A stretch of 64,000 nt of DNA from Ignavibacteriales bacterium (GTDB lineage: Bacteria > Bacteroidota > Ignavibacteria > Ignavibacteriales > Ignavibacteriaceae): assembly GCA_015709675.1 (NCBI GenBank), contig CP054182.1, positions 1,777,448 through 1,841,447 on the forward strand. The letters run 5' to 3'. Under the pieces are notes generated by a model. It saw only the letters and a program-made list of their open reading frames with translations, ran no database searches and had not been told where the DNA came from. The position numbers were made by a program, and so were the translations under genes. Positions 1 through 64,000 of this stretch are shown piece after piece (position 1 is the stretch's first letter; the number at the start of each line of letters is the position of its first letter).

Positions 1-2
1 GC

Positions 3-149
3 CTTTCACTTCCTTATTTTGAGAAATATCTTGCCGTTAAACCGGATGATGCCTCAGCGTGGGAACTGCTTGGAAAAGTATATTCAGTGCTTGGAAGACT
101 TGAAGATGCAACCAAAGCATTTGAAAAAGCAGACGCTAACAGAAAGTAA
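3..149 (+). CDS. C-terminal end of a TPR-repeat protein (partial)
   Basis: The first bases hold the last 48 codons of a gene that begins before the window. The reading frame (first full codon at 3, TAA at 147-149) gives a helix-turn-helix TPR signature: 'AVKPDDASAWELLGKVYS' followed by 'GRLEDATKAFEKADANRK'. The W/LG/Y...G..A..F pattern is the classic TPR consensus. Only one to one-and-a-half repeats are visible, so the protein's wider role cannot be judged. The next gene starts 12 bases downstream on the same strand, so the two probably share a transcript. Confidence 0.75.
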   Translation, partial: LSLPYFEKYLAVKPDDASAWELLGKVYSVLGRLEDATKAFEKADANRK

Positions 150-161
150 AGAAAGTAATTC

Positions 162-488
162 ATGAGCCAGAATAATGTTCCGCCTCCTCAGCAGATTAAC
201 ATCCAGCTTGATGAAAAAGAAGCTGAAGGCATTTATTCGAATTTTGCGATTATCACCCATTCACCTGCTGAATTCGTAATAGATTTCACCAGGATTGTAC
301 CGGGTGTTCCCAAGGCAAAAGTATTTTCAAGGATTATTACCACACCGCAGCATGCCAAAATGTTCATGCGCGCGCTTAAGGATAATCTTGAAAAATATGA
401 AAGCCGTTTCGGCGAAATAAAAGTCGACGGTCCTCAGGAGCAGGGTTTTGGTTTTATGCCCTATCCCGAAAAAGGAAAAATTAATTAA
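162..488 (+). CDS. DUF3467 family protein
   Basis: A small protein of 108 residues with a Pro/Gln-rich start, then 'AEGIYSNFAIITHSPAEFVIDF' style segments and a closing helix 'MFMRALKDNLEKYESRFGEI'. This matches the small DUF3467 family, common in Bacteroidota and Deltaproteobacteria. Its biochemical role is unknown; the family has been noted as resembling a small beta-sandwich/subunit-like fold, but no function is claimed here. It follows the TPR gene by 12 bases, suggesting co-transcription. Confidence 0.8.
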   Translation: MSQNNVPPPQQINIQLDEKEAEGIYSNFAIITHSPAEFVIDFTRIVPGVPKAKVFSRIITTPQHAKMFMRALKDNLEKYESRFGEIKVDGPQEQGFGFMPYPEKGKIN

Positions 489-638
489 AGTAATAATGGC
501 AAGGGCATGATGCAGCTCACAAATCTGCATCTGCCCTTGTTATATATCACTTACCGTAAATGAGCTGATGTATCACACACTGTCAGAATTACAAGAGAAC
601 TACATTACCATCCAAAGTGAAAAATTTCCGGAGGAAAG

Positions 639-2720
639 ATGCGATTAGTCAGAAATTTTAATGAATTTCTGCGGATTATCAAGCCGGGAGCTGCTTTTGC
701 ACTCCTGATACTGATACTGCAGGGATGCGAGGTTAAAAACCCGATTATGCCGAGCTGGGACGTTGATTTGACGGTTCCGGTTGTGGACAGGGAGTTTAAC
801 CTGCAGTCTGTAATTGATAAAGATTCATCGGTGCTTCGCGCTTATGATGATCCATCACGGCTTGGCCTGCTGTATTATGGTGAAGTAAGTGATATCAGCC
901 CGATAGTGGTCGGGGATAAACTGAGAATGTCTCCCATAGGCCTTTCAACAGGATTTACAATTGGAGCCATCAAAGTTAATCAGCCGGCTCCGGTTTCGGT
1001 ATCAATTCCTGTAAGTGAATTTGTACCGGGCGCCACGGGAGGTCAGCCATTTCTATTTCCTCCGGTAGCCTCACAGTCGGTGAGCAAAAGTCTCCCCCCG
1101 ATTGATGCATTTGAAGAGGCGGTTTTTGAATCAGGTAATCTTGAACTCCATTTTGATAACAATAATGGTGTAACCATTACAATCAATAGTGTTACATTTA
1201 AGAATACCGCTACCGGCGCTGTTATTCCTCAGCTCACATCAAACACTCCGCTGAATATTCCTCAGGGGCAGCGCGGCACCAAGGTATTCCCCCTTGCAGG
1301 CGCGGTTGTTCCTAAGGGGATGACAATTGATATCGTTCTTTCTTCCCCAGGTTCGGGCGGTAATGTTATTACACTGCCTGCTAATGCCGGAACTGCTGTT
1401 GAGGCTCAGTTCACTAATTTCTCACTGTCTCAGGTAACTGCACCGCTGCCGGCACAGGATCCTGTTTCTTTTGACAGTACTTTTGTACTTGATGACTCAT
1501 CATCATTTGCAGAGATCGTCATAGATCAGGGACAGTTGAACCTCACTCTCAGCAATACTCTTGATGTCGGAGTAATTGCAAGTCTTACTATTAACAATTT
1601 ACGTAAGCCGGATAATACTCCGTTTACCGCAAGTCCAACACTGGGCAGAGTTGGCTCCGGTTCCGAAACACAGACGGTCACCGTATCAGATCTTCACGAC
1701 TGGAGAATCGTAAGCGGAAGCGGAGGTTCAACCCTTACCAACCGGCTGAGTTTTTCTGTTACGGTTAATACGATACCTTCAGCGGATCCGAGAACGATCA
1801 GGACAACGGATAATATTTCTGTTGATGTAACCATGTCAGAGCTTGTTCTCAAATCAATAAACGGAAGATTTAAACCTACTCCGCTTGATTTTGCCGCAAC
1901 AAGCATCCCGATTAAACTGGGAACCTTCACATCATTTAATGCTTCACAGCTGGTCTTTGAGAAGTTCGGTCTTGTTCTTAATATCAATTCAACCACAACT
2001 GAAGAACTCGGTTTTTCCGGTACGATTACCGGTAAAAACAGTTCACGCACACAGGTGGTAAATATTCCGTATACTGTTATTCATCAGAATGCAAATACGA
2101 TAACACTGAGCGATCAGGAACTGCGTGATTTTATTAATGCTTTTGCAAGCGCGCCTCCTGATTCAATTATACTTAAATATAACGCGATTCTGAATCCGGA
2201 CTATAAAGTAGGCGCTATTGCCGCTACTGACTCTCTCTATGGTAATTCTGACATTGAAGTGCCTATTAAACTCGGTATAGGCGGAGGTCAGTTTACTGAT
2301 ACCAGCGAAGTAAATATTGACGAAAGCAACAGAGAAAATCTTGATAACCTGCTTTCAGCTTCAATAAGCATGAGTATTGAAAATGGCCTGCCGTTGGGCA
2401 TCTCCGTTGTGAGTGATTTCTACGATGAAAATGGCAACCTCCTTTTCAGATTCCCGCCAAACAGAGCTCCGAATCCGGCAACGCTGAACGTGCTGGGCGG
2501 TCTTGTGGATGTTAATGGAAAAGTTACCACACCCCGTTCGAACACCTTTACTCTGCAGGTTAATCAGGATGAATTTTCCAAACTGACGCTTGCAAAGAAA
2601 ATTGTTTCTACGGTGAGCATAAATACTACCGGTGTGAATGCACTGCCGGTACAGTTCCGGACCAATGACAAGATCAAGCTCAAAGGGTTCGGTTTAGTTC
2701 AATACAGAGTAAAGCCATAA
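639..2720 (+). CDS. Large outer-surface/periplasmic lipoprotein of unknown function
   Basis: A protein of 693 residues opening with a basic n-region, a hydrophobic stretch and the lipobox 'LQGC' (Cys at residue 30), so it should be lipid-modified and anchored in a membrane. The mature part is rich in Ser, Thr, Asn and Val with alternating beta-strand patterns and no catalytic motif that I recognise. The start is well supported by 'ggagga' eight bases upstream of the ATG. It lies 16 bases before a DUF5723-like outer-membrane protein with its own strong ribosome binding site, and this pairing suggests an envelope complex. Function is unassigned. Confidence 0.75.
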   Translation: MRLVRNFNEFLRIIKPGAAFALLILILQGCEVKNPIMPSWDVDLTVPVVDREFNLQSVIDKDSSVLRAYDDPSRLGLLYYGEVSDISPIVVGDKLRMSPIGLSTGFTIGAIKVNQPAPVSVSIPVSEFVPGATGGQPFLFPPVASQSVSKSLPPIDAFEEAVFESGNLELHFDNNNGVTITINSVTFKNTATGAVIPQLTSNTPLNIPQGQRGTKVFPLAGAVVPKGMTIDIVLSSPGSGGNVITLPANAGTAVEAQFTNFSLSQVTAPLPAQDPVSFDSTFVLDDSSSFAEIVIDQGQLNLTLSNTLDVGVIASLTINNLRKPDNTPFTASPTLGRVGSGSETQTVTVSDLHDWRIVSGSGGSTLTNRLSFSVTVNTIPSADPRTIRTTDNISVDVTMSELVLKSINGRFKPTPLDFAATSIPIKLGTFTSFNASQLVFEKFGLVLNINSTTTEELGFSGTITGKNSSRTQVVNIPYTVIHQNANTITLSDQELRDFINAFASAPPDSIILKYNAILNPDYKVGAIAATDSLYGNSDIEVPIKLGIGGGQFTDTSEVNIDESNRENLDNLLSASISMSIENGLPLGISVVSDFYDENGNLLFRFPPNRAPNPATLNVLGGLVDVNGKVTTPRSNTFTLQVNQDEFSKLTLAKKIVSTVSINTTGVNALPVQFRTNDKIKLKGFGLVQYRVKP

Positions 2721-2736
2721 GGAAAGGAGGAAAATC

Positions 2737-4176
2737 ATGAAAACATATATTAAATTTATTACTGCAGTACTTTTCCTCATCCTCGGGGCTGATATATATG
2801 CTCAGGGTTCAGGAAGCGTGGGTTTAACCGATGCATGGACAACTTCCACCGCTAAAACCTACACCATCCTTTCACGCGGACTTTACGCAATCGGAAAAAA
2901 TCCCGCAAACCTGGCTCTCCCCGGTACGGGAACAGTTGAATTCTCAACACACTTTCCGGTGCCTAACATGAGTCTTCGTGTGGGAACTGATTTTGCCAAT
3001 CTGGATGAGTACAACTATTTCATCGGAGGCATGGATTCAAGCGGCACACAGGTAAGCCGTCTGCTTGATGCTGCTGACAAACAGAGATTCCACGACCTGT
3101 TTGTTGACGGCGGCAGAATTCTGATGAGTACTTCATTTAATCATCTCGGCTTTGTGATGAACCTTGGTGAAAAGATCGGTACCTTCGGATTTGCCGTGAA
3201 TGATTTTGTGGATTTCAAATTCAAGATTCCGGTTGGTCTGGTTGATCTGCTTCTTCTGGGAAACCCGCAGGGAAGCGTGATTGATATTAACGATCTTGAA
3301 GCACAGGCATCCTACACAAGAGAGTATTCGTTTAACTATGCCCGAGACCTCGGTAACTTTAAACCAAAGTTTATACAGAAACTTACCGCGGGTGTTGGTG
3401 TTAAATTAGTCCACACCTATGCATATATGGGAATCCAGGAAGTTGATACCCGCATTGAAACAACAGGGCCAACCATTGAGGGATACGGCAAGATAAAAAC
3501 ATATCTTGGCTTCTCCCCGGACTTTGGCATGGAGTATGACTTTGATTCTACCAGTACCGGTGCTGAAAACAGTATGGGACCGTTTCCTACTCCGGCAGGA
3601 TCAGCTCTCGGATTTGATCTTGGCCTGAGCGCTATCGTAAATGACCGCTTGTCTGTTGGTATTGCGATTACCGATATCGGCAGCATGACCTTTGACGAGA
3701 AACCGGTTGAATATTCTGGCAACTCGGATATATATATAACCGATATCACCAGCCAGGAGCAGAGAGATTCTCTCACTGAAAAACTGCGCGGTGAAGGTAA
3801 ATATATCAGTTCGTTTGAAAAGGACCTGCCGACCGCACTCCGTGTCGGTGTTGCATACTATGTTTATAAGTCAGGAGTTGACGACCGTTATTTCCTGCTC
3901 GGGCTTGACTATAATCAGGGTTTTAACGATGAACCAAGAAACAGCACCAAACCGAGAATTTCCCTCGGCGGTGAATGGAATGCAACTTCATGGCTGCCAT
4001 TTCTCCGCGGCGGATTCTCCTTCGGCGGTGATGATGAATTTATCTGGTCAGTAGGCGCCGGATTCTCGATCGGACCGGTTGAAATGAATGCGTCTATTCC
4101 TGACCTGCAGTATATATTCACTCCCGGCAAGGTTGAGCGTATTGCATTTGCCGTTGGCGGCCGGTGGAAATTCTAA
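2737..4176 (+). CDS. DUF5723-like outer-membrane beta-barrel protein
   Basis: A 479-residue protein with a signal peptide (cut near 'IYAQGSG') followed by 'ILSRGLYAIGKNPANLALPG', an opening typical of Bacteroidota FadL/PorV-like barrels of the DUF5723 type, where 'NPANLA' marks the plug/strand start. Regularly alternating strands run to the C-terminus, which ends in aromatic 'GGRWKF' as outer-membrane barrels do. The ATG has a near-perfect 'aaaggagg' site. It follows the 693-aa lipoprotein closely. It may be a transporter or an assembly/secretion accessory, but the sequence does not say which. Confidence 0.75.
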   Translation: MKTYIKFITAVLFLILGADIYAQGSGSVGLTDAWTTSTAKTYTILSRGLYAIGKNPANLALPGTGTVEFSTHFPVPNMSLRVGTDFANLDEYNYFIGGMDSSGTQVSRLLDAADKQRFHDLFVDGGRILMSTSFNHLGFVMNLGEKIGTFGFAVNDFVDFKFKIPVGLVDLLLLGNPQGSVIDINDLEAQASYTREYSFNYARDLGNFKPKFIQKLTAGVGVKLVHTYAYMGIQEVDTRIETTGPTIEGYGKIKTYLGFSPDFGMEYDFDSTSTGAENSMGPFPTPAGSALGFDLGLSAIVNDRLSVGIAITDIGSMTFDEKPVEYSGNSDIYITDITSQEQRDSLTEKLRGEGKYISSFEKDLPTALRVGVAYYVYKSGVDDRYFLLGLDYNQGFNDEPRNSTKPRISLGGEWNATSWLPFLRGGFSFGGDDEFIWSVGAGFSIGPVEMNASIPDLQYIFTPGKVERIAFAVGGRWKF

Positions 4177-4227
4177 ATCTGAAGTATGAAATGTGAGTTT
4201 TCACTTTTCACTCTTAACCTTTAACTA

Positions 4228-4264
4228 AAAAAGCCCCGGTTAGCAGCCGGGGCTTTTTGTTTTA
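4228..4264. terminator. Bidirectional rho-independent terminator
   Basis: A GC-rich stem 'gccccgg' / 'ccggggc' around a 7-base loop, with an A run on its left side and 'tttttgtttt' on its right. It lies between the + strand barrel gene ending at 4176 and the - strand permease ending at 4423, and can serve both. Confidence 0.8.
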
Positions 4265-4382
4265 AGACTTAGTTTCCCCTTCTTTTTAAACGCAAAGTAA
4301 ACGGAGTTTAATACAAAGTTTAAGACCATTCACCCCCAGCATCGCGCAATGAAGTACTTAAACACAGAGTGTGCAATGATCT

Positions 4383-4420
4383 TTCAATTCATACTTCATA
4401 ATTCACAATTCATAATTCTT
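4383..4420. repeat. Heptamer repeat (TTCAYAA type)
   Basis: About five head-to-tail copies of a 7-base unit, 'aattcat', 'acttcat', 'aattcac', 'aattcat', 'aattctt'. The same unit recurs in other intergenic spots in this window (11.57, 11.86, 30.29, 37.66 and 50.02 kb), so it is a dispersed short tandem repeat family and not chance AT richness. Confidence 0.6.
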
Positions 4421-4422
4421 TA

Positions 4423-5505
4423 TCACTGTTTTAAACGTGTCAGGTTTAACAGTGATGCTGCCAGGAAGATGAAATTAACCATCCATGCGGTCATTATCGG
4501 GTCAAGGGAGCCGTTTTTACCAAAGGCCTGTATGATCTTCATCATAACCAGATAGATGAATGTAATAAGAATATTTATTCCGATCTGAAGCGCAACCCCG
4601 CCTTTCCGTTTATTCGCGGAAAAGGGAAGCCCGAAGAGTACTATGATGAGGGATGTAAATGCAAATGAATAGCGGGAGTAATATTCAATTTCAATTTTTC
4701 TTACATCATTGCCCGCACGAATCTGATCTGCTATAAACTGCTGCAGTTCACCAAGATTCATCTCCTCAGGTTTTAACTGTTTGGAAGCAAGATCTGCCGG
4801 CTTAAAGTTAAGATCGCTCAGAGGAAAAGAGTCCAGTCTTGTGGTTGTGTAGACGGAATCAGTAAAGGTTCTTTTGTAGCCGATAGGCATTACCCAGTTT
4901 CCGCTCAGAGTGTCATAAAACATTCTGCCGGCATCAAAGCGCTGATTTACTATGGTCAGGTCATTCTCATCAAAATCCTGAATGCTTACTCTCAGTGCGT
5001 TATTGTTTGGTTCATCAAAATATGAGATCGAAACAATTCTGGTCGGGCTGTCCTGAAAAAAGATATTACTCCCCGCGAATGAATAACCCTTGTTGAGGTA
5101 ATTCATCTCGATGTTAATTTTTCTTTTATTGGCAAGGGGTACAATATATCCGCTGAAGTAAACAGCCATCACACTGATAAAAAAGCAGACAATCAGAATA
5201 GGGAGCATATATCTGAACATACTTACTCCCCCTGCTTTGATGGCGGTCAGTTCATTCAGGTTTGCCATCTTTCCCGTTGTAAAGAGTGCCGCGAATAAAA
5301 CCGAAACCGGAAGCATCAGTTTGATGATTTCCGGAATGAACATGATATAATATTCAAAGATGATGCTGCTGATGACGTTATTGTCAATAAAGTCATCCAG
5401 ATTTTCCATCAGGTCAATCACCACAAACAGCGAGGTGAACGCGAGCAGTCCGAAGAATACCGTCTGACCAAACTGCTTTAATAAATAGCGGTCAAGTATT
5501 TTCAT
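4423..5505 (-). CDS. LptF/LptG family permease (LptG-like)
   Basis: A 360-residue membrane protein of the YjgP/YjgQ family (LptF/LptG). These permeases sit in the inner membrane with the LptB ATPase and extract lipopolysaccharide for transport to the outer membrane. The opening 'MKILDRYLLKQFGQTVFFGL' is the family hallmark. Three membrane segments precede a periplasmic beta-rich domain of roughly 150 residues, and three more follow, ending 'GLPFSANKRKGGVALQIGI', a conserved family stretch. It overlaps the upstream permease gene by 14 bases, so the pair is translationally coupled. Which partner is LptF and which LptG is uncertain. Confidence 0.9.
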   Translation of the reverse strand: MKILDRYLLKQFGQTVFFGLLAFTSLFVVIDLMENLDDFIDNNVISSIIFEYYIMFIPEIIKLMLPVSVLFAALFTTGKMANLNELTAIKAGGVSMFRYMLPILIVCFFISVMAVYFSGYIVPLANKRKINIEMNYLNKGYSFAGSNIFFQDSPTRIVSISYFDEPNNNALRVSIQDFDENDLTIVNQRFDAGRMFYDTLSGNWVMPIGYKRTFTDSVYTTTRLDSFPLSDLNFKPADLASKQLKPEEMNLGELQQFIADQIRAGNDVRKIEIEYYSRYSFAFTSLIIVLFGLPFSANKRKGGVALQIGINILITFIYLVMMKIIQAFGKNGSLDPIMTAWMVNFIFLAASLLNLTRLKQ

Positions 5506-6859
5506 CGGTCTCCTCTGAGCGCCATTTTTTCGGAATGAGCTTTTTCAGGAAAGTGAAATCAAGGTTAATGGTTTCTTTTGCAGTCTTATTCGTCAGAATA
5601 ATGCCGAGCACGCCCATCAGAACATTGGCAGACCACATTCCCCAGAGAGGGGAGACTATTCCCCGGTCAGCGAGTTTTTCACCGCCGATAAGGAATGCCC
5701 AATAAATCAGAAAAAAGAAAAGACTGATGCTTGCAGCCATTCCGAAGCCCCCTTTGCGGGTCATGATACCGAGCGGGCTGCCGAGCATGATAAAAATTAT
5801 GCATGCAACCGGGATAGAATATTTCTTATGAATTTCAACAAGATATTTATCCGCTTCCCCCTGCATCATGTCAACCCTCATCGAAGAAGAGATAATAAGG
5901 TTTTTCTGTGCCTGAAGGCGGGTGATCATGTTTCTGAAGTCTGGCGGAGCTGATTCATCGGCTTTGAACGGCTTGCGTTTTTCAAGACTGTCCCCGATAA
6001 AATATCTGTTAACATCGGTCATAAATAAAGCAAAGTAGGAATTCCTGAGAGCCATGATGCTGTCCACCCGGAGCCACATATCGGCCGCGCTGAGTTCTCT
6101 GTCACCGCGGTGGCTGCCAATTCCCGATGATTGAATTGAAAACTGATCAGCATTCATGGTAATCTTGTGACGGTTAAAAAGCAACTTCCGGTAAAGGCCG
6201 TTTTCCTTCTGGTCGGTTTCGTGAATTTCCCCATTATTCAAATCCATGATAAGTTTGCTCATATCGGCAGTAAAATAGAGTTTCCCTGATTCTGCAGTCA
6301 CAATGTTAATTTTTGAGGGGTCTGAATAATCGTAGAGAGTAATCTGGCTCATTCTGCCTGTAGTGCGGTCAATATCACGCACCAGAATGGCGGTATTATT
6401 TACTTCCTGTGAAAAAATGCCCGGTTCTATTGAAAGTGTAGGTTTTTTCTGTGAAATCTCAAACATCAGAATTTTTGCCTGATGGTTGGCGTCGGGCAGT
6501 ACATCGTTATTAAATGAGATTAAAAGTCCGGCAACCACAATCGAAGCAGCGAAAGGCCCGGCCATCATTGTGTAAAGGCTGACCCCGGAGGATTTCATTA
6601 CGGTGATTTCATTATTCTGGGACATCGACCCAAAAGCCATCAGAGTTGCCACCAATACTGCCATGGGGATTACCAGAACCACCATCCAGGCGAGGTTATA
6701 GGCGATCAGCTCAAAAATTACGATAAAATCCAGTCCTTTGCCGACTAATTTATCCGCGGCTTTCATCAGGAATTGCAGCAGAAAAATTCCCATCAGCGTT
6801 GCTGCTGAAAAGATGAACGGGGTCGCGTGATTTTTGAGGATGTAAAGAAAAATTAACAT
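5492..6859 (-). CDS. LptF/LptG family permease (LptF-like)
   Basis: First gene of a two-gene - strand operon, about 455 residues. It has the LptF/LptG layout: membrane segments around residues 10-30, 55-75 and 95-120, a large periplasmic domain, then 'GSPLGIMTRKGGFGMAASI' and C-terminal membrane segments. Longer than its neighbour because of an enlarged soluble domain. I place the start at the ATG at 6859; an in-frame TTG three codons upstream (6868) is possible. No Shine-Dalgarno is visible, and a -7-like promoter element lies right before the ATG, so the message may be nearly leaderless. Likely partner of the overlapping gene in lipopolysaccharide export. Confidence 0.85.
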   Translation of the reverse strand: MLIFLYILKNHATPFIFSAATLMGIFLLQFLMKAADKLVGKGLDFIVIFELIAYNLAWMVVLVIPMAVLVATLMAFGSMSQNNEITVMKSSGVSLYTMMAGPFAASIVVAGLLISFNNDVLPDANHQAKILMFEISQKKPTLSIEPGIFSQEVNNTAILVRDIDRTTGRMSQITLYDYSDPSKINIVTAESGKLYFTADMSKLIMDLNNGEIHETDQKENGLYRKLLFNRHKITMNADQFSIQSSGIGSHRGDRELSAADMWLRVDSIMALRNSYFALFMTDVNRYFIGDSLEKRKPFKADESAPPDFRNMITRLQAQKNLIISSSMRVDMMQGEADKYLVEIHKKYSIPVACIIFIMLGSPLGIMTRKGGFGMAASISLFFFLIYWAFLIGGEKLADRGIVSPLWGMWSANVLMGVLGIILTNKTAKETINLDFTFLKKLIPKKWRSEETDENT

Positions 6860-6865
6860 AGAAAT

Positions 6866-6873
6866 CAAATATA
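6866..6873 (-). promoter_or_regulatory. Possible Bacteroidota-type -7 element (TATATTTG)
   Basis: On the - strand 'tatatttg' matches the TAnnTTTG -7 consensus of Bacteroidota housekeeping promoters, with a T-rich 'tttttc' about 20 bases upstream. It ends six bases before the ATG of the LptF-like gene. The idea is consensus matching only. Confidence 0.3.
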
Positions 6874-6968
6874 CAAATCCCGCGCTTCAGGCTGAAAAAG
6901 GGAGTCAATTCGGAGGGTAATCTCCCGATTTCAGGCGTCTATTTATACAGATTAGCGTAAATTTGCAG

Positions 6969-7115
6969 ATGACTCCCCAGGAAATTCTGTGTCAGCCAGA
7001 TGCCCCCGGAGGCATTGAGGTGATACAGAGATCGGAAGTCAGCCGTTTTGTAAAAAGCAGAAAAATTACTCCTCCCGGAAATTTCCGGAAGCATGATGTT
7101 ACATTAATTAAATGA
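6969..7115 (+). CDS. Possible small protein of 48 residues
   Basis: An ATG-started frame in the otherwise empty 273-base gap between the divergent permease and dipeptidase genes. It encodes 'MTPQEILCQPDAPGGIEV' and ends 'KHDVTLIK' before TGA, 17 bases upstream of the dipeptidase ATG. There is no recognisable domain and no clear ribosome binding site. It may be noncoding leader sequence; listed because nothing else occupies the region. Confidence 0.2.
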   Translation: MTPQEILCQPDAPGGIEVIQRSEVSRFVKSRKITPPGNFRKHDVTLIK

Positions 7116-7132
7116 AGAAGGGTTGAAGACAA

Positions 7133-8494
7133 ATGTCGCAGAAACAATTCATCGCAGAAAATAAGGACAGATTCATCAGTGAACTCTCAGAACTGCTGAG
7201 AATTCCAAGCATAAGCACACTTGCTGAAAACAAGGCAGACATGATCCGTACTGCTGAGTTCATCAAACAGCGGCTTCATGATGCAGGTATTAAAGATGTT
7301 ACCATTTATGAAACCCCCGGCCACCCGATTGTCTATGCTGAATGGCTCGGCGCTCCAGGAAAACCGACCGTGCTGGTTTACGGGCACTATGATGTTCAGC
7401 CTGTTGACCCGGTTGATCTCTGGAGCACACCTCCGTTTGAACCGGTTATAAAAGACGGAAAGATTTATGCCCGTGGCGCGACCGATGACAAGGGGCAGAT
7501 GTATATGCACATTAAAAGCGCTGAAACCTGGCTCAAAACAACTGGTACGCTTCCGGTAAATATTAAATTCCTCATTGAAGGTGAAGAAGAAATCGGCAGC
7601 CCGAGCCTTGAACCGTTTATTAATGCTCATAAAGATTTACTGAAATGTGATTCTGTTCTGATTTCAGATACATCACTCTTTGCGCCGGGTGTTCCGACAC
7701 TGACTTACGGTCTCCGCGGCCTCTGCTATATGGAAGTAGAAGTAACCGGCCCGAATCGTGATCTTCATTCAGGCACCTATGGCGGCGCGGTTCCTAATCC
7801 GGTGAATATACTTGCCGGTATGATTGCAAAACTGCATGATAAAAAAGGAAAAGTAACCATCCCCGGGTTTTACGATGAAGTGGTTAAACTGACAAAGAAG
7901 GAACGCGATAATTTCGCGAAACTTCCTTTCAGTGAAAAGAAATATGCCGCTGCAATCGGCGTAAAACAACTTCAGGGAGAAGAAGGATTCTCAACATTTG
8001 AAAGAACCTGGGCACGTCCTACACTTGACTGCAACGGTATATTCGGCGGATTCACCGGACAGGGTGCCAAGACGATTATCCCCTCAAAGGCAACGGCAAA
8101 AATCAGCATGCGTCTGGTTGCAAACCAGTCTCCAAAGAAAATCAGCAAGCTGTTTGAAAAGTATATAAAAGAGATAGCCCCTAAATCAGTATCGGTAAAA
8201 GTGACCGATCTTCACGGCGGTGATGCTGCTCTTACCCCTCTGGACAGCAAAGCATCAATTGCGGCTTCAAAAGCGATGGAACGCGCTTTCGGCAAAAAGA
8301 CCGTATATATGAGAGAAGGCGGGAGCATACCCATTGTGGCAGCGTTCCAGAGAATACTTAAAGCTCCGACCGTTCTGATGGGCATGGGCCTTAATACCGA
8401 AAATCTTCATTCCCCGAATGAACATTTTAATCTGAACCACTTCCTGCTTGGTATTGAGAGTTCAGCATATTTCTTTGACGAGTTCTCAAAGTAA
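7133..8494 (+). CDS. M20 family metallopeptidase (dipeptidase)
   Basis: A 453-residue protein of the M20 (ArgE/DapE/CPG2/carnosinase) family, di-zinc hydrolases that cleave dipeptides or N-acyl amino acids in the cytoplasm. Metal ligand motifs are in order: 'GHYDVQP' (His85, Asp87), 'GATDDKGQ' (about Asp118), the catalytic Glu pair 'EGEEEIGSP' (about 151-152) and the lid/dimer segment 'DLHSGTYGGAVPNP'. 'GLNTENLHSPNEHF' near the end carries the last metal-binding His. Length is normal. The closest named group is the dipeptidase/cytosolic nonspecific dipeptidase branch; exact substrate unknown. Confidence 0.88.
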   Translation: MSQKQFIAENKDRFISELSELLRIPSISTLAENKADMIRTAEFIKQRLHDAGIKDVTIYETPGHPIVYAEWLGAPGKPTVLVYGHYDVQPVDPVDLWSTPPFEPVIKDGKIYARGATDDKGQMYMHIKSAETWLKTTGTLPVNIKFLIEGEEEIGSPSLEPFINAHKDLLKCDSVLISDTSLFAPGVPTLTYGLRGLCYMEVEVTGPNRDLHSGTYGGAVPNPVNILAGMIAKLHDKKGKVTIPGFYDEVVKLTKKERDNFAKLPFSEKKYAAAIGVKQLQGEEGFSTFERTWARPTLDCNGIFGGFTGQGAKTIIPSKATAKISMRLVANQSPKKISKLFEKYIKEIAPKSVSVKVTDLHGGDAALTPLDSKASIAASKAMERAFGKKTVYMREGGSIPIVAAFQRILKAPTVLMGMGLNTENLHSPNEHFNLNHFLLGIESSAYFFDEFSK

Positions 8495-8532
8495 CTATTT
8501 GCAGTGCTGAAAATGAAGGTGATGGTGCGGTG

Positions 8533-9390
8533 ATGAATATCAGACAACAGATAGTATTATGGACGGTTTTCTTTACACTTATCTTCCTGCAGGGCTGTGA
8601 CTGGTTCCAGGACAAGCCGGAGAAGATAAGTGAAGGTGAAACTGTGGCGGATAATCAAAGCGCCGATATGAGCATTCAGGAGTTCGTAATCCGTGAAAAA
8701 ATGAAAAATGCACCCAGCAGATTCGCGGGGGACACCCTGGACCTTGCTCTTTATGTAATCAAGAATTATCCCCCGGGCAGCTATCTGGCTGATCTTGATA
8801 ATATCAGCACCAACTTCGCTAAAAAGGGAGCAGTTATATACTTCACCGAAAAAGGGAAGAAGTATGTTTTTGCGCTTATCGTGAAATCCATGGAAGGCGG
8901 CAAACTTATTGAAATTGATAATTTTACCGGATACAATTCCAGTTTTGTTGATTACGATTCAACCAATTTGGGAACCGCCTTCTTTTATCTGACGCTGTTT
9001 TCCTATGACAGCAGCGATTTCACGATGATATGGGAGGAAATTATTCCGCAAAGCGGCGGGCTGATGAATTTTACGTACAGTACCTGGGGTCCGTTAAAGA
9101 TTCCCTTCGTGAATGTTCATTTCTTCAGCGCGCCTCAGCTTTCTAATGATGAGTATAAGTTTTTTCTTGTCAGAGGACTTGAGAATAAACCACACCTGCT
9201 GAATGTCTATGAAGGGCATATCAGGCGCAGAAGGGTTGCTGATATCAATCAAGACAGCATTCCTGATTATTATGAGTGGCGGGTGTTTTACACCGATTCT
9301 TCCAGAACATTTCTTGATTCCGTGGGTTTTATCTGGAAAGATACAGTCTATGTGAACACAAGAAATCCCCGCATGACCAGAAAATATTAG
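8533..9390 (+). CDS. Lipoprotein of unknown function
   Basis: About 285 residues, starting with a hydrophobic signal and lipobox 'LQGC' (Cys at residue 22 from this ATG). I prefer the ATG at 8533 to the GTG immediately before it because 'aaggtgatg' lies at a usable distance upstream. The mature part is unrecognised. Near the C-terminus 'DINQDSIPDYYE' resembles a calcium-binding loop of the thrombospondin-3/dockerin kind. It sits between the M20 peptidase and ygfZ on the same strand. Confidence 0.65.
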   Translation: MNIRQQIVLWTVFFTLIFLQGCDWFQDKPEKISEGETVADNQSADMSIQEFVIREKMKNAPSRFAGDTLDLALYVIKNYPPGSYLADLDNISTNFAKKGAVIYFTEKGKKYVFALIVKSMEGGKLIEIDNFTGYNSSFVDYDSTNLGTAFFYLTLFSYDSSDFTMIWEEIIPQSGGLMNFTYSTWGPLKIPFVNVHFFSAPQLSNDEYKFFLVRGLENKPHLLNVYEGHIRRRRVADINQDSIPDYYEWRVFYTDSSRTFLDSVGFIWKDTVYVNTRNPRMTRKY

Positions 9391-9403
9391 TATATAAAAA
9401 GGT

Positions 9404-10486
9404 ATGAAACAAAAAGAAATCGCAGAGATTATACAGGAAACATTCGGTCTTCAGCCAGTGTTTGACGGAGAGCGGGTCCGCTGGTATGAGGATACCATAA
9501 AAGAGTATGAGGCGCTCCACTCGGGAGTGGGCATGCGCTTTATGCCTCAGATATATATACTCAAACTCAGCGGAGCTGATGCTCCTGATTTCCTGCACCG
9601 CATAACCACCAATAGCATTAAGGATCTTGCTGTTGGCCAGACCCGCAAGACAATCTTCACCACCGATAAGGGAAGAATACTTGACTCGGTATTGCTGCTC
9701 AGACAGGAAAATCATCTGCTGCTGTTCGGCGCGATGGCCAAAAAAGATATCGTTTCAGCATGGATATCAAGATATATCATTATGGATGATGTTCATATTG
9801 AAGATATGACGGATAAACTGAGTCTGCTTGAAATAAGCGGAGGACAGCTTTCTTCATTCGCCACACTGTTGCTTGGTGCAGGATTCAGCACGCATCAGCC
9901 GGATACGCTGCAAAAATATGATAATGTTTTTGAAGGGCTCTCGGTCATGTTCCGCAAAAGCAGGGATGGCAGGGAATCGGTGCTTCTGTTGTTTGATCAC
10001 GCGCTTCTGGCAGATATTCTTGCTCATCTTCAGGCAATTAAGGTATTATTTGATTTCTCCTTCATCGGCTATGATGCTGCTGAACTCTACCGGATTGAGC
10101 AGGGTATTCCTGAATCAGGCGAACTGTCGGATGATTTTAATCCGCATGAAGTAGGGCTCATTCATGAAGTAAGCTTTACCAAGGGGTGCTACATTGGCCA
10201 AGAGGTAATTGCCCGGCTTGACACCTATGACAAGGTTCAGAAATCTCTTACCGGTGTGGTAATGGAAAATTCAGTAGCTTTGACCACCCCCGCCACAGTA
10301 ATAGATGAAGATAATAAGGAAGTGGGTAAAATAACTTCTGTGGTTAAGGATCTAAAATCAGGTTATAAAGGTTTAGCGGTAATAAGGAAAGCATATCTTT
10401 CCGGAGATAAAGATCTCTTTATTCTGACAGACGGCAAGAAACACCCTGTCAGGATTCATGCATTACCATTCAGAAAGCTTGTTTAA
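9404..10486 (+). CDS. ygfZ: YgfZ/GcvT-domain folate-binding protein
   Basis: A 360-residue protein of the YgfZ/IBA57 family, tetrahydrofolate-binding proteins needed for maintenance or repair of certain iron-sulfur enzymes. The family signature 'KGCYIGQE' lies at residues 260-267 and contains the conserved cysteine. The N-terminal half has the aminomethyltransferase-like fold ('FLHRITTNSIKDLAVGQ', 'FTTDKGRILDSVLLL'), which marks YgfZ as opposed to true GcvT. It is followed directly by the adenosyltransferase gene, with its TAA sharing a base with the next ATG. Confidence 0.88.
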   Translation: MKQKEIAEIIQETFGLQPVFDGERVRWYEDTIKEYEALHSGVGMRFMPQIYILKLSGADAPDFLHRITTNSIKDLAVGQTRKTIFTTDKGRILDSVLLLRQENHLLLFGAMAKKDIVSAWISRYIIMDDVHIEDMTDKLSLLEISGGQLSSFATLLLGAGFSTHQPDTLQKYDNVFEGLSVMFRKSRDGRESVLLLFDHALLADILAHLQAIKVLFDFSFIGYDAAELYRIEQGIPESGELSDDFNPHEVGLIHEVSFTKGCYIGQEVIARLDTYDKVQKSLTGVVMENSVALTTPATVIDEDNKEVGKITSVVKDLKSGYKGLAVIRKAYLSGDKDLFILTDGKKHPVRIHALPFRKLV

Positions 10487-11034
10487 TGAAAATTTACACA
10501 AAAACAGGGGATAATGGCCAGACCGGCCTTTTTGGCGGAGGCAGGGTCAGCAAAAATTCAGAACGTATTGAAGCATACGGGACTGTGGATGAACTTAATT
10601 CTGTTCTTGGACTGATTCAGACCGAATCCAGTGACGAAAAATCAGGGGCTATAATCAGTTTTTTGCAGAATCAGCTTTTTAACGTCGGGTCTGATCTGGC
10701 AACTCCACTGGATTATCAGTCACCCCACTTTACGATTCCCAGAATCGGTGATAGCCAGATCGAGGAAGCGGAACGGATGATTGATGAACTTGAGCAGGAG
10801 CTTGAGCCGCTGAAGAATTTTATCCTTCCCGGGGGAGGTAAGGCTGCCGCATATGCTCACCTTGCGCGGACGGTCTGCCGAAGGGCTGAGAGGCGGATTG
10901 TTACCCTTTCTGAGCATGAAGATATCAACCGGAAAATCGTTATTTTTGTAAACAGGGTTTCAGATCTTTTGTTCGTTCTGGCCCGGTATCTCAACAAACT
11001 CGAAAAGAGAACTGATATTCCCTGGAAAAAATAA
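10486..11034 (+). CDS. PduO-type cob(I)alamin adenosyltransferase
   Basis: A 182-residue protein that would transfer the adenosyl group of ATP to cob(I)alamin to make coenzyme B12. The ATP-binding N-terminus is intact: 'KIYTKTGDNGQTGLFGGGRV' followed by 'RIEAYGTVDELNSVLG'. The 'FILPGGGKAAAYAHLARTVCRRAERR' region carries the conserved arginines of the active site. Length is typical for the PduO/MMAB family. It overlaps ygfZ by one base and is followed immediately by tmRNA. Confidence 0.92.
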   Translation: MKIYTKTGDNGQTGLFGGGRVSKNSERIEAYGTVDELNSVLGLIQTESSDEKSGAIISFLQNQLFNVGSDLATPLDYQSPHFTIPRIGDSQIEEAERMIDELEQELEPLKNFILPGGGKAAAYAHLARTVCRRAERRIVTLSEHEDINRKIVIFVNRVSDLLFVLARYLNKLEKRTDIPWKK

Positions 11035-11036
11035 AG

Positions 11037-11386
11037 GGGGGTGAAATTGGTTTCGACGGGGTTAATGAGGCTTAAAAACGCATACCGTGTTCTCCGTAGA
11101 CACGTTAAACGACGGGAAAAATGTAATTGACAACAATTACGCTTTAGCTGCCTAATTTAACTTAGGTGCCGTTCCCCCCACTTATGTCCGGCGGGGTGGG
11201 ATGGAGCGACGATTAGCCGGAATAGCGGATCCGAGCATCCTGGTAGGTGAAGCGAAATAAACACAGGAGATATTTGACGGAATCCTGTCTTTCGGAGCCC
11301 GGCAGATGTACTTAAAAGAGAGACTACGTATGTAGTGGGTTTAAGTGTCTTAATTTCGGACGCGGGTTCGACTCCCGCCACCTCCA
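11037..11386 (+). ncRNA. ssrA: Transfer-messenger RNA (tmRNA)
   Basis: One-piece tmRNA of about 350 bases. The acceptor stem pairs 'gggggtg' at the 5' end with 'cacctcc' at the 3' end, and the 5' part carries the conserved 'gaaattggtttcgacgggg' D-loop-like block. The T arm is 'cgcgggttcgactcccg' at 11361-11377. CCA is not encoded (the sequence after the discriminator A is 'caag'). The tag frame ends at TAA 11153-11155 in 'YALAA'. Reading back in frame, a GGG resume codon at 11114 would give GKNVIDNNYALAA. The resume codon is inferred, the tag ending is read directly. Confidence 0.95.
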
Positions 11387-11393
11387 CAAGTGT

Positions 11394-11425
11394 AAGGCCG
11401 GTATATATATGCCGGCCTTTTTTGT
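11394..11425 (+). terminator. Rho-independent terminator after tmRNA
   Basis: Stem 'aaggccgg' / 'ccggcctt' (with an extra 'tatatata'-containing loop) followed by 'ttttttgtttt', directly downstream of ssrA. Confidence 0.9.
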
Positions 11426-11460
11426 TTTGCTATTCAGTTAAAAATATATCCCCATCAAAT

Positions 11461-11730
11461 TTTGTACAGACAGATGACGATCTGTCTTTTCAATGTACAA
11501 TGTACAATTAACAATGTACGCATCCTCAGGAAGCTATATAATCCGTACAGACAAATGACAATCTGTTAATGAATTATGAAGTATCAATTATGAAGTATGA
11601 ATGTCATTTCCCAAACTTCGTACAGACAGATGACAATCTGTCTATTTAATGTACAATGTACAATTAACAATGTACGCCTCCACGGGAAGCCATATAATCT
11701 GTACAGCCAGATGACAACCTGTCTCTCGCC
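11461..11730. repeat. ~78-bp repeat carrying a hairpin and a heptamer array
   Basis: Four copies of a hairpin unit begin near 11468, 11547, 11624 and 11704. The best ones read 'agacagat', a 4-base loop (gacg or gaca), then 'atctgtct', a perfect 8-bp stem. Copies 1 and 3 are each followed by the heptamer run 'aatgtac aatgtac aattaac aatgtac', then by 'gcctcc/gcatcc...ggaagc.atataatc'. Copies 2 and 4 lack the heptamer run directly after the hairpin. No coding potential is evident; the reading frame spanning it is repeat sequence. Confidence 0.75.
11569..11606. repeat. Heptamer repeat (reverse orientation TTCAYAA type)
   Basis: 'gaattatgaagtatcaatta' and 'tgaagtatgaatg' follow the same 7-base rhythm as the arrays at 4383 and 30290, but on the other strand. 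It sits inside the 11.46-11.73 kb repeat island. Confidence 0.5.
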
Positions 11731-11860
11731 GAAAAGTTATTTGCCGTACCTCTGGTGCTGGTCAACCAATATTCCATTTTGCACTTCACGGCAAAGCGAA
11801 AGGTTTACCGGCCTTTATTCTTCTTTGTAACACTCATGATTCTTCCGATGCGCCAGTCTT

Positions 11861-11895
11861 GAATTCACAATTCACCATTCACAATTCACCATTCT
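11861..11895. repeat. Heptamer repeat (TTCACAA/TTCACCA)
   Basis: Five units of 7 bases: 'aattcac', 'aattcac', 'cattcac', 'aattcac', 'cattcta', ending at the stop codon of the - strand transporter gene. Confidence 0.6.
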
Positions 11896-13249
11896 AAAGA
11901 TGCGTATCATCCAGTTCAATGTGTCTTGTCTCGGGGATAAAGAAATACCCGACGATAAATGAAATAGCGGCAATCGCAATTGGATACCAGAGTCCGGCAA
12001 GATGGTTGCCGGTTGTTTCAATCATCGTAAGCCCGATGATGGGTACCAGTCCGCCGATAACACCGTTGCCAATGTGATAGGGGAGTGACATGGATGTATA
12101 TCTGATTTTAGTCGGGAAAAGTTCCACCAGGAATGCCGCAATAGGGCCATAGACCATGGTAACATAGATTACCTGAATAAACACCAGAAAGGCCAGCATC
12201 CAGGGGTTATAATCCGGTCCCGGCTGGAAGTGCTCCATGATGGTATATATAGGTATATAGGTAAGTGCGGCTGCAAGCATACCTCCAAGGATAATCGGCT
12301 TTCTGCCAACCCGGTCTGAAAGCCAGCCGGTAACAATGAACAGAGGCGAGGCCAGCAGAAGCGCTCCCCCGACTATCATGTTGGAATCCACAAGCGGTAC
12401 GTTAAAGATTTTCTGCAGATAGAAAAGCGCGTAAAACTGTCCGGTATACCAGACAACTCCCTGCCCCATAGTAGCACCGAACAGAGCAAGCATCACCATC
12501 CGCAGATTTTCCTTATTTGCGAAACTTTCCTTAAGAGGATTTTTGGAGATCTTTCCCTCTTTCTTCAGTTTGTTAAAAAGGGGAGACTCCTTTAGTGAGA
12601 CACGTATATACAGCGAAACGGCCACAAGAAGGATGGAAATCAGAAATGGAATTCTCCAGCCGTATTCCGCGAAGGCTTCTTCACCGGTTATCTGCCGTGT
12701 AACCAGAATAACGCCGAGTGACATAAATAGCCCTGCTGTGGCGGTTATCTGAATAAAACTTGTGTAATAGCCGCGTTTTCCTGTCGGTGCATGTTCAGCG
12801 ATATAGGTTGCCGCACCGCCATACTCCCCGCCGAGAGCAAGGCCCTGCAGTATTCTGAGAACGATAAGAATAATGCCTGCTGCCGGCCCTATGGTCTCAC
12901 TCGTGGGTAAAACTCCCACAGCAAATGTACATAAACCCATGAGACTCATGGTGATAAGAAAGGTATATTTCCTGCCGATGAGGTCTCCGATTCTTCCGAA
13001 GAAGAGAGCCCCGAATGGGCGCACGATAAAACCGACAGCAAAAGCAGCCAGCCATGCAATGATATCCCCTAAGGCAGTGCCGGTCTGATAAAACTTGCCT
13101 GCTAATACGGTTGCCAGGCTGCCGAATATATAAAAGTCATACCACTCAATCATCGTCCCGACTGATGAGGCGGTTATTACTTTGGTGAGGGATTCAGGTT
13201 TTTCGAATTCATAGAATTCATTCTGGCTGGTACCAAGATTCTGATCCAT
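11894..13249 (-). CDS. MFS transporter, metabolite:H+ symporter (MHS/ProP-like) family
   Basis: About 451 residues with twelve membrane segments. The opening 'TMIEWYDFYIFGSLATVL' and 'VRPFGALFFGRIGDLIGRKY' are signatures of the MHS family (ProP, KgtP, ShiA relatives), proton symporters for organic acids or osmolytes. The second-half repeat 'GWLSDRVGRKPII' is also present. I start at the ATG at 13249, which has 'aggag' ten bases upstream; an in-frame TTG at 13279 would add ten residues but has no ribosome site. Substrate cannot be told from sequence. It is adjacent to, but separated by about 120 bases from, a sensor kinase on the same strand. Confidence 0.85.
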   Translation of the reverse strand: MDQNLGTSQNEFYEFEKPESLTKVITASSVGTMIEWYDFYIFGSLATVLAGKFYQTGTALGDIIAWLAAFAVGFIVRPFGALFFGRIGDLIGRKYTFLITMSLMGLCTFAVGVLPTSETIGPAAGIILIVLRILQGLALGGEYGGAATYIAEHAPTGKRGYYTSFIQITATAGLFMSLGVILVTRQITGEEAFAEYGWRIPFLISILLVAVSLYIRVSLKESPLFNKLKKEGKISKNPLKESFANKENLRMVMLALFGATMGQGVVWYTGQFYALFYLQKIFNVPLVDSNMIVGGALLLASPLFIVTGWLSDRVGRKPIILGGMLAAALTYIPIYTIMEHFQPGPDYNPWMLAFLVFIQVIYVTMVYGPIAAFLVELFPTKIRYTSMSLPYHIGNGVIGGLVPIIGLTMIETTGNHLAGLWYPIAIAAISFIVGYFFIPETRHIELDDTHL

Positions 13250-13366
13250 CCGTGTGAGTCTCCTGTATGGTTGAAGCAAAAAAAGAATCTGCGAAAGTTA
13301 CATACGCGGAGAGTGGAATTACAAAAGGAAAATTTTCCTTACAGAGAGCTGTTTGAGGCGGAGTGC

Positions 13367-15658
13367 TTAAATGGCCGGTAAAGTAATAGTGAAACTTGAA
13401 CCCTCACCCTCAACACTCTCACCGGAAATCTCGCCGCCGAGTTTGTGAATCAGTTCTTTGGTAAGCTGAAAACCAAGACCTGTGCCTTTTTCTCTGTTTG
13501 TGCCTTCAGTAGAATGTGAATCAAGGGTGTCAAACATCATTTTAAGCCGTTCAGGTTCAATACCAACGCCTGTATCCTTAACCGTTATTAAGGCCTTCTG
13601 ATTATCTTCAGAGAGAGTTGCAATAATGCTGATGGTTCCCCCTGGTTCGGTGAATTTAATGGCGTTGGTAAGAAGATTCAGGAGAATATTAGAAAGCATC
13701 TGTCTGTCCGTGTAGAGACGGATAGTACCGGTTACCGAAGAAGAAATTTTGATATTTTTACTTACGGCCTGAATAGCAGCCAGTTCCTTTACTGATCCTA
13801 TTACATCGGCTGCAAGGATATTTTCAGGATTGATGGTGATCCGGTTTGTCTGTACGCGTGACCAGGTAAGAAGATTTTTTGTAAGCTCGAGCAGATTTTT
13901 TGAAGCTCTGCTGATATCAGAAGCAAAGTTCTTTATCTCCTGTCTGCTGAGTTTGTCTATATCGCTGACCAGGATATCTGAATTACCCAGAAGCGCCTGG
14001 AACGGGCTGGTGAGGTCATGCGAAATGATGGAAAAGAGTTTATCTTTTGTTCTGTTTGTCTCTGCAAGAGCGCTGTTCTGATGGGCAAGTTCCTCATTAA
14101 GCCGCTTCAGTTCTTCCCGCTGATTGCGGACGGCTTCATCGGCCTTCTGATTCTTCTTGTATAAAATATATATCCAGATAAATGATCCCAGAACCAGCAG
14201 AACAATGGTAATCAGAAAATTTCTGATAAGATTGGCATTGCGCAGGTTGGCTTCGGCAACTTCTTTTTCGGTTTTAAGCAGCAGATTTTCCTTTTCAATG
14301 GACTGAATTTCATACTGAATCTGCCAGTTAACCATTGAGTAATTAAGCCGTTCCACGGACTGGCTGTCCCTCAGCGCGGTATATGCAGCAAGCGCCCGGT
14401 ATGCATTGGTATAATCCCCCGTCTTGCTGTAAATTTCAGAATACAGGTAATTCAGGTCGGTTCTGAGCTGCAGTGTATTATTACTGCCGGCGTTTTTTTC
14501 AGCCAGCTTCACATAGCGGAGTGCTTCAGTGAAATCAGCCATTTCCATATGCAGCTTTGCCAGGTTGTGATACGATGCTGACATGGAAAATTTATCATCA
14601 ATGATATCTGCGGTATCAAGCGCGGCATGAAAAAACTTTTCCGCCTGTTGAAGATTGCCAAGTCCCTGATGTGCTCTGCCTACATAATTAAGCGAATTCG
14701 CAACCGAATTGTGTTCCTTAAATGAATTATAGAGATACACCGCGTGAGAAGCGTAAACCAGGGCGCTGTCATAATTTCTTATGCTCAGGTAATAATCCGC
14801 AAGATTAAAGTTGGAATAGGCTTCGCCAAATATATATGATTCCCTTTTTGAGTCCTCCAGAGCGCGCATGAAGTGTTCCTGCGCTTTTGGGAAATTGCTG
14901 AGTTTAAGGAAAATCAGGCCGATATTATTGGTTGTGATGATCATGCCGCGGGTATCATTAACCATTTTACGGAGCTCATAGGATTCTGAGTAAGCTTCAA
15001 ATGCCTTTTCAAATATTCCCATTCTCCAGTAAACCACGCCTATATTATTCAGCGCCATTGCCATGCTGCGTTTAAGACCGAGTTTCTTACGGATTTCATA
15101 AGCATCACGGAAAAGCTGCAGAGCAGGAAGATTATCACCCCTTCTCCAGTAAATAAGCCCTATGCTTGCAAGTTCAATGGATGCTCCTCTTTCCTCGCCA
15201 AACCGCATAAGAATGCCGTATGACTCCTGATGCAGGCGGATTGCTTCCTCAATTCTTCCTTCTTTTTCTATCAGGTCAGCCAGACTGCTGATAACATACG
15301 CATAGGTCACGGAATCCTTTCCGCTTTTTGCGTCAGCCATGGCAATATTAAGCGTTCTGGTGCTCTCACTGTATTTTTGCTCGTTGAAGTAACACAGAGC
15401 CAGTTCAAGCCCGGCTTTTGCCTTTCCGGAGAAATTGCCGGATGAGGTGAAAATTGCCAGCGCCTCACGGGCATACGAATACGATAGTGAGAGATCTTTT
15501 GTGCGGATTTCTGAAGAGAGGATGAGGAGGGTATTGGCTTTTTTCTCCCCTGACTGCTTCTCTGCCTCCTGTCGCAGACTGTCAATAGACGGAGAATCCT
15601 GCCCCAAAACCAGTGAGGAACAAAGCAGAATAAGAAATAAATATGTTAATCTAATCAC
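13367..15658 (-). CDS. TPR-containing membrane sensor histidine kinase
   Basis: A 763-residue protein: signal peptide ('FLILLCSSLVLGQ'), about ten TPR repeats between residues 25 and 430 forming a periplasmic sensor, one membrane segment near 480-500 ('FLITIVLLVLGSFIWIYIL'), a coiled coil, then the kinase core. The phosphorylated His is residue 547 in 'SIISHDLTSPFQ'. The ATPase domain shows the N box 'LLTNAIKF', G1 'DTGVGIEP' and G2 'GTGLGFQL'. This layout is common in Bacteroidota. No response regulator gene is adjacent, so its partner is elsewhere. Confidence 0.9.
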   Translation of the reverse strand: MIRLTYLFLILLCSSLVLGQDSPSIDSLRQEAEKQSGEKKANTLLILSSEIRTKDLSLSYSYAREALAIFTSSGNFSGKAKAGLELALCYFNEQKYSESTRTLNIAMADAKSGKDSVTYAYVISSLADLIEKEGRIEEAIRLHQESYGILMRFGEERGASIELASIGLIYWRRGDNLPALQLFRDAYEIRKKLGLKRSMAMALNNIGVVYWRMGIFEKAFEAYSESYELRKMVNDTRGMIITTNNIGLIFLKLSNFPKAQEHFMRALEDSKRESYIFGEAYSNFNLADYYLSIRNYDSALVYASHAVYLYNSFKEHNSVANSLNYVGRAHQGLGNLQQAEKFFHAALDTADIIDDKFSMSASYHNLAKLHMEMADFTEALRYVKLAEKNAGSNNTLQLRTDLNYLYSEIYSKTGDYTNAYRALAAYTALRDSQSVERLNYSMVNWQIQYEIQSIEKENLLLKTEKEVAEANLRNANLIRNFLITIVLLVLGSFIWIYILYKKNQKADEAVRNQREELKRLNEELAHQNSALAETNRTKDKLFSIISHDLTSPFQALLGNSDILVSDIDKLSRQEIKNFASDISRASKNLLELTKNLLTWSRVQTNRITINPENILAADVIGSVKELAAIQAVSKNIKISSSVTGTIRLYTDRQMLSNILLNLLTNAIKFTEPGGTISIIATLSEDNQKALITVKDTGVGIEPERLKMMFDTLDSHSTEGTNREKGTGLGFQLTKELIHKLGGEISGESVEGEGSSFTITLPAI

Positions 15659-15975
15659 AAAGAATCGGGAACCCTGTCAGAATTCGGTAATTATTTACTA
15701 TAACTTACAATAACAAATTGTAGATTCAAAAGGAAAAACTTTCTGAAACCTGCTGCTAACAGCCTATGGAATAACCTTTATTACACTCTGATAATTCCGG
15801 AAAGAAGGTGCAAAATATCTCTCCCCGGGAGAAATTAAACTTTGAGAATTTTTTCGAAAAGGTGCAGATTCTCATGAATTCTTTATGAAAACATCAGGAT
15901 TTGGGCTCAAAATTACTAAAAAAACCAAATATTTTTATTGAAATCCTACTACTATTGAAGTAAATTACACAGTCT
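15659..15975. other. Divergent intergenic region between the kinase and dapF
   Basis: 317 bases between divergent genes. AT-rich, with no repeat, hairpin or small gene that I can support. It must hold promoters for both sides; 'tactattg' about 20 bases before the dapF ATG is a loose match to a Bacteroidota -7 element, too weak to call. Confidence 0.4.
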
Positions 15976-16848
15976 ATGAAAAATTATTCTTTTAACAAAA
16001 TGAACGGAGCCGGGAACGACTTCCTCATTTTTGATAAGAGACTAAATCCAGGACTGGCATTTACGCAGAAGAGTATCGCGTCTCTGTGTGACCGGCGCAA
16101 AGGAATCGGGGCAGATGGGCTTATGATCTATGAGCCCTCTGAAGACGGCACATTCGGGCTGGAGTTTTTTAACTCTGACGGCCTGCGCGGAAGCCTCTGC
16201 GGCAATGGTGCCCGGTGCGCTTTGGAGTTTCACCGGCAGTATTATTGGAAACAGGATGACCCTGTCCGGTTCCGTTTTAACGGAAAAGAATACAGCGGTA
16301 AGATAATTCGGGAGGGGCTTATCCGGTTTCACCTTGCACCACCTGAAAAAGTAAAGCTTGGTTTTAAGGTAAAAGCAGGGGGGCAGATGATTACGGCAAA
16401 TTATGCTGACACCGGTTCGCCGCATGTTGTTGTTGAAACTGAGCAGATTCTGCGGAATCCGGCGAGACCTTCAGACGGAGCGTTCGCTTATCCTGATGAA
16501 CTCGATGTGGTTCTACTCGGACGTGAAATACGTCATCTGAAAGAGTTCAGTCCGGGGGGTGTTAATGTGAATTTCATCAGTTACCGTAACGGGCTGATAT
16601 ATATACGTACATTTGAACGGGGAGTGGAAGATGAAACGCTTGCCTGCGGTACCGGTTCAGTGGCATCGGCGCTGGTGGTTCATCTTTTGCACGGGGCCGC
16701 TTCACCTCTTACTCTGAGAACCAGGGGCGGTGACAGTCTTGAAGCGGGTTTTGAAAAATCTGAAAACGGCAGTTTTCACGCAGTATATCTGCAGGGCCCG
16801 GCTGAGGTAAATTTTACCGGCCTGGTCAGCGAAAAGTTTTTTATATAA
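15976..16848 (+). CDS. dapF: Diaminopimelate epimerase
   Basis: Converts LL- to meso-diaminopimelate for lysine and peptidoglycan synthesis, in the cytoplasm. The two catalytic cysteines are in the expected contexts: Cys75 in 'SLCGNGARC' and Cys224 in 'TLACGTGSVAS'. The start 'FNKMNGAGNDFLIFD' is the family N-terminus. At 290 residues it is slightly longer than the roughly 275 of many homologues. A small unknown gene follows 14 bases downstream. Confidence 0.95.
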   Translation: MKNYSFNKMNGAGNDFLIFDKRLNPGLAFTQKSIASLCDRRKGIGADGLMIYEPSEDGTFGLEFFNSDGLRGSLCGNGARCALEFHRQYYWKQDDPVRFRFNGKEYSGKIIREGLIRFHLAPPEKVKLGFKVKAGGQMITANYADTGSPHVVVETEQILRNPARPSDGAFAYPDELDVVLLGREIRHLKEFSPGGVNVNFISYRNGLIYIRTFERGVEDETLACGTGSVASALVVHLLHGAASPLTLRTRGGDSLEAGFEKSENGSFHAVYLQGPAEVNFTGLVSEKFFI

Positions 16849-16862
16849 TATCTGAGGAAACA

Positions 16863-17159
16863 ATGGCAAAGGTGCTTTTTACAGTCGAATATGAAATCAG
16901 CGCGGAGAACAGGGAGTCCTACCTCTCCTCGATCAGGGAACTGAAAACTCTGATGAAGGCAGAAGGTCTCGAAAGTTATTCCGTTTACGAAGTTCGCGGA
17001 AAAGCAAACAATTTTCAGGAGCAGTTCGTTTTTACCTCGGAAGAGTCATACGACAATTATGATGACGCCGATGATGACCGGATTAATATCCTCCTTTCAA
17101 AAATTGAACAGCTCAAAAAACAGGGTACCACCCGTTATAATACAACCGTAGAGATCTGA
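16863..17159 (+). CDS. Small unknown protein, possible ferredoxin-like (ABM-type) fold
   Basis: A 98-residue cytoplasmic protein with alternating strand-helix pattern: 'KVLFTVEYEIS', a helix 'SYLSSIRELKTLMKAEG', 'SYSVYEVRGKANNFQEQFVF', an acidic stretch 'DNYDDADDD' and a closing helix and strand. This beta-alpha-beta-beta order recalls antibiotic-biosynthesis-monooxygenase-like dimers, but I do not recognise a named family. It follows dapF after 14 bases with 'gaggaaaca' before the ATG, and a strong terminator comes after it, so the two form an operon. Confidence 0.65.
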   Translation: MAKVLFTVEYEISAENRESYLSSIRELKTLMKAEGLESYSVYEVRGKANNFQEQFVFTSEESYDNYDDADDDRINILLSKIEQLKKQGTTRYNTTVEI

Positions 17160-17179
17160 TTTCTCTTCAAATAATTGAG

Positions 17180-17228
17180 GACCGGTTGTTTTCGCTTAAT
17201 CGCGGCTGAAAACACCGGTCTTTTTTAT
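17180..17228 (+). terminator. Rho-independent terminator after the dapF operon
   Basis: Stem 'gaccggt.gttttc' pairing with 'gaaaac.accggtc' around a 14-base loop, followed by 'ttttttattt'. Confidence 0.85.
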
Positions 17229-17270
17229 TTGCGTGAAATCAGCACCAAGTCCATCCAGTGAATCTGCTGC

Positions 17271-18149
17271 ATGAATAAAACCCTTCATAGAATTTATATA
17301 GCATCTTTTTTTGTTGCGGGAATTGCCTCACTCATCCTGCTTATTTGGTATGGTTATGATTATTACCGGCTTCCCCTCACTGAACGCCCGTTTTCTCCTG
17401 ATCACTCATCGCTTAAGCCGAGCGGCGTAGTGGGGCATGGACTGGGGATAATCGGAACTCTTATGATGGCACTCGGAGTATCAACGTATATGATCAGGAA
17501 AAGGGTTCGCTATTTCTATTCCTGGGGTTATCTGAAGCACTGGTTGGAGTTTCATATTTTTCTTTGTACCGTGGGCCCCATTTTTGTACTTTTTCATACC
17601 GCATTTAAATTCGGAGGTATCGTTGCCGTCAGTTTCTGGAGCATGACCGCCGTGGTGCTGAGCGGCTTTGCCGGAAGATATATATACGTGCAGATTCCGC
17701 GCTCAATCAGAGGAAATGAACTCTCGCTCGGAGAGATTGATGAGTACCGCCGCAAACTTGATGCCGATATTGAATCTACGCTATCAGGAAGCAATAATCT
17801 CGCATCCCGGCTGAAACTTCTTTTTGAAGGCGGCAGGGAAGGTTCCGCCGGTATCTGGTCAAGTCTTCTTCAGCCGGTAAAAGATTATTTTTTTATGAAG
17901 CGTCAGCTGAAGGAGTTAAAAGCGGAATTGCAGCATGTTACAGGTATCTCTCCTGCGGGAGGAAAAGAGCTCATCAGAACGGTAAAGCAGCGGTTTCAGC
18001 TTGAAAGAAGAAATCTTATCCTTAAACAGATGCAGCGGCTTTTCAGATACTGGCATATTTTTCATCTTCCGTTCGCGATTACGATGTTCGTTATTATGGT
18101 TATCCATGTGGCTGTTACCATCGCATTCGGATATAAATGGATTTTTTAA
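17271..18149 (+). CDS. Di-haem cytochrome b-like membrane protein
   Basis: A 292-residue protein with about five membrane segments (near residues 8-28, 52-74, 88-112, 115-138 and 264-288) and a soluble, charged loop of some 120 residues in between. Histidines inside segments are placed at 95 and 109 and again at 265 and 279. Each pair is 14 apart, the spacing used by cytochrome b proteins to bind two stacked b-haems between two helices. His56 is a further intramembrane candidate. I infer a quinone-linked electron carrier in the inner membrane. It opens a run of electron-transfer genes with overlapping or near-zero spacing. Not a standard NarI or bc1 subunit. Confidence 0.7.
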   Translation: MNKTLHRIYIASFFVAGIASLILLIWYGYDYYRLPLTERPFSPDHSSLKPSGVVGHGLGIIGTLMMALGVSTYMIRKRVRYFYSWGYLKHWLEFHIFLCTVGPIFVLFHTAFKFGGIVAVSFWSMTAVVLSGFAGRYIYVQIPRSIRGNELSLGEIDEYRRKLDADIESTLSGSNNLASRLKLLFEGGREGSAGIWSSLLQPVKDYFFMKRQLKELKAELQHVTGISPAGGKELIRTVKQRFQLERRNLILKQMQRLFRYWHIFHLPFAITMFVIMVIHVAVTIAFGYKWIF

Positions 18150-18162
18150 GAAAGGAAACACC

Positions 18163-18756
18163 ATGAAGTTCAAAACAGCTTATCTCTATCCGCTGCTGAT
18201 GCTTGTGCTCGGCGCGGGCGTTGTTCTCTACACTCAGCTTACCGGAGAAGAAAAGAATACTCCGGTAACACAATCCGGTATGCCCCAGGATGATATACAC
18301 AGCGCGCTTCCTCCCTCGGGAGATGCACCCTCAAAAGCAAATGTTAATGAAAACTACCTCAATATGGTTAAAGAACTGAAGGCGAAGATTGAGGCAAATC
18401 CTGCCGATACTCTGAGCATGAGGGAGCTGGCAGAACTTTATTACGCGGGGCACAAGGTTGAAGAAGCATTCGCTCTCTATAATGCGATTCTTGAAAAGAA
18501 TCCCAAAAGAACGGATATATTATTCGAGCTGACACAGTATTATTATGATAAGCAGAATTACGCAGAGGCCGAAAAGGTAACGCAGCGGATACTCTCTTAT
18601 GACAAGAATAATTTCAGAGCAATGTATAACCTCGGCGCGCTGATGGTGGCAAAAGGAGATAAAGAAGGGGGCAAGAAACAATGGCAGATGATTATTGAGA
18701 AATTTCCCGGTACTGAAGCGGCAAAACTGGCTGCGGAGAATCTCGGTAAAATCTGA
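18163..18756 (+). CDS. Membrane-anchored periplasmic TPR protein
   Basis: 197 residues from the ATG at 18163, which has 'aaaggaaac' upstream; the frame is open further up but that overlaps the cytochrome b gene. An N-terminal membrane segment 'YPLLMLVLGAGVVLY' is followed by a linker and three TPR-like repeats ('DTLSMRELAELYYAGHKVEE', 'DILFELTQYYYDKQNYAEAE', 'FRAMYNLGALMVAKGDKEGG'). It resembles the TPR part of CcmH/NrfG-type cytochrome c maturation factors, so a scaffold or assembly role for the multihaem proteins downstream is an inference. Its TGA shares a base with the next ATG. Confidence 0.75.
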   Translation: MKFKTAYLYPLLMLVLGAGVVLYTQLTGEEKNTPVTQSGMPQDDIHSALPPSGDAPSKANVNENYLNMVKELKAKIEANPADTLSMRELAELYYAGHKVEEAFALYNAILEKNPKRTDILFELTQYYYDKQNYAEAEKVTQRILSYDKNNFRAMYNLGALMVAKGDKEGGKKQWQMIIEKFPGTEAAKLAAENLGKI

Positions 18757-20087
18757 TGGAAGTTTTCCTTGAGGAGCTTGGGGCCTATCTGTTTGCCCTG
18801 CTGCTGATAGGGGGAGTACTCTTTTTCTATATACGCCGGCTCAGAAGCGTAAACAGGGAAACCGCCTCAAAAATCCTCAAGGCAAAAGAAACAGGACTAT
18901 ACGAACCGGTATCTCTTCACCCGTATGTGGATCATGATACCTGCATCGGAACCAGTGCATGCATTGATGCCTGTCCGGAGAAGGATATACTGGGGTTTTC
19001 CAGAGGGAAAGCGGTTACCGTTAATGCAAGCAGATGCGTGGGACATGGCGCTTGTTTTCATGCTTGTCCGGTGCAGGCAATCTCACTGCTGATTGGCACC
19101 GAAAAAAGGGGAGTTGAACTTCCGCATGTAAGCCAGGAATTCGAGACGAATATACCGATGCTATATATTGCGGGCGAACTCGGAGGCATGGGGCTGATTA
19201 AAAATGCCATCGAACAGGGGAAGCAGGCGATAGATTATCTCGCGAAGAAACTAAAAAAAGACCATCACACTGATGCAGATGTTATCATCGTTGGGGCAGG
19301 GCCTGCCGGCATTGGTGCTTCCCTTAATGCGGTAAAACACGGGCTCCGGTATCTGACGCTTGAGCAGGATACCATCGGGGGTACGGTATCAAGTTTCCCC
19401 CGTGCAAAACTTGTCATGACCTCTCCAATGGAACTTCCGCTTCTCGGTAAAGTAAAGTTCACAGAAACTTCTAAAACCGAACTGATATCTCTCTGGAAAG
19501 AACTCATCAGCAAATTCAGCATTAACATTCATGAGCAGGAAAAAGTTGAAGAAATAAAAAAGATTGATGATATTTTTCATGTCCGTACCAATAAACAGCA
19601 GTACCGTTCTTCGGCTGTGCTCTTAGCCATCGGCAGAAGGGGAACACCCCGCAAGATGGGTGTTCCGGGTGAGGAGCTCGAAAAGGTCTATTACCGTCTG
19701 CTTGAACCGGAACTGATACATGATCAGGATATTCTGGTGGTTGGCGGAGGGGACTCAGCTATTGAATCTGCTCTTCTTCTGGCAGACGAAGGAAACCGCG
19801 TTTCGCTTTCCTACCGCTCAGAATCATTCAGCCGGCTGAAACCTCAAAACGCTGAAAAAATTAAAAAAGCTTCTGAGACGGGCGCAGTTAAACTTCTGAT
19901 GAATTCATCAGTAACAGAAATCACAAAGGATGCAGCCACCCTTAAAGATAACGGAACTGGCACGGCCGAACAGATCAAAAATGACCTGGTCTATGTATTT
20001 ATCGGCGGTGAACTTCCGACTGCTTTCTTAGAGAAAATTGGTGTGCAGATCACAAAAAAATTCGGTGAGGCAATTTTAAAGCACTAA
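18756..20087 (+). CDS. Membrane-anchored ferredoxin-flavoprotein NAD(P)-linked oxidoreductase
   Basis: A 443-residue fusion. Residues 8-26 are a membrane segment. Residues 60-105 form a ferredoxin-like domain with two motifs, 'CIGTSACIDACP' (Cys63, 69, 73) and 'CVGHGACFHACP' (Cys94, 100, 104); in both, the usual second Cys is replaced (Thr66, His97). From about 173 comes a thioredoxin-reductase/YpdA-like flavoprotein with the FAD motif 'VGAGPAGIGA' and an NAD(P) motif 'VVGGGDSAIESALLL'. No redox CxxC of true thioredoxin reductase is present. It probably passes electrons between NAD(P)H and the neighbouring cytochromes; the direction is unknown. Confidence 0.8.
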   Translation: MEVFLEELGAYLFALLLIGGVLFFYIRRLRSVNRETASKILKAKETGLYEPVSLHPYVDHDTCIGTSACIDACPEKDILGFSRGKAVTVNASRCVGHGACFHACPVQAISLLIGTEKRGVELPHVSQEFETNIPMLYIAGELGGMGLIKNAIEQGKQAIDYLAKKLKKDHHTDADVIIVGAGPAGIGASLNAVKHGLRYLTLEQDTIGGTVSSFPRAKLVMTSPMELPLLGKVKFTETSKTELISLWKELISKFSINIHEQEKVEEIKKIDDIFHVRTNKQQYRSSAVLLAIGRRGTPRKMGVPGEELEKVYYRLLEPELIHDQDILVVGGGDSAIESALLLADEGNRVSLSYRSESFSRLKPQNAEKIKKASETGAVKLLMNSSVTEITKDAATLKDNGTGTAEQIKNDLVYVFIGGELPTAFLEKIGVQITKKFGEAILKH

Positions 20088-20140
20088 TTGTGTCCCTTTT
20101 CTTCCTATTTTAGCACTTCTTTAGAAAACACTCATTAACC

Positions 20141-21748
20141 ATTACGTTTCCGGACAGAAACATTAGCACAGGTTTCGTTACATTTTTTATTTTTCTTCTG
20201 TCTGCTTTTTTACTGACGGGCAGAATTGACGCTCAGATTTCACCTGGTGAACTCACAAAGGCTCACGCGGGTCTCGAAGGAATAAGCAACTGCACCAAAT
20301 GCCACGTTCTTGGTGAACAGGTGTATAATTCCAAATGTCTGGACTGCCATACCGAGGTGAAATCTCTCATTAACGCAGGCAGGGGTTATCATGCCTCCTC
20401 TGAAGTAAAAGGTAAAAACTGCTGGAACTGCCACAGTGAGCATCATGGCAGGGAGTTTCAGATAGTGCGCTTTGATGAAAAGAAATTTAACCATGATCTC
20501 ACCGGGTTCAAACTAACCGGGACACACAGCAAAGCAGAATGCAGTGACTGTCATAAAAGGGAGTATATATCTGATTCCAAACTAAAAAACCGGAAGAAAA
20601 CCTTTCTGGGGCTCAGTCGGAACTGCGTTTCATGTCATACGGATGCACATCAGGGAACGCTTGGCAAAGAGTGCCAGCAATGTCATACCACCACTGCATT
20701 TAAACCTGCTGAACTCTTCGACCACAATGAGTCGTCATTTAAGCTCACCGGAAAGCATCTTTCCGTTGAATGCAGCCACTGTCATAAGACGGAAACCAGA
20801 AACGGAAAACCTTTCCAGAAATTCAAGGGGCTTGCGTTTACAAACTGCTCTCCGTGTCATTCAGATCCCCATCAGGGAAGGTTCGGCGCTGACTGCCAGA
20901 AATGCCACACTACAGCTGATTTCCGCCAGGTAAAAACGGGCAGCTTTGACCACAATAAAACAAGATTTCCTCTACTTGGCAAACATCAGGCAGTTTCCTG
21001 CAACGATTGTCACAGCGGCGGTATATCCTCCAAACCGGAGTTTGCCTACTGCACCAGCTGCCATAAAGATGCTCACAACGGACAGTTTACCATTGACGGC
21101 AAGCTAAAGGATTGTGCTGCCTGCCACTCCGTTAACGGATATACACCCTCTCTTTTTACTCTTGAGCAGCATGCAGAAACATTCACGCTTACCGGCGCCC
21201 ATTTATCGGTTCCCTGTTTCAGCTGTCATAAGAAGGAAGAGCAGTGGGTCTTTAAGCCCCTTGGAAAGGATTGCTGGGGCTGCCATGAGAATGTTCACGG
21301 CAATGAAATCAGTCCGCAATACGGAGGATCTGCTTCCTGTCAGAACTGCCATTCAACACATCACTGGCAATTGGTCTCGTTTGATCATTCCTCAACAGGA
21401 TTTCTGCTTAAAGGAAAACATAGTAAAGCCCGATGCATGGACTGCCACAGCAGTAAAGATACCGTAAACAAGCACAGATTTGCATCACTTAACGGAGACT
21501 GCACGCAGTGCCATCAGGATATACATCGCGGTCAGTTTGCCGGCAGGGGTCCTGCTTCATGTGAAAACTGCCATGGGTTTGACTACTGGAAACCGGCTCT
21601 GTTCAACCATAACACCACCCGCTTCTCGCTTGAAGGGGCTCATGCAAAGGTGCCATGCAGTGAGTGCCATAAAACGATAACGGACGGGGATGTCTCGTAT
21701 ATACAATATAAACTTCAGGATTTCAAGTGCGCGGCCTGTCACAAATAA
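20141..21748 (+). CDS. Multihaem cytochrome c with 20 CXXCH motifs
   Basis: A periplasmic cytochrome. The frame contains 20 CXXCH motifs: 'CTKCH' at about 20291, then 19 more to the final 'CAACHK'. Spaced modules of the form 'FDHN.T.F.L.GKH....C.DCH' supply distal His ligands. The frame is open from 20114 and includes a clear signal peptide ('FVTFFIFLLSAFLLTG', then 'IDAQ'), yet it holds no ATG, GTG or TTG before a GTG at 20321, which would cut off the signal and the first haem site. I set the start at an ATT codon (20141); an ATT at 20162 or a sequence error is possible. It overlaps the next cytochrome gene by 22 bases. Confidence 0.85.
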   Translation: MTFPDRNISTGFVTFFIFLLSAFLLTGRIDAQISPGELTKAHAGLEGISNCTKCHVLGEQVYNSKCLDCHTEVKSLINAGRGYHASSEVKGKNCWNCHSEHHGREFQIVRFDEKKFNHDLTGFKLTGTHSKAECSDCHKREYISDSKLKNRKKTFLGLSRNCVSCHTDAHQGTLGKECQQCHTTTAFKPAELFDHNESSFKLTGKHLSVECSHCHKTETRNGKPFQKFKGLAFTNCSPCHSDPHQGRFGADCQKCHTTADFRQVKTGSFDHNKTRFPLLGKHQAVSCNDCHSGGISSKPEFAYCTSCHKDAHNGQFTIDGKLKDCAACHSVNGYTPSLFTLEQHAETFTLTGAHLSVPCFSCHKKEEQWVFKPLGKDCWGCHENVHGNEISPQYGGSASCQNCHSTHHWQLVSFDHSSTGFLLKGKHSKARCMDCHSSKDTVNKHRFASLNGDCTQCHQDIHRGQFAGRGPASCENCHGFDYWKPALFNHNTTRFSLEGAHAKVPCSECHKTITDGDVSYIQYKLQDFKCAACHK

Positions 21749-24546
21749 TTGCTTTACTGCTTCTTTTGATTACGGCAACTGCTGCCCAGTCACCCCACGG
21801 TGCGGGGCTGAAGGCAGACTGTGCTGACTGCCACACTTCGGCTTCGTGGAATAAACTTCTTAATCCCATGAAGTTTGATCATGGAAGCACTTCCTTTCCT
21901 CTATCAGGACAGCACACTGCCGCTGACTGCAGACAGTGCCACACTACTCTGGTTTTTGAAGCAGCCGCAACGGACTGCTTTACCTGTCATAAAGATGTTC
22001 ACAGCAATACAGTTGGCAATGACTGCATGCAGTGCCATACACCGCAAACCTGGCTGGTTACCGATGTGAAAAGCCTGCATGAGAAAACCCGTTTTCCACT
22101 GCTCGGCGCTCATCAGGATGCTGACTGCGGGCAGTGCCACACCGGCTATGTAAACCTTCATTTTGAAGTGATGCAGGCAGAGTGCTTCACCTGTCATAAG
22201 CAGGATTATCTTTCCGCGAATAATCCCAATCACGCATCATCAGGATTTTCAACCGACTGCACCGAATGCCACTCCGTTGCTGACCGTTCATGGAAAGGGG
22301 GAAGTTTTACGCATGACTTCTTCCCGCTGCTCGGAGGCCATAATCTGCCAAGCTGTTTTTCCTGCCATAACGGCGGACAATTTACAGGGCTGAGCGCGGA
22401 CTGCAAATCCTGCCACCTTGATGATTATACAGCTACGGTAAACCCGAATCACACTTCGTCGGGTTTCAGCACAGACTGTAAAAGCTGCCACAATATATAC
22501 GGCTGGCAGCCCGCCGCGTTTGACCACAATCAGACGGATTTCCCGTTAACGGGCAGGCATATATCCGTAAACTGCAGCAGCTGCCACACTTCCGGCTACG
22601 CAAATACGCCGGCTGACTGCAACAGCTGTCATAATGATGATTACCTGAATACATCAAATCCGAATCACGTTGCTGCAGGTTTCCCGATTGACTGCACGCA
22701 GTGCCACACCACAAACGGCTGGCAGCCGGCTGAGTTTGATCATGACGGACTCTATTTCCCTATATATAGCGGCAAGCACCGCAACGAATGGGCAAGCTGC
22801 TCTGACTGCCATACTCAGCCGTCCAACTATACCGTCTTTAGCTGCACTACCTGTCATGAACATAACCGCTCTGACATGGATCAGGAGCATCAGGGAATTC
22901 AGGGATATATCTATTCCAGCGATGCATGCCTGAGCTGCCATCCGGATGGTGAATCTGACGGAGCATTTAATCATGCTATATCACTATTCCCTCTGACAGG
23001 CGCTCATTCGACCGCAGACTGCTCAGGGTGCCACACGGCCGGATACACACAGCCGGTGAGCACATCATGCCAGCAGTGCCATCAGACTAAACTTCAGAAC
23101 GTATTTAACCCTGATCATCAGGCAGCGGGGCTTACTGCTGAGTGCTCTGACTGTCATACAACTTCCCTCTGGAAGCCATCACTCTATGACCATGCGGTAA
23201 CCGGTTTTACCTTAACAGGCGCTCATACCTCTGAGGATTGCAATTCCTGTCATGCGGCAGGATATACAAACGCGGTATCGGAATGCAACTCCTGTCATCT
23301 GGCGGATTTTAACGCGGCTTCAGACCCCAATCATATTGCAGCTAATTTCCCTCAGCAGTGTGAAACCTGCCATAGTACCGTTGCATGGACCCCCGCTTCA
23401 TTTGACCATGATGCTGAATATTTTCCCATATACTCCGGTGAGCATAACGGGGAGTGGAATAATTGTTCGGACTGCCACACGAATTCATCAAATTACGCAG
23501 TATTCAGCTGTATCGGGTGTCATGAACACAACCGGCAGGAGATGGACAGTGAGCATCAGGGAGTGAGCGGTTATGTATATATAAGCAGCGAGTGTTTTGC
23601 CTGCCATCCGGACGGGAAATCTGACGGAGCTTTTAATCATGCGGTTTCTAATTTCCCCCTCACGGGCACTCATACGGTTATTACCTGTAATCAGTGTCAT
23701 GCATCAGGTTACGCGGCAACCCCCACGGACTGCAACTCATGTCATAACACCGACTATACCGGAGCACTGAATCCTGATCATCAGAGCGCGGGTATACCAT
23801 CTTCATGTGAGACCTGCCATGATGCGAATGCCTGGATTCCATCTTCTTTCAGCCATGCATCAACACAGTTTGCGCTTACCGGCGCACACATCGGAAGGCA
23901 GTGTTCAGACTGTCACACTGGTTCTTTAACTGCCGCTTCAGGCCAATGTATATCATGCCATCAGACGGATTTCAGCGCTTCCTCAAATCCTGATCATGAG
24001 GTGCTTGCGCTCTCATCAGACTGCCAGACCTGTCATACAACAAACGCCGGCTGGTCACCCGCGCAGTTCCCTGATCATGACAATTATTTTCAGCTTCTGG
24101 GCAGGCATGCGCAAATCAGAAATAACTGCTCGGACTGTCACAACGGAAATTATGCTCAGACACCTAACACCTGCTACGGCTGTCATCAGAGTGATTTCAC
24201 CAGCGCGCAGAATCCGAATCATACCAGCGCCGGTTTCCCTCATGAGTGTGAAACATGCCATTCTCAGACTGCCTGGGAGCCTTCCACGTTTAACCACGAT
24301 ACGCAATATTTCCCGATATATAGCGGCAAGCACCGCAACGAGTGGACACAATGTTCGCAGTGCCATCAGAACGGAAGTAACTTTGCCATCTTCACCTGCA
24401 TCAGCTGCCATGAGCATAATCAGGCGGATATGGATGATGAACATGAGGGTGTGAACAATTATCAGTATAATAGCGCAGCATGCCTGAGCTGCCATCCTGA
24501 CGGTGAAGATCTTCTGCGGCTCCCGGAAACGAAAAAGGTGCACTGA
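21727..24546 (+). CDS. Giant multihaem cytochrome c with 37 CXXCH motifs
   Basis: A 939-residue secreted protein with a signal peptide ('IIALLLLLITATAAQ') from a GTG start inside the previous gene. I count 37 CXXCH motifs, one per 25 residues, and frequent 'NPNH..AGF' and 'FDH' histidines as sixth ligands. A module beginning 'YFPIYSGKHRNEW' and containing 'CHEHNR..MD.EHQG' and 'CHPDGESDGAFNH' occurs three times, near residues 341, 564 and 860. The first and third copies are nearly identical even in DNA. Likely an extended haem wire in the periplasm or at the cell surface. The following barrel gene starts right at its stop codon. Confidence 0.93.
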   Translation: MRGLSQIIALLLLLITATAAQSPHGAGLKADCADCHTSASWNKLLNPMKFDHGSTSFPLSGQHTAADCRQCHTTLVFEAAATDCFTCHKDVHSNTVGNDCMQCHTPQTWLVTDVKSLHEKTRFPLLGAHQDADCGQCHTGYVNLHFEVMQAECFTCHKQDYLSANNPNHASSGFSTDCTECHSVADRSWKGGSFTHDFFPLLGGHNLPSCFSCHNGGQFTGLSADCKSCHLDDYTATVNPNHTSSGFSTDCKSCHNIYGWQPAAFDHNQTDFPLTGRHISVNCSSCHTSGYANTPADCNSCHNDDYLNTSNPNHVAAGFPIDCTQCHTTNGWQPAEFDHDGLYFPIYSGKHRNEWASCSDCHTQPSNYTVFSCTTCHEHNRSDMDQEHQGIQGYIYSSDACLSCHPDGESDGAFNHAISLFPLTGAHSTADCSGCHTAGYTQPVSTSCQQCHQTKLQNVFNPDHQAAGLTAECSDCHTTSLWKPSLYDHAVTGFTLTGAHTSEDCNSCHAAGYTNAVSECNSCHLADFNAASDPNHIAANFPQQCETCHSTVAWTPASFDHDAEYFPIYSGEHNGEWNNCSDCHTNSSNYAVFSCIGCHEHNRQEMDSEHQGVSGYVYISSECFACHPDGKSDGAFNHAVSNFPLTGTHTVITCNQCHASGYAATPTDCNSCHNTDYTGALNPDHQSAGIPSSCETCHDANAWIPSSFSHASTQFALTGAHIGRQCSDCHTGSLTAASGQCISCHQTDFSASSNPDHEVLALSSDCQTCHTTNAGWSPAQFPDHDNYFQLLGRHAQIRNNCSDCHNGNYAQTPNTCYGCHQSDFTSAQNPNHTSAGFPHECETCHSQTAWEPSTFNHDTQYFPIYSGKHRNEWTQCSQCHQNGSNFAIFTCISCHEHNQADMDDEHEGVNNYQYNSAACLSCHPDGEDLLRLPETKKVH

Positions 24547-26171
24547 TGAGGAAAGTTATTCCGCTGAACAAATTCCTTTTTTTATTATGTATTGTCCCGT
24601 TTCTGCTGCAAACTTCTTTTGCGCAGACTCCTGAATGGCGCCAGGGCAAGGTTACCTATGTAACTTCACAGAACATTTATACGGAATTCAGCAATACAGA
24701 AGGTATTTCGGCGGGAGATACACTCTTCAGCCGCAACGGCAGTATATATACTCCTGCAGTTATCGTACAGTTTATTTCAACCCGCTCCGTGGCGGGGCCT
24801 TCCTTATCAGGGAGCCGGATAACAGCGGGGGATCTTCTCTTTGCGAAGGTACTTGTTGATGTTGTTGCTGATACCACAACTGCTGAGCCGGATACGACAG
24901 TTAAAACCGAGCAGGAGGCAGGTGTGATTAAAACAAAACCGCCGGTGCAGGATGTAAAAATCACACGCTCCGTTCTTAAGGGGAGAGCAGCCGTTCAGTC
25001 ATCAACAACGCTTGTAAACACAGGAACCGCTGATGACCAGCAGCGATGGAGATACACACTCTCGCTCACCTCTCAGGATGCGTATATACAAGGTCTTACG
25101 CTTGGCACCCATCTTAACTATGCCTACAGTGTAAAAGAATGGCAGCGCATCAGCAATGCTCCGCTGAACCGGCTGATACCCTATGATCTCTATGCATCCT
25201 ATGAGTCGGAAGAATATGGCAGATTTACCGCCGGAAGAAAAATCAGTAAGTGGTATCCTTCTCTCGGTGCAATAGACGGTGTGCAGTTTGAAAGCGGTAG
25301 TGATGCACTGCGTTATGGTGCCTTTGCAGGAGCAAGACCTTCAGCCATGCAGTATGGTTTTGACTTTAAACTGTTTCAGGGAGGCGTATTTGTCAGCCGC
25401 AGCGATACCATAGGCAAGGGGACTATGGAGAATACCATTTCTTTCATTCATCAGACGAACAGTTTTAACACCGACAGGCAGTTCGTTTCGCTGCTACATT
25501 ATAGTCAGTTCTTCCGATGGCTGTCATTCTTTGCCTCTGCAGAAGCAGATTTTTACAGACAAGTTCCAGGGCAGTCAGGCGGTACTCCCGAACTCACAAC
25601 ACTTTATATACAGGCGCGGATGCGGATTACAAAAGAACTTCAGGCAGGAGTTTCTTATGACGCACGGCGAAATCCGGTGTATTACTTTACTTTCAGAAAT
25701 CTGATTGACAGCAGTTTTTCCAATCCTCTCCGGGAAGGAACACGGATTCAGCTGAATTACCGTCCGCTTCCGTATCTCACTATGAATGCTACAGCCGGCT
25801 TCCGTTTCAGGCAGGGGGATGGCAAGACCTCGGTTAACTTTTCCGTTTACGGAGGATTATCAAAACTTCCATTTGTAAGGGGCAGTATGGTTTACTCTTT
25901 CGCCCGGAGCGAGGCATCATACTCAGTTTCCGATAATCACTCCCTGCTCTACAGGGATGAGGTTGGTCAGGATATTTCCTGGTCAGCCGGGGTAAGGATG
26001 TATTCCTACTCCTATGGCTCAGGCAGGCTGAAATTACGGCAGAATATGATTCATTCTGACCTGAACTGGATGTTTATGGAAAAAACGTTCCTCACCCTGA
26101 GCATTGAAGAAACCGTAAGTAAATCCCTTACCTCAGGCAGAATCTATCTGGATCTGACCCGCAGATTTTAG
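24546..26171 (+). CDS. Outer-membrane beta-barrel protein of the cytochrome cluster
   Basis: 541 residues: signal peptide ending 'LLQTSFAQ', an N-terminal domain of about 75 residues with an SH3-like pattern ('RQGKVTYVTSQNIYTEFSN', 'ISAGDTLF', 'ITAGDLLF'), a Thr/Lys-rich linker, then about 390 residues of amphipathic strands rich in aromatic residues. It ends in 'YLDLTRRF', with the terminal Phe of outer-membrane barrels. The gene starts on the last base of the 37-haem gene, so the two are coupled. By analogy with MtrB- and Omb-type porins it may sheathe a cytochrome through the outer membrane; there is no sequence similarity that I can claim. Confidence 0.75.
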   Translation: MRKVIPLNKFLFLLCIVPFLLQTSFAQTPEWRQGKVTYVTSQNIYTEFSNTEGISAGDTLFSRNGSIYTPAVIVQFISTRSVAGPSLSGSRITAGDLLFAKVLVDVVADTTTAEPDTTVKTEQEAGVIKTKPPVQDVKITRSVLKGRAAVQSSTTLVNTGTADDQQRWRYTLSLTSQDAYIQGLTLGTHLNYAYSVKEWQRISNAPLNRLIPYDLYASYESEEYGRFTAGRKISKWYPSLGAIDGVQFESGSDALRYGAFAGARPSAMQYGFDFKLFQGGVFVSRSDTIGKGTMENTISFIHQTNSFNTDRQFVSLLHYSQFFRWLSFFASAEADFYRQVPGQSGGTPELTTLYIQARMRITKELQAGVSYDARRNPVYYFTFRNLIDSSFSNPLREGTRIQLNYRPLPYLTMNATAGFRFRQGDGKTSVNFSVYGGLSKLPFVRGSMVYSFARSEASYSVSDNHSLLYRDEVGQDISWSAGVRMYSYSYGSGRLKLRQNMIHSDLNWMFMEKTFLTLSIEETVSKSLTSGRIYLDLTRRF

Positions 26172-26260
26172 CTCCCACCTGTAATCGGGGGTTGTTCGAG
26201 GTCACTTTGCCGGATTATTACATTGGCTCTAAGACGGATTTTGATTAAGTTTGCAACAGC

Positions 26261-27313
26261 ATGAATATGTATGAATACACCGGTTCAATCCATATGCACT
26301 CCGTTTACTCAGACGGATCAGGGGAAGTGCCGGAGATTGTCCGTTTTGCTCAAGAACTGAATCTTGACTTCATAATGCTCACCGATCATAACACTCTCAG
26401 AGCCAAAGATGAAGGATTTGAGGGGTTTTACGGTGATACTGCCCTTATTGTGGGATATGAAATAAACGATAAGGAAAACCGGAATCACTACCTTGCATTC
26501 GGGGTTGATAAGACTATTTCCACACGAGTACCCGCAAAAGATTATGTCAGAATGATCAAAGAATCAGGCGGAATCGGCTTCCTGGCACATCCCCATGAAA
26601 AGAGAAACGCCCAGAAGGAATATCCCCCATATCCCTGGACTGAATGGGATACCGAAGATTTCACCGGAATGGAAATCTGGAACCATATGTCTGAATGGAT
26701 GGAAAATCTGACGGAAGAAAACAAGTATCACTCCTTTGTGCACCCCCTTAAAACCATCAAAATGCCCCCTCAGGAAACGCTTGAAACCTGGGACCGGCTC
26801 AGCCAGAAAAGGCGGGTGGTAGGCATAGGCGGCATTGACGCTCACGCCCATAAAGTGAATCTTCTGGGGCTTATGGAGGTGGAAGTTTTTCCCTATAAAG
26901 TATTGTTCAAGTCCATCAGAACCCATATTTTACTGGGTGAAAAATTCGATTTTAGCGTAAAAGAGCAGTTTCCTCTTTTCAGAGATGCCCTTCTGAATGC
27001 GTTAAAAAACGGCAGAACTTTTTTCGCAAATCACTATTTGGGGGATGCAACAGGGTTCAGATTCGCGATAGTATCGGGCGGCACTGTTTATTATATGGGA
27101 GATGAGTTCCGGCTTGTTAAAGAAGCGGAGATTAAAATTTCCGTCCCCGGTTCGCAAAAAAGCAGTGTCAGAATAATCCGGAACGGTGAGCTCTTCTCGA
27201 GCAGTGAAGAAGGAGAGCTGAATGAAGTTATTACCCTGCCAGGCGCATACCGTGCTGAAGTTCTACGAGGAAATCGCGGCTGGATTTTTTCAAATCACAT
27301 AAGAGTTTTATAA
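26261..27313 (+). CDS. PHP-domain metal-dependent phosphoesterase
   Basis: A 350-residue protein of the PHP family (polymerase and histidinol phosphatase), which hydrolyses phosphate esters with a tri-metal site. Metal-binding motifs are present in order: 'SIHMHSVYSDGSG', 'LTDHNTL', 'GYEI', 'HPHEKRN' and 'IGGIDAHAH'. The last 60 residues form an extra beta domain ('KEAEIKISVPGSQKSSVRII'), seen in PHP proteins that process sugar or nucleotide phosphates. Substrate unknown. It starts a three-gene run with the TPR protein and the T9SS cargo. Confidence 0.85.
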   Translation: MNMYEYTGSIHMHSVYSDGSGEVPEIVRFAQELNLDFIMLTDHNTLRAKDEGFEGFYGDTALIVGYEINDKENRNHYLAFGVDKTISTRVPAKDYVRMIKESGGIGFLAHPHEKRNAQKEYPPYPWTEWDTEDFTGMEIWNHMSEWMENLTEENKYHSFVHPLKTIKMPPQETLETWDRLSQKRRVVGIGGIDAHAHKVNLLGLMEVEVFPYKVLFKSIRTHILLGEKFDFSVKEQFPLFRDALLNALKNGRTFFANHYLGDATGFRFAIVSGGTVYYMGDEFRLVKEAEIKISVPGSQKSSVRIIRNGELFSSSEEGELNEVITLPGAYRAEVLRGNRGWIFSNHIRVL

Positions 27314-27338
27314 AATAATTTAATTTAGACAGGATACA

Positions 27339-28028
27339 ATGCTGAGGAAAAAGAAAGATTTCGCGCAGAAAAAAGAAATCAAACCAAGTTCAATGACCGC
27401 CCGTTATTACGAAATGGCCGACTGGTTTGAAAAATCAAGAAAAGAAGTTGTGATGGCATCACTCATCGTGGTGGTTGCCGTGGCAGCGTATTTTCTGGTC
27501 GGATACTACAGAGGGCTTGATAACGAAAAAGCGAGCCTTGATCTTGCAAAGGTAATGGCAATTTACGATAGCGGCTCCTATATTGAAGCCATTGACGGCC
27601 GCCCTACCGAAAATGTAAAAGGACTCAAATCACTGGTTGATACTTACGCAGGAACTGAGAATGGCGAAACAGCACGGATATATCTGGCAAACAGCTATTA
27701 TGCACTTGGTAAATATCCCGAAGCTAAAGAGCAGTATGATGCATACTCCGGCTCCAATGAACTTCTCCAGGCAACAGCTCTGGCCGGTCTGGCAGCATGT
27801 TATGAAGCTGAGAACAATCCGGCAGAAGCTGCAGGGTATTATATGAAAGCTTCCAATGTTTCCGATGATATGGTGTTTAAGCCAAAATATCTCCTTTATG
27901 CCGGTATCAATTATCTTGAAGCAGGCGATACCGAGGAAGCAAAAAAACTCTTTAAACTTGTAAAGAAAGATTATAGCAAATCTGCATTTGTTCGGGATAT
28001 TGACCGATATCTTGCACAAGTGCAATAA
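27339..28028 (+). CDS. Membrane-anchored TPR protein (YfgM-like)
   Basis: 229 residues with a Lys-rich cytoplasmic N-terminus, one membrane segment near residues 39-58 ('VVMASLIVVVAVAAYFLVGY') and TPR repeats on the far side ('GETARIYLANSYYALGKYPEAKEQ', 'LQATALAGLAACYEAENNPAEA', 'YLLYAGINYLEAGDTEEAKK'). This topology matches YfgM-type chaperone-like proteins associated with the Sec translocon. The gene precedes an exported protein by 30 bases. Confidence 0.75.
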   Translation: MLRKKKDFAQKKEIKPSSMTARYYEMADWFEKSRKEVVMASLIVVVAVAAYFLVGYYRGLDNEKASLDLAKVMAIYDSGSYIEAIDGRPTENVKGLKSLVDTYAGTENGETARIYLANSYYALGKYPEAKEQYDAYSGSNELLQATALAGLAACYEAENNPAEAAGYYMKASNVSDDMVFKPKYLLYAGINYLEAGDTEEAKKLFKLVKKDYSKSAFVRDIDRYLAQVQ

Positions 28029-28057
28029 ATCTCTAACACTAATCAACGGAGGACCGT

Positions 28058-29908
28058 GTGAAAAAACTATACTTATCCGTTGCCTTTGTACTGGCATTCT
28101 TTTTCACTGCTGAAGCGCAGCTGAATGTTAATGCAACCGGCAACCTTTTCGGCGTCGGCACCGGATTGCCTGACTCCTTAAGGCCATACAGCACTGATAA
28201 AGGTGCAAGAACCGTTCACTATGCAGGTGACCTGGATGGTGACTCAAAAATAGAGTTTATTGGTACTGACTATACCAATGGCGGACGCGTCCATGTCTGG
28301 GAACTGAGTGCTTCAAACACTCTGGAACTGGTATGGTCATCAGCAAGAAGATCAGGCATCAGCTCAGGATCTACACCCCGCTGGGTGAGAACCGGTGATC
28401 TTGACGGCGACGGCAACAAAGAAATTATTTTCCCGCTCACAAGCGGTACAGCTGACTTTGAAATTCATGTTTATGAATATCAGGGTTTAGGCGATAACAA
28501 TTACGGCACAGAACCTGCATTCATCCTTCCTGCAAATTATTTTGCCGCGCAGGGTGTTGGCAACTTCAGAACAAACCGCGAAGTTGGTACTGTTGCTGAT
28601 TTTGACGGTGACGGTCTTGATGAACTTATCATGTCCAACCGTGACCATGGTGTATATATCCTCGGTGTATTCGGTTCATTCCCCGGATTCGCAAGCTGGC
28701 AGCTTGAAGGCGGAGATCCTGCAGTTGTCACCGCGAATAGCAAAGTATTCAGTGTGTCTCACTGGGAATCACAGCTTGCTGATGTAGCAGGTAATGACAA
28801 ACCTATTATTGTTAATATGCACTGGAACTTCATGGGCTTCTGGGGCATCAAGCCAAGAGGAACTGATTCTTACAGCTATCCTGATACCGGTGTTGTTGGT
28901 TTCTATTCAGAAGTTACACGCGGAACCTTAGGCGACCACGTTGGTTATATGGGCTTTACCGTAGCTGACGTTGATGGTGATGGCAGTGATGAAATTGGCG
29001 CTGTTCTTTACGGCGGTGACTCACTTACCTACGGACTTGGTCTTCTTAACTTCTCAGCTCAGGATACCGGTCTCTATATATTCGACCCTTCAAAGTTCGG
29101 TGTAATTTCACCTAATGGCTGGACAGCAGGCGGAGCCACAGCAGGTTCCTTCTGGGGTATCGGCTCAGGTGACTTTAACGGAAACGGTAAAACCGAAATT
29201 CTGCTCGGCGGTACCAATGAATATAACATTGTTGCAGTTGAATACAACGGTTCAGGCAGCCTTCTTGATCCGGCAAACTATACCAACACTGTTTATTATG
29301 ACGGACAGAAACCAAGAATCTGGGCATTCGTTGATATCTATGATTCAGTCGGAACCATTGTTGACACCGTATTTACTGAAAGCCCTTTCATTTCAAAATT
29401 CACCAAAGCATTTGATTCAGACGGCGACGGTGCTCTTGAAATTGCTGCTGCTTACCAGAGTATCTATGATTCAACAACCATCAGAAACTATGTCTGGAAT
29501 GCAGGCACTTCAACTTATGACCTGACTACCACAACAAAGGTCAACAATGAAAGAAAAATCAATCTCATTCACTTCGAAGCAACCAGCACCGGTCTCGAAC
29601 TGAAAGAACTTGATTTCATTTCTCCTGATGACTATGTTCTGGCTCAGAACTTCCCGAATCCGTTCAACCCATCAACCATGCTGAGATTCTCTCTGCCGGT
29701 TGACAAACAGATCTCACTGAAGATTTATGATATGCTCGGAAACGAAGTAAAGACCCTCATTAATAATGAATTCCTTGCAAAGGGTTCGTATGAAATGAAC
29801 TGGGATGGTACTTCAAACGCCGGTGCCAAGGTTGCCAGCGGTAACTATGTTGCTGAACTTCAGTTCGGTAACTTCACAAAGACCATTAAAATGCAGATGC
29901 TGAAATAA
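28058..29908 (+). CDS. Exported FG-GAP/VCBS repeat protein with T9SS type A sorting domain
   Basis: 616 residues from a GTG start preceded by 'cggagga'. A signal peptide ('LSVAFVLAFFFTAEAQ') leads into a propeller-like region with at least six Ca-binding loops: 'DLDGDSKIEF', 'DLDGDGNKEI', 'DFDGDGLDEL', 'DVDGDGSDEI', 'DFNGNGKTEI' and 'DSDGDGALEI'. The last 85 residues are a type A sorting domain ('YVLAQNFPNPFNPSTMLRF', then 'KIYDMLGNEVKTL', 'WDGTSNAGAKVASGNY'), the signal for export and surface attachment by the type IX secretion system. Role at the surface is unknown (adhesion or binding). Confidence 0.9.
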   Translation: MKKLYLSVAFVLAFFFTAEAQLNVNATGNLFGVGTGLPDSLRPYSTDKGARTVHYAGDLDGDSKIEFIGTDYTNGGRVHVWELSASNTLELVWSSARRSGISSGSTPRWVRTGDLDGDGNKEIIFPLTSGTADFEIHVYEYQGLGDNNYGTEPAFILPANYFAAQGVGNFRTNREVGTVADFDGDGLDELIMSNRDHGVYILGVFGSFPGFASWQLEGGDPAVVTANSKVFSVSHWESQLADVAGNDKPIIVNMHWNFMGFWGIKPRGTDSYSYPDTGVVGFYSEVTRGTLGDHVGYMGFTVADVDGDGSDEIGAVLYGGDSLTYGLGLLNFSAQDTGLYIFDPSKFGVISPNGWTAGGATAGSFWGIGSGDFNGNGKTEILLGGTNEYNIVAVEYNGSGSLLDPANYTNTVYYDGQKPRIWAFVDIYDSVGTIVDTVFTESPFISKFTKAFDSDGDGALEIAAAYQSIYDSTTIRNYVWNAGTSTYDLTTTTKVNNERKINLIHFEATSTGLELKELDFISPDDYVLAQNFPNPFNPSTMLRFSLPVDKQISLKIYDMLGNEVKTLINNEFLAKGSYEMNWDGTSNAGAKVASGNYVAELQFGNFTKTIKMQMLK

Positions 29909-29934
29909 GCATCAGCACATAACTGATCTTAAAA

Positions 29935-29972
29935 GACCCTCTCTGGTAGAAATATCAGGGAGGGTTTTTTAT
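29935..29972 (+). terminator. Rho-independent terminator
   Basis: Stem 'accctctctg' / 'cagggagggt' around 'gtagaaatat', followed by 'tttttatttt'. Ends the transcript of the T9SS cargo gene. Confidence 0.85.
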
Positions 29973-30225
29973 TTTAATTAGGAATTAGTAGTGAGCAATT
30001 AGTAATATGCGGGAATATATATTAGCTGAAAACTATTGAATGAGGATGATTCTGCTCGCATATTAAACACTTAGACGTAAAGTAGAATCACTCAATAAAG
30101 CCGAAGTATCAAATCAATAGCCCGCTGTCCCAAGTGTCCCCATTGTCCCAATCAAAGACCGCAAAGAGGAGATCTAACGCAAAGTGAACAACGTAATCGC
30201 AGAGTTTGTATACTGGTTTAAAAAC
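29973..30225. other. Gene-free AT-rich region with degenerate repeat remnants
   Basis: About 250 bases without a supported gene. It contains 'aacgcaaagtgaacaacg' and 'cgcagagtttg', fragments similar to the 109-bp repeat at 43.2 kb and to 4285-4310, plus 'ccaagtgtccccattgtccc'. I see no RNA gene or promoter that I can support. Confidence 0.4.
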
Positions 30226-30254
30226 AAAAACCCCGCCATTTACAGCGGGGTTTG
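30221..30254 (-). terminator. Rho-independent terminator of the frr transcript
   Basis: On the - strand the stem 'aaccccgc' / 'gcggggtt' is followed by 'tttgttttt'. It lies about 65 bases beyond the frr stop codon. Confidence 0.85.
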
Positions 30255-30283
30255 ATAAAATTTAAAAGCTGAATTACTCTATC

Positions 30284-30317
30284 AATTAATAATTCATACT
30301 TCACAATTCATAATTGA
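30284..30317. repeat. Heptamer repeat (TTCAYAA type)
   Basis: 'aattaat', 'aattcat', 'acttcac', 'aattcat', 'aattgaa': five 7-base units lying between the frr stop and its terminator. Same family as 4383-4420. Confidence 0.6.
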
Positions 30318-30318
30318 A

Positions 30319-30873
30319 CTAAACTTCCATCACTTCTTTTTCTTTGTGCGCCAGAACTTCATCAACCTGTTTGGTGTGATCATCGGTCATTTTCTGAATG
30401 CGCTGTTCGGCATGTTTCAGATCATCTTCAGGAAGTTTTTCATCTTTTTGTTTCTTCTTCAGATGTTCGTTAGCATCGCGTCTGATATTACGGACGGCAA
30501 TTTTGCTTTCTTCACCAAACTTTTTAACCAGTTTAACCAGTTCTTTTCTTCTTTCCTGGGTGAGCGGGGGAACGGGAATTTTGATATTGGTGCCGTCACT
30601 CATGGGGTTAAATCCAAGATTTGCTTCACGGATTGCTTTGTCTATGGCTTGGACCATGGATTTGTCCCACGGGGTTACAGCGAGAGTATGAGCATCCAGA
30701 ACGGTTACATTCGCCGCCTGTTTAAGGGGTGAAATGGTACCGTAATAGTCCACTTTAATGGTATCCAGCAGGGCAGTGGTTGCTTTGCCGGTTCTGATTT
30801 TGGCTAATTCACTGCGAAGAGCTTCAAGGGATTTGTCCATCTTGCTCTTTGCGTCTTTGATAATTTGTTCCAT
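30319..30873 (-). CDS. frr: Ribosome recycling factor
   Basis: A 184-residue protein that releases ribosomes from mRNA after termination together with EF-G. The whole family sequence is recognisable: 'MDKSLEALRSELAKIRTGKA' at the start, 'YYGTISPLKQAANVTVLDAH' in the middle, and the helix bundle 'KIAVRNIRRDANEHLKKKQK'. Length is normal (185). It lies 39 bases after pyrH in the usual order. Confidence 0.97.
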   Translation of the reverse strand: MEQIIKDAKSKMDKSLEALRSELAKIRTGKATTALLDTIKVDYYGTISPLKQAANVTVLDAHTLAVTPWDKSMVQAIDKAIREANLGFNPMSDGTNIKIPVPPLTQERRKELVKLVKKFGEESKIAVRNIRRDANEHLKKKQKDEKLPEDDLKHAEQRIQKMTDDHTKQVDEVLAHKEKEVMEV

Positions 30874-30912
30874 TATTTCCTCAAAATGAATAGTACAAAA
30901 ATAAGACCCGCA

Positions 30913-31629
30913 TCAGTCCTGAACAACAGTTCCGACTTTTTCGCCGGTAACCAATGCCAGAAGATTGCCTGGTTTATCCATATTAAAGACTACCATGGGG
31001 AGCTTATTTTCCTGGCAGAGGGAAACTGCTGTCAGATCCATTACTTTCAGGTTTTTCTGCAGAATATCCAGATAGGTTATTTCGTCATACTTAACTGCAG
31101 AGGCATTTTTTTCAGGATCTGAGTCGAAGATGCCGTCAACTCTGGTTCCTTTAATTATAATATCAGCTTCAATTTCAACCGCGCGCAGTGATGCAGCGGT
31201 ATCGGTACTGAAATACGGGTGCCCGGTTCCGGCTCCGAAGATGACCACTCTGTTTTTCTCAAGGTGGCGGATTGCCCTGCGGCGGATATACGGCTCTGCA
31301 ATTTCCTGCATATCAATGGCGCTCATCAGGCGGGTATATACACCCTTCCGTTCTATGGCATTCTGGAGCGCGAGTGAGTTAATCATGGTTGCAAGCATAC
31401 CCATCTGATCACCGGTAACTCTTTCAATGCCCTGATCGGTTGCACTCAGTCCGCGGAAGATATTGCCGCCGCCGATAACAATGCCAAGCTGCACGCCAAC
31501 GCTGTGTACTTTTTTTACTTCATCAGCAAAAAACTCCAGTACATTCGCGTCAATGCCGAATCCTTTGGAACCCATGAGGGATTCACCGCTGAGTTTGAGT
31601 AATATCCGTTTGTATTTTAAAGAGCTCAT
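30913..31629 (-). CDS. pyrH: UMP kinase
   Basis: 238 residues. Phosphorylates UMP to UDP in pyrimidine synthesis; bacterial UMP kinases belong to the amino acid kinase family. Motifs: '[13 protein letters not shown]' (phosphate loop), '[12 protein letters not shown]', '[18 protein letters not shown]' and '[17 protein letters not shown]'. It lies between tsf and frr as in most bacteria, but a terminator-like hairpin separates it from tsf. Confidence 0.97.
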
Positions 31630-31648
31630 GTTTTTACCCTGTCTTCTG

Positions 31649-31685
31649 ATAAAAAAAAAGGTCTTAGAGGAATCTAAGACCTTAT
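31649..31685 (-). terminator. Terminator between tsf and pyrH
   Basis: Read on the - strand, 'aaggtcttaga' pairs with 'tctaagacctt' around a 4-base loop and is followed by nine T's. It should strongly reduce transcription from rpsB-tsf into pyrH-frr. Confidence 0.85.
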
Positions 31686-31694
31686 ATAGTGAAA

Positions 31695-32555
31695 TTATTC
31701 TTTCGGATCGCTGAGGTTATATCTCACAAAGGAGTTAATCTTAACAGCGGTAACTTCTGCTTTATTGAACTCATCAAGCAGGTCTTTAATCTGCTTCGAA
31801 TTCTCTGAGAAGTAGGACTGTTCGTAGAGACAAACTTCCTGGAAATATTTATTCAGGCGGCCCTGTGCGATCTTCTCGAGCAGGTTTTCAGGTTTCTTTT
31901 CCTGACGGGCCATATCCTTATAAATTTCCATTTCATGAGCGATCACTTTCGGATCAACTTCTTCGCGGTAAACCACGGAAGGAGTCATTGCGGCAACCTG
32001 AATAGCAATGTTGCGTCCGAGTGTGGTGAAAGCGGCAACTTTACCGGCGGCTACATTGTCATAGCTGATTAAAACACCGAGGCGTGAGCCATAGTGTATA
32101 TAATCAATAACGCATCCGGTTTTGTTTTCAACATATTTCAGGCGGGAGATGATGGTTCTCTCTCCAACTTTGCCTGCAACTGCTGAAAGTTCGCCTTCAA
32201 GTTCCGGAACTTTAGCCATAAGGTCTTCCGGAGATGCAGCTTTAACTGCGAATGCTTTTTCAACCACATATTCAGCAAACTTTTTGAAGTCTTCAGATTT
32301 TGCAACGAAGTCGGTTTCGCAGTTCACTTCAACCATCACGGCTGCTGTGCTGTCAGCGGAAACTTTTGCTATTACAATACCTTCGTTGGCGGTTTTGTCA
32401 GCTCTCTTAAGAGCGACTGCAGCGCCTTTTTTACGGAGTATATCAATTGCTTTTTCTTCGTCACCGCCTGATTCCATCAGGGCTTTTTTACAATCCATCA
32501 TGCCCGCGCCGGTTTTATTGCGCAGGTCATTAACCATGCTTGCAGTTATATTCAT
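31695..32555 (-). CDS. tsf: Translation elongation factor Ts
   Basis: 286 residues; nucleotide exchange factor for EF-Tu. N-terminal UBA-like domain '[19 protein letters not shown]' and the EF-Tu-contact motif '[15 protein letters not shown]' are intact, and the C-terminal module '[19 protein letters not shown]' is present. It overlaps the end of rpsB by four bases (ATGA). Confidence 0.97.
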
Positions 32556-33334
32556 GCTTTTTCAGTATCCTTTTTCTGTTCTTTACGGGGAGGTCTGCCT
32601 TCTTTAGCAACTCTCTCTGTTTCAGCGGCTGCTTCGGCTTTTACCTCTTTAGATTTCATGTTGCCTTCAATAATAGCGTCGGCAATCACCTTGGTAATCA
32701 GTTCGATGGTTTTTACTGCATCATCGTTTGCAGGGATAACGTAGTCAACGGTATCCGGATCACAGTTGGTATCAACAATCGCGAAAACCGGGATGTTGAG
32801 TTTCTTAGCTTCCTGAACCGCAATAGCTTCTTTCTTGATATCAACAACAAAGAGAGCATTTGGAAGGCGAGGCATGGTTTCCATACCTTCGAATACGTTT
32901 CTGAGCTTAGCTTTTTCACGGGAAAGGAAGAGACGCTCTTTCTTGGTTCTCATTTCAAAGGTGCCGTCTGACTCCTGTTTTTCGATACCCTGAAGGCGTT
33001 TAATGCTTTTCTTAATGGTAGCAAAGTTGGTAAGCATACCTCCGAGCCATCTTTCGGTGACCCAGTTCATTTCGCAGCGGCGTGCTTCGGTTTCGAGGAT
33101 GTTTTTGGCCTGTTTCTTGGTTCCTACGAAAAGAATCCTGTTGCCCTGAGCAACGAAATCGGAAATTGCCTGAGCAACTTCGTCAACGAGTACCTGGGTT
33201 TTCTTGAGGTCAATGATGTGAATCCCGTTCTTCTCCATGAAGATATAGGGCTTCATTTTGGGGTTCCAGCGGCGTGTAAGATGACCGAAATGTGCTCCGG
33301 CTTCAACCAACTGAAGTAAATCGAGTTTTGGCAT
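32552..33334 (-). CDS. rpsB: 30S ribosomal protein S2
   Basis: 260 residues with '[19 protein letters not shown]', '[10 protein letters not shown]', 'WLGGMLTNF' and '[14 protein letters not shown]', all S2 hallmarks. The C-terminal 35 residues are a Lys/Glu/Ala-rich tail ('[20 protein letters not shown]') common in this phylum. Start at ATG with 'caggaaac' upstream. Begins the rpsB-tsf unit, 159 bases downstream of rpsI. Confidence 0.97.
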
Positions 33335-33401
33335 AGTATTGTTTCCTGTTATTCTTCTACTTTTCTCAACTTTACCTTGGAGCGGCTTTCCGGAAGATGA
33401 G

Positions 33402-33428
33402 AAACCCCCGTTTTACCGGGGGATTTCC
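33402..33428 (-). terminator. Probable terminator after rplM-rpsI
   Basis: On the - strand 'aaatccccc' pairs with 'gggggttt' around 'ggtaaaac', in the 159-base gap between rpsI and rpsB. The T run after it is short ('tttctc'), so it may be partial. Confidence 0.5.
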
Positions 33429-33493
33429 AAATTCACTGCCCGCACAGGCGGTAAATCAAAAAGTATGATTGATGATTTAAGTGAGTTAAAAAA

Positions 33494-33880
33494 CTATCTC
33501 TTAGAGAACTGGAATCTCTTTCGAGCTTTCGGACGTCCGTATTTCTTACGCTCAACCATTCTGGGGTCACGGGTAAGCATACCGTGTGGCTTAATCTGAG
33601 TGCGTGCTTCAGGCATTTCAGCTACTAAAGCTCTTGCAATAGCAAGACGCATAGCCTGGCTCTGTCCGGTAAGACCGCCGCCGGTTATGTTGGCCTGCAG
33701 GTCATATTTCCCTGTCTCACCGGTAAGGGTGAGGGGATTAAGAATATCTGAGCGATGAACTTCCTGTGTGAAGTATTTCTCAAATTCTCTGCCGTTAACG
33801 GTGATTTTGCCTGTTCCCGGCTTCATAATGAGGCGGGCAACTGAGGTCTTTCTTCTTCCGATAAATATCTTTTCTACCAT
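33494..33880 (-). CDS. rpsI: 30S ribosomal protein S9
   Basis: 128 residues, ending in the basic tail 'KYGRPKARKRFQFSKR' that reaches the P-site tRNA. 'GRRKTSVARLIMKPGTGKI' and 'GGGLTGQSQAMRLAIARAL' are diagnostic. It follows rplM by 12 bases. Confidence 0.97.
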   Translation of the reverse strand: MVEKIFIGRRKTSVARLIMKPGTGKITVNGREFEKYFTQEVHRSDILNPLTLTGETGKYDLQANITGGGLTGQSQAMRLAIARALVAEMPEARTQIKPHGMLTRDPRMVERKKYGRPKARKRFQFSKR

Positions 33881-33892
33881 AATCTTTTTCCG

Positions 33893-34333
33893 TTAGAAAC
33901 TTAAATTCTCAGGTTTCTGAGCTGCATGCGGGTGCTCTGGTCCTTTGTAGACCTTCAGCTTTTTAATAAGTTTGTCGCCCAGGCGGTTCTTTGGGAGCAT
34001 ACCGCGGACTGCCATGTGGATCAGTCTTTCAGGGTTTTTGTCACGAACTTCGGTGACGGTTTTTCTTTTTAATCCGCCCGGATAGCCAGAATAGTGGAAA
34101 TACTCTTTCTGGGTGGCTCTTTTACCGGTCAGAACGATCTGTTCGGCATTAATGACAACCACAAAATCACCGGTATCCATATTCGGCGTAAAAACAGCTT
34201 TTTCCTTACCGCGGATTACACGGGCAACTTTGGTGGCAAGACGGCCTAATACCTTATCTTTTGCATCAACAACAAACCACTGCTGAGCGGCCTCTTCCGG
34301 TTTAATAAACCTGGTCATTTTTTCCTGTTTCAC
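33893..34333 (-). CDS. rplM: 50S ribosomal protein L13
   Basis: 146 residues from a GTG with a good 'aggag' site seven bases upstream; an internal ATG five codons later (34318) also has 'aggaa' before it and would give the more usual length. Family features: 'WFVVDAKDKVLGRLATKVA', 'GDFVVVINAEQIVLTGKR', 'VRGMLPKNRLG' and 'VYKGPEHPHAAQ'. First gene of the rplM-rpsI operon. Confidence 0.95.
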   Translation of the reverse strand: MKQEKMTRFIKPEEAAQQWFVVDAKDKVLGRLATKVARVIRGKEKAVFTPNMDTGDFVVVINAEQIVLTGKRATQKEYFHYSGYPGGLKRKTVTEVRDKNPERLIHMAVRGMLPKNRLGDKLIKKLKVYKGPEHPHAAQKPENLSF

Positions 34334-34638
34334 AGTTTTCTCCTAATGAGCATAATTATTTTTATCAAAGATTACTAAATTACCGCAAACTTGGGAAAAT
34401 GTCAAACTTTTTTTCTGGATTTTATTTCCTCGAGGAGAAAACCGATCCCGGATGAGATTTTAGAAAATTCCAGCCAACGGTGAATGATGTAATTAAACCT
34501 TTTATCGCCCGGATTGTCTTTACAAGGTATGTACATCCGGTTAAAATGCCCAGGCCAGGCGGGTTTTTCTTCCTTCCTTACCTGGGGCAGTTCCGGTGCA
34601 GCGTGTCTTTTCCGGACTTTTCCCCGTAGATTGCAATA
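34334..34638. other. Divergent region upstream of rplM
   Basis: 305 bases between rplM (-) and the membrane acyltransferase-like gene (+). It must contain the rplM promoter; on the - strand 'aatctttg' about 35 bases before the start resembles a -7 element but has no clear -33 partner. No small gene or repeat is supported. Confidence 0.4.
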
Positions 34639-35712
34639 ATGAAATCTCTTACACTTCTTTTCAAAGCCGACCTTGAAGGCAGAAATCTTACCGCAGATCT
34701 GATAAAAGGAATTGCGGTCGTTTTGATGTTTGCTGTCCACCTCTCCGAACTGATTGCCGAGTCATCTTTCTATACAAGCCAGGCAGTCACTCAGACTCTG
34801 TTTGTTCTCAGACCCCGCGGAGCCCCGCTTTTTATGGCGGTTATGGGCTACTTTCTTGGGGGAAGAAAAAGACCACTCTCCACTGGCATAAAAAGGGGAT
34901 TGGCTCTTATTCTTAGCGGCATTTTACTCAACATTTCTTTGAATGCTTCATTGCTTTATAAGATTGTAGCCGGTGAATCGTTTCTTAATCCCTGGCACTT
35001 TATCCTTGGTGCGGACATTCTTCCGCTTGCGGGACTCAGTGTCATGGTTATTGCTTTGTTCAGGCATTATGCAAAAGATAATCTCTGGCTCGGCGCGGCA
35101 GTACTGATGCTGGTTGTCCTGATAAATGAACTTCTGCCGAGAGGTGTGCAGTATGAATCTGAAGTTTTCCGCTATTTTATGGTCTTTATTTTCAGCAATG
35201 ATTACTGGTCGTACTTTCCGCTCTTCCCTTGGCTAGTTTATCCTTTTGCCGGATATCTTTTCCGGATTGCGGAACCCCGGCTGCAGATTTCTCCTCTGAT
35301 GATTAAACTCCTGCCGTTTCTTCTTCTGCTGCTTTTTCTGGCAGGCGCGGGTCTCGTATATAACGACATTGCCCAGCTCAAACTGTGGTACCATCACCGG
35401 TGGAATGTTGTCATTTGGAACTTTCTCTTTTTCGCAGGATATATACCGCTTATACACCTTATTGCAGCTTTTTTTAAAGAAAACGGACTTCTGCTGTGGA
35501 TTAGCTGGTTAGGTAAATATGTGACGGTAGCTTATGTAGTACAGTGGATTATTATCGGGAATGCCGGCACCTATTTTTATAAATCAGTTCCGGCGGAGTG
35601 GCTTGTTCTCTGGTTTGCAGGAGTTTCTCTTGCAGTAACCGGTTTCATTTTTGTGTATAAAATCTTTAGGAACAGAAAGGCAGGAACTAAAAAAGACTCC
35701 GCCCGAACTTAA
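34639..35712 (+). CDS. Multi-pass membrane protein, DUF1624/acyltransferase-like
   Basis: 357 residues with about ten membrane segments. The beginning, 'LTADLIKGIAVVLMFAVHLSELI', followed by 'RGAPLFMAVMGYFLGG' and 'KRGLALILSGILLNI', resembles the heparan-alpha-glucosaminide N-acetyltransferase (DUF1624) and acyltransferase-3 class of inner-membrane enzymes. The His in the first segment ('FAVHLSE') fits a catalytic or substrate-binding role. A transfer of an acyl group to a cell-surface sugar is possible but inferred only from family. Its 3' end overlaps the convergent gene by 26 bases. Confidence 0.6.
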   Translation: MKSLTLLFKADLEGRNLTADLIKGIAVVLMFAVHLSELIAESSFYTSQAVTQTLFVLRPRGAPLFMAVMGYFLGGRKRPLSTGIKRGLALILSGILLNISLNASLLYKIVAGESFLNPWHFILGADILPLAGLSVMVIALFRHYAKDNLWLGAAVLMLVVLINELLPRGVQYESEVFRYFMVFIFSNDYWSYFPLFPWLVYPFAGYLFRIAEPRLQISPLMIKLLPFLLLLLFLAGAGLVYNDIAQLKLWYHHRWNVVIWNFLFFAGYIPLIHLIAAFFKENGLLLWISWLGKYVTVAYVVQWIIIGNAGTYFYKSVPAEWLVLWFAGVSLAVTGFIFVYKIFRNRKAGTKKDSART

Positions 35713-36445
35713 AGGACTTCAGCATTGAGAAGAACACTGGTTTGTAATCCAGAAAATTCTTCATGCCGTTAATGCGGAGCGTGAGGGAATAATCCTCATC
35801 CGTCTCGGTTCTCATATATACGACGAATGAAACCTGTCCTTCCATTTCTTTCGGATCTCCAAAATACGCAGTGTAATTTCCGTTTGGGACAGCCATGTTG
35901 TATTTGTAACGGGAAGGGTAGAAAAGATGTTTTTTCTTTACTTCAAGAATTACGTATGGAGTATAAGCCGGATTGTGCGTTCCTCCGATAAAGGTAACAG
36001 CATCAAGTTTGCTTTTTACATTGTTGTCCTGATAGGTCCACCCCATTGGAAAGCGGATCCGCACGTTCAGAGTGGATTCAGTATAAACCTGCTGAAGACT
36101 ATTGGTATCAGCCCCGGCAATTGAAGAGGCAAAAGAACTCTGTGGGGTGGAGTTGGTCTGGGTATTCTGACCGCTTTCGCCTCCGGTTTCGGCAGGCTCT
36201 TCAGACTCGCCTGTTACCGTTTCCTCCTGCTGAATGGTTTCCTGATTTGCGTTTTGTTCCTGAAACGTTTCCTCCTGATATGGGAGGTTTACGGTTACAT
36301 AAGCGGTGCCAGCCGGGGGATTAGTTGAGATAACGTTCATCATCAGGGCTGAAACCAGTACCAGCAGGCCATGGAACCCTAAGGAAAGCAGGTAGCTTAA
36401 TCCAATCCGGTTTTTTTCAGCCGGGGGGGCAGTCACCTGATTCAT
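35687..36445 (-). CDS. Inner-membrane-anchored protein with TonB-like N-terminus
   Basis: 252 residues. A cytoplasmic start, then one membrane segment ('GLSYLLSLGFHGLLVLVSAL') of the kind found in TonB, whose conserved His also lies there. An acidic, Gln/Glu-rich linker (residues 55-115) follows. The C-terminal 125 residues are not a TonB domain; they contain 'VRIRFPMGWTYQDN' and end 'FFSMLKSFKFG', resembling PsbP/lipoprotein-type domains that bind small ligands. Function unknown. It ends tail-to-tail with the membrane enzyme gene. Confidence 0.65.
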   Translation of the reverse strand: MNQVTAPPAEKNRIGLSYLLSLGFHGLLVLVSALMMNVISTNPPAGTAYVTVNLPYQEETFQEQNANQETIQQEETVTGESEEPAETGGESGQNTQTNSTPQSSFASSIAGADTNSLQQVYTESTLNVRIRFPMGWTYQDNNVKSKLDAVTFIGGTHNPAYTPYVILEVKKKHLFYPSRYKYNMAVPNGNYTAYFGDPKEMEGQVSFVVYMRTETDEDYSLTLRINGMKNFLDYKPVFFSMLKSFKFGRSLF

Positions 36446-36611
36446 GCTCTGTCACTCTCACGCATTAATACACATACCATCGTCAATTTTACTCTGTCTC
36501 TCTTTTTTAATACATTTGGAACCGGAATCCCCCTGATTTCTTATACAATACCCCTGCCGGAAGGTTCCGGAGTCAAAAATTTAGCGTAATTTAATTTAAG
36601 GAGATACCTGC

Positions 36612-37655
36612 ATGAAAACAAAAGCAGATTACCTGAAAGAAGTAATTGAACATATTGATATTAAAAAGCATGATGTGACCGGGCTGGTTGATTCGATGGA
36701 GAAAATGGCATTCCAGGCAAGGAATCTCTACCGCGGTGCCAAAATCTATGAGATGATGGTTAATGACAAGGAAAGTGCAGTAATCCTTACCCTGGCGGGA
36801 AGTCTGTTTTCGGCCGGTCTGAAAAAAGTAGTTTATGACATGATCCAGAATAACATGGTTGACGCTATTGTTTCTACCGGTGCAATCATGGTTGACCAGG
36901 ACTTTTTCGAGGCACTCGGATTCAAGCACTATATGGGCACACAGTTTGTTGATGACAACGAAATGCGCGATCTGATGATTGACCGTATTTACGATACCTA
37001 TATTGATGAAGAAGAACTGAGAATCTGCGACGAAACCACAGGAAAGATTTTTGACAGTCTCGAGCCTCGTCCGTACTCCTCACGTGAACTTCTGTGGGAA
37101 TTCGGAAAATACCTGGATGAAAACGGCGGGCCGAAGGTTGATGATTCCGTTATATATGCCGCGTATAAAAAGAATGTGCCGATTTTTGTTCCTGCATTCT
37201 CTGACTGCTCTGCCGGATTCGGATTCGTTCTGCACCAGACAAAAAATCCGGATAAGCATGTATCACTTGATGCAGCAAAGGATTTCCTTGAACTGACAAA
37301 AATTAAACTCGCAAGCAAAGAAACCGGCATCTTCATGATCGGCGGCGGAGTTCCGAAGAATTTCACACAGGATATCGTCGTAGCTGCCGACCTTCTCGGT
37401 GAAGAAGCTGCCATGCATAAATACGCAGTTCAGATAACCGTAGCGGACGAGCGTGACGGTGCACTCAGCGGCTCCACTCTTAAAGAAGCAAGCTCATGGG
37501 GCAAAGTATCAACTACCTACGAGCAGATGGTATTTGCTGAGGCAACCATTGCCATGCCGCTGATTGTGGGCTATGTATATCACAAAGGCGCCTGGAAGAG
37601 CCGTGAAGCAAAAGAATTCACCAAACTCTATCAGCAGGAAAAAGCACTAGCTTAA
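36612..37655 (+). CDS. Deoxyhypusine synthase-like protein (probable homospermidine-type synthase)
   Basis: 347 residues, clearly of the deoxyhypusine synthase family, which uses NAD and spermidine to transfer an aminobutyl group through a Lys imine. The catalytic Lys is conserved as Lys298 in 'SSWGKVSTTYEQ', and the NAD-binding stretches 'LTLAGSLFSAGLKKVV', 'DAIVSTGAIM' and 'PIFVPAFSDCSAGFGF' are present. Bacteria have no eIF5A, so bacterial members usually act on small polyamines, for example making homospermidine. The start is fixed by 'aaggag' ahead of the ATG. A strong terminator follows, so this is a single-gene unit. Confidence 0.85.
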   Translation: MKTKADYLKEVIEHIDIKKHDVTGLVDSMEKMAFQARNLYRGAKIYEMMVNDKESAVILTLAGSLFSAGLKKVVYDMIQNNMVDAIVSTGAIMVDQDFFEALGFKHYMGTQFVDDNEMRDLMIDRIYDTYIDEEELRICDETTGKIFDSLEPRPYSSRELLWEFGKYLDENGGPKVDDSVIYAAYKKNVPIFVPAFSDCSAGFGFVLHQTKNPDKHVSLDAAKDFLELTKIKLASKETGIFMIGGGVPKNFTQDIVVAADLLGEEAAMHKYAVQITVADERDGALSGSTLKEASSWGKVSTTYEQMVFAEATIAMPLIVGYVYHKGAWKSREAKEFTKLYQQEKALA

Positions 37656-37685
37656 TTGTGAATGGTAAATTATGAATTATGAACT
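37652..37685. repeat. Heptamer repeat (reverse orientation TTCAYAA type)
   Basis: 'ttaattgtgaatggtaaatt' then 'atgaattatgaac': the complement of the 4383-4420 unit, starting at the stop codon of the deoxyhypusine-synthase-like gene. Confidence 0.5.
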
Positions 37686-37714
37686 TGGGGAGTGGATAGT
37701 TCAATAGATGTATT

Positions 37715-37749
37715 AAGACCGGCCCGAAGTGCCGGTCTTTTTTTTTTTA
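37715..37749 (+). terminator. Rho-independent terminator
   Basis: 'aagaccggc' / 'gccggtctt' around 'ccgaagt', followed by ten T's. Confidence 0.9.
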
Positions 37750-37960
37750 AGTTACTGATTAGTTTAATTTTTTGTAAAAATGTAAAGTATTCCTTGACAA
37801 TTTCTATATAAAATAAACTGAAGCCAGCCTAACACAGTCATTTAGGATGGTGCAACATATCCTAGCAATTAACTGATTTTTCCCTATTTTTCTAACGGAA
37901 ATCGCCATTTTTACATATTTCTGTTTACAAAAATTGATAACTTTTCCGACAATTTTCCTC

Positions 37961-38731
37961 ATGAAACACCCCTTCCCCCGCTTTCTGTTTTTTATTGCAT
38001 TTGTTCTGTTCGCACCCATTTGTCTGCCTCAGTCCCCGGCGGTGAAGGATCTTCTTCAATCGCTTAAACCTGTTGAAGAAATGTTTGCGGCAACCGGGAT
38101 GAGAATCATGAAAGTCCAGCCCCGGGAAGCGGATAAACTGTTTGACGAATTCATCAGCTCCGGCAGTCTTGATCTGGGTGGTCTGGATTTTTATGAACTT
38201 ATCGGTAACGAGGATGAATTAAAGGAATATTTGTTAAAGATTTTTTCGATAAAGTTTGAGGAGGGGATGGGGTTCATTGAACTTAACTATCAGTATCTTC
38301 TCAATATTTGGGGTGAGTATTTGTCGGAAGAGTACCGGGAATATTTTATACTGGCAACGGAAGAGTTCATGTACGATGCTGCCTTTATGGTTTCTCATGA
38401 TGAAGTTGCCGCCAAAATAGTTGGACGGGAAGTATACTGTGTGAAATATCGGGGGACCATCTATGCTCAGCAAATGGAGGAAATATATAAAATACTGCTC
38501 TACTTTTATCTGGGAGGGATTGATAACTCTCCTGTTTTTGATTATGACACGGAAATTCTTACTGAAGAAGCAAAACTCAGTTTTGAAAACACCATCCGCA
38601 GTTATCCCGGTACCGAAATTGCTACGGTTACAAAGCGGTATTATGAGGCATTGCTTAAAAACAATTTTAAGCGCTCGAAATTGTCAGATCAGATAATAGA
38701 ACCATATGCGCCAAAATACGGGGAGTGGTGA
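37961..38731 (+). CDS. Secreted protein of unknown function
   Basis: 256 residues from the ATG at 37961, which begins a clean signal peptide ('FPRFLFFIAFVLFAPICLPQ'); the open frame starts earlier at a TTG but that would bury the signal. The mature part is acidic and helix-rich ('VKDLLQSLKPVEEMFAATG', 'EEYREYFILATEEFMYDAAF') with many Tyr and Glu residues and no recognised domain. Transcribed alone, after a 300-base gap that also holds a terminator and an AT-rich stretch. Confidence 0.6.
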   Translation: MKHPFPRFLFFIAFVLFAPICLPQSPAVKDLLQSLKPVEEMFAATGMRIMKVQPREADKLFDEFISSGSLDLGGLDFYELIGNEDELKEYLLKIFSIKFEEGMGFIELNYQYLLNIWGEYLSEEYREYFILATEEFMYDAAFMVSHDEVAAKIVGREVYCVKYRGTIYAQQMEEIYKILLYFYLGGIDNSPVFDYDTEILTEEAKLSFENTIRSYPGTEIATVTKRYYEALLKNNFKRSKLSDQIIEPYAPKYGEW

Positions 38732-38837
38732 AAGAGTTCTGAGATTTTTCTGATTATCTCAAATTATTGAGGTAGGTTTACCAATCTGCAACCCCTCCGG
38801 GATCGGGTTGGGGTGATTTTGATCTACGTTAGCCCGT

Positions 38838-38904
38838 TACACACTGTCTACAGACGTGAAATACGTAGAGACGATGCATGCATCGTCTCTTCAAATGTGT
38901 GCAA
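38838..38904. repeat. Perfect 24-bp palindrome within a longer hairpin
   Basis: Bases 38867-38890 read 'agagacgatgca' and its exact complement, centred at 38878/38879. Outer arms 'cacac' near 38840 and 'gtgtg' near 38897 extend the possible fold. This is in the 195-base gap between two convergent genes and could act as a terminator or be a palindromic repeat element. Confidence 0.6.
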
Positions 38905-38926
38905 AGGTTTCTTGTATATATAATAA

Positions 38927-39991
38927 TTAACTATACATCAGCCTGTTTATCAGCAGACAGACAATATCAATCTTATCGTTAAACTGCAGGAGATGTTTGG
39001 CGCCGCTGCTGATGAGGATTTTTACGCCATTTTCATATACTTCAAATCCGGAGATGTTTTCGTATTCAATGAACATGCCGTTATGCTCTCCCTGAAAGTA
39101 TATCTTGCTGTTTGAAAAATAGAGTGTGCCTTTTTCTATCAGAATGAAATTGCCGATGCGGACATCGCTCAGTCCGGTTTTCCGTACGGTAGATTCCAGC
39201 AGTTTGTTCAGCCGTCTTCTCATGGTGAACCGGTTCAGTGCTTCGCTTTCATCTTTCTTTTCTTCCTCATACCAGAGCACATCAGAAATCATGTAATGGC
39301 ACTCTTCATCAGGATTGAAGGGTATCTGCCCGAGAACAACAGGTAGCTGTCCGTTTTCAATCAGCCAGTAAATTCGGTAGCGCTCAAGAAGCTCGCGGGT
39401 TCTTTTGTCCTGATATATATCAATATTGAGGCTTTCCGCTATACGGGTGAGTTCAGCTTCCTCTTCATCGGTAAGGCGTTCATCTTCGAGTGCTTCTTCA
39501 ATTTTTTTGTTCAGGAAATCCCGTGTTGCCGTGTCATACAGCTTTTCGGCAGTATCACTGTCCAGCACCAGATCACGCCGCAGTTTCATAAGGAATGATG
39601 CCTCATCTGAGGTGATAACGCCATCCTCCAGCACGGTATGCAGTTCGGCCATATATATACTTGAGACCAGTTCGGAGGTAAGTGCTTTTACGGTTTTGTC
39701 TGAAAGGAGGAATACTTTTTTAAGCTGCTGCAGATTTTTAATTTCATCATGGCTCAGTTTTTTATCAACGAGGCAGTATTCCAGGTACTGGCGGTAAACG
39801 GAAGTCAGTTTTTCAAAAATAGCGCTCTGTGATACATCAGGTTTGCAGCGGTTGGTAATAGCTTCGATATCAATCTGGCTTAGCTGGAAAGGTGAAGGAA
39901 CAGCGGCTAGCAGGTTATTGATTTCTGTTACTACGCCGGAGGCGGAAAGTCGGCCGCTTTCATTTTGTTCCTGTATTTTGAACGGTTCCAT
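38927..39991 (-). CDS. TerB-like helical protein with C-terminal PH-like domain
   Basis: 354 residues, no signal peptide. The N-terminal two-thirds consists of acidic helices with repeating TerB-like units ('KKLSHDEIKNLQQLKKVF', 'VLEDGVITSDEASFLMKLRR', 'ALEDERLTDEEEAELTRIA'). The last 90 residues look like a PH/GRAM-type barrel ('NFILIEKGTLYFSNSKIYFQ', 'YENISGFEVYENGVKIL'). Function is unknown. I have not matched it to a named family; similar architectures occur in bacterial proteins handling membrane or metal stress. Confidence 0.6.
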   Translation of the reverse strand: MEPFKIQEQNESGRLSASGVVTEINNLLAAVPSPFQLSQIDIEAITNRCKPDVSQSAIFEKLTSVYRQYLEYCLVDKKLSHDEIKNLQQLKKVFLLSDKTVKALTSELVSSIYMAELHTVLEDGVITSDEASFLMKLRRDLVLDSDTAEKLYDTATRDFLNKKIEEALEDERLTDEEEAELTRIAESLNIDIYQDKRTRELLERYRIYWLIENGQLPVVLGQIPFNPDEECHYMISDVLWYEEEKKDESEALNRFTMRRRLNKLLESTVRKTGLSDVRIGNFILIEKGTLYFSNSKIYFQGEHNGMFIEYENISGFEVYENGVKILISSGAKHLLQFNDKIDIVCLLINRLMYS

Positions 39992-40065
39992 GAGGCAATC
40001 TCCTGTTCAATGAAAATCTTTACGTTCATTGAGAAAATACGGAAAAAGATTACGCCAACTTATTC

Positions 40066-41619
40066 TTATGAAAAATATTTTTGGAAAAGAGCCATGGCTG
40101 TGCGTTCGCCGTCAATGGCAGCGGAGATGATGCCCCCGGCGTACCCGCAGCCTTCCCCGGCCGGGTAGAGCCCCTGATGGGAGGTGCTCTCAAGAGTTTC
40201 CTTATCCCGGAGAACGGTAACAGGGGATGAGGTACGGGATTCCGGTGCACAGATAACCGCTTCCTCTGAGATAAATCCGCTAAGCTTTTTATCCGCCATC
40301 CTGAGAGCAGATTGTAACGCGGAGGTGATTTCCTCCGTGAAAATCTCCGCCAGAGGAACGGATTTGAATCCCGGGATGTAAGAGGCTGGCGGCAGGGAAT
40401 TTGAAGTAATGCCGTTCAGGAAATCTGTAACTCTTTGAGCCGGGGCCTGCTGTGTCCCCGTTGTTGAAAAAGCCCTCTGCTCTATAAACTGCTGGAAGTC
40501 CATTCCGGCAAAAATGCCTCCGAAGCCCTGCTGTTCAAAATCCCGCTGATCCACAGTTACCACAAAACCGGAATTCGCGAATTTCGAGTCCCGGCGGGAC
40601 ATTGACATACCGTTTACCACAATCTCACCCGGACTGGTCGCCGCCGGAACGATGATTCCTCCGGGACACATGCAAAATGAGAACGCGCCTTTCCCCTCAG
40701 CCTGGCAGGTTATGGAATATGAAGCCGCAGGCAGCAGCGGTATATATTTGGAATTGTGATACTGTTTCCGGTTTATCATTTCCTGGGGATGCTCAATCCG
40801 CACGCCAAGAGCATAGGGTTTGCTTTCAAGGGCGAAATTTCTCCGCTCAAGCATACGGAAAACATCACGCGCGGAGTGTCCCGGCGCAAGGATAATCTGA
40901 TTAAACACAAAATCCGTACTGCCGTTCACCTGCAGCCCGCTAATCCGGTTATGCTCCGTATATATATCGGTAACACGTGATCCGAAATGAATCTCACCGC
41001 CGCACTCAAGGATGGTATTCCGTATTGCTTCGATTACTTTAGGCAGTTTGTTGGAACCGATGTGGGGATGGGCGTCAATCAGAATATCAGGATGAGCCCC
41101 ATGATGCACCAGCAGTGATAGAATCCGCTTAATATCTCCCCGTTTGGTTGAGCGTGTATAAAGTTTGCCGTCGCTATAGGTGCCCGCCCCTCCTTCACCA
41201 AAGCAATAATTGGAGTCCGGGTTAACGGTATCGAACTGCTGAATGGCTCTCAGATCGCGTCTGCGGTCCCGGACATTCTTCCCCCGTTCAAAGATGACGG
41301 GTGTGACGCCGAGTTCAATCAGTTTTAGTGCGGCAAACAATCCCGCCGGACCTGAACCAACGATTGCCGCGCGCTTTGATGCATCCGAGGGAGTAAAATT
41401 GAACTGATACGGGCTTCCGGAGGGAAGTTCGTTTGTATATACACTGGCCTGTATCCGGTAAACCGGATCGCGGCTGCGTCCGTCAATGGATCTCCGTTCC
41501 GGCACCACGGCGGTAATCTCGCCCCTGTTCAGTTTCAGTTTACGGGCTGCCTGTATATATAATTCTTCCTTATCTCCGGCTTTATCGGGAGTGAGGACAA
41601 TTTCGCAGGAATAGATCAC
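40066..41619 (-). CDS. FAD-dependent oxidoreductase (COG2509 type)
   Basis: 517 residues. After an N-terminal ferredoxin-like/RNA-binding-like domain ('LYIQAARKLKLNRGEITAVV', residues 20-70) comes a dinucleotide-binding motif 'AAIVGSGPAGLFAALKLIE' and 'PVIFERGKNVRDRR'. Residues 'NYCFGEGGAGTYSDGKL' match the COG2509 group of uncharacterised FAD dehydrogenases. The C-terminal 'GLYPAGEGCGYAGGIISAA' is the second FAD-contact motif. Substrate and partners unknown. Followed after 18 bases, on the same strand, by an SDR gene upstream (41638-42429), so the two likely share a message with MarC. Confidence 0.85.
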   Translation of the reverse strand: MIYSCEIVLTPDKAGDKEELYIQAARKLKLNRGEITAVVPERRSIDGRSRDPVYRIQASVYTNELPSGSPYQFNFTPSDASKRAAIVGSGPAGLFAALKLIELGVTPVIFERGKNVRDRRRDLRAIQQFDTVNPDSNYCFGEGGAGTYSDGKLYTRSTKRGDIKRILSLLVHHGAHPDILIDAHPHIGSNKLPKVIEAIRNTILECGGEIHFGSRVTDIYTEHNRISGLQVNGSTDFVFNQIILAPGHSARDVFRMLERRNFALESKPYALGVRIEHPQEMINRKQYHNSKYIPLLPAASYSITCQAEGKGAFSFCMCPGGIIVPAATSPGEIVVNGMSMSRRDSKFANSGFVVTVDQRDFEQQGFGGIFAGMDFQQFIEQRAFSTTGTQQAPAQRVTDFLNGITSNSLPPASYIPGFKSVPLAEIFTEEITSALQSALRMADKKLSGFISEEAVICAPESRTSSPVTVLRDKETLESTSHQGLYPAGEGCGYAGGIISAAIDGERTAMALFQKYFS

Positions 41620-41637
41620 TTGTGCATATTCAGATAA

Positions 41638-42429
41638 TCAGAGAAGGGACTTTGTATAGCCGCCGTCAATCTGTATGGTATTGCCGTTGATATATCCGGC
41701 AAGGGGTGAAGCCAGAAAACAGGCAAGCGCTGCAGGCTCTTCCGGCTCTGCCATGCGTCCTGCGGGGATATTGCGCGTCATCTCTCTGATAATGTCATCG
41801 GGGGAGTTTCCCGTAAGTGTTGCCTTGCTTTGTGAAAGATCTTTGATTCGTTCGGTCAGTGTATATCCCGGAGCGATATTATTAATAGTCAGACCATCAG
41901 CGGCGAACTCATTACTGAGCGATTTTGCCAGTCCAGTCAGTCCTGCTCTTAGAGCGTTTGAGACCACAAGGTTATCAATAGGCTGGCGGACTGTTACCGA
42001 GGTGATGTTTATTATCCGTCCCCACTTTCTCTCCCTCATCGGCGGAATAAGCAGACGGCATATGGCAATCACACTGAAGAGAATCTGATTAGCACCTGAC
42101 TCCCATTGTTTATCCGTTATCTCAAGGAAGTTGCCCGGCTGTGGACCGCCGCAATTGTTCACCAGAATATCTATATGTCCGAATTCTTTAAAAATTTTTT
42201 CGGTAACTCCGGCCGCTTGTGAGGGAATATTCAGATCCATCACGGCAGTGTAAGGGGTCTGTCCGGTGCGGGATTTACATTCATCTGAAAATTTCTGCAG
42301 ATTTTCTTTATTTGAAGATGTAACTGCAATGCGGCATCCTTCAGCAGCGAGCGCAAGAGCAGCTGCTTTCCCGATTCCCTTGGAACCGGCTGTAATTAAT
42401 GCGGTTTTGTTTTTTAACAGTAAATCCAT
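41638..42429 (-). CDS. Atypical SDR family oxidoreductase lacking YxxxK
   Basis: 263 residues with the SDR Rossmann motif 'TAGSKGIGKAAALALA' and 'ILVNNCGGP' (usually NNAG). The active-site Ser is in 'NITSVTVRQPIDN', but 13 and 17 residues later, where Tyr and Lys should be, are Ser and Arg ('VVSNALRAGLTGLAKSL'). The same substitution occurs in a known group of FabG-like SDRs, whose chemistry is not settled. The C-terminal 'NGNTIQIDGGYTKSLL' is typical. It has one base between it and marC. Confidence 0.85.
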   Translation of the reverse strand: MDLLLKNKTALITAGSKGIGKAAALALAAEGCRIAVTSSNKENLQKFSDECKSRTGQTPYTAVMDLNIPSQAAGVTEKIFKEFGHIDILVNNCGGPQPGNFLEITDKQWESGANQILFSVIAICRLLIPPMRERKWGRIINITSVTVRQPIDNLVVSNALRAGLTGLAKSLSNEFAADGLTINNIAPGYTLTERIKDLSQSKATLTGNSPDDIIREMTRNIPAGRMAEPEEPAALACFLASPLAGYINGNTIQIDGGYTKSLL

Positions 42430-42430
42430 G

Positions 42431-43024
42431 TTACGCGCCTCCTCTGGCTATAATATTCGAAACTCCTACCCGTATCATCATAACCGCAATGGCGGCAAGA
42501 AATACTGACGCGATTTTTGCGAATGCCTTTGTGCCTTCTTCCCCGGCAATTTTAATGATGAGATTTGAGTAACGGAGCACCAGAAATACTATCAGAAAAT
42601 TAAGTACCATGGATACGATTGTCGGGACAAAGCCATAATTGTCAATGAGTATCATAATGGTAGTGAGTGCTGCCGGCCCGATTATCAGCGGGATACCAAG
42701 CGGAACAATGCCGACTTTGGTACCCGGACGGCGGCGGGATTCATTGGAAAACATAATGTCATTCACCGAGAGTATCAGCAGAATGATTCCGCCGGCTATG
42801 CGGAAATCATCTATAGTGATGCCCATAAAGTTCAGGACAATCTTTCCTGCCACCAGGAAGAGTATGCCGATGATAAATGCAGTCATCACTGACTGAAGAA
42901 TCAGCTTACGTTTATCCTGCTGGCTCAGGTCACTGGTAATGCCAAGAAAAATGGGTACCGTGCCGATAATATCAATGGCAACAAAGAGGGGGATGAATGA
43001 TAAAAGGAATATTTCTAACGACAT
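42431..43024 (-). CDS. MarC family integral membrane protein
   Basis: 197 residues from the ATG at 43024; the ORF extends to a TTG at 43048 but the extra eight residues precede the real signal-like start. Six membrane segments and the family motifs 'FVAIDIIGTVPIFLGIT' and 'VPLGIPLIIGPAALTTIM' define the MarC/UPF0056 family. Once thought to affect antibiotic resistance, its function is unknown. Confidence 0.85.
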   Translation of the reverse strand: MSLEIFLLSFIPLFVAIDIIGTVPIFLGITSDLSQQDKRKLILQSVMTAFIIGILFLVAGKIVLNFMGITIDDFRIAGGIILLILSVNDIMFSNESRRRPGTKVGIVPLGIPLIIGPAALTTIMILIDNYGFVPTIVSMVLNFLIVFLVLRYSNLIIKIAGEEGTKAFAKIASVFLAAIAVMMIRVGVSNIIARGGA

Positions 43025-43149
43025 AAACTTGCAAAAATGATTGTGCAAATTTAAGAAAGAAAGCGCAGAATCATGAATCGGGGCTGATTCCGGCAGGCTG
43101 GAAGTGCCGCCAGGCAGGGTAAAAGGTTCCTGCAGATGCTTGTTAAGGA
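43025..43149. other. Gene-free flank of the tandem repeat
   Basis: Upstream side of marC. Nothing recognised except 'ggcaggctggaagtgccgccaggc' like GC-rich text; no small gene, RNA or clear promoter. Confidence 0.3.
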
Positions 43150-43530
43150 TGTTGAATGATGAGAAGAAACTCTCTGCGTCTCAGCGTCTTTGCGCGAGGA
43201 AAGTCTTGAGGCGAATCCCGGAATGTTTCCCGCAGATTTCGCTGATTAACGCAGAGTTAATTGCATGATAACAAGAAACTCTCTGCGTCTTAGCGTCTTT
43301 GCGTGAGGGAAGTCTTGAGGCGAATTCGGGAATGTTTCCCGCAGATTTCGCTGATTAACGCAGAGTTTAACGAATGATGACAAGAAACTCTCTGCGTCTT
43401 AACGTCTTCGCGCGATGGAAGTCTTGAGGCGAATCCCTGAATGTATCCCGCAGATTTCGCTTATTAACGCAGAGGATATTGGATTATAAGCAGAAACTCA
43501 TTGCGTCTTAGCGTGAGCTGAGGTCTGAGG
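43150..43530. repeat. 109-bp tandem repeat, about 3.4 copies
   Basis: The segment 'gaaactctctgcgtct' starts at 43166, 43275, 43384 and (as 'gaaactcattgcgtct') 43493, an exact 109-base period. Each full unit contains 'agcgtctttgcg', 'gtcttgaggcgaat', 'gaatgtttcccgcagatttc' and 'ttaacgcagag'. Units 1-3 differ at scattered positions, and the fourth decays after about 40 bases. No ORF runs through the repeats. Confidence 0.9.
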
Positions 43531-43549
43531 CAGCCGGAATTACCTGTGC

Positions 43550-43594
43550 TCAAAAACAAAAAAAAGGGCTGCATACCAGGAGGTAAACAGCCCA
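43550..43594 (-). terminator. Rho-independent terminator of the AGCS symporter gene
   Basis: On the - strand 'gggctg' pairs with 'cagccc' around a 16-base loop, followed by a T-rich run ('tttttttttgttttt'). It lies 20 bases beyond the symporter stop. Confidence 0.75.
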
Positions 43595-43613
43595 AATATA
43601 TATAAACTAAATA

Positions 43614-44951
43614 TTACATATCATCAAGTTTCCCCTCCCACAGGTATTTCTTTGTTTCAGCCACAATCACTCCTGAGAGCAGCAGCAATGCTGTCAGATT
43701 GGGGATAGCCATCAGTGCATTTGTGATATCCGCGAAGGTCCAGACCACAGGCAGTGAGAGCAGAGAGCCGACCAATACAAAGATTACCCAGAGAATCCGG
43801 TAGGGTTTTACGGCTTTAGAACCAGCTAAATACTCAATCGCTTTTTCTCCATAATAAGACCAGCCTATGATGGTAGAGAATACAAAAGTGAGCAAGCCAA
43901 TAGTAAGGACAATTGAACCGATGACGGGAATTTCTTCAAAAGCAGCATGCGTAAGTTCTGCACCGCGAAGTCCGTTTGCCCACTCTCCTGAATTGACTAC
44001 AACCACTCCGGTGATTAAACATACAACCACGGTATCCCAGAAAGTGCCGGTTGATGAGACCAGTGCCTGGCGGACTGGATTTTTAGTTTGTGCGGCTGCA
44101 GCTACGATTGGGGCGCTGCCAAGTCCTGATTCATTAGAGAAGAGTCCCCTTGCTATTCCCATTCTTATGGCCTCCTTCATAGTAGCTCCAAGGAAACCTC
44201 CTGTTACGGCTGTTCCGCTGAATGCTCCTTCAAAGATAAGACTGAGTGCATGAGGAATTTCCTGATAGTTCATTGCAAGAAGAACAAAGCAGCCCAGTAC
44301 ATAAAAGATAGCCATAAAGGGAACCAGTTTTTCACACCATTTCGCGATTGATTTTATACCGCCTATGATTACAACTCCGGTTAATGTTGCAAGAAAAATA
44401 CCGGTTATATACGGAGGAATATTCATGGAAGTTTTTGCAAGTTCGGAGATGGAATTTGCCTGCACCATGTTCCCAATACCGAATGCGGTAACAGCAGTCA
44501 GGGCAGCAAAAATAATGCCCAGCCATTTCATATTTAGACCTCTCTCGAGTACATACATCGGGCCTCCGGCAAAGGATCCATCCTCTTTTGTGGTGCGGTA
44601 TTTAACTGCAAGAAGCGCTTCGGAATACTTGGTCGCGATACCAAAAACACCGGTCAGCCACATCCAGAATACCGCCCCGGGACCTCCGGCTGCGATGGCA
44701 GTTGATACCCCCACAATGTTTCCGGTTCCGATGGTTGCCGCAAGAGCCGTAGTGAGTGCGCCGAATTGTGAAACATCACCGCTCCCTTCCTTCGACCTGC
44801 CGAGTGATAACTTAATGCCGGTCCATATATACCGCTGAATCAGTTTGAGCCGGAAGGTGAGAAAAACATGGGTGCCGAAGAGCAGAATAAGCATTGGCAC
44901 ACCCCACACAACGCTGTTGATTTCATTAAGAATGTTTTCAATAAACTCCAT
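43614..44951 (-). CDS. Alanine/glycine:cation symporter family protein (AGCS)
   Basis: 445 residues with 11 or so membrane segments. Signature blocks: 'ALAATIGTGNIVGVSTAIA', 'GGPGAVFWMWLTGVFGIATKY', 'EDGSFAGGPMYVLERGL' and 'GLFSNESGLGSAPIVAAA'. AGCS proteins bring alanine or glycine into the cell with Na+ or H+. Single-gene transcript with terminator. Confidence 0.93.
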   Translation of the reverse strand: MEFIENILNEINSVVWGVPMLILLFGTHVFLTFRLKLIQRYIWTGIKLSLGRSKEGSGDVSQFGALTTALAATIGTGNIVGVSTAIAAGGPGAVFWMWLTGVFGIATKYSEALLAVKYRTTKEDGSFAGGPMYVLERGLNMKWLGIIFAALTAVTAFGIGNMVQANSISELAKTSMNIPPYITGIFLATLTGVVIIGGIKSIAKWCEKLVPFMAIFYVLGCFVLLAMNYQEIPHALSLIFEGAFSGTAVTGGFLGATMKEAIRMGIARGLFSNESGLGSAPIVAAAAQTKNPVRQALVSSTGTFWDTVVVCLITGVVVVNSGEWANGLRGAELTHAAFEEIPVIGSIVLTIGLLTFVFSTIIGWSYYGEKAIEYLAGSKAVKPYRILWVIFVLVGSLLSLPVVWTFADITNALMAIPNLTALLLLSGVIVAETKKYLWEGKLDDM

Positions 44952-45114
44952 GCGGAATCCTTTTTATGTGCTGATGATGTGTTTCACTCTGGCATGGCAC
45001 AGAAACCGTGACAGAAGTTCGAAAATTAGGATAAATTTATCAGGTAAAAAAGAAGTATCGGAAGAAAAACTGAAGGGCCGGCAGGCGGGTAAGTCGTCAG
45101 CCGTATATATTAGT

Positions 45115-45143
45115 CTGCCGCCGGAGGAGTGCTCCGGCGGCAG
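45115..45143 (-). terminator. Strong hairpin downstream of ackA
   Basis: A perfect 12-bp GC-rich stem ('ctgccgccggag' / 'ctccggcggcag') with loop 'gagtg', nine bases beyond the ackA stop codon. There is no T run on the - strand, so it may be a stabilising hairpin or a rho-assisted end in place of a classical terminator. Confidence 0.55.
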
Positions 45144-45152
45144 GGGAAAATG

Positions 45153-46358
45153 TTATTCCGCGGATTTCATCCTGGAGACGATATCGGCTGTGTCGAGAGC
45201 TATGACCAGTTCCTCATTCGTGGGGATTCTCAGAATCCTTGCCCGTGAGCCGTCAGCAGAAAGATCAATTTCTTTATTGGCGTTTTTAACGGGGTCAAGT
45301 TTCAATCCAAGGAACTCAAGATCAGCGCAGACTGCTTCGCGCACTTCTGCTGAATTCTCTCCGATACCACCGGTCAGCACAAATGCATCAAGCCCTCCCA
45401 TTGCCGCTGCATAGGCTCCGATATATTTTTTAATGCGGTAACAGAAAAGATCAAAGGCAATCTTAGCCCTTTTGGTGCCTTCCTTCATACTGGAAACCAC
45501 CTCACGCATATCACTTGCCTCACCGCTGATGCCGATCAAGCCGCTGTGTTTATTCAGCAGCGTATTGGCCTCAGAAAGAGAAAGTCCTTCTTTACCCATA
45601 ATATACAGGATGACTGAAGGATCTACGTCACCGCTTCTGGTACCCATAAGCAGGCCTTCAAGCGGGGTGAAACCCATGGTGGTGTCAATAGACTCCCCAT
45701 ATTTTACTGCTGCCATGGAGCAGCCATTGCCAAGATGCGCGGTTACTATTTTCAGCTCACTCTGCGGTTTGCCGAGCATTTGTGCGGCAATTTCAGCCAC
45801 ATAGCGGTGTGATGTGCCGTGAAAACCGTATTTACGGATTTTATACTTACGGTAAAGTTCATAGGGTATGCCGTAGAGAAATGCTTCCGGCTTCATGTGC
45901 GCGTGAAATGAGGTATCAAACACGCCGCACTGAGGTGCTTCGGGAATGATTCGCTTTACCGCCTGAATACCTTTGATATTCGGGGGATTATGCAGCGGTG
46001 CAAGATCAATATTATCCTGAAGTACTTTTATCACTTCGTCGGTTATATATACCGACCCGCTGAATGCCTCGCCTCCGTGAACAACGCGGTGCCCCACGGC
46101 CTGAATGTCATCCTTATCATCCAGCACACCGTGATTTTTGCTGAGCAGCACTGCCAGCACATATTCAATGGCAACTGCATGATCAAGGATTTCACTGACC
46201 AGGCGGATTGAATCTCCGTCAGACCGTGTATGAGAAAGAACTGCATCAGTCATTCCGATGCGTTCAACAGCGCCCTTCGCAAGGGCATGGTGTGTGGCAG
46301 TATCAATAAACTGATATTTAATTGACGAACTGCCGCAGTTAAGAACCAGAACTTTCAT
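45153..46358 (-). CDS. ackA: Acetate kinase
   Basis: 401 residues. Interconverts acetyl-phosphate and ADP with acetate and ATP. Motifs are complete: 'VLNCGSSSIKYQ', 'AVGHRVVHGG', 'FDTSFHAHM', 'GFHGTSHRYVAE', 'TAHLGNGCSMAAV', 'GTRSGDVDPSV' and 'LTGGIGENSAEVRE'. It is 13 bases downstream of the 3-hydroxyacyl-CoA dehydrogenase gene, so the two are in one fermentative operon. Confidence 0.96.
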   Translation of the reverse strand: MKVLVLNCGSSSIKYQFIDTATHHALAKGAVERIGMTDAVLSHTRSDGDSIRLVSEILDHAVAIEYVLAVLLSKNHGVLDDKDDIQAVGHRVVHGGEAFSGSVYITDEVIKVLQDNIDLAPLHNPPNIKGIQAVKRIIPEAPQCGVFDTSFHAHMKPEAFLYGIPYELYRKYKIRKYGFHGTSHRYVAEIAAQMLGKPQSELKIVTAHLGNGCSMAAVKYGESIDTTMGFTPLEGLLMGTRSGDVDPSVILYIMGKEGLSLSEANTLLNKHSGLIGISGEASDMREVVSSMKEGTKRAKIAFDLFCYRIKKYIGAYAAAMGGLDAFVLTGGIGENSAEVREAVCADLEFLGLKLDPVKNANKEIDLSADGSRARILRIPTNEELVIALDTADIVSRMKSAE

Positions 46359-46371
46359 TACTATTAAACTT

Positions 46372-47307
46372 TCAATTTGAGTGAACTATTTTGCCGTCAT
46401 CATCATACTTGTAAAAACCTTCACCGGTTTTTTTGCCGAGTTTCATTTCGCGCACCAGTTTCCTCAGAATGGGGCAGGCGCGGTATCTCGGTTCGCCGAG
46501 GGTTTTCCAGAGTGTATCCATCCAGGCAAGCACTTCATCCAGCCCCATCATGTCAGCCATTTCAAGGGGGCCATACTGAAAGTTATAGCCAAGTTTCATT
46601 GCGGTATCAATATCTTTTGCCGAGGCAATTCCCTCAAGAAGGATATACATGGCTTCATTGAGGAGGGGAACAATGGCACGGGTGGTTACAAACCCCGGAT
46701 ATTCATAAACCTCTACTGCGGTTTTACCGATTCTCTTTGCAAAGTCACGGATGGTTTTTACGGTATAGTTTGAGGTTTTCAGACCTTTAACCAGTTCTAC
46801 AAGGGGAACCTTGGGAACAGGATTCAGGAAGTGCATCCCGATGATTTTTTCCGGTCGTGAGGTTTCTTCCGCAAGTTTTGAAAGACTGAGCGTTGAAGTA
46901 TTAGAAACGAAGATGGTTTCAGCTTTTGCTATTTTGTCAATCTTGCTGAAAATCTCTGCCTTCAGATCATAATCTTCGTCAACCGCTTCAATGATTACAT
47001 CAGCATCAGCCAGGTCATTATAATCAACTGACCAGCGTATACGGCTCATGATAGCTTTTTTCTCTGACTGGGTCATTGCCCATCGTTTAATTTCCCGGTC
47101 AATAGAATCACCCAGCACTTCACTAGCGCGCAGAACGGTTTCTTCTGTTTTTTCAATGATAAGAACATCAAGCCCTGAAGCAGCAATAGTCTGGGCAATA
47201 CCCTGCCCCATCAGTCCGCCGCCGATAATGGCAGCATGATTGATGATTTCCGTATCGCTTACACGGCTTTTCTTAATTAAATCTTCAAAATTAAATTTTT
47301 CTTCCAT
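46372..47307 (-). CDS. 3-hydroxybutyryl-CoA dehydrogenase
   Basis: 311 residues, with the NAD-binding motif 'AAIIGGGLMGQGIAQTIAASG', catalytic His in 'GMHFLNPVPKVPLVELV', and 'NTSTLSLSKLAEETSRPE'. The C-terminal domain 'TRAIVPLLNEAMYILLEG' and 'GYNFQYGPLEMADMMGLD' fixes the family (Hbd/PaaH). Reduces acetoacetyl-CoA, or oxidises 3-hydroxyacyl-CoA, in butyrate-type or beta-oxidation metabolism. Adjacent to acetate kinase. Confidence 0.92.
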   Translation of the reverse strand: MEEKFNFEDLIKKSRVSDTEIINHAAIIGGGLMGQGIAQTIAASGLDVLIIEKTEETVLRASEVLGDSIDREIKRWAMTQSEKKAIMSRIRWSVDYNDLADADVIIEAVDEDYDLKAEIFSKIDKIAKAETIFVSNTSTLSLSKLAEETSRPEKIIGMHFLNPVPKVPLVELVKGLKTSNYTVKTIRDFAKRIGKTAVEVYEYPGFVTTRAIVPLLNEAMYILLEGIASAKDIDTAMKLGYNFQYGPLEMADMMGLDEVLAWMDTLWKTLGEPRYRACPILRKLVREMKLGKKTGEGFYKYDDDGKIVHSN

Positions 47308-47443
47308 TCCAAATCCGAATTAAATACATATCATAATGTGCAAAAACCGTACCGCAAAAGAATCTGTTAAAAGGCTTCTAAAGCGGAAAAGTGTGATTGC
47401 TGATTCCTAAAACTGAAAAACAGCCGGAAATCCCCCTTTTTGA

Positions 47444-48766
47444 TTACTTCTCTTGGCCGTGTGTTCCGTAACCGTAATATTTACCATAAAGAACCAGAGC
47501 CAGAGCAGAAACCAGACCGATTCCGGCGAAGATGACCCAGATCATATAAGCGCTGTCATAAGCAGTCAGTGCCTGTTCAGCAGTAAGCGTTGCGGGATCG
47601 GGACAATACATCGTGAGCAGATATCCCGATATACCAAACCCAAGAAGAGAAGCCAGGAATGAATGCAGATGACCGAAGCCAAGGTAAAGTCCTTCTTCTC
47701 CTTTTGGTGCCTGCAGAGAAAAGAACTCCAGATAACGGGGGCTGATGAAGCACTCTGCCAGTGCCTGAAATACGATACCGATGATCATCATAACAGTAAC
47801 CGGATGCGCGGTGAAAAACCCTAGGATATTTATTAGATTTCCGGTAATTCCGGTCAGCCAGGGGCTTGCCGCCATAATCAGGGCAGATACCGGCATGATG
47901 AACATTCCCACGGTCATGGTGCTGAGCGCTGTGTATTTCTTCATAATTTTATTTACCACAATCACGAACGTCACAACCACCAGCGGGTTCACGTTTGCTA
48001 TCCACTCCGGAGAGGCCGACTGTCCAACTAGGCGGATAACGTACTTCGGCATGGTTGCGTAAAGCTGATGGAAGATAATCCAGAAACCGGTTATTATAAG
48101 TATCAGCATCACTAGCCGGGTATTCTTAACCACCCTGAGCATTCCGTCCACTATTTCTTTTACGGATTTTTTATCGCTGCCGGAATCAACCCCCTTATAA
48201 TAAAAGTACACTGCAATAAGCGCAATAAAACAGAGAGCCGCTGAATAATAATTAACCGCTTCAAGACCCAGCTCAAGCCGGATAGGATATGCAAAGGTTT
48301 TACCGAGGAAAGAGCCAACATTCACCATTGCATAAAATATTGAATAACCTCGTGCACGGTTTGCTGTATCGGTGGTTACAGCAACCGTTCCGGTTATGAC
48401 CGATTTAATGAAGGAGCCCCCGAACATAACCAGTACCAATGAAGGAATGACGATTGCCTTATAAGGAAACAGCCCGAGAGAAAAATAACCAACTGCCAGC
48501 AGCGCAAAAGCCAGAAGCAGCGCCTTACGAAATCCTATTTTATCTGCATAGGCACCTGCAAAAGGAGGCAGGAAGTAAAGGCCTGCCGAGAACACTCCTC
48601 CTATCCAGGCAGCCCAGATGTCATTGAACCCGACGACATCGGTAAGGTAGAGGGTGATTCCGATAAAAATGGCGTAATAGGCAGAGCGTTCGAAGAGTTC
48701 AACAATATTTGCCGTCCAGAAGGAGGCGGGGAATTTAGTTTTTTCAGTTGCGGCAGTAGATGACAT
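47444..48766 (-). CDS. POT-like major facilitator transporter
   Basis: 440 residues with about 12 membrane segments. The start 'ANIVELFERSAYYAIFIGI' matches the POT (proton-dependent oligopeptide transporter) signature ExxERxxYY, and 'GSFIKSVITGTVAVTTD', 'VNVGSFLGKTF' and 'ALAECFISPRYLEFFSLQAP' are at the matching later positions. Divergence from classical peptide transporters is substantial, so substrate is uncertain. Confidence 0.8.
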   Translation of the reverse strand: MSSTAATEKTKFPASFWTANIVELFERSAYYAIFIGITLYLTDVVGFNDIWAAWIGGVFSAGLYFLPPFAGAYADKIGFRKALLLAFALLAVGYFSLGLFPYKAIVIPSLVLVMFGGSFIKSVITGTVAVTTDTANRARGYSIFYAMVNVGSFLGKTFAYPIRLELGLEAVNYYSAALCFIALIAVYFYYKGVDSGSDKKSVKEIVDGMLRVVKNTRLVMLILIITGFWIIFHQLYATMPKYVIRLVGQSASPEWIANVNPLVVVTFVIVVNKIMKKYTALSTMTVGMFIMPVSALIMAASPWLTGITGNLINILGFFTAHPVTVMMIIGIVFQALAECFISPRYLEFFSLQAPKGEEGLYLGFGHLHSFLASLLGFGISGYLLTMYCPDPATLTAEQALTAYDSAYMIWVIFAGIGLVSALALVLYGKYYGYGTHGQEK

Positions 48767-48934
48767 AACTTTCTAAAAATGGTAAAACATTCGGTTAAAA
48801 TACCTATTTTACGGTAATATTCGGGAGGTTTAGAGGAAGTCTTTCTCCGGGGTCTGAACAAATTTGAATTTTTAACGGGCAGGGTGATGCCTGTTCGCGA
48901 ATAATGCTTTATTAATCTTCTTGTGCAGGAAAAC

Positions 48935-49633
48935 ATGATTGATTTACGGAAGGATTATAATTCCCTCGGCGGAATGCTCGCCGATCTTGAGTTCGATAAA
49001 ACGAGCTGGTTTATTGCCATTCATAACCTCATGCCGGTCATCGGAGTGCTCTTCTTTGGGTTTGACGCGATGAACATTGTATTTATATATATAACAGAAA
49101 CGGTTATCATCGGGCTGCTGAATGTACCGAAGATTCTTCTTGCGCAGAAGAATCCGAATAATACCGCGGAATCGGCGCCTCCCGGCTCAATCGGGGGGAG
49201 AATATTTGTCACGGTATTTTTTTTGGTGCATTACAATATGTTTAATTTCGGGCAGATTCAGATTATCCTGCCGGCGCTCAGCTCATCCGCGGAGGGTATA
49301 GAAGGATTTATAAGCTACATCATTGAAAATGAGTTCATGCATTATGCTGTGCTGTCCATTGTGGTGACGCATACCGTGAGTCTCTGGTTTGATTATATCC
49401 AGCCGGGAGTGTATAAGGAAGCCAGTCCAGTACTGATGATGTTTATTCCATACCCAAGGATATTCATCCAGCAGTTTGTTGCCATATTCGGATCATTTTT
49501 GCTGCTGGCATTCGGCGCGCCTGTTCTGATGCTGGCATTGCTGCAGTTCCTGAAAATCGCAGTTGAGATTTTTACCCACCAGGTGCTGAAGAATGCTTCA
49601 AACAGGACGATGCTCTTTACACCTGCTGAGTGA
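48935..49633 (+). CDS. DUF6498-like membrane protein
   Basis: 232 residues from the ATG at 48935 with 'aggaa' just upstream (a GTG four codons earlier is possible). Five or six membrane segments: 'WFIAIHNLMPVIGVLFFGF', 'IVFIYITETVIIGLLNV' and 'RIFVTVFFLVHYNMFNFG' among them. This resembles the DUF6498 family of unknown function. Single gene, followed by repeats and a short gap before mutS. Confidence 0.6.
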   Translation: MIDLRKDYNSLGGMLADLEFDKTSWFIAIHNLMPVIGVLFFGFDAMNIVFIYITETVIIGLLNVPKILLAQKNPNNTAESAPPGSIGGRIFVTVFFLVHYNMFNFGQIQIILPALSSSAEGIEGFISYIIENEFMHYAVLSIVVTHTVSLWFDYIQPGVYKEASPVLMMFIPYPRIFIQQFVAIFGSFLLLAFGAPVLMLALLQFLKIAVEIFTHQVLKNASNRTMLFTPAE

Positions 49634-49699
49634 TCTTTGCATTTTTTTGGGGGGCTTGGCAGAAAAATTTTGCAGTAAATCCACGAGTGTGAGTGGTGG

Positions 49700-50012
49700 T
49701 TAATATGAATTTCGGCCAATGTACCACTCCTCCGTAGTCGGGAAGAGGGGTGAAGGCTTATGCGAATTTCTACCAATGTTCGACTCCTCCGGAGTCGGGA
49801 AGGGGGTGAGGGCTTATGCGAAGTTCTATCAATGTACGACTCCTCCGGAGTAGGGAAGGGGTGAAGGCTTATACGGAGTTCTACCAATGTACGACTCCTC
49901 CGGAGTTGGGAAGGGGGTGAAGGCTAATGCGAAGTTCTACCAATGTTCGACTCCTCCGGAGTAGGGAGGTTTATGCGAATTTCTGCCAGTATTCGACTCC
50001 TCAGGAGCAGGG
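49700..50012. repeat. 56-bp hairpin repeat, six copies
   Basis: The core 'cgactcctccggagt' (6-bp arms 'gactcc'/'ggagtc', loop 'tcc') occurs six times, starting near 49721 (variant 'ccactcctccgtagt'), 49778, 49834, 49889, 49945 and 49991 ('gactcctcaggagc'). Spacing is about 55-57 bases except for the last. Between cores lies conserved 'gggaaggggtgaaggcttat' and 'gcgaagttctaccaatgt'. Non-coding. Confidence 0.85.
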
Positions 50013-50013
50013 C

Positions 50014-50053
50014 GTAAATTCATACTTCATGATTCATACTTCATACTTCAATT
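50014..50053. repeat. Heptamer repeat (TTCATAC type)
   Basis: 'aattcat', 'acttcat', 'gattcat', 'acttcat', 'acttcaa': five 7-base units directly after the hairpin repeats and before mutS. Confidence 0.6.
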
Positions 50054-50104
50054 GAATTTGACCCATTTTAAAGGTACATTTGAGGTTTGTTTTAATGTAA
50101 GTCT

Positions 50105-52720
50105 ATGAGTTCGACCCCTTTAATGCTTCAGTATCATAAGATCAAGGAGTCTCACCCTGACGCAGTTTTACTCTTCAGGATTGGTGACTTCTATGAGACT
50201 TTTGACGAGGATGCCAAAACCGCATCCCGTGTGCTGGGTATTACTCTGACCAGGCGGTCGAACGGAGCTGCCGGGGATGTTCCTCTAGCAGGTTTTCCGC
50301 ATCATGCACTTGATACCTATCTGCCAAAGTTGGTCCGTGCCGGTCTCAGGGTTGCCATCTGCGAGCAGATGGAGGACCCCAAACAGGCTAAAGGTATTGT
50401 GAAAAGAGAAGTAACCGAAATGGTAACTCCCGGAGTTGCTTTCTCAGAAAAACTGCTCGATCACAAAAAAAATAATTACCTGCTTGCGGTGATGGTCAGC
50501 GGTGATATTGCCGGACTTTCCTTTTGCGATATCTCCACCGGGGAATATTATGCCTATGAAGTTCACAGGCAGGTTTTGCGCGATCAGATTGAACTGATCT
50601 CACCGGCTGAAATCCTCGCCCGCAAGGGGGATATTGAGATGATCAAATCACTCTATGCAGAAAGTGAAATCCCGGCCCGTTTTACCAAAATTGATGACTG
50701 GGTATACAATCAGGATTATGCATCGGAGCAGCTGCTGCTCCAATTTAAGACCGTGAGTCTTAAGGGCTTCGGCATTGAACACCTTACTGCCGGCCTCTCC
50801 GCGTCCGGAGTAATTATCCATTACCTCCGTGAGACGCAGAAGGCCAATCCCTCACATCTGAACAAGGTGCTTCTCTATAATCCATCTGATTATATGCAGC
50901 TTGACCGCTCAACCAAGAGAAACCTTGAGATTATCTATTCCATGCAGGATGGCAGCAGGGAAGGTACTCTGATCTCTATACTTGATAAAACGGAAACGCC
51001 TATGGGAGCCCGTCTTCTTAAAAGATGGGTAAGCGCCCCTTTGAGAAAACTTGAACCTATTTTGCAACGGCAAAATATTATTGAAGGATTTTACCATCAG
51101 AAAGAATTGCGCCTGGCAATCAGGGAAGACCTGAAGGAGATTGGCGATCTTGAACGTCTGACGTCAAAAATCTGCACCGGCAGAGCGACTCCGCGTGATC
51201 TTACTGCACTGAAGAACTCACTGGAGAAACTGCCCCATATAGCAGGCCGGCTGCTGCAGTCATCTGACAAGGCGATCTCTGCCATGAGCACGTCAATTCA
51301 TGATTTAAAAGAACTTGCCAAAAAAATTGAAACCACACTGACCGATAATCCCCCTGCATCCATAGGCGAAGGCGGATATATACGCGCGGGATTCAGCCCG
51401 GAACTTGATGAACTGCGCGATCTTTCCTTCCACGGAAAGGACTGGATTGCCCGCCTGCAGAAAGATGAACGGGAACGCACCGGCATCGGCTCGCTTAAAG
51501 TAAGCTATAATAAGGTGTTTGGTTATTATATCGAAATCAGCAACGCCAATAAAGATAAGGTTCCCGCAGATTATATACGGAAACAAACATTAGTCAGCTC
51601 AGAGAGGTATATAACACCGGAACTGAAGGAATATGAGGATAAAATCCTTACCGCTGACGAAAAAATTGCCGAACTTGAGTATCAGCTGTTTAATGAACTC
51701 CGGATTGCCGCCGCATCATACTCAGAGAAAATTCAGTCAAACGCACAGGCAGTTGCCCGGATTGACTGCTATCTCTCCTTTGCTGAATGTGCAGAAGCAT
51801 ATAATTATGTGAAGCCGGAACTTGATGAAAGCGGCGTGCTTGAAATTGTTGAAGGGCGGCATCCGGTGGTTGAACGAATTCTGAAACCGGGAGAAAAATT
51901 CACGCCGAACTCCTGCCATCTGAATAATGAAGATGCACAGATAATCCTGCTAACCGGGCCGAACATGGCGGGTAAGTCAGTCTATCTAAGGCAGACCGGG
52001 TTAATTGTACTTCTGGCACAAATTGGTTCGTTTGTTCCGGCTAAAAAGGCACGGCTGGGAATAATTGACCGCATCTTTACCAGAGTCGGGGCATCGGATA
52101 ATATATCAGCCGGTGAGAGTACTTTCCTTGTAGAGATGCAGGAAGCGGCAAATATTCTGAATAACGCAACCGCGCAGAGTCTTATACTTCTTGATGAGAT
52201 AGGCAGGGGTACAAGCACTTTCGACGGATTGAGTATTGCCTGGGCAATAACTGAATACATTCATGAGAATAGTGAAATTGCGGCTAAGACGCTGTTTGCC
52301 ACTCACTACCATGAAATAAATGAAATGGCAGAACTCTTTCCTCGTATAAAGAATTATAAGGTTGAAGTAATAGAACACGGAGACCGGGTAATATTCCTGC
52401 ATAAGGTAAGTCCTGGCCAGGCAGACCATAGTTATGGCATTCAGGTAGCTCAGATGGCAGGCCTGCCGCGCTATGTGACCACCCGCGCCAAAGAAATACT
52501 TGCGAATCTTGAATCAAAAGAACTTACCCCGCATCTTGAAAAGAAGGAGCGCATCCGCAAAGCCGCAGAGCATCAGCATGACCTGCAGATGAGTCTTTTT
52601 GAGGTGAAGGATGACCGTCTGAGGAAGCGGATTGATGATCTGGAGATAAATTCTCTTACTCCGCTTGATGCACTTAATGAACTCTATGAGCTGAAAAAAA
52701 GTTTGAAAGAAAAAGAATGA
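50105..52720 (+). CDS. mutS: DNA mismatch repair protein MutS
   Basis: 871 residues. Recognises base mismatches and starts repair. N-terminal mismatch-recognition motif 'LFRIGDFYETFDEDA' (Phe-x-Glu) is intact. The ATPase shows Walker A 'GPNMAGKSVYLRQ' at residue 618, Walker B 'LLDEIGRGTSTFDGLS', and 'TLFATHYHE'. Length is normal. It starts the + strand run to 61.96 kb. Its stop overlaps the next gene's ATG. Confidence 0.97.
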   Translation: MSSTPLMLQYHKIKESHPDAVLLFRIGDFYETFDEDAKTASRVLGITLTRRSNGAAGDVPLAGFPHHALDTYLPKLVRAGLRVAICEQMEDPKQAKGIVKREVTEMVTPGVAFSEKLLDHKKNNYLLAVMVSGDIAGLSFCDISTGEYYAYEVHRQVLRDQIELISPAEILARKGDIEMIKSLYAESEIPARFTKIDDWVYNQDYASEQLLLQFKTVSLKGFGIEHLTAGLSASGVIIHYLRETQKANPSHLNKVLLYNPSDYMQLDRSTKRNLEIIYSMQDGSREGTLISILDKTETPMGARLLKRWVSAPLRKLEPILQRQNIIEGFYHQKELRLAIREDLKEIGDLERLTSKICTGRATPRDLTALKNSLEKLPHIAGRLLQSSDKAISAMSTSIHDLKELAKKIETTLTDNPPASIGEGGYIRAGFSPELDELRDLSFHGKDWIARLQKDERERTGIGSLKVSYNKVFGYYIEISNANKDKVPADYIRKQTLVSSERYITPELKEYEDKILTADEKIAELEYQLFNELRIAAASYSEKIQSNAQAVARIDCYLSFAECAEAYNYVKPELDESGVLEIVEGRHPVVERILKPGEKFTPNSCHLNNEDAQIILLTGPNMAGKSVYLRQTGLIVLLAQIGSFVPAKKARLGIIDRIFTRVGASDNISAGESTFLVEMQEAANILNNATAQSLILLDEIGRGTSTFDGLSIAWAITEYIHENSEIAAKTLFATHYHEINEMAELFPRIKNYKVEVIEHGDRVIFLHKVSPGQADHSYGIQVAQMAGLPRYVTTRAKEILANLESKELTPHLEKKERIRKAAEHQHDLQMSLFEVKDDRLRKRIDDLEINSLTPLDALNELYELKKSLKEKE

Positions 52721-53355
52721 ACCTTTTTATGAAATCAGTAAAACTGATTAAATGGCCGGTTGTTCTGCTCCTGCTTTCTTTTACAGCAGGATGCGGTGAC
52801 AAATATTCGGAAGAAGATAAAGCATACATTATGGAGATTGAACAGCACCGGACGAATAAGGATGCCGAGATGAAATCATCCCCGGGCTCTCCATTTGTGC
52901 AGGATACGGCAGCCCACTGGGCTCCTCTGAAATATTATCCGGTTGACCCGGCTTTTAAGTTTTATTCGGTCCTGAATGTTTATGAACAGCAGGATACGGT
53001 TGTTATTTTGGGTACCAAAGGAGAAGAAAGAAAATATCTTCGTTACGGATATTTTACCTGGAACTTCAGGAATAAAGAGTACCGGATGAATGTTTATAAA
53101 GGGAGATCACGCACCGGAGTTGAATATGCATCTCTCTGGTTCACTGATGAAACTACGGGGAACGAAACTTACGGCGTAGGGAGATATATAGATCTTGAAC
53201 TGAATCCTGATGCAAATCATGAGTACACGATAGATTTTAATCTTGCCTATAATCCGTATTGTGCATACAGCAGCAGGTATTCCTGCGCTATTCCTCACAA
53301 AGAGGATTATCTTCCTCTTGCCATAGAGGCAGGGGAAAAGAAATTTCATGATTAG
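52717..53355 (+). CDS. DUF1684 family lipoprotein
   Basis: 212 residues. Signal plus lipobox 'TAGC' (Cys26). The conserved DUF1684 core is visible: 'GEERKYLRYGYFTWNF' and 'VGRYIDLEL', then 'FNLAYNPYCAYSSRYSCAIP'. These proteins are common in Bacteroidota and actinobacteria, of unknown function. The gene begins inside the mutS stop (ATGA). A second in-frame ATG lies at 52729. Confidence 0.8.
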   Translation: MNLFMKSVKLIKWPVVLLLLSFTAGCGDKYSEEDKAYIMEIEQHRTNKDAEMKSSPGSPFVQDTAAHWAPLKYYPVDPAFKFYSVLNVYEQQDTVVILGTKGEERKYLRYGYFTWNFRNKEYRMNVYKGRSRTGVEYASLWFTDETTGNETYGVGRYIDLELNPDANHEYTIDFNLAYNPYCAYSSRYSCAIPHKEDYLPLAIEAGEKKFHD

Positions 53356-53370
53356 ACAACGGAGTATGAA

Positions 53371-54384
53371 TTGGTTGTAGTTCTCGAAAAGAACGCTACA
53401 CAAGAGCAATTAGAAAATGTAATAAAACACCTTGAAGATTACGGCTTCGCGGTGCATAAATCCACCGGTGAAGAACAGATCGTGCTTGGTGCAATAGGTG
53501 TCCGTCCGGATTTTGATACCCGCAAAGTAAAACTGCTTGATGGTGTTTCAGAAGTTTACCGGATTACTGAACCCTTTAAACTTGCCAGCCGTGCTTTCCA
53601 GAAAGAAAACACGCTGATCAAAGTGAAGAATGTTGTATTAGGCGGCAGGGATGTCGTTGTGATGGCAGGCCCCTGTTCCATCGAAAGTGAAGAACAGATA
53701 TTCAAACTTGCCGAGATAGTATCAAAAAATGGAGGAAAAATTTTACGCGGCGGAGCTTTTAAGCCGCGCTCATCACCCTATTCATTTCAGGGGCTTGGCG
53801 AGACCGGTCTTGAACTGATGCGCAAGGCGGCAGATGCTCATAACTTAGTAATGGTCACTGAAATTCTTGAACCGGCGCAGATTTCACTTATTGGCAAATA
53901 TACCGATATCTTTCAGGTCGGAGCAAGGAATATGCAGAACTTTTCTCTTCTGAAGGAACTTGGCAAGGTTGGCAAGCCGGTACTGCTTAAACGAGGACTT
54001 TCAGGCACCATCGAAGAACTGCTCATGTCTGCCGAGTATATACTCTCAGGAGGCAATAAAGAAGTAATCCTTTGTGAGCGGGGCATACGCACCTTCGAAA
54101 CCTATACACGCAACACCTTTGATCTCTCGGCCATACCGGTGGTACAGAAGAGAAGCCATCTGCCAATAATAGCTGATCCTTCACATGCTGTAGGGCTGCG
54201 TGATAAGGTGATTCCGCTTGCGCGTGCTGCAGTGGCTGCCGGCGCTGATGGTCTTATGGTTGAGGTGCATCATGAACCGGAAAAGGCGCTCTCAGACGGA
54301 CCGCAGGCGCTCCTTCCTTCACAGTTCGCTGAACTGATGAGTCAGATAAGGAAAATTGCTGAAGTAATTGGCCGTACCATTTAA
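53371..54384 (+). CDS. 3-deoxy-7-phosphoheptulonate synthase (type I-beta DAHP synthase)
   Basis: 337 residues, first step of the shikimate pathway. Starts at TTG (53371) with 'ggag' upstream; no ATG is available in frame nearby. The N-terminal 70 residues are the ferredoxin-like regulatory domain seen in Thermotoga-type enzymes ('NATQEQLENVIKHLEDYGF'). Catalytic parts: 'VMAGPCSIESEEQIF', 'FKPRSSPYSFQGLG', 'LKRGLSGTIEELLMSAEYI' and 'PIIADPSHAVG'. Confidence 0.93.
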   Translation: MVVVLEKNATQEQLENVIKHLEDYGFAVHKSTGEEQIVLGAIGVRPDFDTRKVKLLDGVSEVYRITEPFKLASRAFQKENTLIKVKNVVLGGRDVVVMAGPCSIESEEQIFKLAEIVSKNGGKILRGGAFKPRSSPYSFQGLGETGLELMRKAADAHNLVMVTEILEPAQISLIGKYTDIFQVGARNMQNFSLLKELGKVGKPVLLKRGLSGTIEELLMSAEYILSGGNKEVILCERGIRTFETYTRNTFDLSAIPVVQKRSHLPIIADPSHAVGLRDKVIPLARAAVAAGADGLMVEVHHEPEKALSDGPQALLPSQFAELMSQIRKIAEVIGRTI

Positions 54385-54461
54385 GAGCGGTACCGTTAAC
54401 CTGTGCTTTTTGTGCCCTGTTTTCCCGCAGGGCATCTCGTATTTTCAGACGTCCAAAGTAA

Positions 54462-55805
54462 TTGCGGACCATTCCCTCATCAACGGAGATTTTTTCAATA
54501 TATAAACTGTTTTTTTTCATTTCAGTATTCTGCCTTATGCTCTCAGCTCAGGAGACGGAGATCAGGAAAACGTATCATCCCAACGGCATGATTCAGTCCC
54601 AGGGGGAGTATCTTGACGGTAAGCTGCATGGTTCTTATCTTGAGTTTTTCCCAAGCGGCCGTCTCTGGAAAGAGTGGCAGTTCAGTCAGGGGCTCGAGGA
54701 CGGCCCATCCTACTGGTATTTTGAAAACGGGCTTTTAAGCATTGCCTGGAATTATGTTCAGGGGAGAAAGGAAGGCATCTCAAAATGGTATTATGAGACC
54801 GGGGAACTCTGGGCTGAACAGACATATCTTATGGGAGTGCTGGATGGTATCACCAAAACCTACTACAAATCCGGCGAACTGCAGGGGGAGTGGTATTTTG
54901 TTAACGGACTTCTTGAAGGTGTTTCTGTTACCTATTTCCAGAAAGGGGGAAAAGAAGTTGAGCGAAATTTTTTCCGCGGAAGAATGAACGGCAGGGCGCT
55001 GGTATATCATGAGAACGGAAGAGTTGCCATTGAGGCATATTATCTGAATGACCGTCTTGAGGGGGAAGCGTATTTTTATGATTCCGGCGGTGATATCCGC
55101 GTGAAAGATTTATACCGGAGCGGAGAAATATCGGAACGTATCCGTTACGATGCATTCGGAAAAAAACTTGATTTCGAAAAATATGAGAGAGCTTTCAGTT
55201 TTGACGGAGTCCTGCAAAGTGAGTTTTTTTACCGAAACGGGAAGAAAGAGAATCTCGGCAAGAACTATAATCAGGCAGGATTTCTTACAGAGGAGTGGTC
55301 CTATAAAAATGATACCCTGAGCGGAACTTCAAACTTTTATCAGGAGGGGTATCTGATTCGCAGTACTGATTACCGCGGAGGAATGAAGCAGGGAATGGAA
55401 AAAGAATTTTTCCCTGACGGCGGACTCAAAAGTGAAGTCTATTATGAGCAGGGAAAAAAACACGGCATTATGTTCACCTTCTATCCATCAGGCGGGTTCG
55501 AGTATGTATATACGTACCGTGATGATGAGATTGAGGGGGAAGTGAAGAAATATTATGAGTCCGGCATGATGGAGTATCAATATTTCGTGAAGGGGGGGCT
55601 GATTGAAGGCATCAAAACCGAGTTCCATACTAACGGACGAATTAAAAAAGAAGAAACTTATATAAACGGCCGTCTGAACGGATTCATTAAGGAATATTTC
55701 AGAAACGGCGCTCTTAAACGTGAAGATTATTACAGAGACGATCAGCTTGCCACAAGCAAATTTTATGATGAAGACGGCAATCTGATCTCCTCTTACGGCT
55801 ATTAA
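54462..55805 (+). CDS. YwqK/MORN_2-repeat exported protein
   Basis: 447 residues, almost entirely made of repeats of about 22 residues ('YYENGLLSIAWNYVQGRKEG', 'YYKSGELQGEWYFVNGLLEG', 'YFRNGALKREDYYRDDQL'). This is the MORN_2 (YwqK antitoxin-like) repeat. A signal peptide ('LFFFISVFCLMLSAQ') implies export. The first in-frame candidate start is a TTG. The name 'antitoxin' should not be taken as a function here. Followed 24 bases later by a second YwqK-type gene. Confidence 0.75.
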   Translation: MRTIPSSTEIFSIYKLFFFISVFCLMLSAQETEIRKTYHPNGMIQSQGEYLDGKLHGSYLEFFPSGRLWKEWQFSQGLEDGPSYWYFENGLLSIAWNYVQGRKEGISKWYYETGELWAEQTYLMGVLDGITKTYYKSGELQGEWYFVNGLLEGVSVTYFQKGGKEVERNFFRGRMNGRALVYHENGRVAIEAYYLNDRLEGEAYFYDSGGDIRVKDLYRSGEISERIRYDAFGKKLDFEKYERAFSFDGVLQSEFFYRNGKKENLGKNYNQAGFLTEEWSYKNDTLSGTSNFYQEGYLIRSTDYRGGMKQGMEKEFFPDGGLKSEVYYEQGKKHGIMFTFYPSGGFEYVYTYRDDEIEGEVKKYYESGMMEYQYFVKGGLIEGIKTEFHTNGRIKKEETYINGRLNGFIKEYFRNGALKREDYYRDDQLATSKFYDEDGNLISSYGY

Positions 55806-55828
55806 TAATGTAACGTCGAAAGGAAACT

Positions 55829-56743
55829 ATGAAGAATACACTGCTGATACTGATGATGATGCTTATTGCTCCCGTGCTGCTGCCGCAGAACGGTGAAGTA
55901 AAAGAAAAATATGATGACGGCGTATTAAAAAAGGTCAGTAATTTTAAAGACGGAAAACTCCATGGTGAGGTACGCACCTATTATCCGACGGGAGTGCTTA
56001 TGCAGTCCGAAACCTATGAGAACGGAACTCTAAACGGACCGAAATACGGATTTACGGAATCTGGGATATTACGGGAGTATTATAATTATTCGGAGGGCAG
56101 GTTTCATGGTGAATACCGGGGCTATTATGAAGACGGCGCTCTCCGCGAAAAAGGTAGTTACGCATACGGAACGCTGGAAGGGGAATTCAGAAATTATTAT
56201 GACTCAGGCGAACTGCAGACCATTACCATGATTAAAGCAGGCAAGAAAGAGGGACTTGCCACCGGTTTCTTTAAAAGCGGGGCTGTGCAGGTTGTTGCAA
56301 ACTACTTCTGGAATCTGCAGGAGGATACAACCATCTGGTACTATGAAAGCGGACAGATTAAAGGTATATATAACTATACCAAAGGCAATATTCACGGAAC
56401 TGCAATTGAATATTTTGAAAACGGAAAAATCAGTTCGGAGAAAGAGTATAATCAGGGGCGCGCGAACGGAGTTCATAAAGTTTATAATGAGCAGGGACTG
56501 CTTCTCTCCGAAATCACCTATCAGCGCGGGCTGAAGGAGGGGCTCTCCGTTACCTATTATGATAACGGAAAGCAATGGACGGTGCAGAATTATAAAAGGG
56601 ATGCGTTAGACGGAGAATCAAAAATTTTCCGGAAGGACGGTACTCTCTGGTACCTGGAGGTGTTCAGCAAAGGAAAACCTGTCAGCAGTACAGAATATGA
56701 CGAAAAAGGAAAACAAAAAGAAGTAAAGCAATATGAGCAGTAA
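55829..56743 (+). CDS. Second YwqK/MORN_2-repeat exported protein
   Basis: 304 residues with a signal peptide ('TLLILMMMLIAPVLLPQ') and about 11 MORN_2 repeats ('YYPTGVLMQSETYENGTLNG', 'YYEDGALREKGSYAYGTLEG', 'YYDNGKQWTVQNYKRDALDG'). A shorter sibling of the preceding gene, probably a duplication. Its 3' end overlaps the amidase gene by 11 bases, so it lies in one operon with polyamine genes. Confidence 0.8.
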   Translation: MKNTLLILMMMLIAPVLLPQNGEVKEKYDDGVLKKVSNFKDGKLHGEVRTYYPTGVLMQSETYENGTLNGPKYGFTESGILREYYNYSEGRFHGEYRGYYEDGALREKGSYAYGTLEGEFRNYYDSGELQTITMIKAGKKEGLATGFFKSGAVQVVANYFWNLQEDTTIWYYESGQIKGIYNYTKGNIHGTAIEYFENGKISSEKEYNQGRANGVHKVYNEQGLLLSEITYQRGLKEGLSVTYYDNGKQWTVQNYKRDALDGESKIFRKDGTLWYLEVFSKGKPVSSTEYDEKGKQKEVKQYEQ

Positions 56744-57620
56744 AAAATATACTATCGGTCTCATTCAGATGCAGGTTTCACCTCTTCCTGAAGAGAACAT
56801 GAAAAAGGGGGAACATTTTGTACGGGAAGCAGCAGCTAAAGGCGCACAGGTCATCTGTCTGCCGGAGCTTTACCGTTCGCAGTATTTCTGCCAGAAGGAA
56901 GATATTGAACTCTTTGATTTTGCTGAAACCATTCCGGGACCTTCAACGGAACTCTTTGGCAAACTTGCTTCAGAACTTGGTGTGAGCATTGTGGTACCCC
57001 TTTTTGAGAAGAGGGGAATCGGGCTCTATCACAATAGTCTGGTGGTTATGGACTCAGACGGCAGCAGCGCGGGTATATACAGAAAGATGCACATCCCCGA
57101 TGACCCTGCTTATTATGAAAAGTTTTACTTCACGCCCGGAGATCTTGGCTTTAAGTCATTTGATACAAAATTCGGAAAAGTGGGAACCCTTATCTGCTGG
57201 GATCAGTGGTATCCTGAAGGTGCACGTCTTACAGCGCTGACAGGTGCTACGGTGCTATTCTATCCGACAGCAATCGGGTGGCATCCTTATGAAAAGGAAG
57301 AGCACGGCCAAATACAGCGCGACGCATGGATGACCGTGCAGCGCGGTCATGCGGTTGCAAATGGTATTTATGTGGCTGGTGTGAACCGGGTAGGTTTTGA
57401 GCAGCCGGTCAAGGAACAGGCAGGAATTCAGTTCTGGGGTTCAAGTTTTGTCGCTGATCCTCAGGGACATATCATTGCTCAGGCATCAGACGATAAAGAA
57501 GAAATTCTCCTCGCGGAAGTTGATCCTGCACATATGGAATATATACGCCGTAACTGGCCTTTCCTGCGTGACAGAAGAATTGATGCCTATGGTGAAATAA
57601 CAAAACGCTACAGAGATTAA
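56733..57620 (+). CDS. aguB: N-carbamoylputrescine amidase
   Basis: 295 residues, carbon-nitrogen hydrolase (nitrilase superfamily). The Glu-Lys-Cys triad is Glu45 ('LPELYRSQ'), Lys118 ('YRKMHIPDDP') and Cys155 ('LICWDQWYPEG'). The 'YYEKFYFTPGDLGF' segment and 'WDQWYPEGARL' are typical of N-carbamoylputrescine amidohydrolase. Agmatine deiminase follows directly, completing the two-step route from agmatine to putrescine. Confidence 0.93.
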   Translation: MSSKKYTIGLIQMQVSPLPEENMKKGEHFVREAAAKGAQVICLPELYRSQYFCQKEDIELFDFAETIPGPSTELFGKLASELGVSIVVPLFEKRGIGLYHNSLVVMDSDGSSAGIYRKMHIPDDPAYYEKFYFTPGDLGFKSFDTKFGKVGTLICWDQWYPEGARLTALTGATVLFYPTAIGWHPYEKEEHGQIQRDAWMTVQRGHAVANGIYVAGVNRVGFEQPVKEQAGIQFWGSSFVADPQGHIIAQASDDKEEILLAEVDPAHMEYIRRNWPFLRDRRIDAYGEITKRYRD

Positions 57621-57623
57621 CCC

Positions 57624-58655
57624 ATGAAAAAAAGAATTCCCGCCGAGTGGGAGCAGCACGAATCAACCCTCATTGCATGGCCTCATAATAAAGCTGACTG
57701 GCCCGGCAAGTTCACACCGATTACCTGGGTATATGCTGATATAACCGCAAAACTTTCTTATTCGGAAAAAGTACGCATTGTGGTTCAGGATCAGAAGCAG
57801 AAAGAACAGGTTCAGAAGGCGCTCTCAAAAGTTGAGTATGATTCGGATAATGTGGTCTTTCATGTTATTCCGACAGACAGAAGCTGGATGAGGGACTCGG
57901 CACCAATCTGGATTAAAGAAGGTAACACACCAGTGCCTCTGCTCTTCAGATTTAATGCATGGGCAAAGTATGATAACTATAAGCAGGATGAAAAACTTGG
58001 TACAAAGCTTCTCAGCCAGATGAAGGTGAAAGGAAGAAAAGCCGAATCACTTAAAAAACATGTCGTACTTGAAGGAGGAGCCATAGATTATAATGGCAGC
58101 GGGCTTCTTCTTACCACGGAAGAATGTCTGCTTGATCCGTTGCAGCAGGTTCGCAATCCCGGCTGGGGTAAAAAAGAATATGAACAGATGTTTGCGGAAC
58201 AGCTTGGCATTAAAAAAGTAATATGGCTGGACAAGGGAATTGCAGGTGATGATACACACGGACATGTGGATGATCTTGCCAGATTTGTTAATGAGAACAC
58301 TATTCTGCTCTGTTCTGAATCAGACAGCAGTGATGAGAACTATGATCTGCTGCAGGAAAATATGGAGCGGTTAAAAGGTGAAAAGAATCTTAAGGGAGAA
58401 TCATTCGAAATTATCCCCCTCCCGATGCCTGATCCGGTAGTGTTTGACGGCATGAGACTCCCTGCAAGTTACGCAAATTTCTATATCGGCAATCAAACGG
58501 TCATAGTTCCCACGTTTAATGACGCAAAAGATTATATCGCGCTTGGAATTCTGCGTGAATGTTTCCCTGACAGAAAAGTAGTTGGCATCCATTCCCTTGA
58601 TTTAGTGTGGGGACTGGGAACACTGCATTGCCTGACCCATGAAATACCCGCCTGA
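57624..58655 (+). CDS. aguA: Agmatine deiminase
   Basis: 343 residues. Converts agmatine to N-carbamoylputrescine and ammonia. Starts 'RIPAEWEQHESTLIAWPHN', with 'DRSWMRDSAPIWI' and 'LEGGAIDYNGSG' in order. Active-site His is in 'DDTHGHVDDLARF', and the nucleophile Cys336 is in 'LGTLHCLTHEIPA' at the end. It follows aguB after three bases. Confidence 0.95.
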   Translation: MKKRIPAEWEQHESTLIAWPHNKADWPGKFTPITWVYADITAKLSYSEKVRIVVQDQKQKEQVQKALSKVEYDSDNVVFHVIPTDRSWMRDSAPIWIKEGNTPVPLLFRFNAWAKYDNYKQDEKLGTKLLSQMKVKGRKAESLKKHVVLEGGAIDYNGSGLLLTTEECLLDPLQQVRNPGWGKKEYEQMFAEQLGIKKVIWLDKGIAGDDTHGHVDDLARFVNENTILLCSESDSSDENYDLLQENMERLKGEKNLKGESFEIIPLPMPDPVVFDGMRLPASYANFYIGNQTVIVPTFNDAKDYIALGILRECFPDRKVVGIHSLDLVWGLGTLHCLTHEIPA

Positions 58656-58695
58656 TGATATCAGGATTTTCAGATCATACTAAAGGAGAAATGCC

Positions 58696-60468
58696 GTGAG
58701 CATCCTCTATTCGTATCTGAAGCAGTACTGGAAGTTAGTGCTGCTTGCCCTTTCGCTTGCTGCCGTAAATCAGGTATTTTCAATGCTTGATCCGCTGATC
58801 TTCAGATATGTAATAGATAACTATGCCACCAAATACAGCCAGTACAGCGAATCTGAATTTTTCAGAGGTGTCCTTCTTCTGCTTTCTGCCGCGGTTGGCG
58901 TTGCGTTTGTTTCGCGAGTGGCAAAAAATTTTCAGGACTATTACGTCAATACTATCACGCAGCGTCTTGGCGCGCAGATATATTCAGATGGGCTGAAGCA
59001 CTCCCTTGAACTCCCCTATCAGCGGTTTGAAGATCAGAGAAGCGGTGAAACACTGGGCGTCCTGCAGAAAGTCCGCACTGATGTTGAGCGGCTGATTTCA
59101 GCATTCATCAATGTCATCTTCACCACAGTCGTGGGGCTGATTTTTGTTCTGATATACTGCTTTACTATCCATTGGGCTATTGCACCAATCTTTTTTACTG
59201 CTGCCCCCATCATTGCCTGGATCAGTTCTGTACTGAGTAAAAAGATTAAGAAACTCCAGAAAACCATTGTCGGTGAGACTACCGCGCTTGCGGGCTCTAC
59301 TACCGAATCGCTGCGCAATATTGAACTGGTAAAAAGTCTGGGGTTATCAGGGCAGGAGATTAACCGGCTTAACTCTACCACGAAGAAAATTCTGGGGCTT
59401 GAGCTTAAAAAGGTTAAATATATCCGAAGTCTGAGCTTTATTCAGGGAACCATGGTCAACTTTCTCAGGACGACCATACTTTTCCTGATGCTCTATCTGA
59501 TATTTATCCAGCAGATTACCGTAGGAGAATTTTTCTCCCTGTTTATCTACTCATTTTTCATTTTCGGCCCGCTGCAGGAGCTCGGCAATATCATTAATAT
59601 ATACCGTGAAGCAGAGGTTTCCATACAGAATTTTAAGAAGATTATGGAAATACCGGTTGACCGCAAGCCGGAAAAACCGGTTATAATTGAAGAGCTTAAA
59701 ACCCTGGAGTTTGAAAATGTCAGTTTCCGCCATGCATCAGCACAGCAGCACGCGGTAAAGAATATATCCTTCAGCATGAAGGCAGGGGATACCACCGCTT
59801 TTGTAGGTCCTTCAGGCGCCGGAAAGAGCACTCTGGTAAAACTTCTGCTCGGTCTCTATCAGCCCCAGGAGGGAAGAATACTTTATAACGGCAGAGGTCA
59901 TGATGAAATTGATCTGGATGCCATGAGGGAGCATATAGGATTTGTGGCTCAGGACACCCAACTTTTTTCGGGCACAATAAAGGAAAACCTTCTGTTTGTA
60001 AAACCTGATGCAACAGATCAGGAGTGTCTTGATGCACTGTACGGCGCAGCATGTCACGGACTGCTTGCCCGTGCTGAGAAAGGGCTTGATACCACAATAG
60101 GTGAGGGGGGCGTGAAAGTCTCAGGAGGTGAAAAACAGAGGCTTTCAATTGCCCGGGCTCTTCTGCGTAAACCGTATCTGATGATCTTTGATGAGGCAAC
60201 ATCATCTCTTGACTCCCTGACAGAGGAAGAAATTACCGCTACGCTGCGGGATATATCAGCACGGAGAGACTGCATCACCATCATGATAGCGCACCGTCTC
60301 TCAACGATTATTCATGCTGATAAGATCATCGTCCTCGAAAAAGGAGAGGTTGCGGAATCAGGCAGGCATGAAGATCTGCTCAAAACAACAGGCCTCTATT
60401 ATGCACTCTGGAGGCAGCAGATTGGCGAAAGAAGCGCCCTCCTGCCGAAAACCATACATTCTTCTTAA
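58696..60468 (+). CDS. ABC exporter, fused membrane and ATPase domains
   Basis: 590 residues from a GTG with 'aaggag' upstream. Six membrane segments in residues 1-310, then an ATPase: Walker A 'GPSGAGKSTL' at 371, Q-loop 'GFVAQDTQLFSGTI', signature 'VSGGEKQRLSIARALL', Walker B 'LMIFDEATSSLD' and switch His 'IMIAHRLST'. A homodimer or half of a heterodimer, exporting lipids, drugs or peptides; substrate unknown. Next gene follows after five bases. Confidence 0.93.
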   Translation: MSILYSYLKQYWKLVLLALSLAAVNQVFSMLDPLIFRYVIDNYATKYSQYSESEFFRGVLLLLSAAVGVAFVSRVAKNFQDYYVNTITQRLGAQIYSDGLKHSLELPYQRFEDQRSGETLGVLQKVRTDVERLISAFINVIFTTVVGLIFVLIYCFTIHWAIAPIFFTAAPIIAWISSVLSKKIKKLQKTIVGETTALAGSTTESLRNIELVKSLGLSGQEINRLNSTTKKILGLELKKVKYIRSLSFIQGTMVNFLRTTILFLMLYLIFIQQITVGEFFSLFIYSFFIFGPLQELGNIINIYREAEVSIQNFKKIMEIPVDRKPEKPVIIEELKTLEFENVSFRHASAQQHAVKNISFSMKAGDTTAFVGPSGAGKSTLVKLLLGLYQPQEGRILYNGRGHDEIDLDAMREHIGFVAQDTQLFSGTIKENLLFVKPDATDQECLDALYGAACHGLLARAEKGLDTTIGEGGVKVSGGEKQRLSIARALLRKPYLMIFDEATSSLDSLTEEEITATLRDISARRDCITIMIAHRLSTIIHADKIIVLEKGEVAESGRHEDLLKTTGLYYALWRQQIGERSALLPKTIHSS

Positions 60469-60473
60469 GCGTT

Positions 60474-61961
60474 ATGATGCTTCTGAGGGCTGCCGCGCTG
60501 TTCATCCTTCTCTTTCCGATGTATATATACGGACAGGGGGGGAGTCTTGCGTTTAAGCGAAATCAGCCCGTTGAGATTTACCGTACCTACTATCCGGTTG
60601 ATTTTTCACCGCAGATATTTGAGTCATTTATCCTGGTCAGAAAAGCCAATGACGGAGATCCCCTCGCCCAGCATGAACTGGGTCTTCGGTATCTGACCGG
60701 AAACGGATTTGAACCTGATACGGCGAAGGCCTTTGTCTGGGTAAAACGATCTGCTGAACAGAAGTACCCCCTTGCGGCATATAATCTTGGCATATTTTAT
60801 ATGAACGGGCTGGGCACTGAATGGAATCCATATCTTGCGTTTGAGAATTTTCTCTATGCCGCAGGCAAAGACATCCCTGAGGCACAGTTCGCCGCGGGGG
60901 TAATATATACGGAAGATCTGGTTGTGCGCCGTGACCTCATGAAGGCTAAATTCTGGTTTGAAAAAGCCGTGAAAAACGGAAATCCGAATGCTCCGAAAGC
61001 CCTTCTTGCGGTGGAGAAAGATATCGCCGCGGGGAAAACAGACAAAAAACGTGATGAAATTGAACCCTCCAATCCCATCAGTAAAAATGTAACGCTGCAG
61101 TATATCAACTTTACCGATACCACGGTTACATTGCCGCCTGACTCTCTGCTCCTTGCTGACTTTTATGAAGAACTCTTCAGGACGGCGTTTTCTTATAAAA
61201 ACCTTACCGTAAGAGATTCTGTTTTAAGTGATTCCGCGGCGGAAAACATCCTCAGTTTTGAGAAAGAGTTTGACCGTTATGCCTTCCCCGAGGGACTGCT
61301 TTTGGCAGGGAGGATATATCAGCTTCGCTCCCGAACAGGGGCTCCCTCACTTGCCGCCCTCTATTATTATATACGGGCTCTTAAAGAGGGTTCTCCCTAT
61401 GCCGGAATCTTCCTCTGGAAACTTATCAGTGATCACCGCTTCTTTAACAGGTTATATGCGGAGATCAATAAAGGGTCTGCAGAGGCGGAGTATGTCCTTG
61501 GCACACTGCGGCTGCTCCGGCTTGAGTTTGGCCTGACTGAAAAGGACGCGGTAACACTGATTGAACGCTCAGCCGGCAAGAACTTCATCCCGTCAATGAT
61601 TGAAGCCGGTAATATGTATTTTAACGGCTCAAGTGTAAAGAGGGACACTGACAAAGCATTCCAGTACTGGCAGTCGGCTGCTGAACTCGGTGCGTATCAG
61701 GCAGTACCGCGGCAGTTTATTGCATCTGTTGCCATGGGGAGAGAGTATAACGGCAGTTATTCAGCGCTTATGGAAAATCTTAACAGCGGGTATGCGCAGG
61801 GTTCACTGCTTGCTGAGACGGTTATCGGATATTTCTATGAAAAGGGGATATTGGTGAGAGAGAATAAATCTGAAGCATACCGCTATTACCGGAATGCTGC
61901 CTCCCGGGGGAGCAATCTGGCTTATGCATTGCTCAAAAGCCTATACGCAAAACCGGAATAA
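60474..61961 (+). CDS. Sel1-like repeat exported protein
   Basis: 495 residues with a signal peptide ('AALFILLFPMYIYG') and Sel1 repeats: 'DPLAQHELGLRYLTGNGFEP', 'YPLAAYNLGIFYMNGLGTE', 'IPEAQFAAGVIYTEDLVV', and later 'KGSAEAEYVLGTLRLL' and 'GAYQAVPRQFIASVAMG'. Sel1 proteins bind partners as scaffolds. It ends the + strand run that began with mutS. Confidence 0.75.
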   Translation: MMLLRAAALFILLFPMYIYGQGGSLAFKRNQPVEIYRTYYPVDFSPQIFESFILVRKANDGDPLAQHELGLRYLTGNGFEPDTAKAFVWVKRSAEQKYPLAAYNLGIFYMNGLGTEWNPYLAFENFLYAAGKDIPEAQFAAGVIYTEDLVVRRDLMKAKFWFEKAVKNGNPNAPKALLAVEKDIAAGKTDKKRDEIEPSNPISKNVTLQYINFTDTTVTLPPDSLLLADFYEELFRTAFSYKNLTVRDSVLSDSAAENILSFEKEFDRYAFPEGLLLAGRIYQLRSRTGAPSLAALYYYIRALKEGSPYAGIFLWKLISDHRFFNRLYAEINKGSAEAEYVLGTLRLLRLEFGLTEKDAVTLIERSAGKNFIPSMIEAGNMYFNGSSVKRDTDKAFQYWQSAAELGAYQAVPRQFIASVAMGREYNGSYSALMENLNSGYAQGSLLAETVIGYFYEKGILVRENKSEAYRYYRNAASRGSNLAYALLKSLYAKPE

Positions 61962-62066
61962 CCAATCATCAATTTTGAAATCTGGAGTATGAATTATAAA
62001 TTTACTGCTGAGATGTGGTAAAAGGTTTTAATTCAGCAAATTATTCAGAAACAGAAGGCAGGACAG

Positions 62067-62531
62067 ATGAAAGCACCAGGAAATACCGTAAAAGAAATTC
62101 TGGCTAACATTCCGGAAGAGAGAGCAGAGGCATTTAACAAACTGCATGAAGTTATTGTTAAAAACCTGCCAAAGGGATTTGAACCGGGGATGAGTTATGG
62201 CGGGCTGGGGTATGTTGTCCCTCATTCGTTGTATCCTGTCGGCTACCATTGCAAGCCAAGTGAACCGCTGCCTTTTGCGGGTATTGCCTCACAAAAGAAT
62301 TCCATCAATTTTTATCACATGGGAATCTACGCAGATCCTGATCTGCTGAAATGGTTTGTTGATGAATATCCTAAACACTGCAAACAGAAATTAGATATGG
62401 GTAAAAGCTGCATCCGGTTCAAGAAGATGGATGATATACCTTATAAACTCATTGGAGAATTAATGAAGAAAATGAGTGTGAAGGATTGGGTAACAATGTA
62501 TGAGAAAAATTATAAGAAAAAGGGGAAATAG
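62067..62531 (+). CDS. DUF1801 family protein
   Basis: 154 residues, with 'ILANIPEERAEAFNKLHEVI' and 'KNLPKGFEPGMSYGGLGYVV' at the N-terminus and 'CIRFKKMDDIPYKLIGELM' at the end. This fits the YdhG/DUF1801 fold, small cytoplasmic proteins of unknown activity. 'cagaaggcagg' lies before the ATG. Single gene. Confidence 0.85.
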   Translation: MKAPGNTVKEILANIPEERAEAFNKLHEVIVKNLPKGFEPGMSYGGLGYVVPHSLYPVGYHCKPSEPLPFAGIASQKNSINFYHMGIYADPDLLKWFVDEYPKHCKQKLDMGKSCIRFKKMDDIPYKLIGELMKKMSVKDWVTMYEKNYKKKGK

Positions 62532-62579
62532 AATATTGTTTGTATTGAGTGCTATGCCGGTTTGGTGAGAAGTTCAGCA

Positions 62580-62868
62580 CTGTAAATACACGCCGCGGCG
62601 TATATCTACGAAGACCTTGCGACGAAAAACTCTTTTACAAGATACCGGTGGAATTACAAATTGGTAAAAAGCTAACAGGTCATCCGCGCTGCGGGTTTGA
62701 ATAATTGGGGTTTGATGGTTTCCTATTAATAGGTCACCCGCGCTGCGGGTTCGATGTCTGACATTATATACAAAATGATGATTCCGGAGGAATCACAAAA
62801 TGGTAGAAAAGCGATAAGGCCCCCAATCTTTCCTGATTCCAGAGGAATCACAAATTGAATGCAGCCCG
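62580..62868. repeat. Hairpin repeats in two families
   Basis: Two copies of 'aggtca.ccgcgctgcgggttyga' (arms 'cccgc'/'gcggg', loop 'gct') start at 62677 and 62731. Two copies of 'gattcc.gaggaatcacaaa' (arms 'gattcc'/'ggaatc', 3-base loop) start at 62780 and 62835, and a decayed one ('accggtggaattacaaattg') lies at 62643. A short palindrome 'acgccgcggcgt' is at 62590. All are in the 337-base gap between the DUF1801 and dCMP deaminase genes, which otherwise has nothing recognised. Confidence 0.7.
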
Positions 62869-63351
62869 TTAAAACTTCTTCGCTGAGCTAAAGCTGTCCA
62901 GATCATAGGAGATTCTGGTATCAGGCATGGGGAGACGCCTGATCTTCACATTTGCCTTGCTGAAAAACTCCTCTGCCATGGTGTTATGGTAATCAGAAAA
63001 AATCACTACTTCAATAATTCCGGCAGTAATTAATGCTTTTGCACAGTTGGTGCAGGGCATATTGGTAACATAGGCAACTGCATTCTTTGTACTTACGCCG
63101 TTTGCAGAACATTGCAGAATGGCATTCATTTCAGCATGAATTGTCCTGATGCAGTGCCCTTCGTGAATCATACAGCCCACATCCTCGCAGTGTGCGTCAC
63201 CGGGAATTGAACCGTTGTAGCCGGTGCTGAGGATTTGTTTGTTTCGTACCAGGACGCAGCCGCAATGCATACGGGGGCAGGTTGCACGTTCGGAAACGAG
63301 CATGGCTACTTTGAGAAAATATTCATCCCAACTGGGTCTGTGCTGATTCAT
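62869..63351 (-). CDS. dCMP deaminase family protein
   Basis: 160 residues. Zinc-dependent deamination of dCMP to dUMP, for dTMP supply. Zinc ligands and catalytic Glu: 'IHAEMNAI' (His72, Glu74) and 'PCTNCAK' (Cys100, Cys103). The start 'RPSWDEYFLKVAMLVSERAT' and 'ILSTGYNGSIPGDAHC' are characteristic of dCMP deaminase and ComE relatives. Single gene on the - strand, downstream of a ferredoxin gene with a terminator between. Confidence 0.92.
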   Translation of the reverse strand: MNQHRPSWDEYFLKVAMLVSERATCPRMHCGCVLVRNKQILSTGYNGSIPGDAHCEDVGCMIHEGHCIRTIHAEMNAILQCSANGVSTKNAVAYVTNMPCTNCAKALITAGIIEVVIFSDYHNTMAEEFFSKANVKIRRLPMPDTRISYDLDSFSSAKKF

Positions 63352-63374
63352 AGTGATAGAGTTTCAGATGATGG

Positions 63375-63408
63375 AAAAACAAAAAAGCCGTTTGTAGCAA
63401 ACGGCTTT
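63375..63408 (-). terminator. Rho-independent terminator of the ferredoxin gene
   Basis: On the - strand 'aagccgtttg' / 'caaacggctt' with loop 'cta', followed by 'ttttttgttttt'. Confidence 0.85.
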
Positions 63409-63427
63409 CCTGCAATGAATTATATTC

Positions 63428-63760
63428 TTATCTGCCGAGAGAATCTAAATGATCTTTACGGGCAAGCAGTGTATCCTTATCCTCAACATGTTTTGGATCA
63501 GGTACGCAGCAATCAACCGGGCAGACAGCAGCACACTGTGGTTCGTCGTGGAATCCGACGCACTCGGTGCATTTGTCAGGGACGATATAATAAAAGTCGC
63601 TGGAGAAAAATCCTTCAGCGCCGGAAGGAGCTGCATCCCCATCGCCGTAGCTTTTGCCGGCGAGTTCCCATTCGCGTCCGCCTTCGTAGATGGCAGTATT
63701 GGGGCATTCAGGTTCGCATGCACCGCAGTTGATGCATTCTTCAGTTATCATGATAGCCAT
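63428..63760 (-). CDS. 2[4Fe-4S] ferredoxin (YfhL type)
   Basis: 110 residues. Motif one: Cys9, 12, 15 and 19 ('[12 protein letters not shown]'). Motif two: Cys64, 67, 76 and 80, with eight residues between Cys67 and Cys76 ('[18 protein letters not shown]'). An insertion of about 25 Gly/Ala/Asp-rich residues separates the two. This is the YfhL-like ferredoxin arrangement. Acts as electron carrier in the cytoplasm. Confidence 0.92.
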
Positions 63761-63878
63761 AGTAGTTTCCTTTTTATCAAGTTGTCGTAAAGAGTTTCAA
63801 TAATCTCATTTCAATATAATTTTAAGCATGATTCAGGTTCAAGAGAATAAAGCGGTTTGTCATCTTTTTTGGGATGAA

Positions 63879-64000
63879 TCACCAGCTTCCGCTGGCTCCG
63901 CCTCCTCCGAAACCGCCCCCGCCGCCACTGAATCCGCCAAAACCGCCTCCGCCCCCTCCTCCGCCAAAGGAGCCGCCGCTAAAACCTCCGAAGCCTCCGA
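63879..64000 (-). CDS. Gly-rich C-terminal tail of a probable TPM-domain protein (partial)
   Basis: The - strand stop codon (TGA) is at 63881-63879. Reading upstream gives about 40 residues of Gly and Phe with Ser, ending 'GGGGASGSW' before the stop. This is a common C-terminus of TPM-domain (YgcG-like) and DUF2207 membrane proteins. The rest lies past the window edge, so the family assignment is from the tail only. Confidence 0.55.
   Translation of the reverse strand, partial: GGFGGFSGGSFGGGGGGGGFGGFSGGGGGFGGGGASGSW

Follow-up and report, generated by a model that had tools for sequence, protein, structure and literature searches.

A multihaem cytochrome and barrel gene cluster of Bacteroidota that may export electrons starting from NAD(P)H

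Known conduits and the layout of the cluster

In MtrCAB, PioAB and MtoAB, as in the Geobacter-type Pcc system (OmbB-OmaB-OmcB), an outer-membrane barrel is encoded together with multihaem c cytochromes, and as a rule the known conduits receive their electrons from a quinol oxidase that stands apart from them. Such feeding oxidases, according to the portion of the source that was accessible, include CymA, CbcL and ImcH (PMC6295460). The pcc cluster of Ignavibacterium album (IALB_1837-1840), from the same bacterial group as the DNA analyzed here, likewise combines a barrel with multihaem cytochromes; the available part of its description gives a 14-haem periplasmic cytochrome and does not mention a flavoprotein (PMC4245776). 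An uncharacterized extracellular electron transfer cluster, Bacteroidetes_1, has matches in Bacteroidetes and Ignavibacteriae and encodes a beta-barrel with multihaem cytochromes. As far as the source was available, this cluster has seven genes, of which six are reported to encode multihaem cytochromes, with no flavoprotein mentioned, and the figure legend that it shares also lists a colour for b-type cytochromes (PMC8258643). Clustered multihaem cytochromes have also been proposed for extracellular electron transfer in Desulfovibrio ferrophilus (DFE_0448-0451 and DFE_0461-0465).

The window, the whole stretch of 64,000 nucleotides that was analyzed, carries at positions 17271-26171 six genes on the + strand, in the order CYB, TPR, FPR, MHA, MHB, OMP (Table 1). 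The earlier note had described them as a same-direction run with overlapping or near-zero junctions and 57 c-haem sites. All six reading frames were found on this strand, and the CXXCH count was indeed 57 (20 in MHA and 37 in MHB, none in the other four proteins). The tight spacing was confirmed at four of the junctions: TPR/FPR and MHB/OMP each overlap by 1 nt (18756 and 24546), MHA and MHB overlap by 22 nt if MHB starts at the GTG at 21727, and 13 nt lie between the CYB stop (18149) and the TPR ATG (18163). It did not hold between the end of FPR (20087) and the signal-peptide-like stretch of MHA, which begins at about 20162.

Table 1. Features of the six-gene cluster in window coordinates
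Feature	Position	Strand	Basis
CYB, predicted five-helix di-haem b-type membrane protein, 292 aa	17271..18149	+	Hydropathy, model, His pairs
TPR protein, N-terminal membrane anchor	18163..18756	+	Pfam TPR_19, E 3.7e-14; hydrophobic stretch 5-23
FPR, membrane ferredoxin-flavoprotein	18756..20087	+	Pfam Fer4 models; Pyr_redox_3, E 1.8e-48
MHA, 20-haem c7/c3-type cytochrome, signal-peptide-like N terminus, start uncertain	20162..21748	+	20 CXXCH; Cytochrome_C7, E 3.4e-20
MHB, 37-haem chain	21727..24546	+	37 CXXCH; triheme spacing; c7 models
OMP, small N-terminal beta domain and 22-strand outer-membrane barrel	24546..26171	+	AlphaFold2 model

Compared with MtrCAB, PioAB and MtoAB, the cytochromes carry 20 and 37 CXXCH motifs rather than ten, and CYB and FPR are additional. 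The I. album set differs by its 14-haem periplasmic cytochrome and, in what could be consulted, the lack of any mention of a flavoprotein, against the 20-haem MHA and FPR here (PMC4245776). Overlap with Bacteroidetes_1, known to us from part of its source, is possible, the sequences not having been compared (PMC8258643). The gene set was not found described in the literature, and subscription papers were out of reach, so this is not proof of novelty. A match to a characterized nitrite or sulfur-compound reductase, which according to the earlier note would have refuted the idea of a conduit, was not obtained: among the NCBIfam matches listed (for FPR, 25 of 157), no part of the cluster scored high enough for a model of a nitrite, sulfur or DMSO reductase, DmsE for example giving 39.1 bits against a cut-off of 192.2.

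Conservation and distribution of the gene set

FPR, MHA, MHB and OMP were all found near CYB in 69 of the 75 distinct loci whose sequence continues for 9 kb or more downstream of that gene (long loci). Taken singly, FPR was present in 73 of these, and OMP, MHA and MHB in 70 each, with TPR in only 31. The recurring unit is a five-gene core (CYB, FPR, MHA, MHB and OMP) to which TPR is optional; conservation of the six-gene set, which the earlier note proposed to test, holds for this core and only in part of the loci for TPR. Of the 70 loci labelled as having a barrel, 69 had a barrel ORF of at least 450 aa. When 395 genomes were searched, a barrel match was found in 35, every one among the 39 with a strong CYB match, and in none of the 356 without. 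The barrel and the cytochromes are therefore conserved together, the opposite of which would have counted against the earlier proposal, and because of its conservation across loci the set cannot be put down to chance. The pairwise distances of CYB, FPR, MHA and OMP were correlated across 70 loci (r 0.85-0.91). This gives weak support, at the level of sequence distances, to joint evolution, and shared ancestry, which was not controlled for, could alone produce the same result. Two loci (L082 and L086) kept CYB, TPR and FPR with no cytochromes nearby.

A scan of public genomes confirmed at least 545 stretches encoding a CYB relative, the neighbours being checked only in the best 80. By their titles, 79 of these 80 belong to Bacteroidota, Ignavibacteria, Chlorobiota or subgroups of these, and the title of the remaining one (L097) reads just "bacterium." Carriers outside these groups came from a plasmid collection only, and those read were distant relatives in a different gene setting; no whole-genome survey of other phyla stands behind these statements. 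A full copy of the cluster was found on a plasmid, pEMTOL02, of Emticicia oligotrophica DSM 17448. Since this species is described as an aerobe, anaerobic respiration is not assured as the use of the cluster.

Properties of the encoded proteins

Hydropathy and the AlphaFold2 model of CYB (37 sequences, mean pLDDT 76.8) fitted five transmembrane helices, with a loop of about 100 aa ahead of the last. Two invariant histidine pairs, H95/H109 and H265/H279, are candidate ligands of two b haems, and both H-x13-H pairs were present in all 12 CYB-type proteins compared, the window's own included. These features bear out the di-haem cytochrome b-like assignment made earlier, the haem content itself being inferred. 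CYB had no Pfam or NCBIfam match at E 0.01, hence none to Ferric_reduct or any other b-type Pfam model, and its alignment profile gave a single chance-level row against solved structures. Searches of the PDB with the model returned no usable match either by Foldseek (best E 0.31, unrelated) or by VIA-align (generic helical rows such as ABC transporters and F-BAR). NADPH oxidase and ferric reductase cores have two His pairs about 13-14 residues apart on two helices. CYB resembles them in its two H-x13-H pairs on two helices and in having a flavoprotein donor, and differs in the absence of a Pfam match and in the type of flavoprotein, FPR being like YpdA and thioredoxin reductase with an added ferredoxin domain rather than FNR-like. 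Because the model gave no usable structural match, to the six-helix fold of these cores or to any other, no fold is claimed for CYB and its likeness to ferric reductases rests on His spacing alone.

FPR consists of an N-terminal hydrophobic stretch, a ferredoxin domain and an FAD/NAD(P)H domain, and is predicted to be the cytoplasmic electron entry point. The ferredoxin domain has two C-x5-C-x3-CP motifs, the second being C-x2-H-x2-C-x3-CP (Cys3-His); its histidine, His97, was invariant in 103 of 103 distinct sequences. The fold of residues 175-435 is that of YpdA/Bdr-type and thioredoxin reductases (match to 7a76, E 5.8e-34). FPR is set apart from both by NCBIfam scores under the cut-offs (YpdA, 175.8 against 339.9 bits; thioredoxin reductase, 104.6 against 343.45 bits), by the location of all six cysteines of the window's FPR within the ferredoxin domain, and by the lack of a disulfide centre, no CxxC being found in the flavin domain of any of the 103 distinct sequences. 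The TPR protein is an optional accessory, perhaps with a role in assembly.

The start of MHA is uncertain, as no in-frame ATG, GTG or TTG lies ahead of the first haem motif. The first GTG (20321) comes after that motif, so a count of 20 CXXCH requires a start of some other kind ahead of it, for which the ATT at 20162 is one candidate. Among 63 distinct MHA ORFs examined, 12 had no ATG, GTG or TTG where a start would have to lie to include a signal peptide. The apparent Shine-Dalgarno sequence in relatives, which had seemed to point to a conserved ATT start, is the coding end of FPR (FGEAILKH) and gives no support to such a start. Exactly 20 CXXCH motifs were counted in 84 of 94 distinct MHA-like ORFs.

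MHB-like ORFs had 9-64 haem motifs, the number following 3n+1 in 67 of 85. The window's MHB comprises 12 triheme units, each 68-78 aa long, and a single further haem; the spacing pattern is about 32/15/25. In two genomes of one genus, MHA was 97.9% identical with 20 haems in each, and MHB had 43 haems in one and 31 in the other; some MHB lengths may have been altered by repeat collapse in draft assemblies. From these sequences, MHB appears to be a wire made up of triheme units that differs in length from one species to another, in three-haem steps, while MHA stays at 20. MHB matched PF14522 (E 6.3e-38, six stretches), Cytochrome_C7 (128.9 bits) and the triheme domain TIGR04257 (41.1 bits, cut-off 40). 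It thus resembles the triheme c7 polymers of Geobacter (GSU1996/GSU2210 kind, TIGR04257) in being made of triheme c7-like units. It differs from them in that its relatives reach 64 CXXCH, compared with the 12 haems of GSU1996, and in its place in an operon-like run with a barrel. The model of MtrC/MtrF domain II/IV, PF22113, was also passed by MHB (68.2 bits, cut-off 30), more weakly than the c7 models, and was missed by MHA (24.0 bits). The model is not specific here: MHB scores higher with the c7 model (128.9 bits), and PF22113 is passed as well by a plasmid-borne cytochrome of only 7 haems (33.4 bits). Neither MHA nor MHB matched a solved structure at E 0.001. The signal-peptide-like N terminus of MHB has no lipobox Cys, and anchoring at the cell surface is therefore unproven.

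The AlphaFold2 model of OMP (35 sequences, mean pLDDT 81.1) has a small beta domain at residues 29-103 and a 22-strand barrel at residues 143-540, ending in a terminal Phe, in agreement with the outer-membrane barrel originally called. The best structural match was an OprD-type porin (4frt; Z 18.6, rmsd 4.9 over 278 residues). MtrB has 26 strands. In contrast to the barrels of MtrCAB, PioAB and MtoAB, OMP had no match to the MtrB family PF11854, nor to any other Pfam or NCBIfam model, at E 0.01; its own genome gave no PF11854 match, and its alignment profile gave one chance-level row against solved structures. By the criterion of an outer-membrane barrel encoded with multihaem cytochromes, OMP is nevertheless of the conduit kind (22-strand model; linkage in 69/75 long loci).

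Entry and direction of electrons

We consider it rather probable that the cluster is a single line exporting electrons across the envelope, with NAD(P)H and not a quinol dehydrogenase as its starting point. On the cytoplasmic side of the inner membrane, FPR would oxidize NAD(P)H with its FAD and hand the electrons on singly, via two atypical Fe-S clusters, to CYB. Two stacked b haems, one held by H95/H109 on one helix and the other by H265/H279 on another, would then span the inner membrane, as in ferric reductases and NADPH oxidases. MHA, with its fixed 20 haems, may be the periplasmic acceptor of electrons from CYB, and the triheme wire of MHB, inferred to lie in or beyond the 22-strand barrel, may carry them through the outer membrane to an acceptor outside the cell, such as minerals, humics, a partner or an electrode. 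In the loci that have it, TPR would probably help in assembly. The topology, direction of flow, outer-membrane passage and acceptor are all inferred; biochemical and expression evidence is lacking, CYB could still have a site for quinone, and the fit of a cytochrome in the barrel has not been modelled.

The choice of NAD(P)H as the donor rests on the Cys3-His motif of FPR, on the absence of a disulfide centre and on the settings in which distant CYB relatives occur. On three proteobacterial plasmids, such a relative, which has both H-x13-H pairs, adjoins an FNR-type FAD/NAD/2Fe-2S protein and a 7-CXXCH cytochrome, and on a fourth it adjoins genes annotated as FAD-binding oxidoreductase and cytochrome c3. 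In two further loci with multihaem genes, it lies near cNMP-Fer4 and FHA-Pyr_redox-Fer2 proteins (L163) or an FHA-Pyr_redox protein (L074). In all six other settings read, distant CYB relatives thus had NAD(P)H-flavoprotein genes for neighbours, and these came from different families. It could instead be that CYB oxidizes menaquinol, FPR being regulatory, an alternative input or a quinone reducer, and the rest a porin-cytochrome conduit. The b haems of CYB would suit a quinol site too, known conduits are fed by quinol oxidases in the part of the literature cited above, and shorter CYB relatives in four loci (L158-L161) adjoin cytochromes of 10-18 haems with no FPR-profile match within about 10 kb, so that CYB-like proteins need not always draw electrons from FPR. 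We regard entry from quinol as unlikely, because the repeated pairing of CYB relatives with varied NAD(P)H-flavoproteins and the presence of FPR in 73/75 long loci favour a dedicated NAD(P)H input. The line to an outer-membrane conduit proposed in the earlier note, fed from NAD(P)H or quinol, is thereby supported with NAD(P)H as the favoured entry, its function remaining an inference.

Electrons might also flow inward from an extracellular donor, e.g., Fe(II), and the full copy on the plasmid of Emticicia, described as an aerobe, would be compatible with this. The porin-cytochrome sets PioAB and MtoAB have been suggested for Fe(II) oxidation, in the portion of the source available (PMC6344600). 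Against such a direction, the cytoplasmic end of the line is an NAD(P)H/FAD protein, and Pfam recognized no terminal oxidase among the six genes. Reduction of NAD(P)+ driven from Fe(II) would be steeply uphill, judging from the redox potentials, and we find inward flow quite improbable. A third possibility is that the cluster reduces a soluble substrate in the periplasm or at the surface, so as to detoxify metals, selenite or peroxide, the barrel being an ordinary pore. It is brought to mind by related flavoprotein-CYB-c3 units among copper, mercury or other heavy-metal genes on plasmids and is very doubtful here, since those plasmid stretches (L165-L168) lack a match to this barrel's profile (their other barrels and hypothetical proteins were not examined), the barrel is tied to the cluster in this case, and no known reductase subunit was recognized among the six genes by Pfam or NCBIfam.

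Returning to export from NAD(P)H, a broader picture can be put forward only tentatively: a self-contained, quinone-bypassing line across both membranes, widespread in Bacteroidota and with at least one plasmid copy, in which CYB, as a conserved b-type core, has been combined time and again with flavoprotein modules unrelated to one another, and in which triheme units are gained and lost to set the length of the outer cytochrome wire, in some species making it long enough to pass the cell surface. A single block of genes seems to cover the entire route from NAD(P)H to the cell exterior, and the path could therefore be moved or deleted as a whole; Emticicia oligotrophica is the named plasmid carrier on record. 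The fixed haem count of MHA and the variable count of MHB offer a natural series for testing the effect of wire length. If the reading is true, fermenting or respiring Bacteroidota could dump electrons straight from NAD(P)H, and, given the at least 545 stretches with a CYB relative (neighbours checked in the best 80), this could be a large overlooked route of electron exchange, possibly in sediments, lakes and bioreactors.

Gene order and conservation of the set

The gene cluster was contiguous on one strand, and the six genes in one direction with 57 c-haem sites that the earlier note had described were borne out (20 CXXCH motifs in MHA and 37 in MHB). Of its tight junctions, only the FPR-MHA junction was looser than stated. 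In the region 20088-20330 of the window, no in-frame ATG, GTG or TTG was found ahead of the signal-peptide-like stretch of MHA, and the same held for 12 of the 63 distinct MHA relatives examined. A nonstandard start, translational coupling to FPR or a sequence error could explain this. Upstream of the cluster were a gene that we take, by likeness, to be diaminopimelate-epimerase-like, then a 98-aa gene; a PHP-domain gene lay downstream.

Genes of the cluster, with positions in the window
Gene	Product	Position	Strand	Basis
CYB	Predicted five-helix di-haem b-type protein	17271-18149	+	Reading frame in window
TPR	Anchored TPR protein	18163-18756	+	Pfam TPR in second protein
FPR	Membrane ferredoxin-flavoprotein	18756-20087	+	Pfam Fer4 plus Pyr_redox
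MHA	Cytochrome	about 20162-21748	+	20 CXXCH; Pfam Cytochrome_C7 and c3 models
MHB	Cytochrome	21727-24546	+	37 CXXCH; Pfam Cytochrome_C7 and c3 models
OMP	Predicted outer-membrane barrel	24546-26171	+	AlphaFold2 barrel model

The organism's own genome is one 4.21-Mb contig, with a single matching place each for CYB and OMP. Other Cytochrome_C7 matches lay outside the window, near 1278000, 1343000, 1916000, 2648000, 3408000, 3448000 and 3988000; one such match falls in a 743-residue frame.

When 395 genomes of the phylum were searched with the CYB protein, 80 had a match: 39 matches were strong over most of the length, including that of G140, which has two stops, and 41 were weak and mostly partial. 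An OMP profile, searched in 395 genomes drawn the same way under the same handles, matched 35, all within the 39 strong-CYB genomes; at most three candidates were scored per genome, so misses are possible. The other four strong-CYB genomes were G357, truncated at a contig end, and G340, G380 and G219, where a profile made from more relatives found a divergent barrel (loci L063 and L064, and L059).

We then compared 118 loci, 38 from genomes and the best 80 of at least 545 from a named-genome scan (L074 and L075 excluded); 113 were distinct, and 75 had at least 9 kb after CYB. In these 75 long loci, which include loci from that best 80, FPR was found in 73, MHA, MHB and OMP in 70 each, and TPR in 31. 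Conservation of the barrel with the cluster, a check named beforehand, was therefore confirmed. The proposed six-gene set recurred only in part: FPR, MHA, MHB and OMP stood together near CYB in 69 of the 75, but TPR was usually missing. FPR was located after OMP in 14, mostly divergent, long loci. Of the six exceptions, L037 had its remaining genes about 20 kb away (L162, with MHA in an incomplete frame), L082 and L086 had CYB-TPR-FPR only, L091 was cut at a contig end, and L113 carried MHB and OMP upstream on the opposite strand. L058 (genome G140) was decayed, with two stops in CYB, a barrel remnant, the middle genes gone and conserved neighbours flanking.

The cytochromes and the barrel

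MHB was a chain of 12 units of 68 to 78 aa, 24 to 64% alike, in which successive haem sites lie about 32, 15 and 25 residues apart. It exceeded the cut-off of the NCBIfam triheme domain TIGR04257 (41.1; cut-off, 40); no other NCBIfam model exceeded its cut-off in the six proteins among the matches listed (for FPR, 25 of 157). MHB also passed the MtrC/MtrF domain model PF22113 (68.2 versus 30 bits). We do not infer MtrC membership from this, because Cytochrome_C7 scored higher (128.9 bits) and a short plasmid cytochrome also passed PF22113.

We counted haems in 85 distinct MHB-like ORFs with E below 1e-30, excluding any that touched the edge of a contig or stretch but retaining second copies. 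Counts ranged from 9 to 64, fitting triheme units plus one haem (3n+1) in 67, 3n in 13 and 3n+2 in 5. MHA-like ORFs had 20 haems in 84 of 94 cases and 23 in 5, the other 5 being shorter pieces. The barrel gene of locus L036 was followed by another MHB-like gene (3076-5652), the second in that locus, which encodes 34 CXXCH motifs. Two genomes of one genus, G184 and G369, had closely matching MHA (97.9% identical, 20 haems each), FPR (97.6%), CYB (91%) and OMP (93%), yet their MHB proteins had 43 and 31 haems, respectively. Triheme units therefore appear to be gained and lost in MHB while its partners stay unchanged, with repeat collapse in draft assemblies as a caveat.

The dodecahaem protein GSU1996 is about 12 nm long, hence about 3 nm per triheme unit. 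If each unit spans about 3 nm, the 12 units of MHB would come near 36 nm. Since a typical periplasm is narrower than this, an MHB wire could reach outside.

OMP had no Pfam match at E 0.01. Its AlphaFold2 model (35 sequences; mean pLDDT, 81.1) had a barrel of 22 strands preceded by a small beta domain at the N terminus. Structural matches to the model, with a best Z of 18.6, were OprD-type porins, TonB-dependent receptors and ushers; they indicate a barrel and no function.

Proposed electron entry through FPR and CYB

The six ferredoxin cysteines were invariant across 103 distinct FPR sequences. In all 103, His replaced the second Cys of the usual CxxCxxCxxxCP in the second motif; in the first, this position was Ser in 52, Thr in 33, Ala in 1, Val in 1 and Cys in 16, which thus retained the usual four-Cys motif. 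No CxxC was found in the flavin domain of any of the 103. Judged by sequence, FPR has the folds with which YpdA/thioredoxin reductases bind NAD(P)H and FAD, but not their thiol chemistry. Because the ferredoxin cysteines are invariant and the flavin domain lacks CxxC, we infer that FPR resembles a relay that feeds electrons to Fe-S clusters.

CYB had no Pfam match at E 0.01. Hydropathy peaks at 8-26, 52-70, 92-134 (overlapping) and 268-286, and the AlphaFold2 helices, were compatible with five membrane helices and a long loop preceding the last; by the positive-inside rule, this loop and FPR would be cytoplasmic. Both H-x13-H pairs, the candidate b-haem ligands, were kept in all 12 CYB proteins compared (window included), down to 21 to 25% identity. 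A shorter CYB family (190 to 201 aa; loci L158-L161 and L036:1131-2617) directly precedes a cytochrome with 10 to 18 CXXCH, and nearby genes in L158, L159 and L161 resemble a sensor kinase or regulator by eye. Both pairs were present in the four short relatives tested.

In a plasmid collection, CYB relatives occurred in 20 records at E 0.001 and 24 at E 0.01, and we examined five stretches (L164-L168). Emticicia oligotrophica pEMTOL02 (NC_018749.1; L164) carried the whole CYB-FPR-MHA-MHB-OMP set, with 23 haems in MHA and 40 in MHB (OMP profile E, 4e-166); ccsA lies upstream of it, and downstream is a gene with a GW domain. The barrel and FPR profiles had no match in the four proteobacterial stretches (L165-L168). 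On the Alteromonas macleodii, Methylophaga pinxianii and Variovorax sp. plasmids, a distant CYB was flanked by an FNR-type FAD/NAD/2Fe-2S protein on one side and by a cytochrome with 7 CXXCH on the other; the Rhizorhabdus wittichii record names a FAD-binding oxidoreductase, an iron reductase and a cytochrome c3 family protein. These four units lie among heavy-metal genes, and one adjoins a hydrogenase set. Loci L163 and L074 each had a distant CYB in the vicinity of FHA-Pyr_redox proteins and multihaem cytochrome genes, with a cNMP-Fer4 protein as well in L163; this is perhaps a signal-gated version.

Thus, members of one b-type family are repeatedly accompanied by multihaem cytochromes and by flavoproteins that belong to different families. 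Mainly for this reason, of the two inputs that the earlier note had allowed, NAD(P)H is preferred and quinol disfavoured, an argument from genomes without measurement. Against a universal pairing, the FPR profile had no match beside the short relatives L158-L161 (stretches of about 10 kb; other flavoprotein families were outside the search).

Relation to known conduits

The set has the gene content that defines porin-cytochrome conduits and, by inference, works as they do. Unlike an MtrB-type porin, OMP does not match PF11854, and neither does anything else in its genome. The named I. album pcc cluster is made of other parts (PMC4245776). Overlap with this set is possible, no sequences having been compared, for Bacteroidetes_1 (PMC8258643) and for two findings of a study of humic lakes, namely "novel PCC types" reported from Bacteroidetes and a 51-haem conduit cytochrome that was unbinned (PMC6344600). 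Our literature searches found no description of a CYB-FPR-MHA-MHB-OMP set. Because the conduit gene content is shared, the barrel is not PF11854 and no description was found in the literature searched, we regard the set as a new version of this kind.
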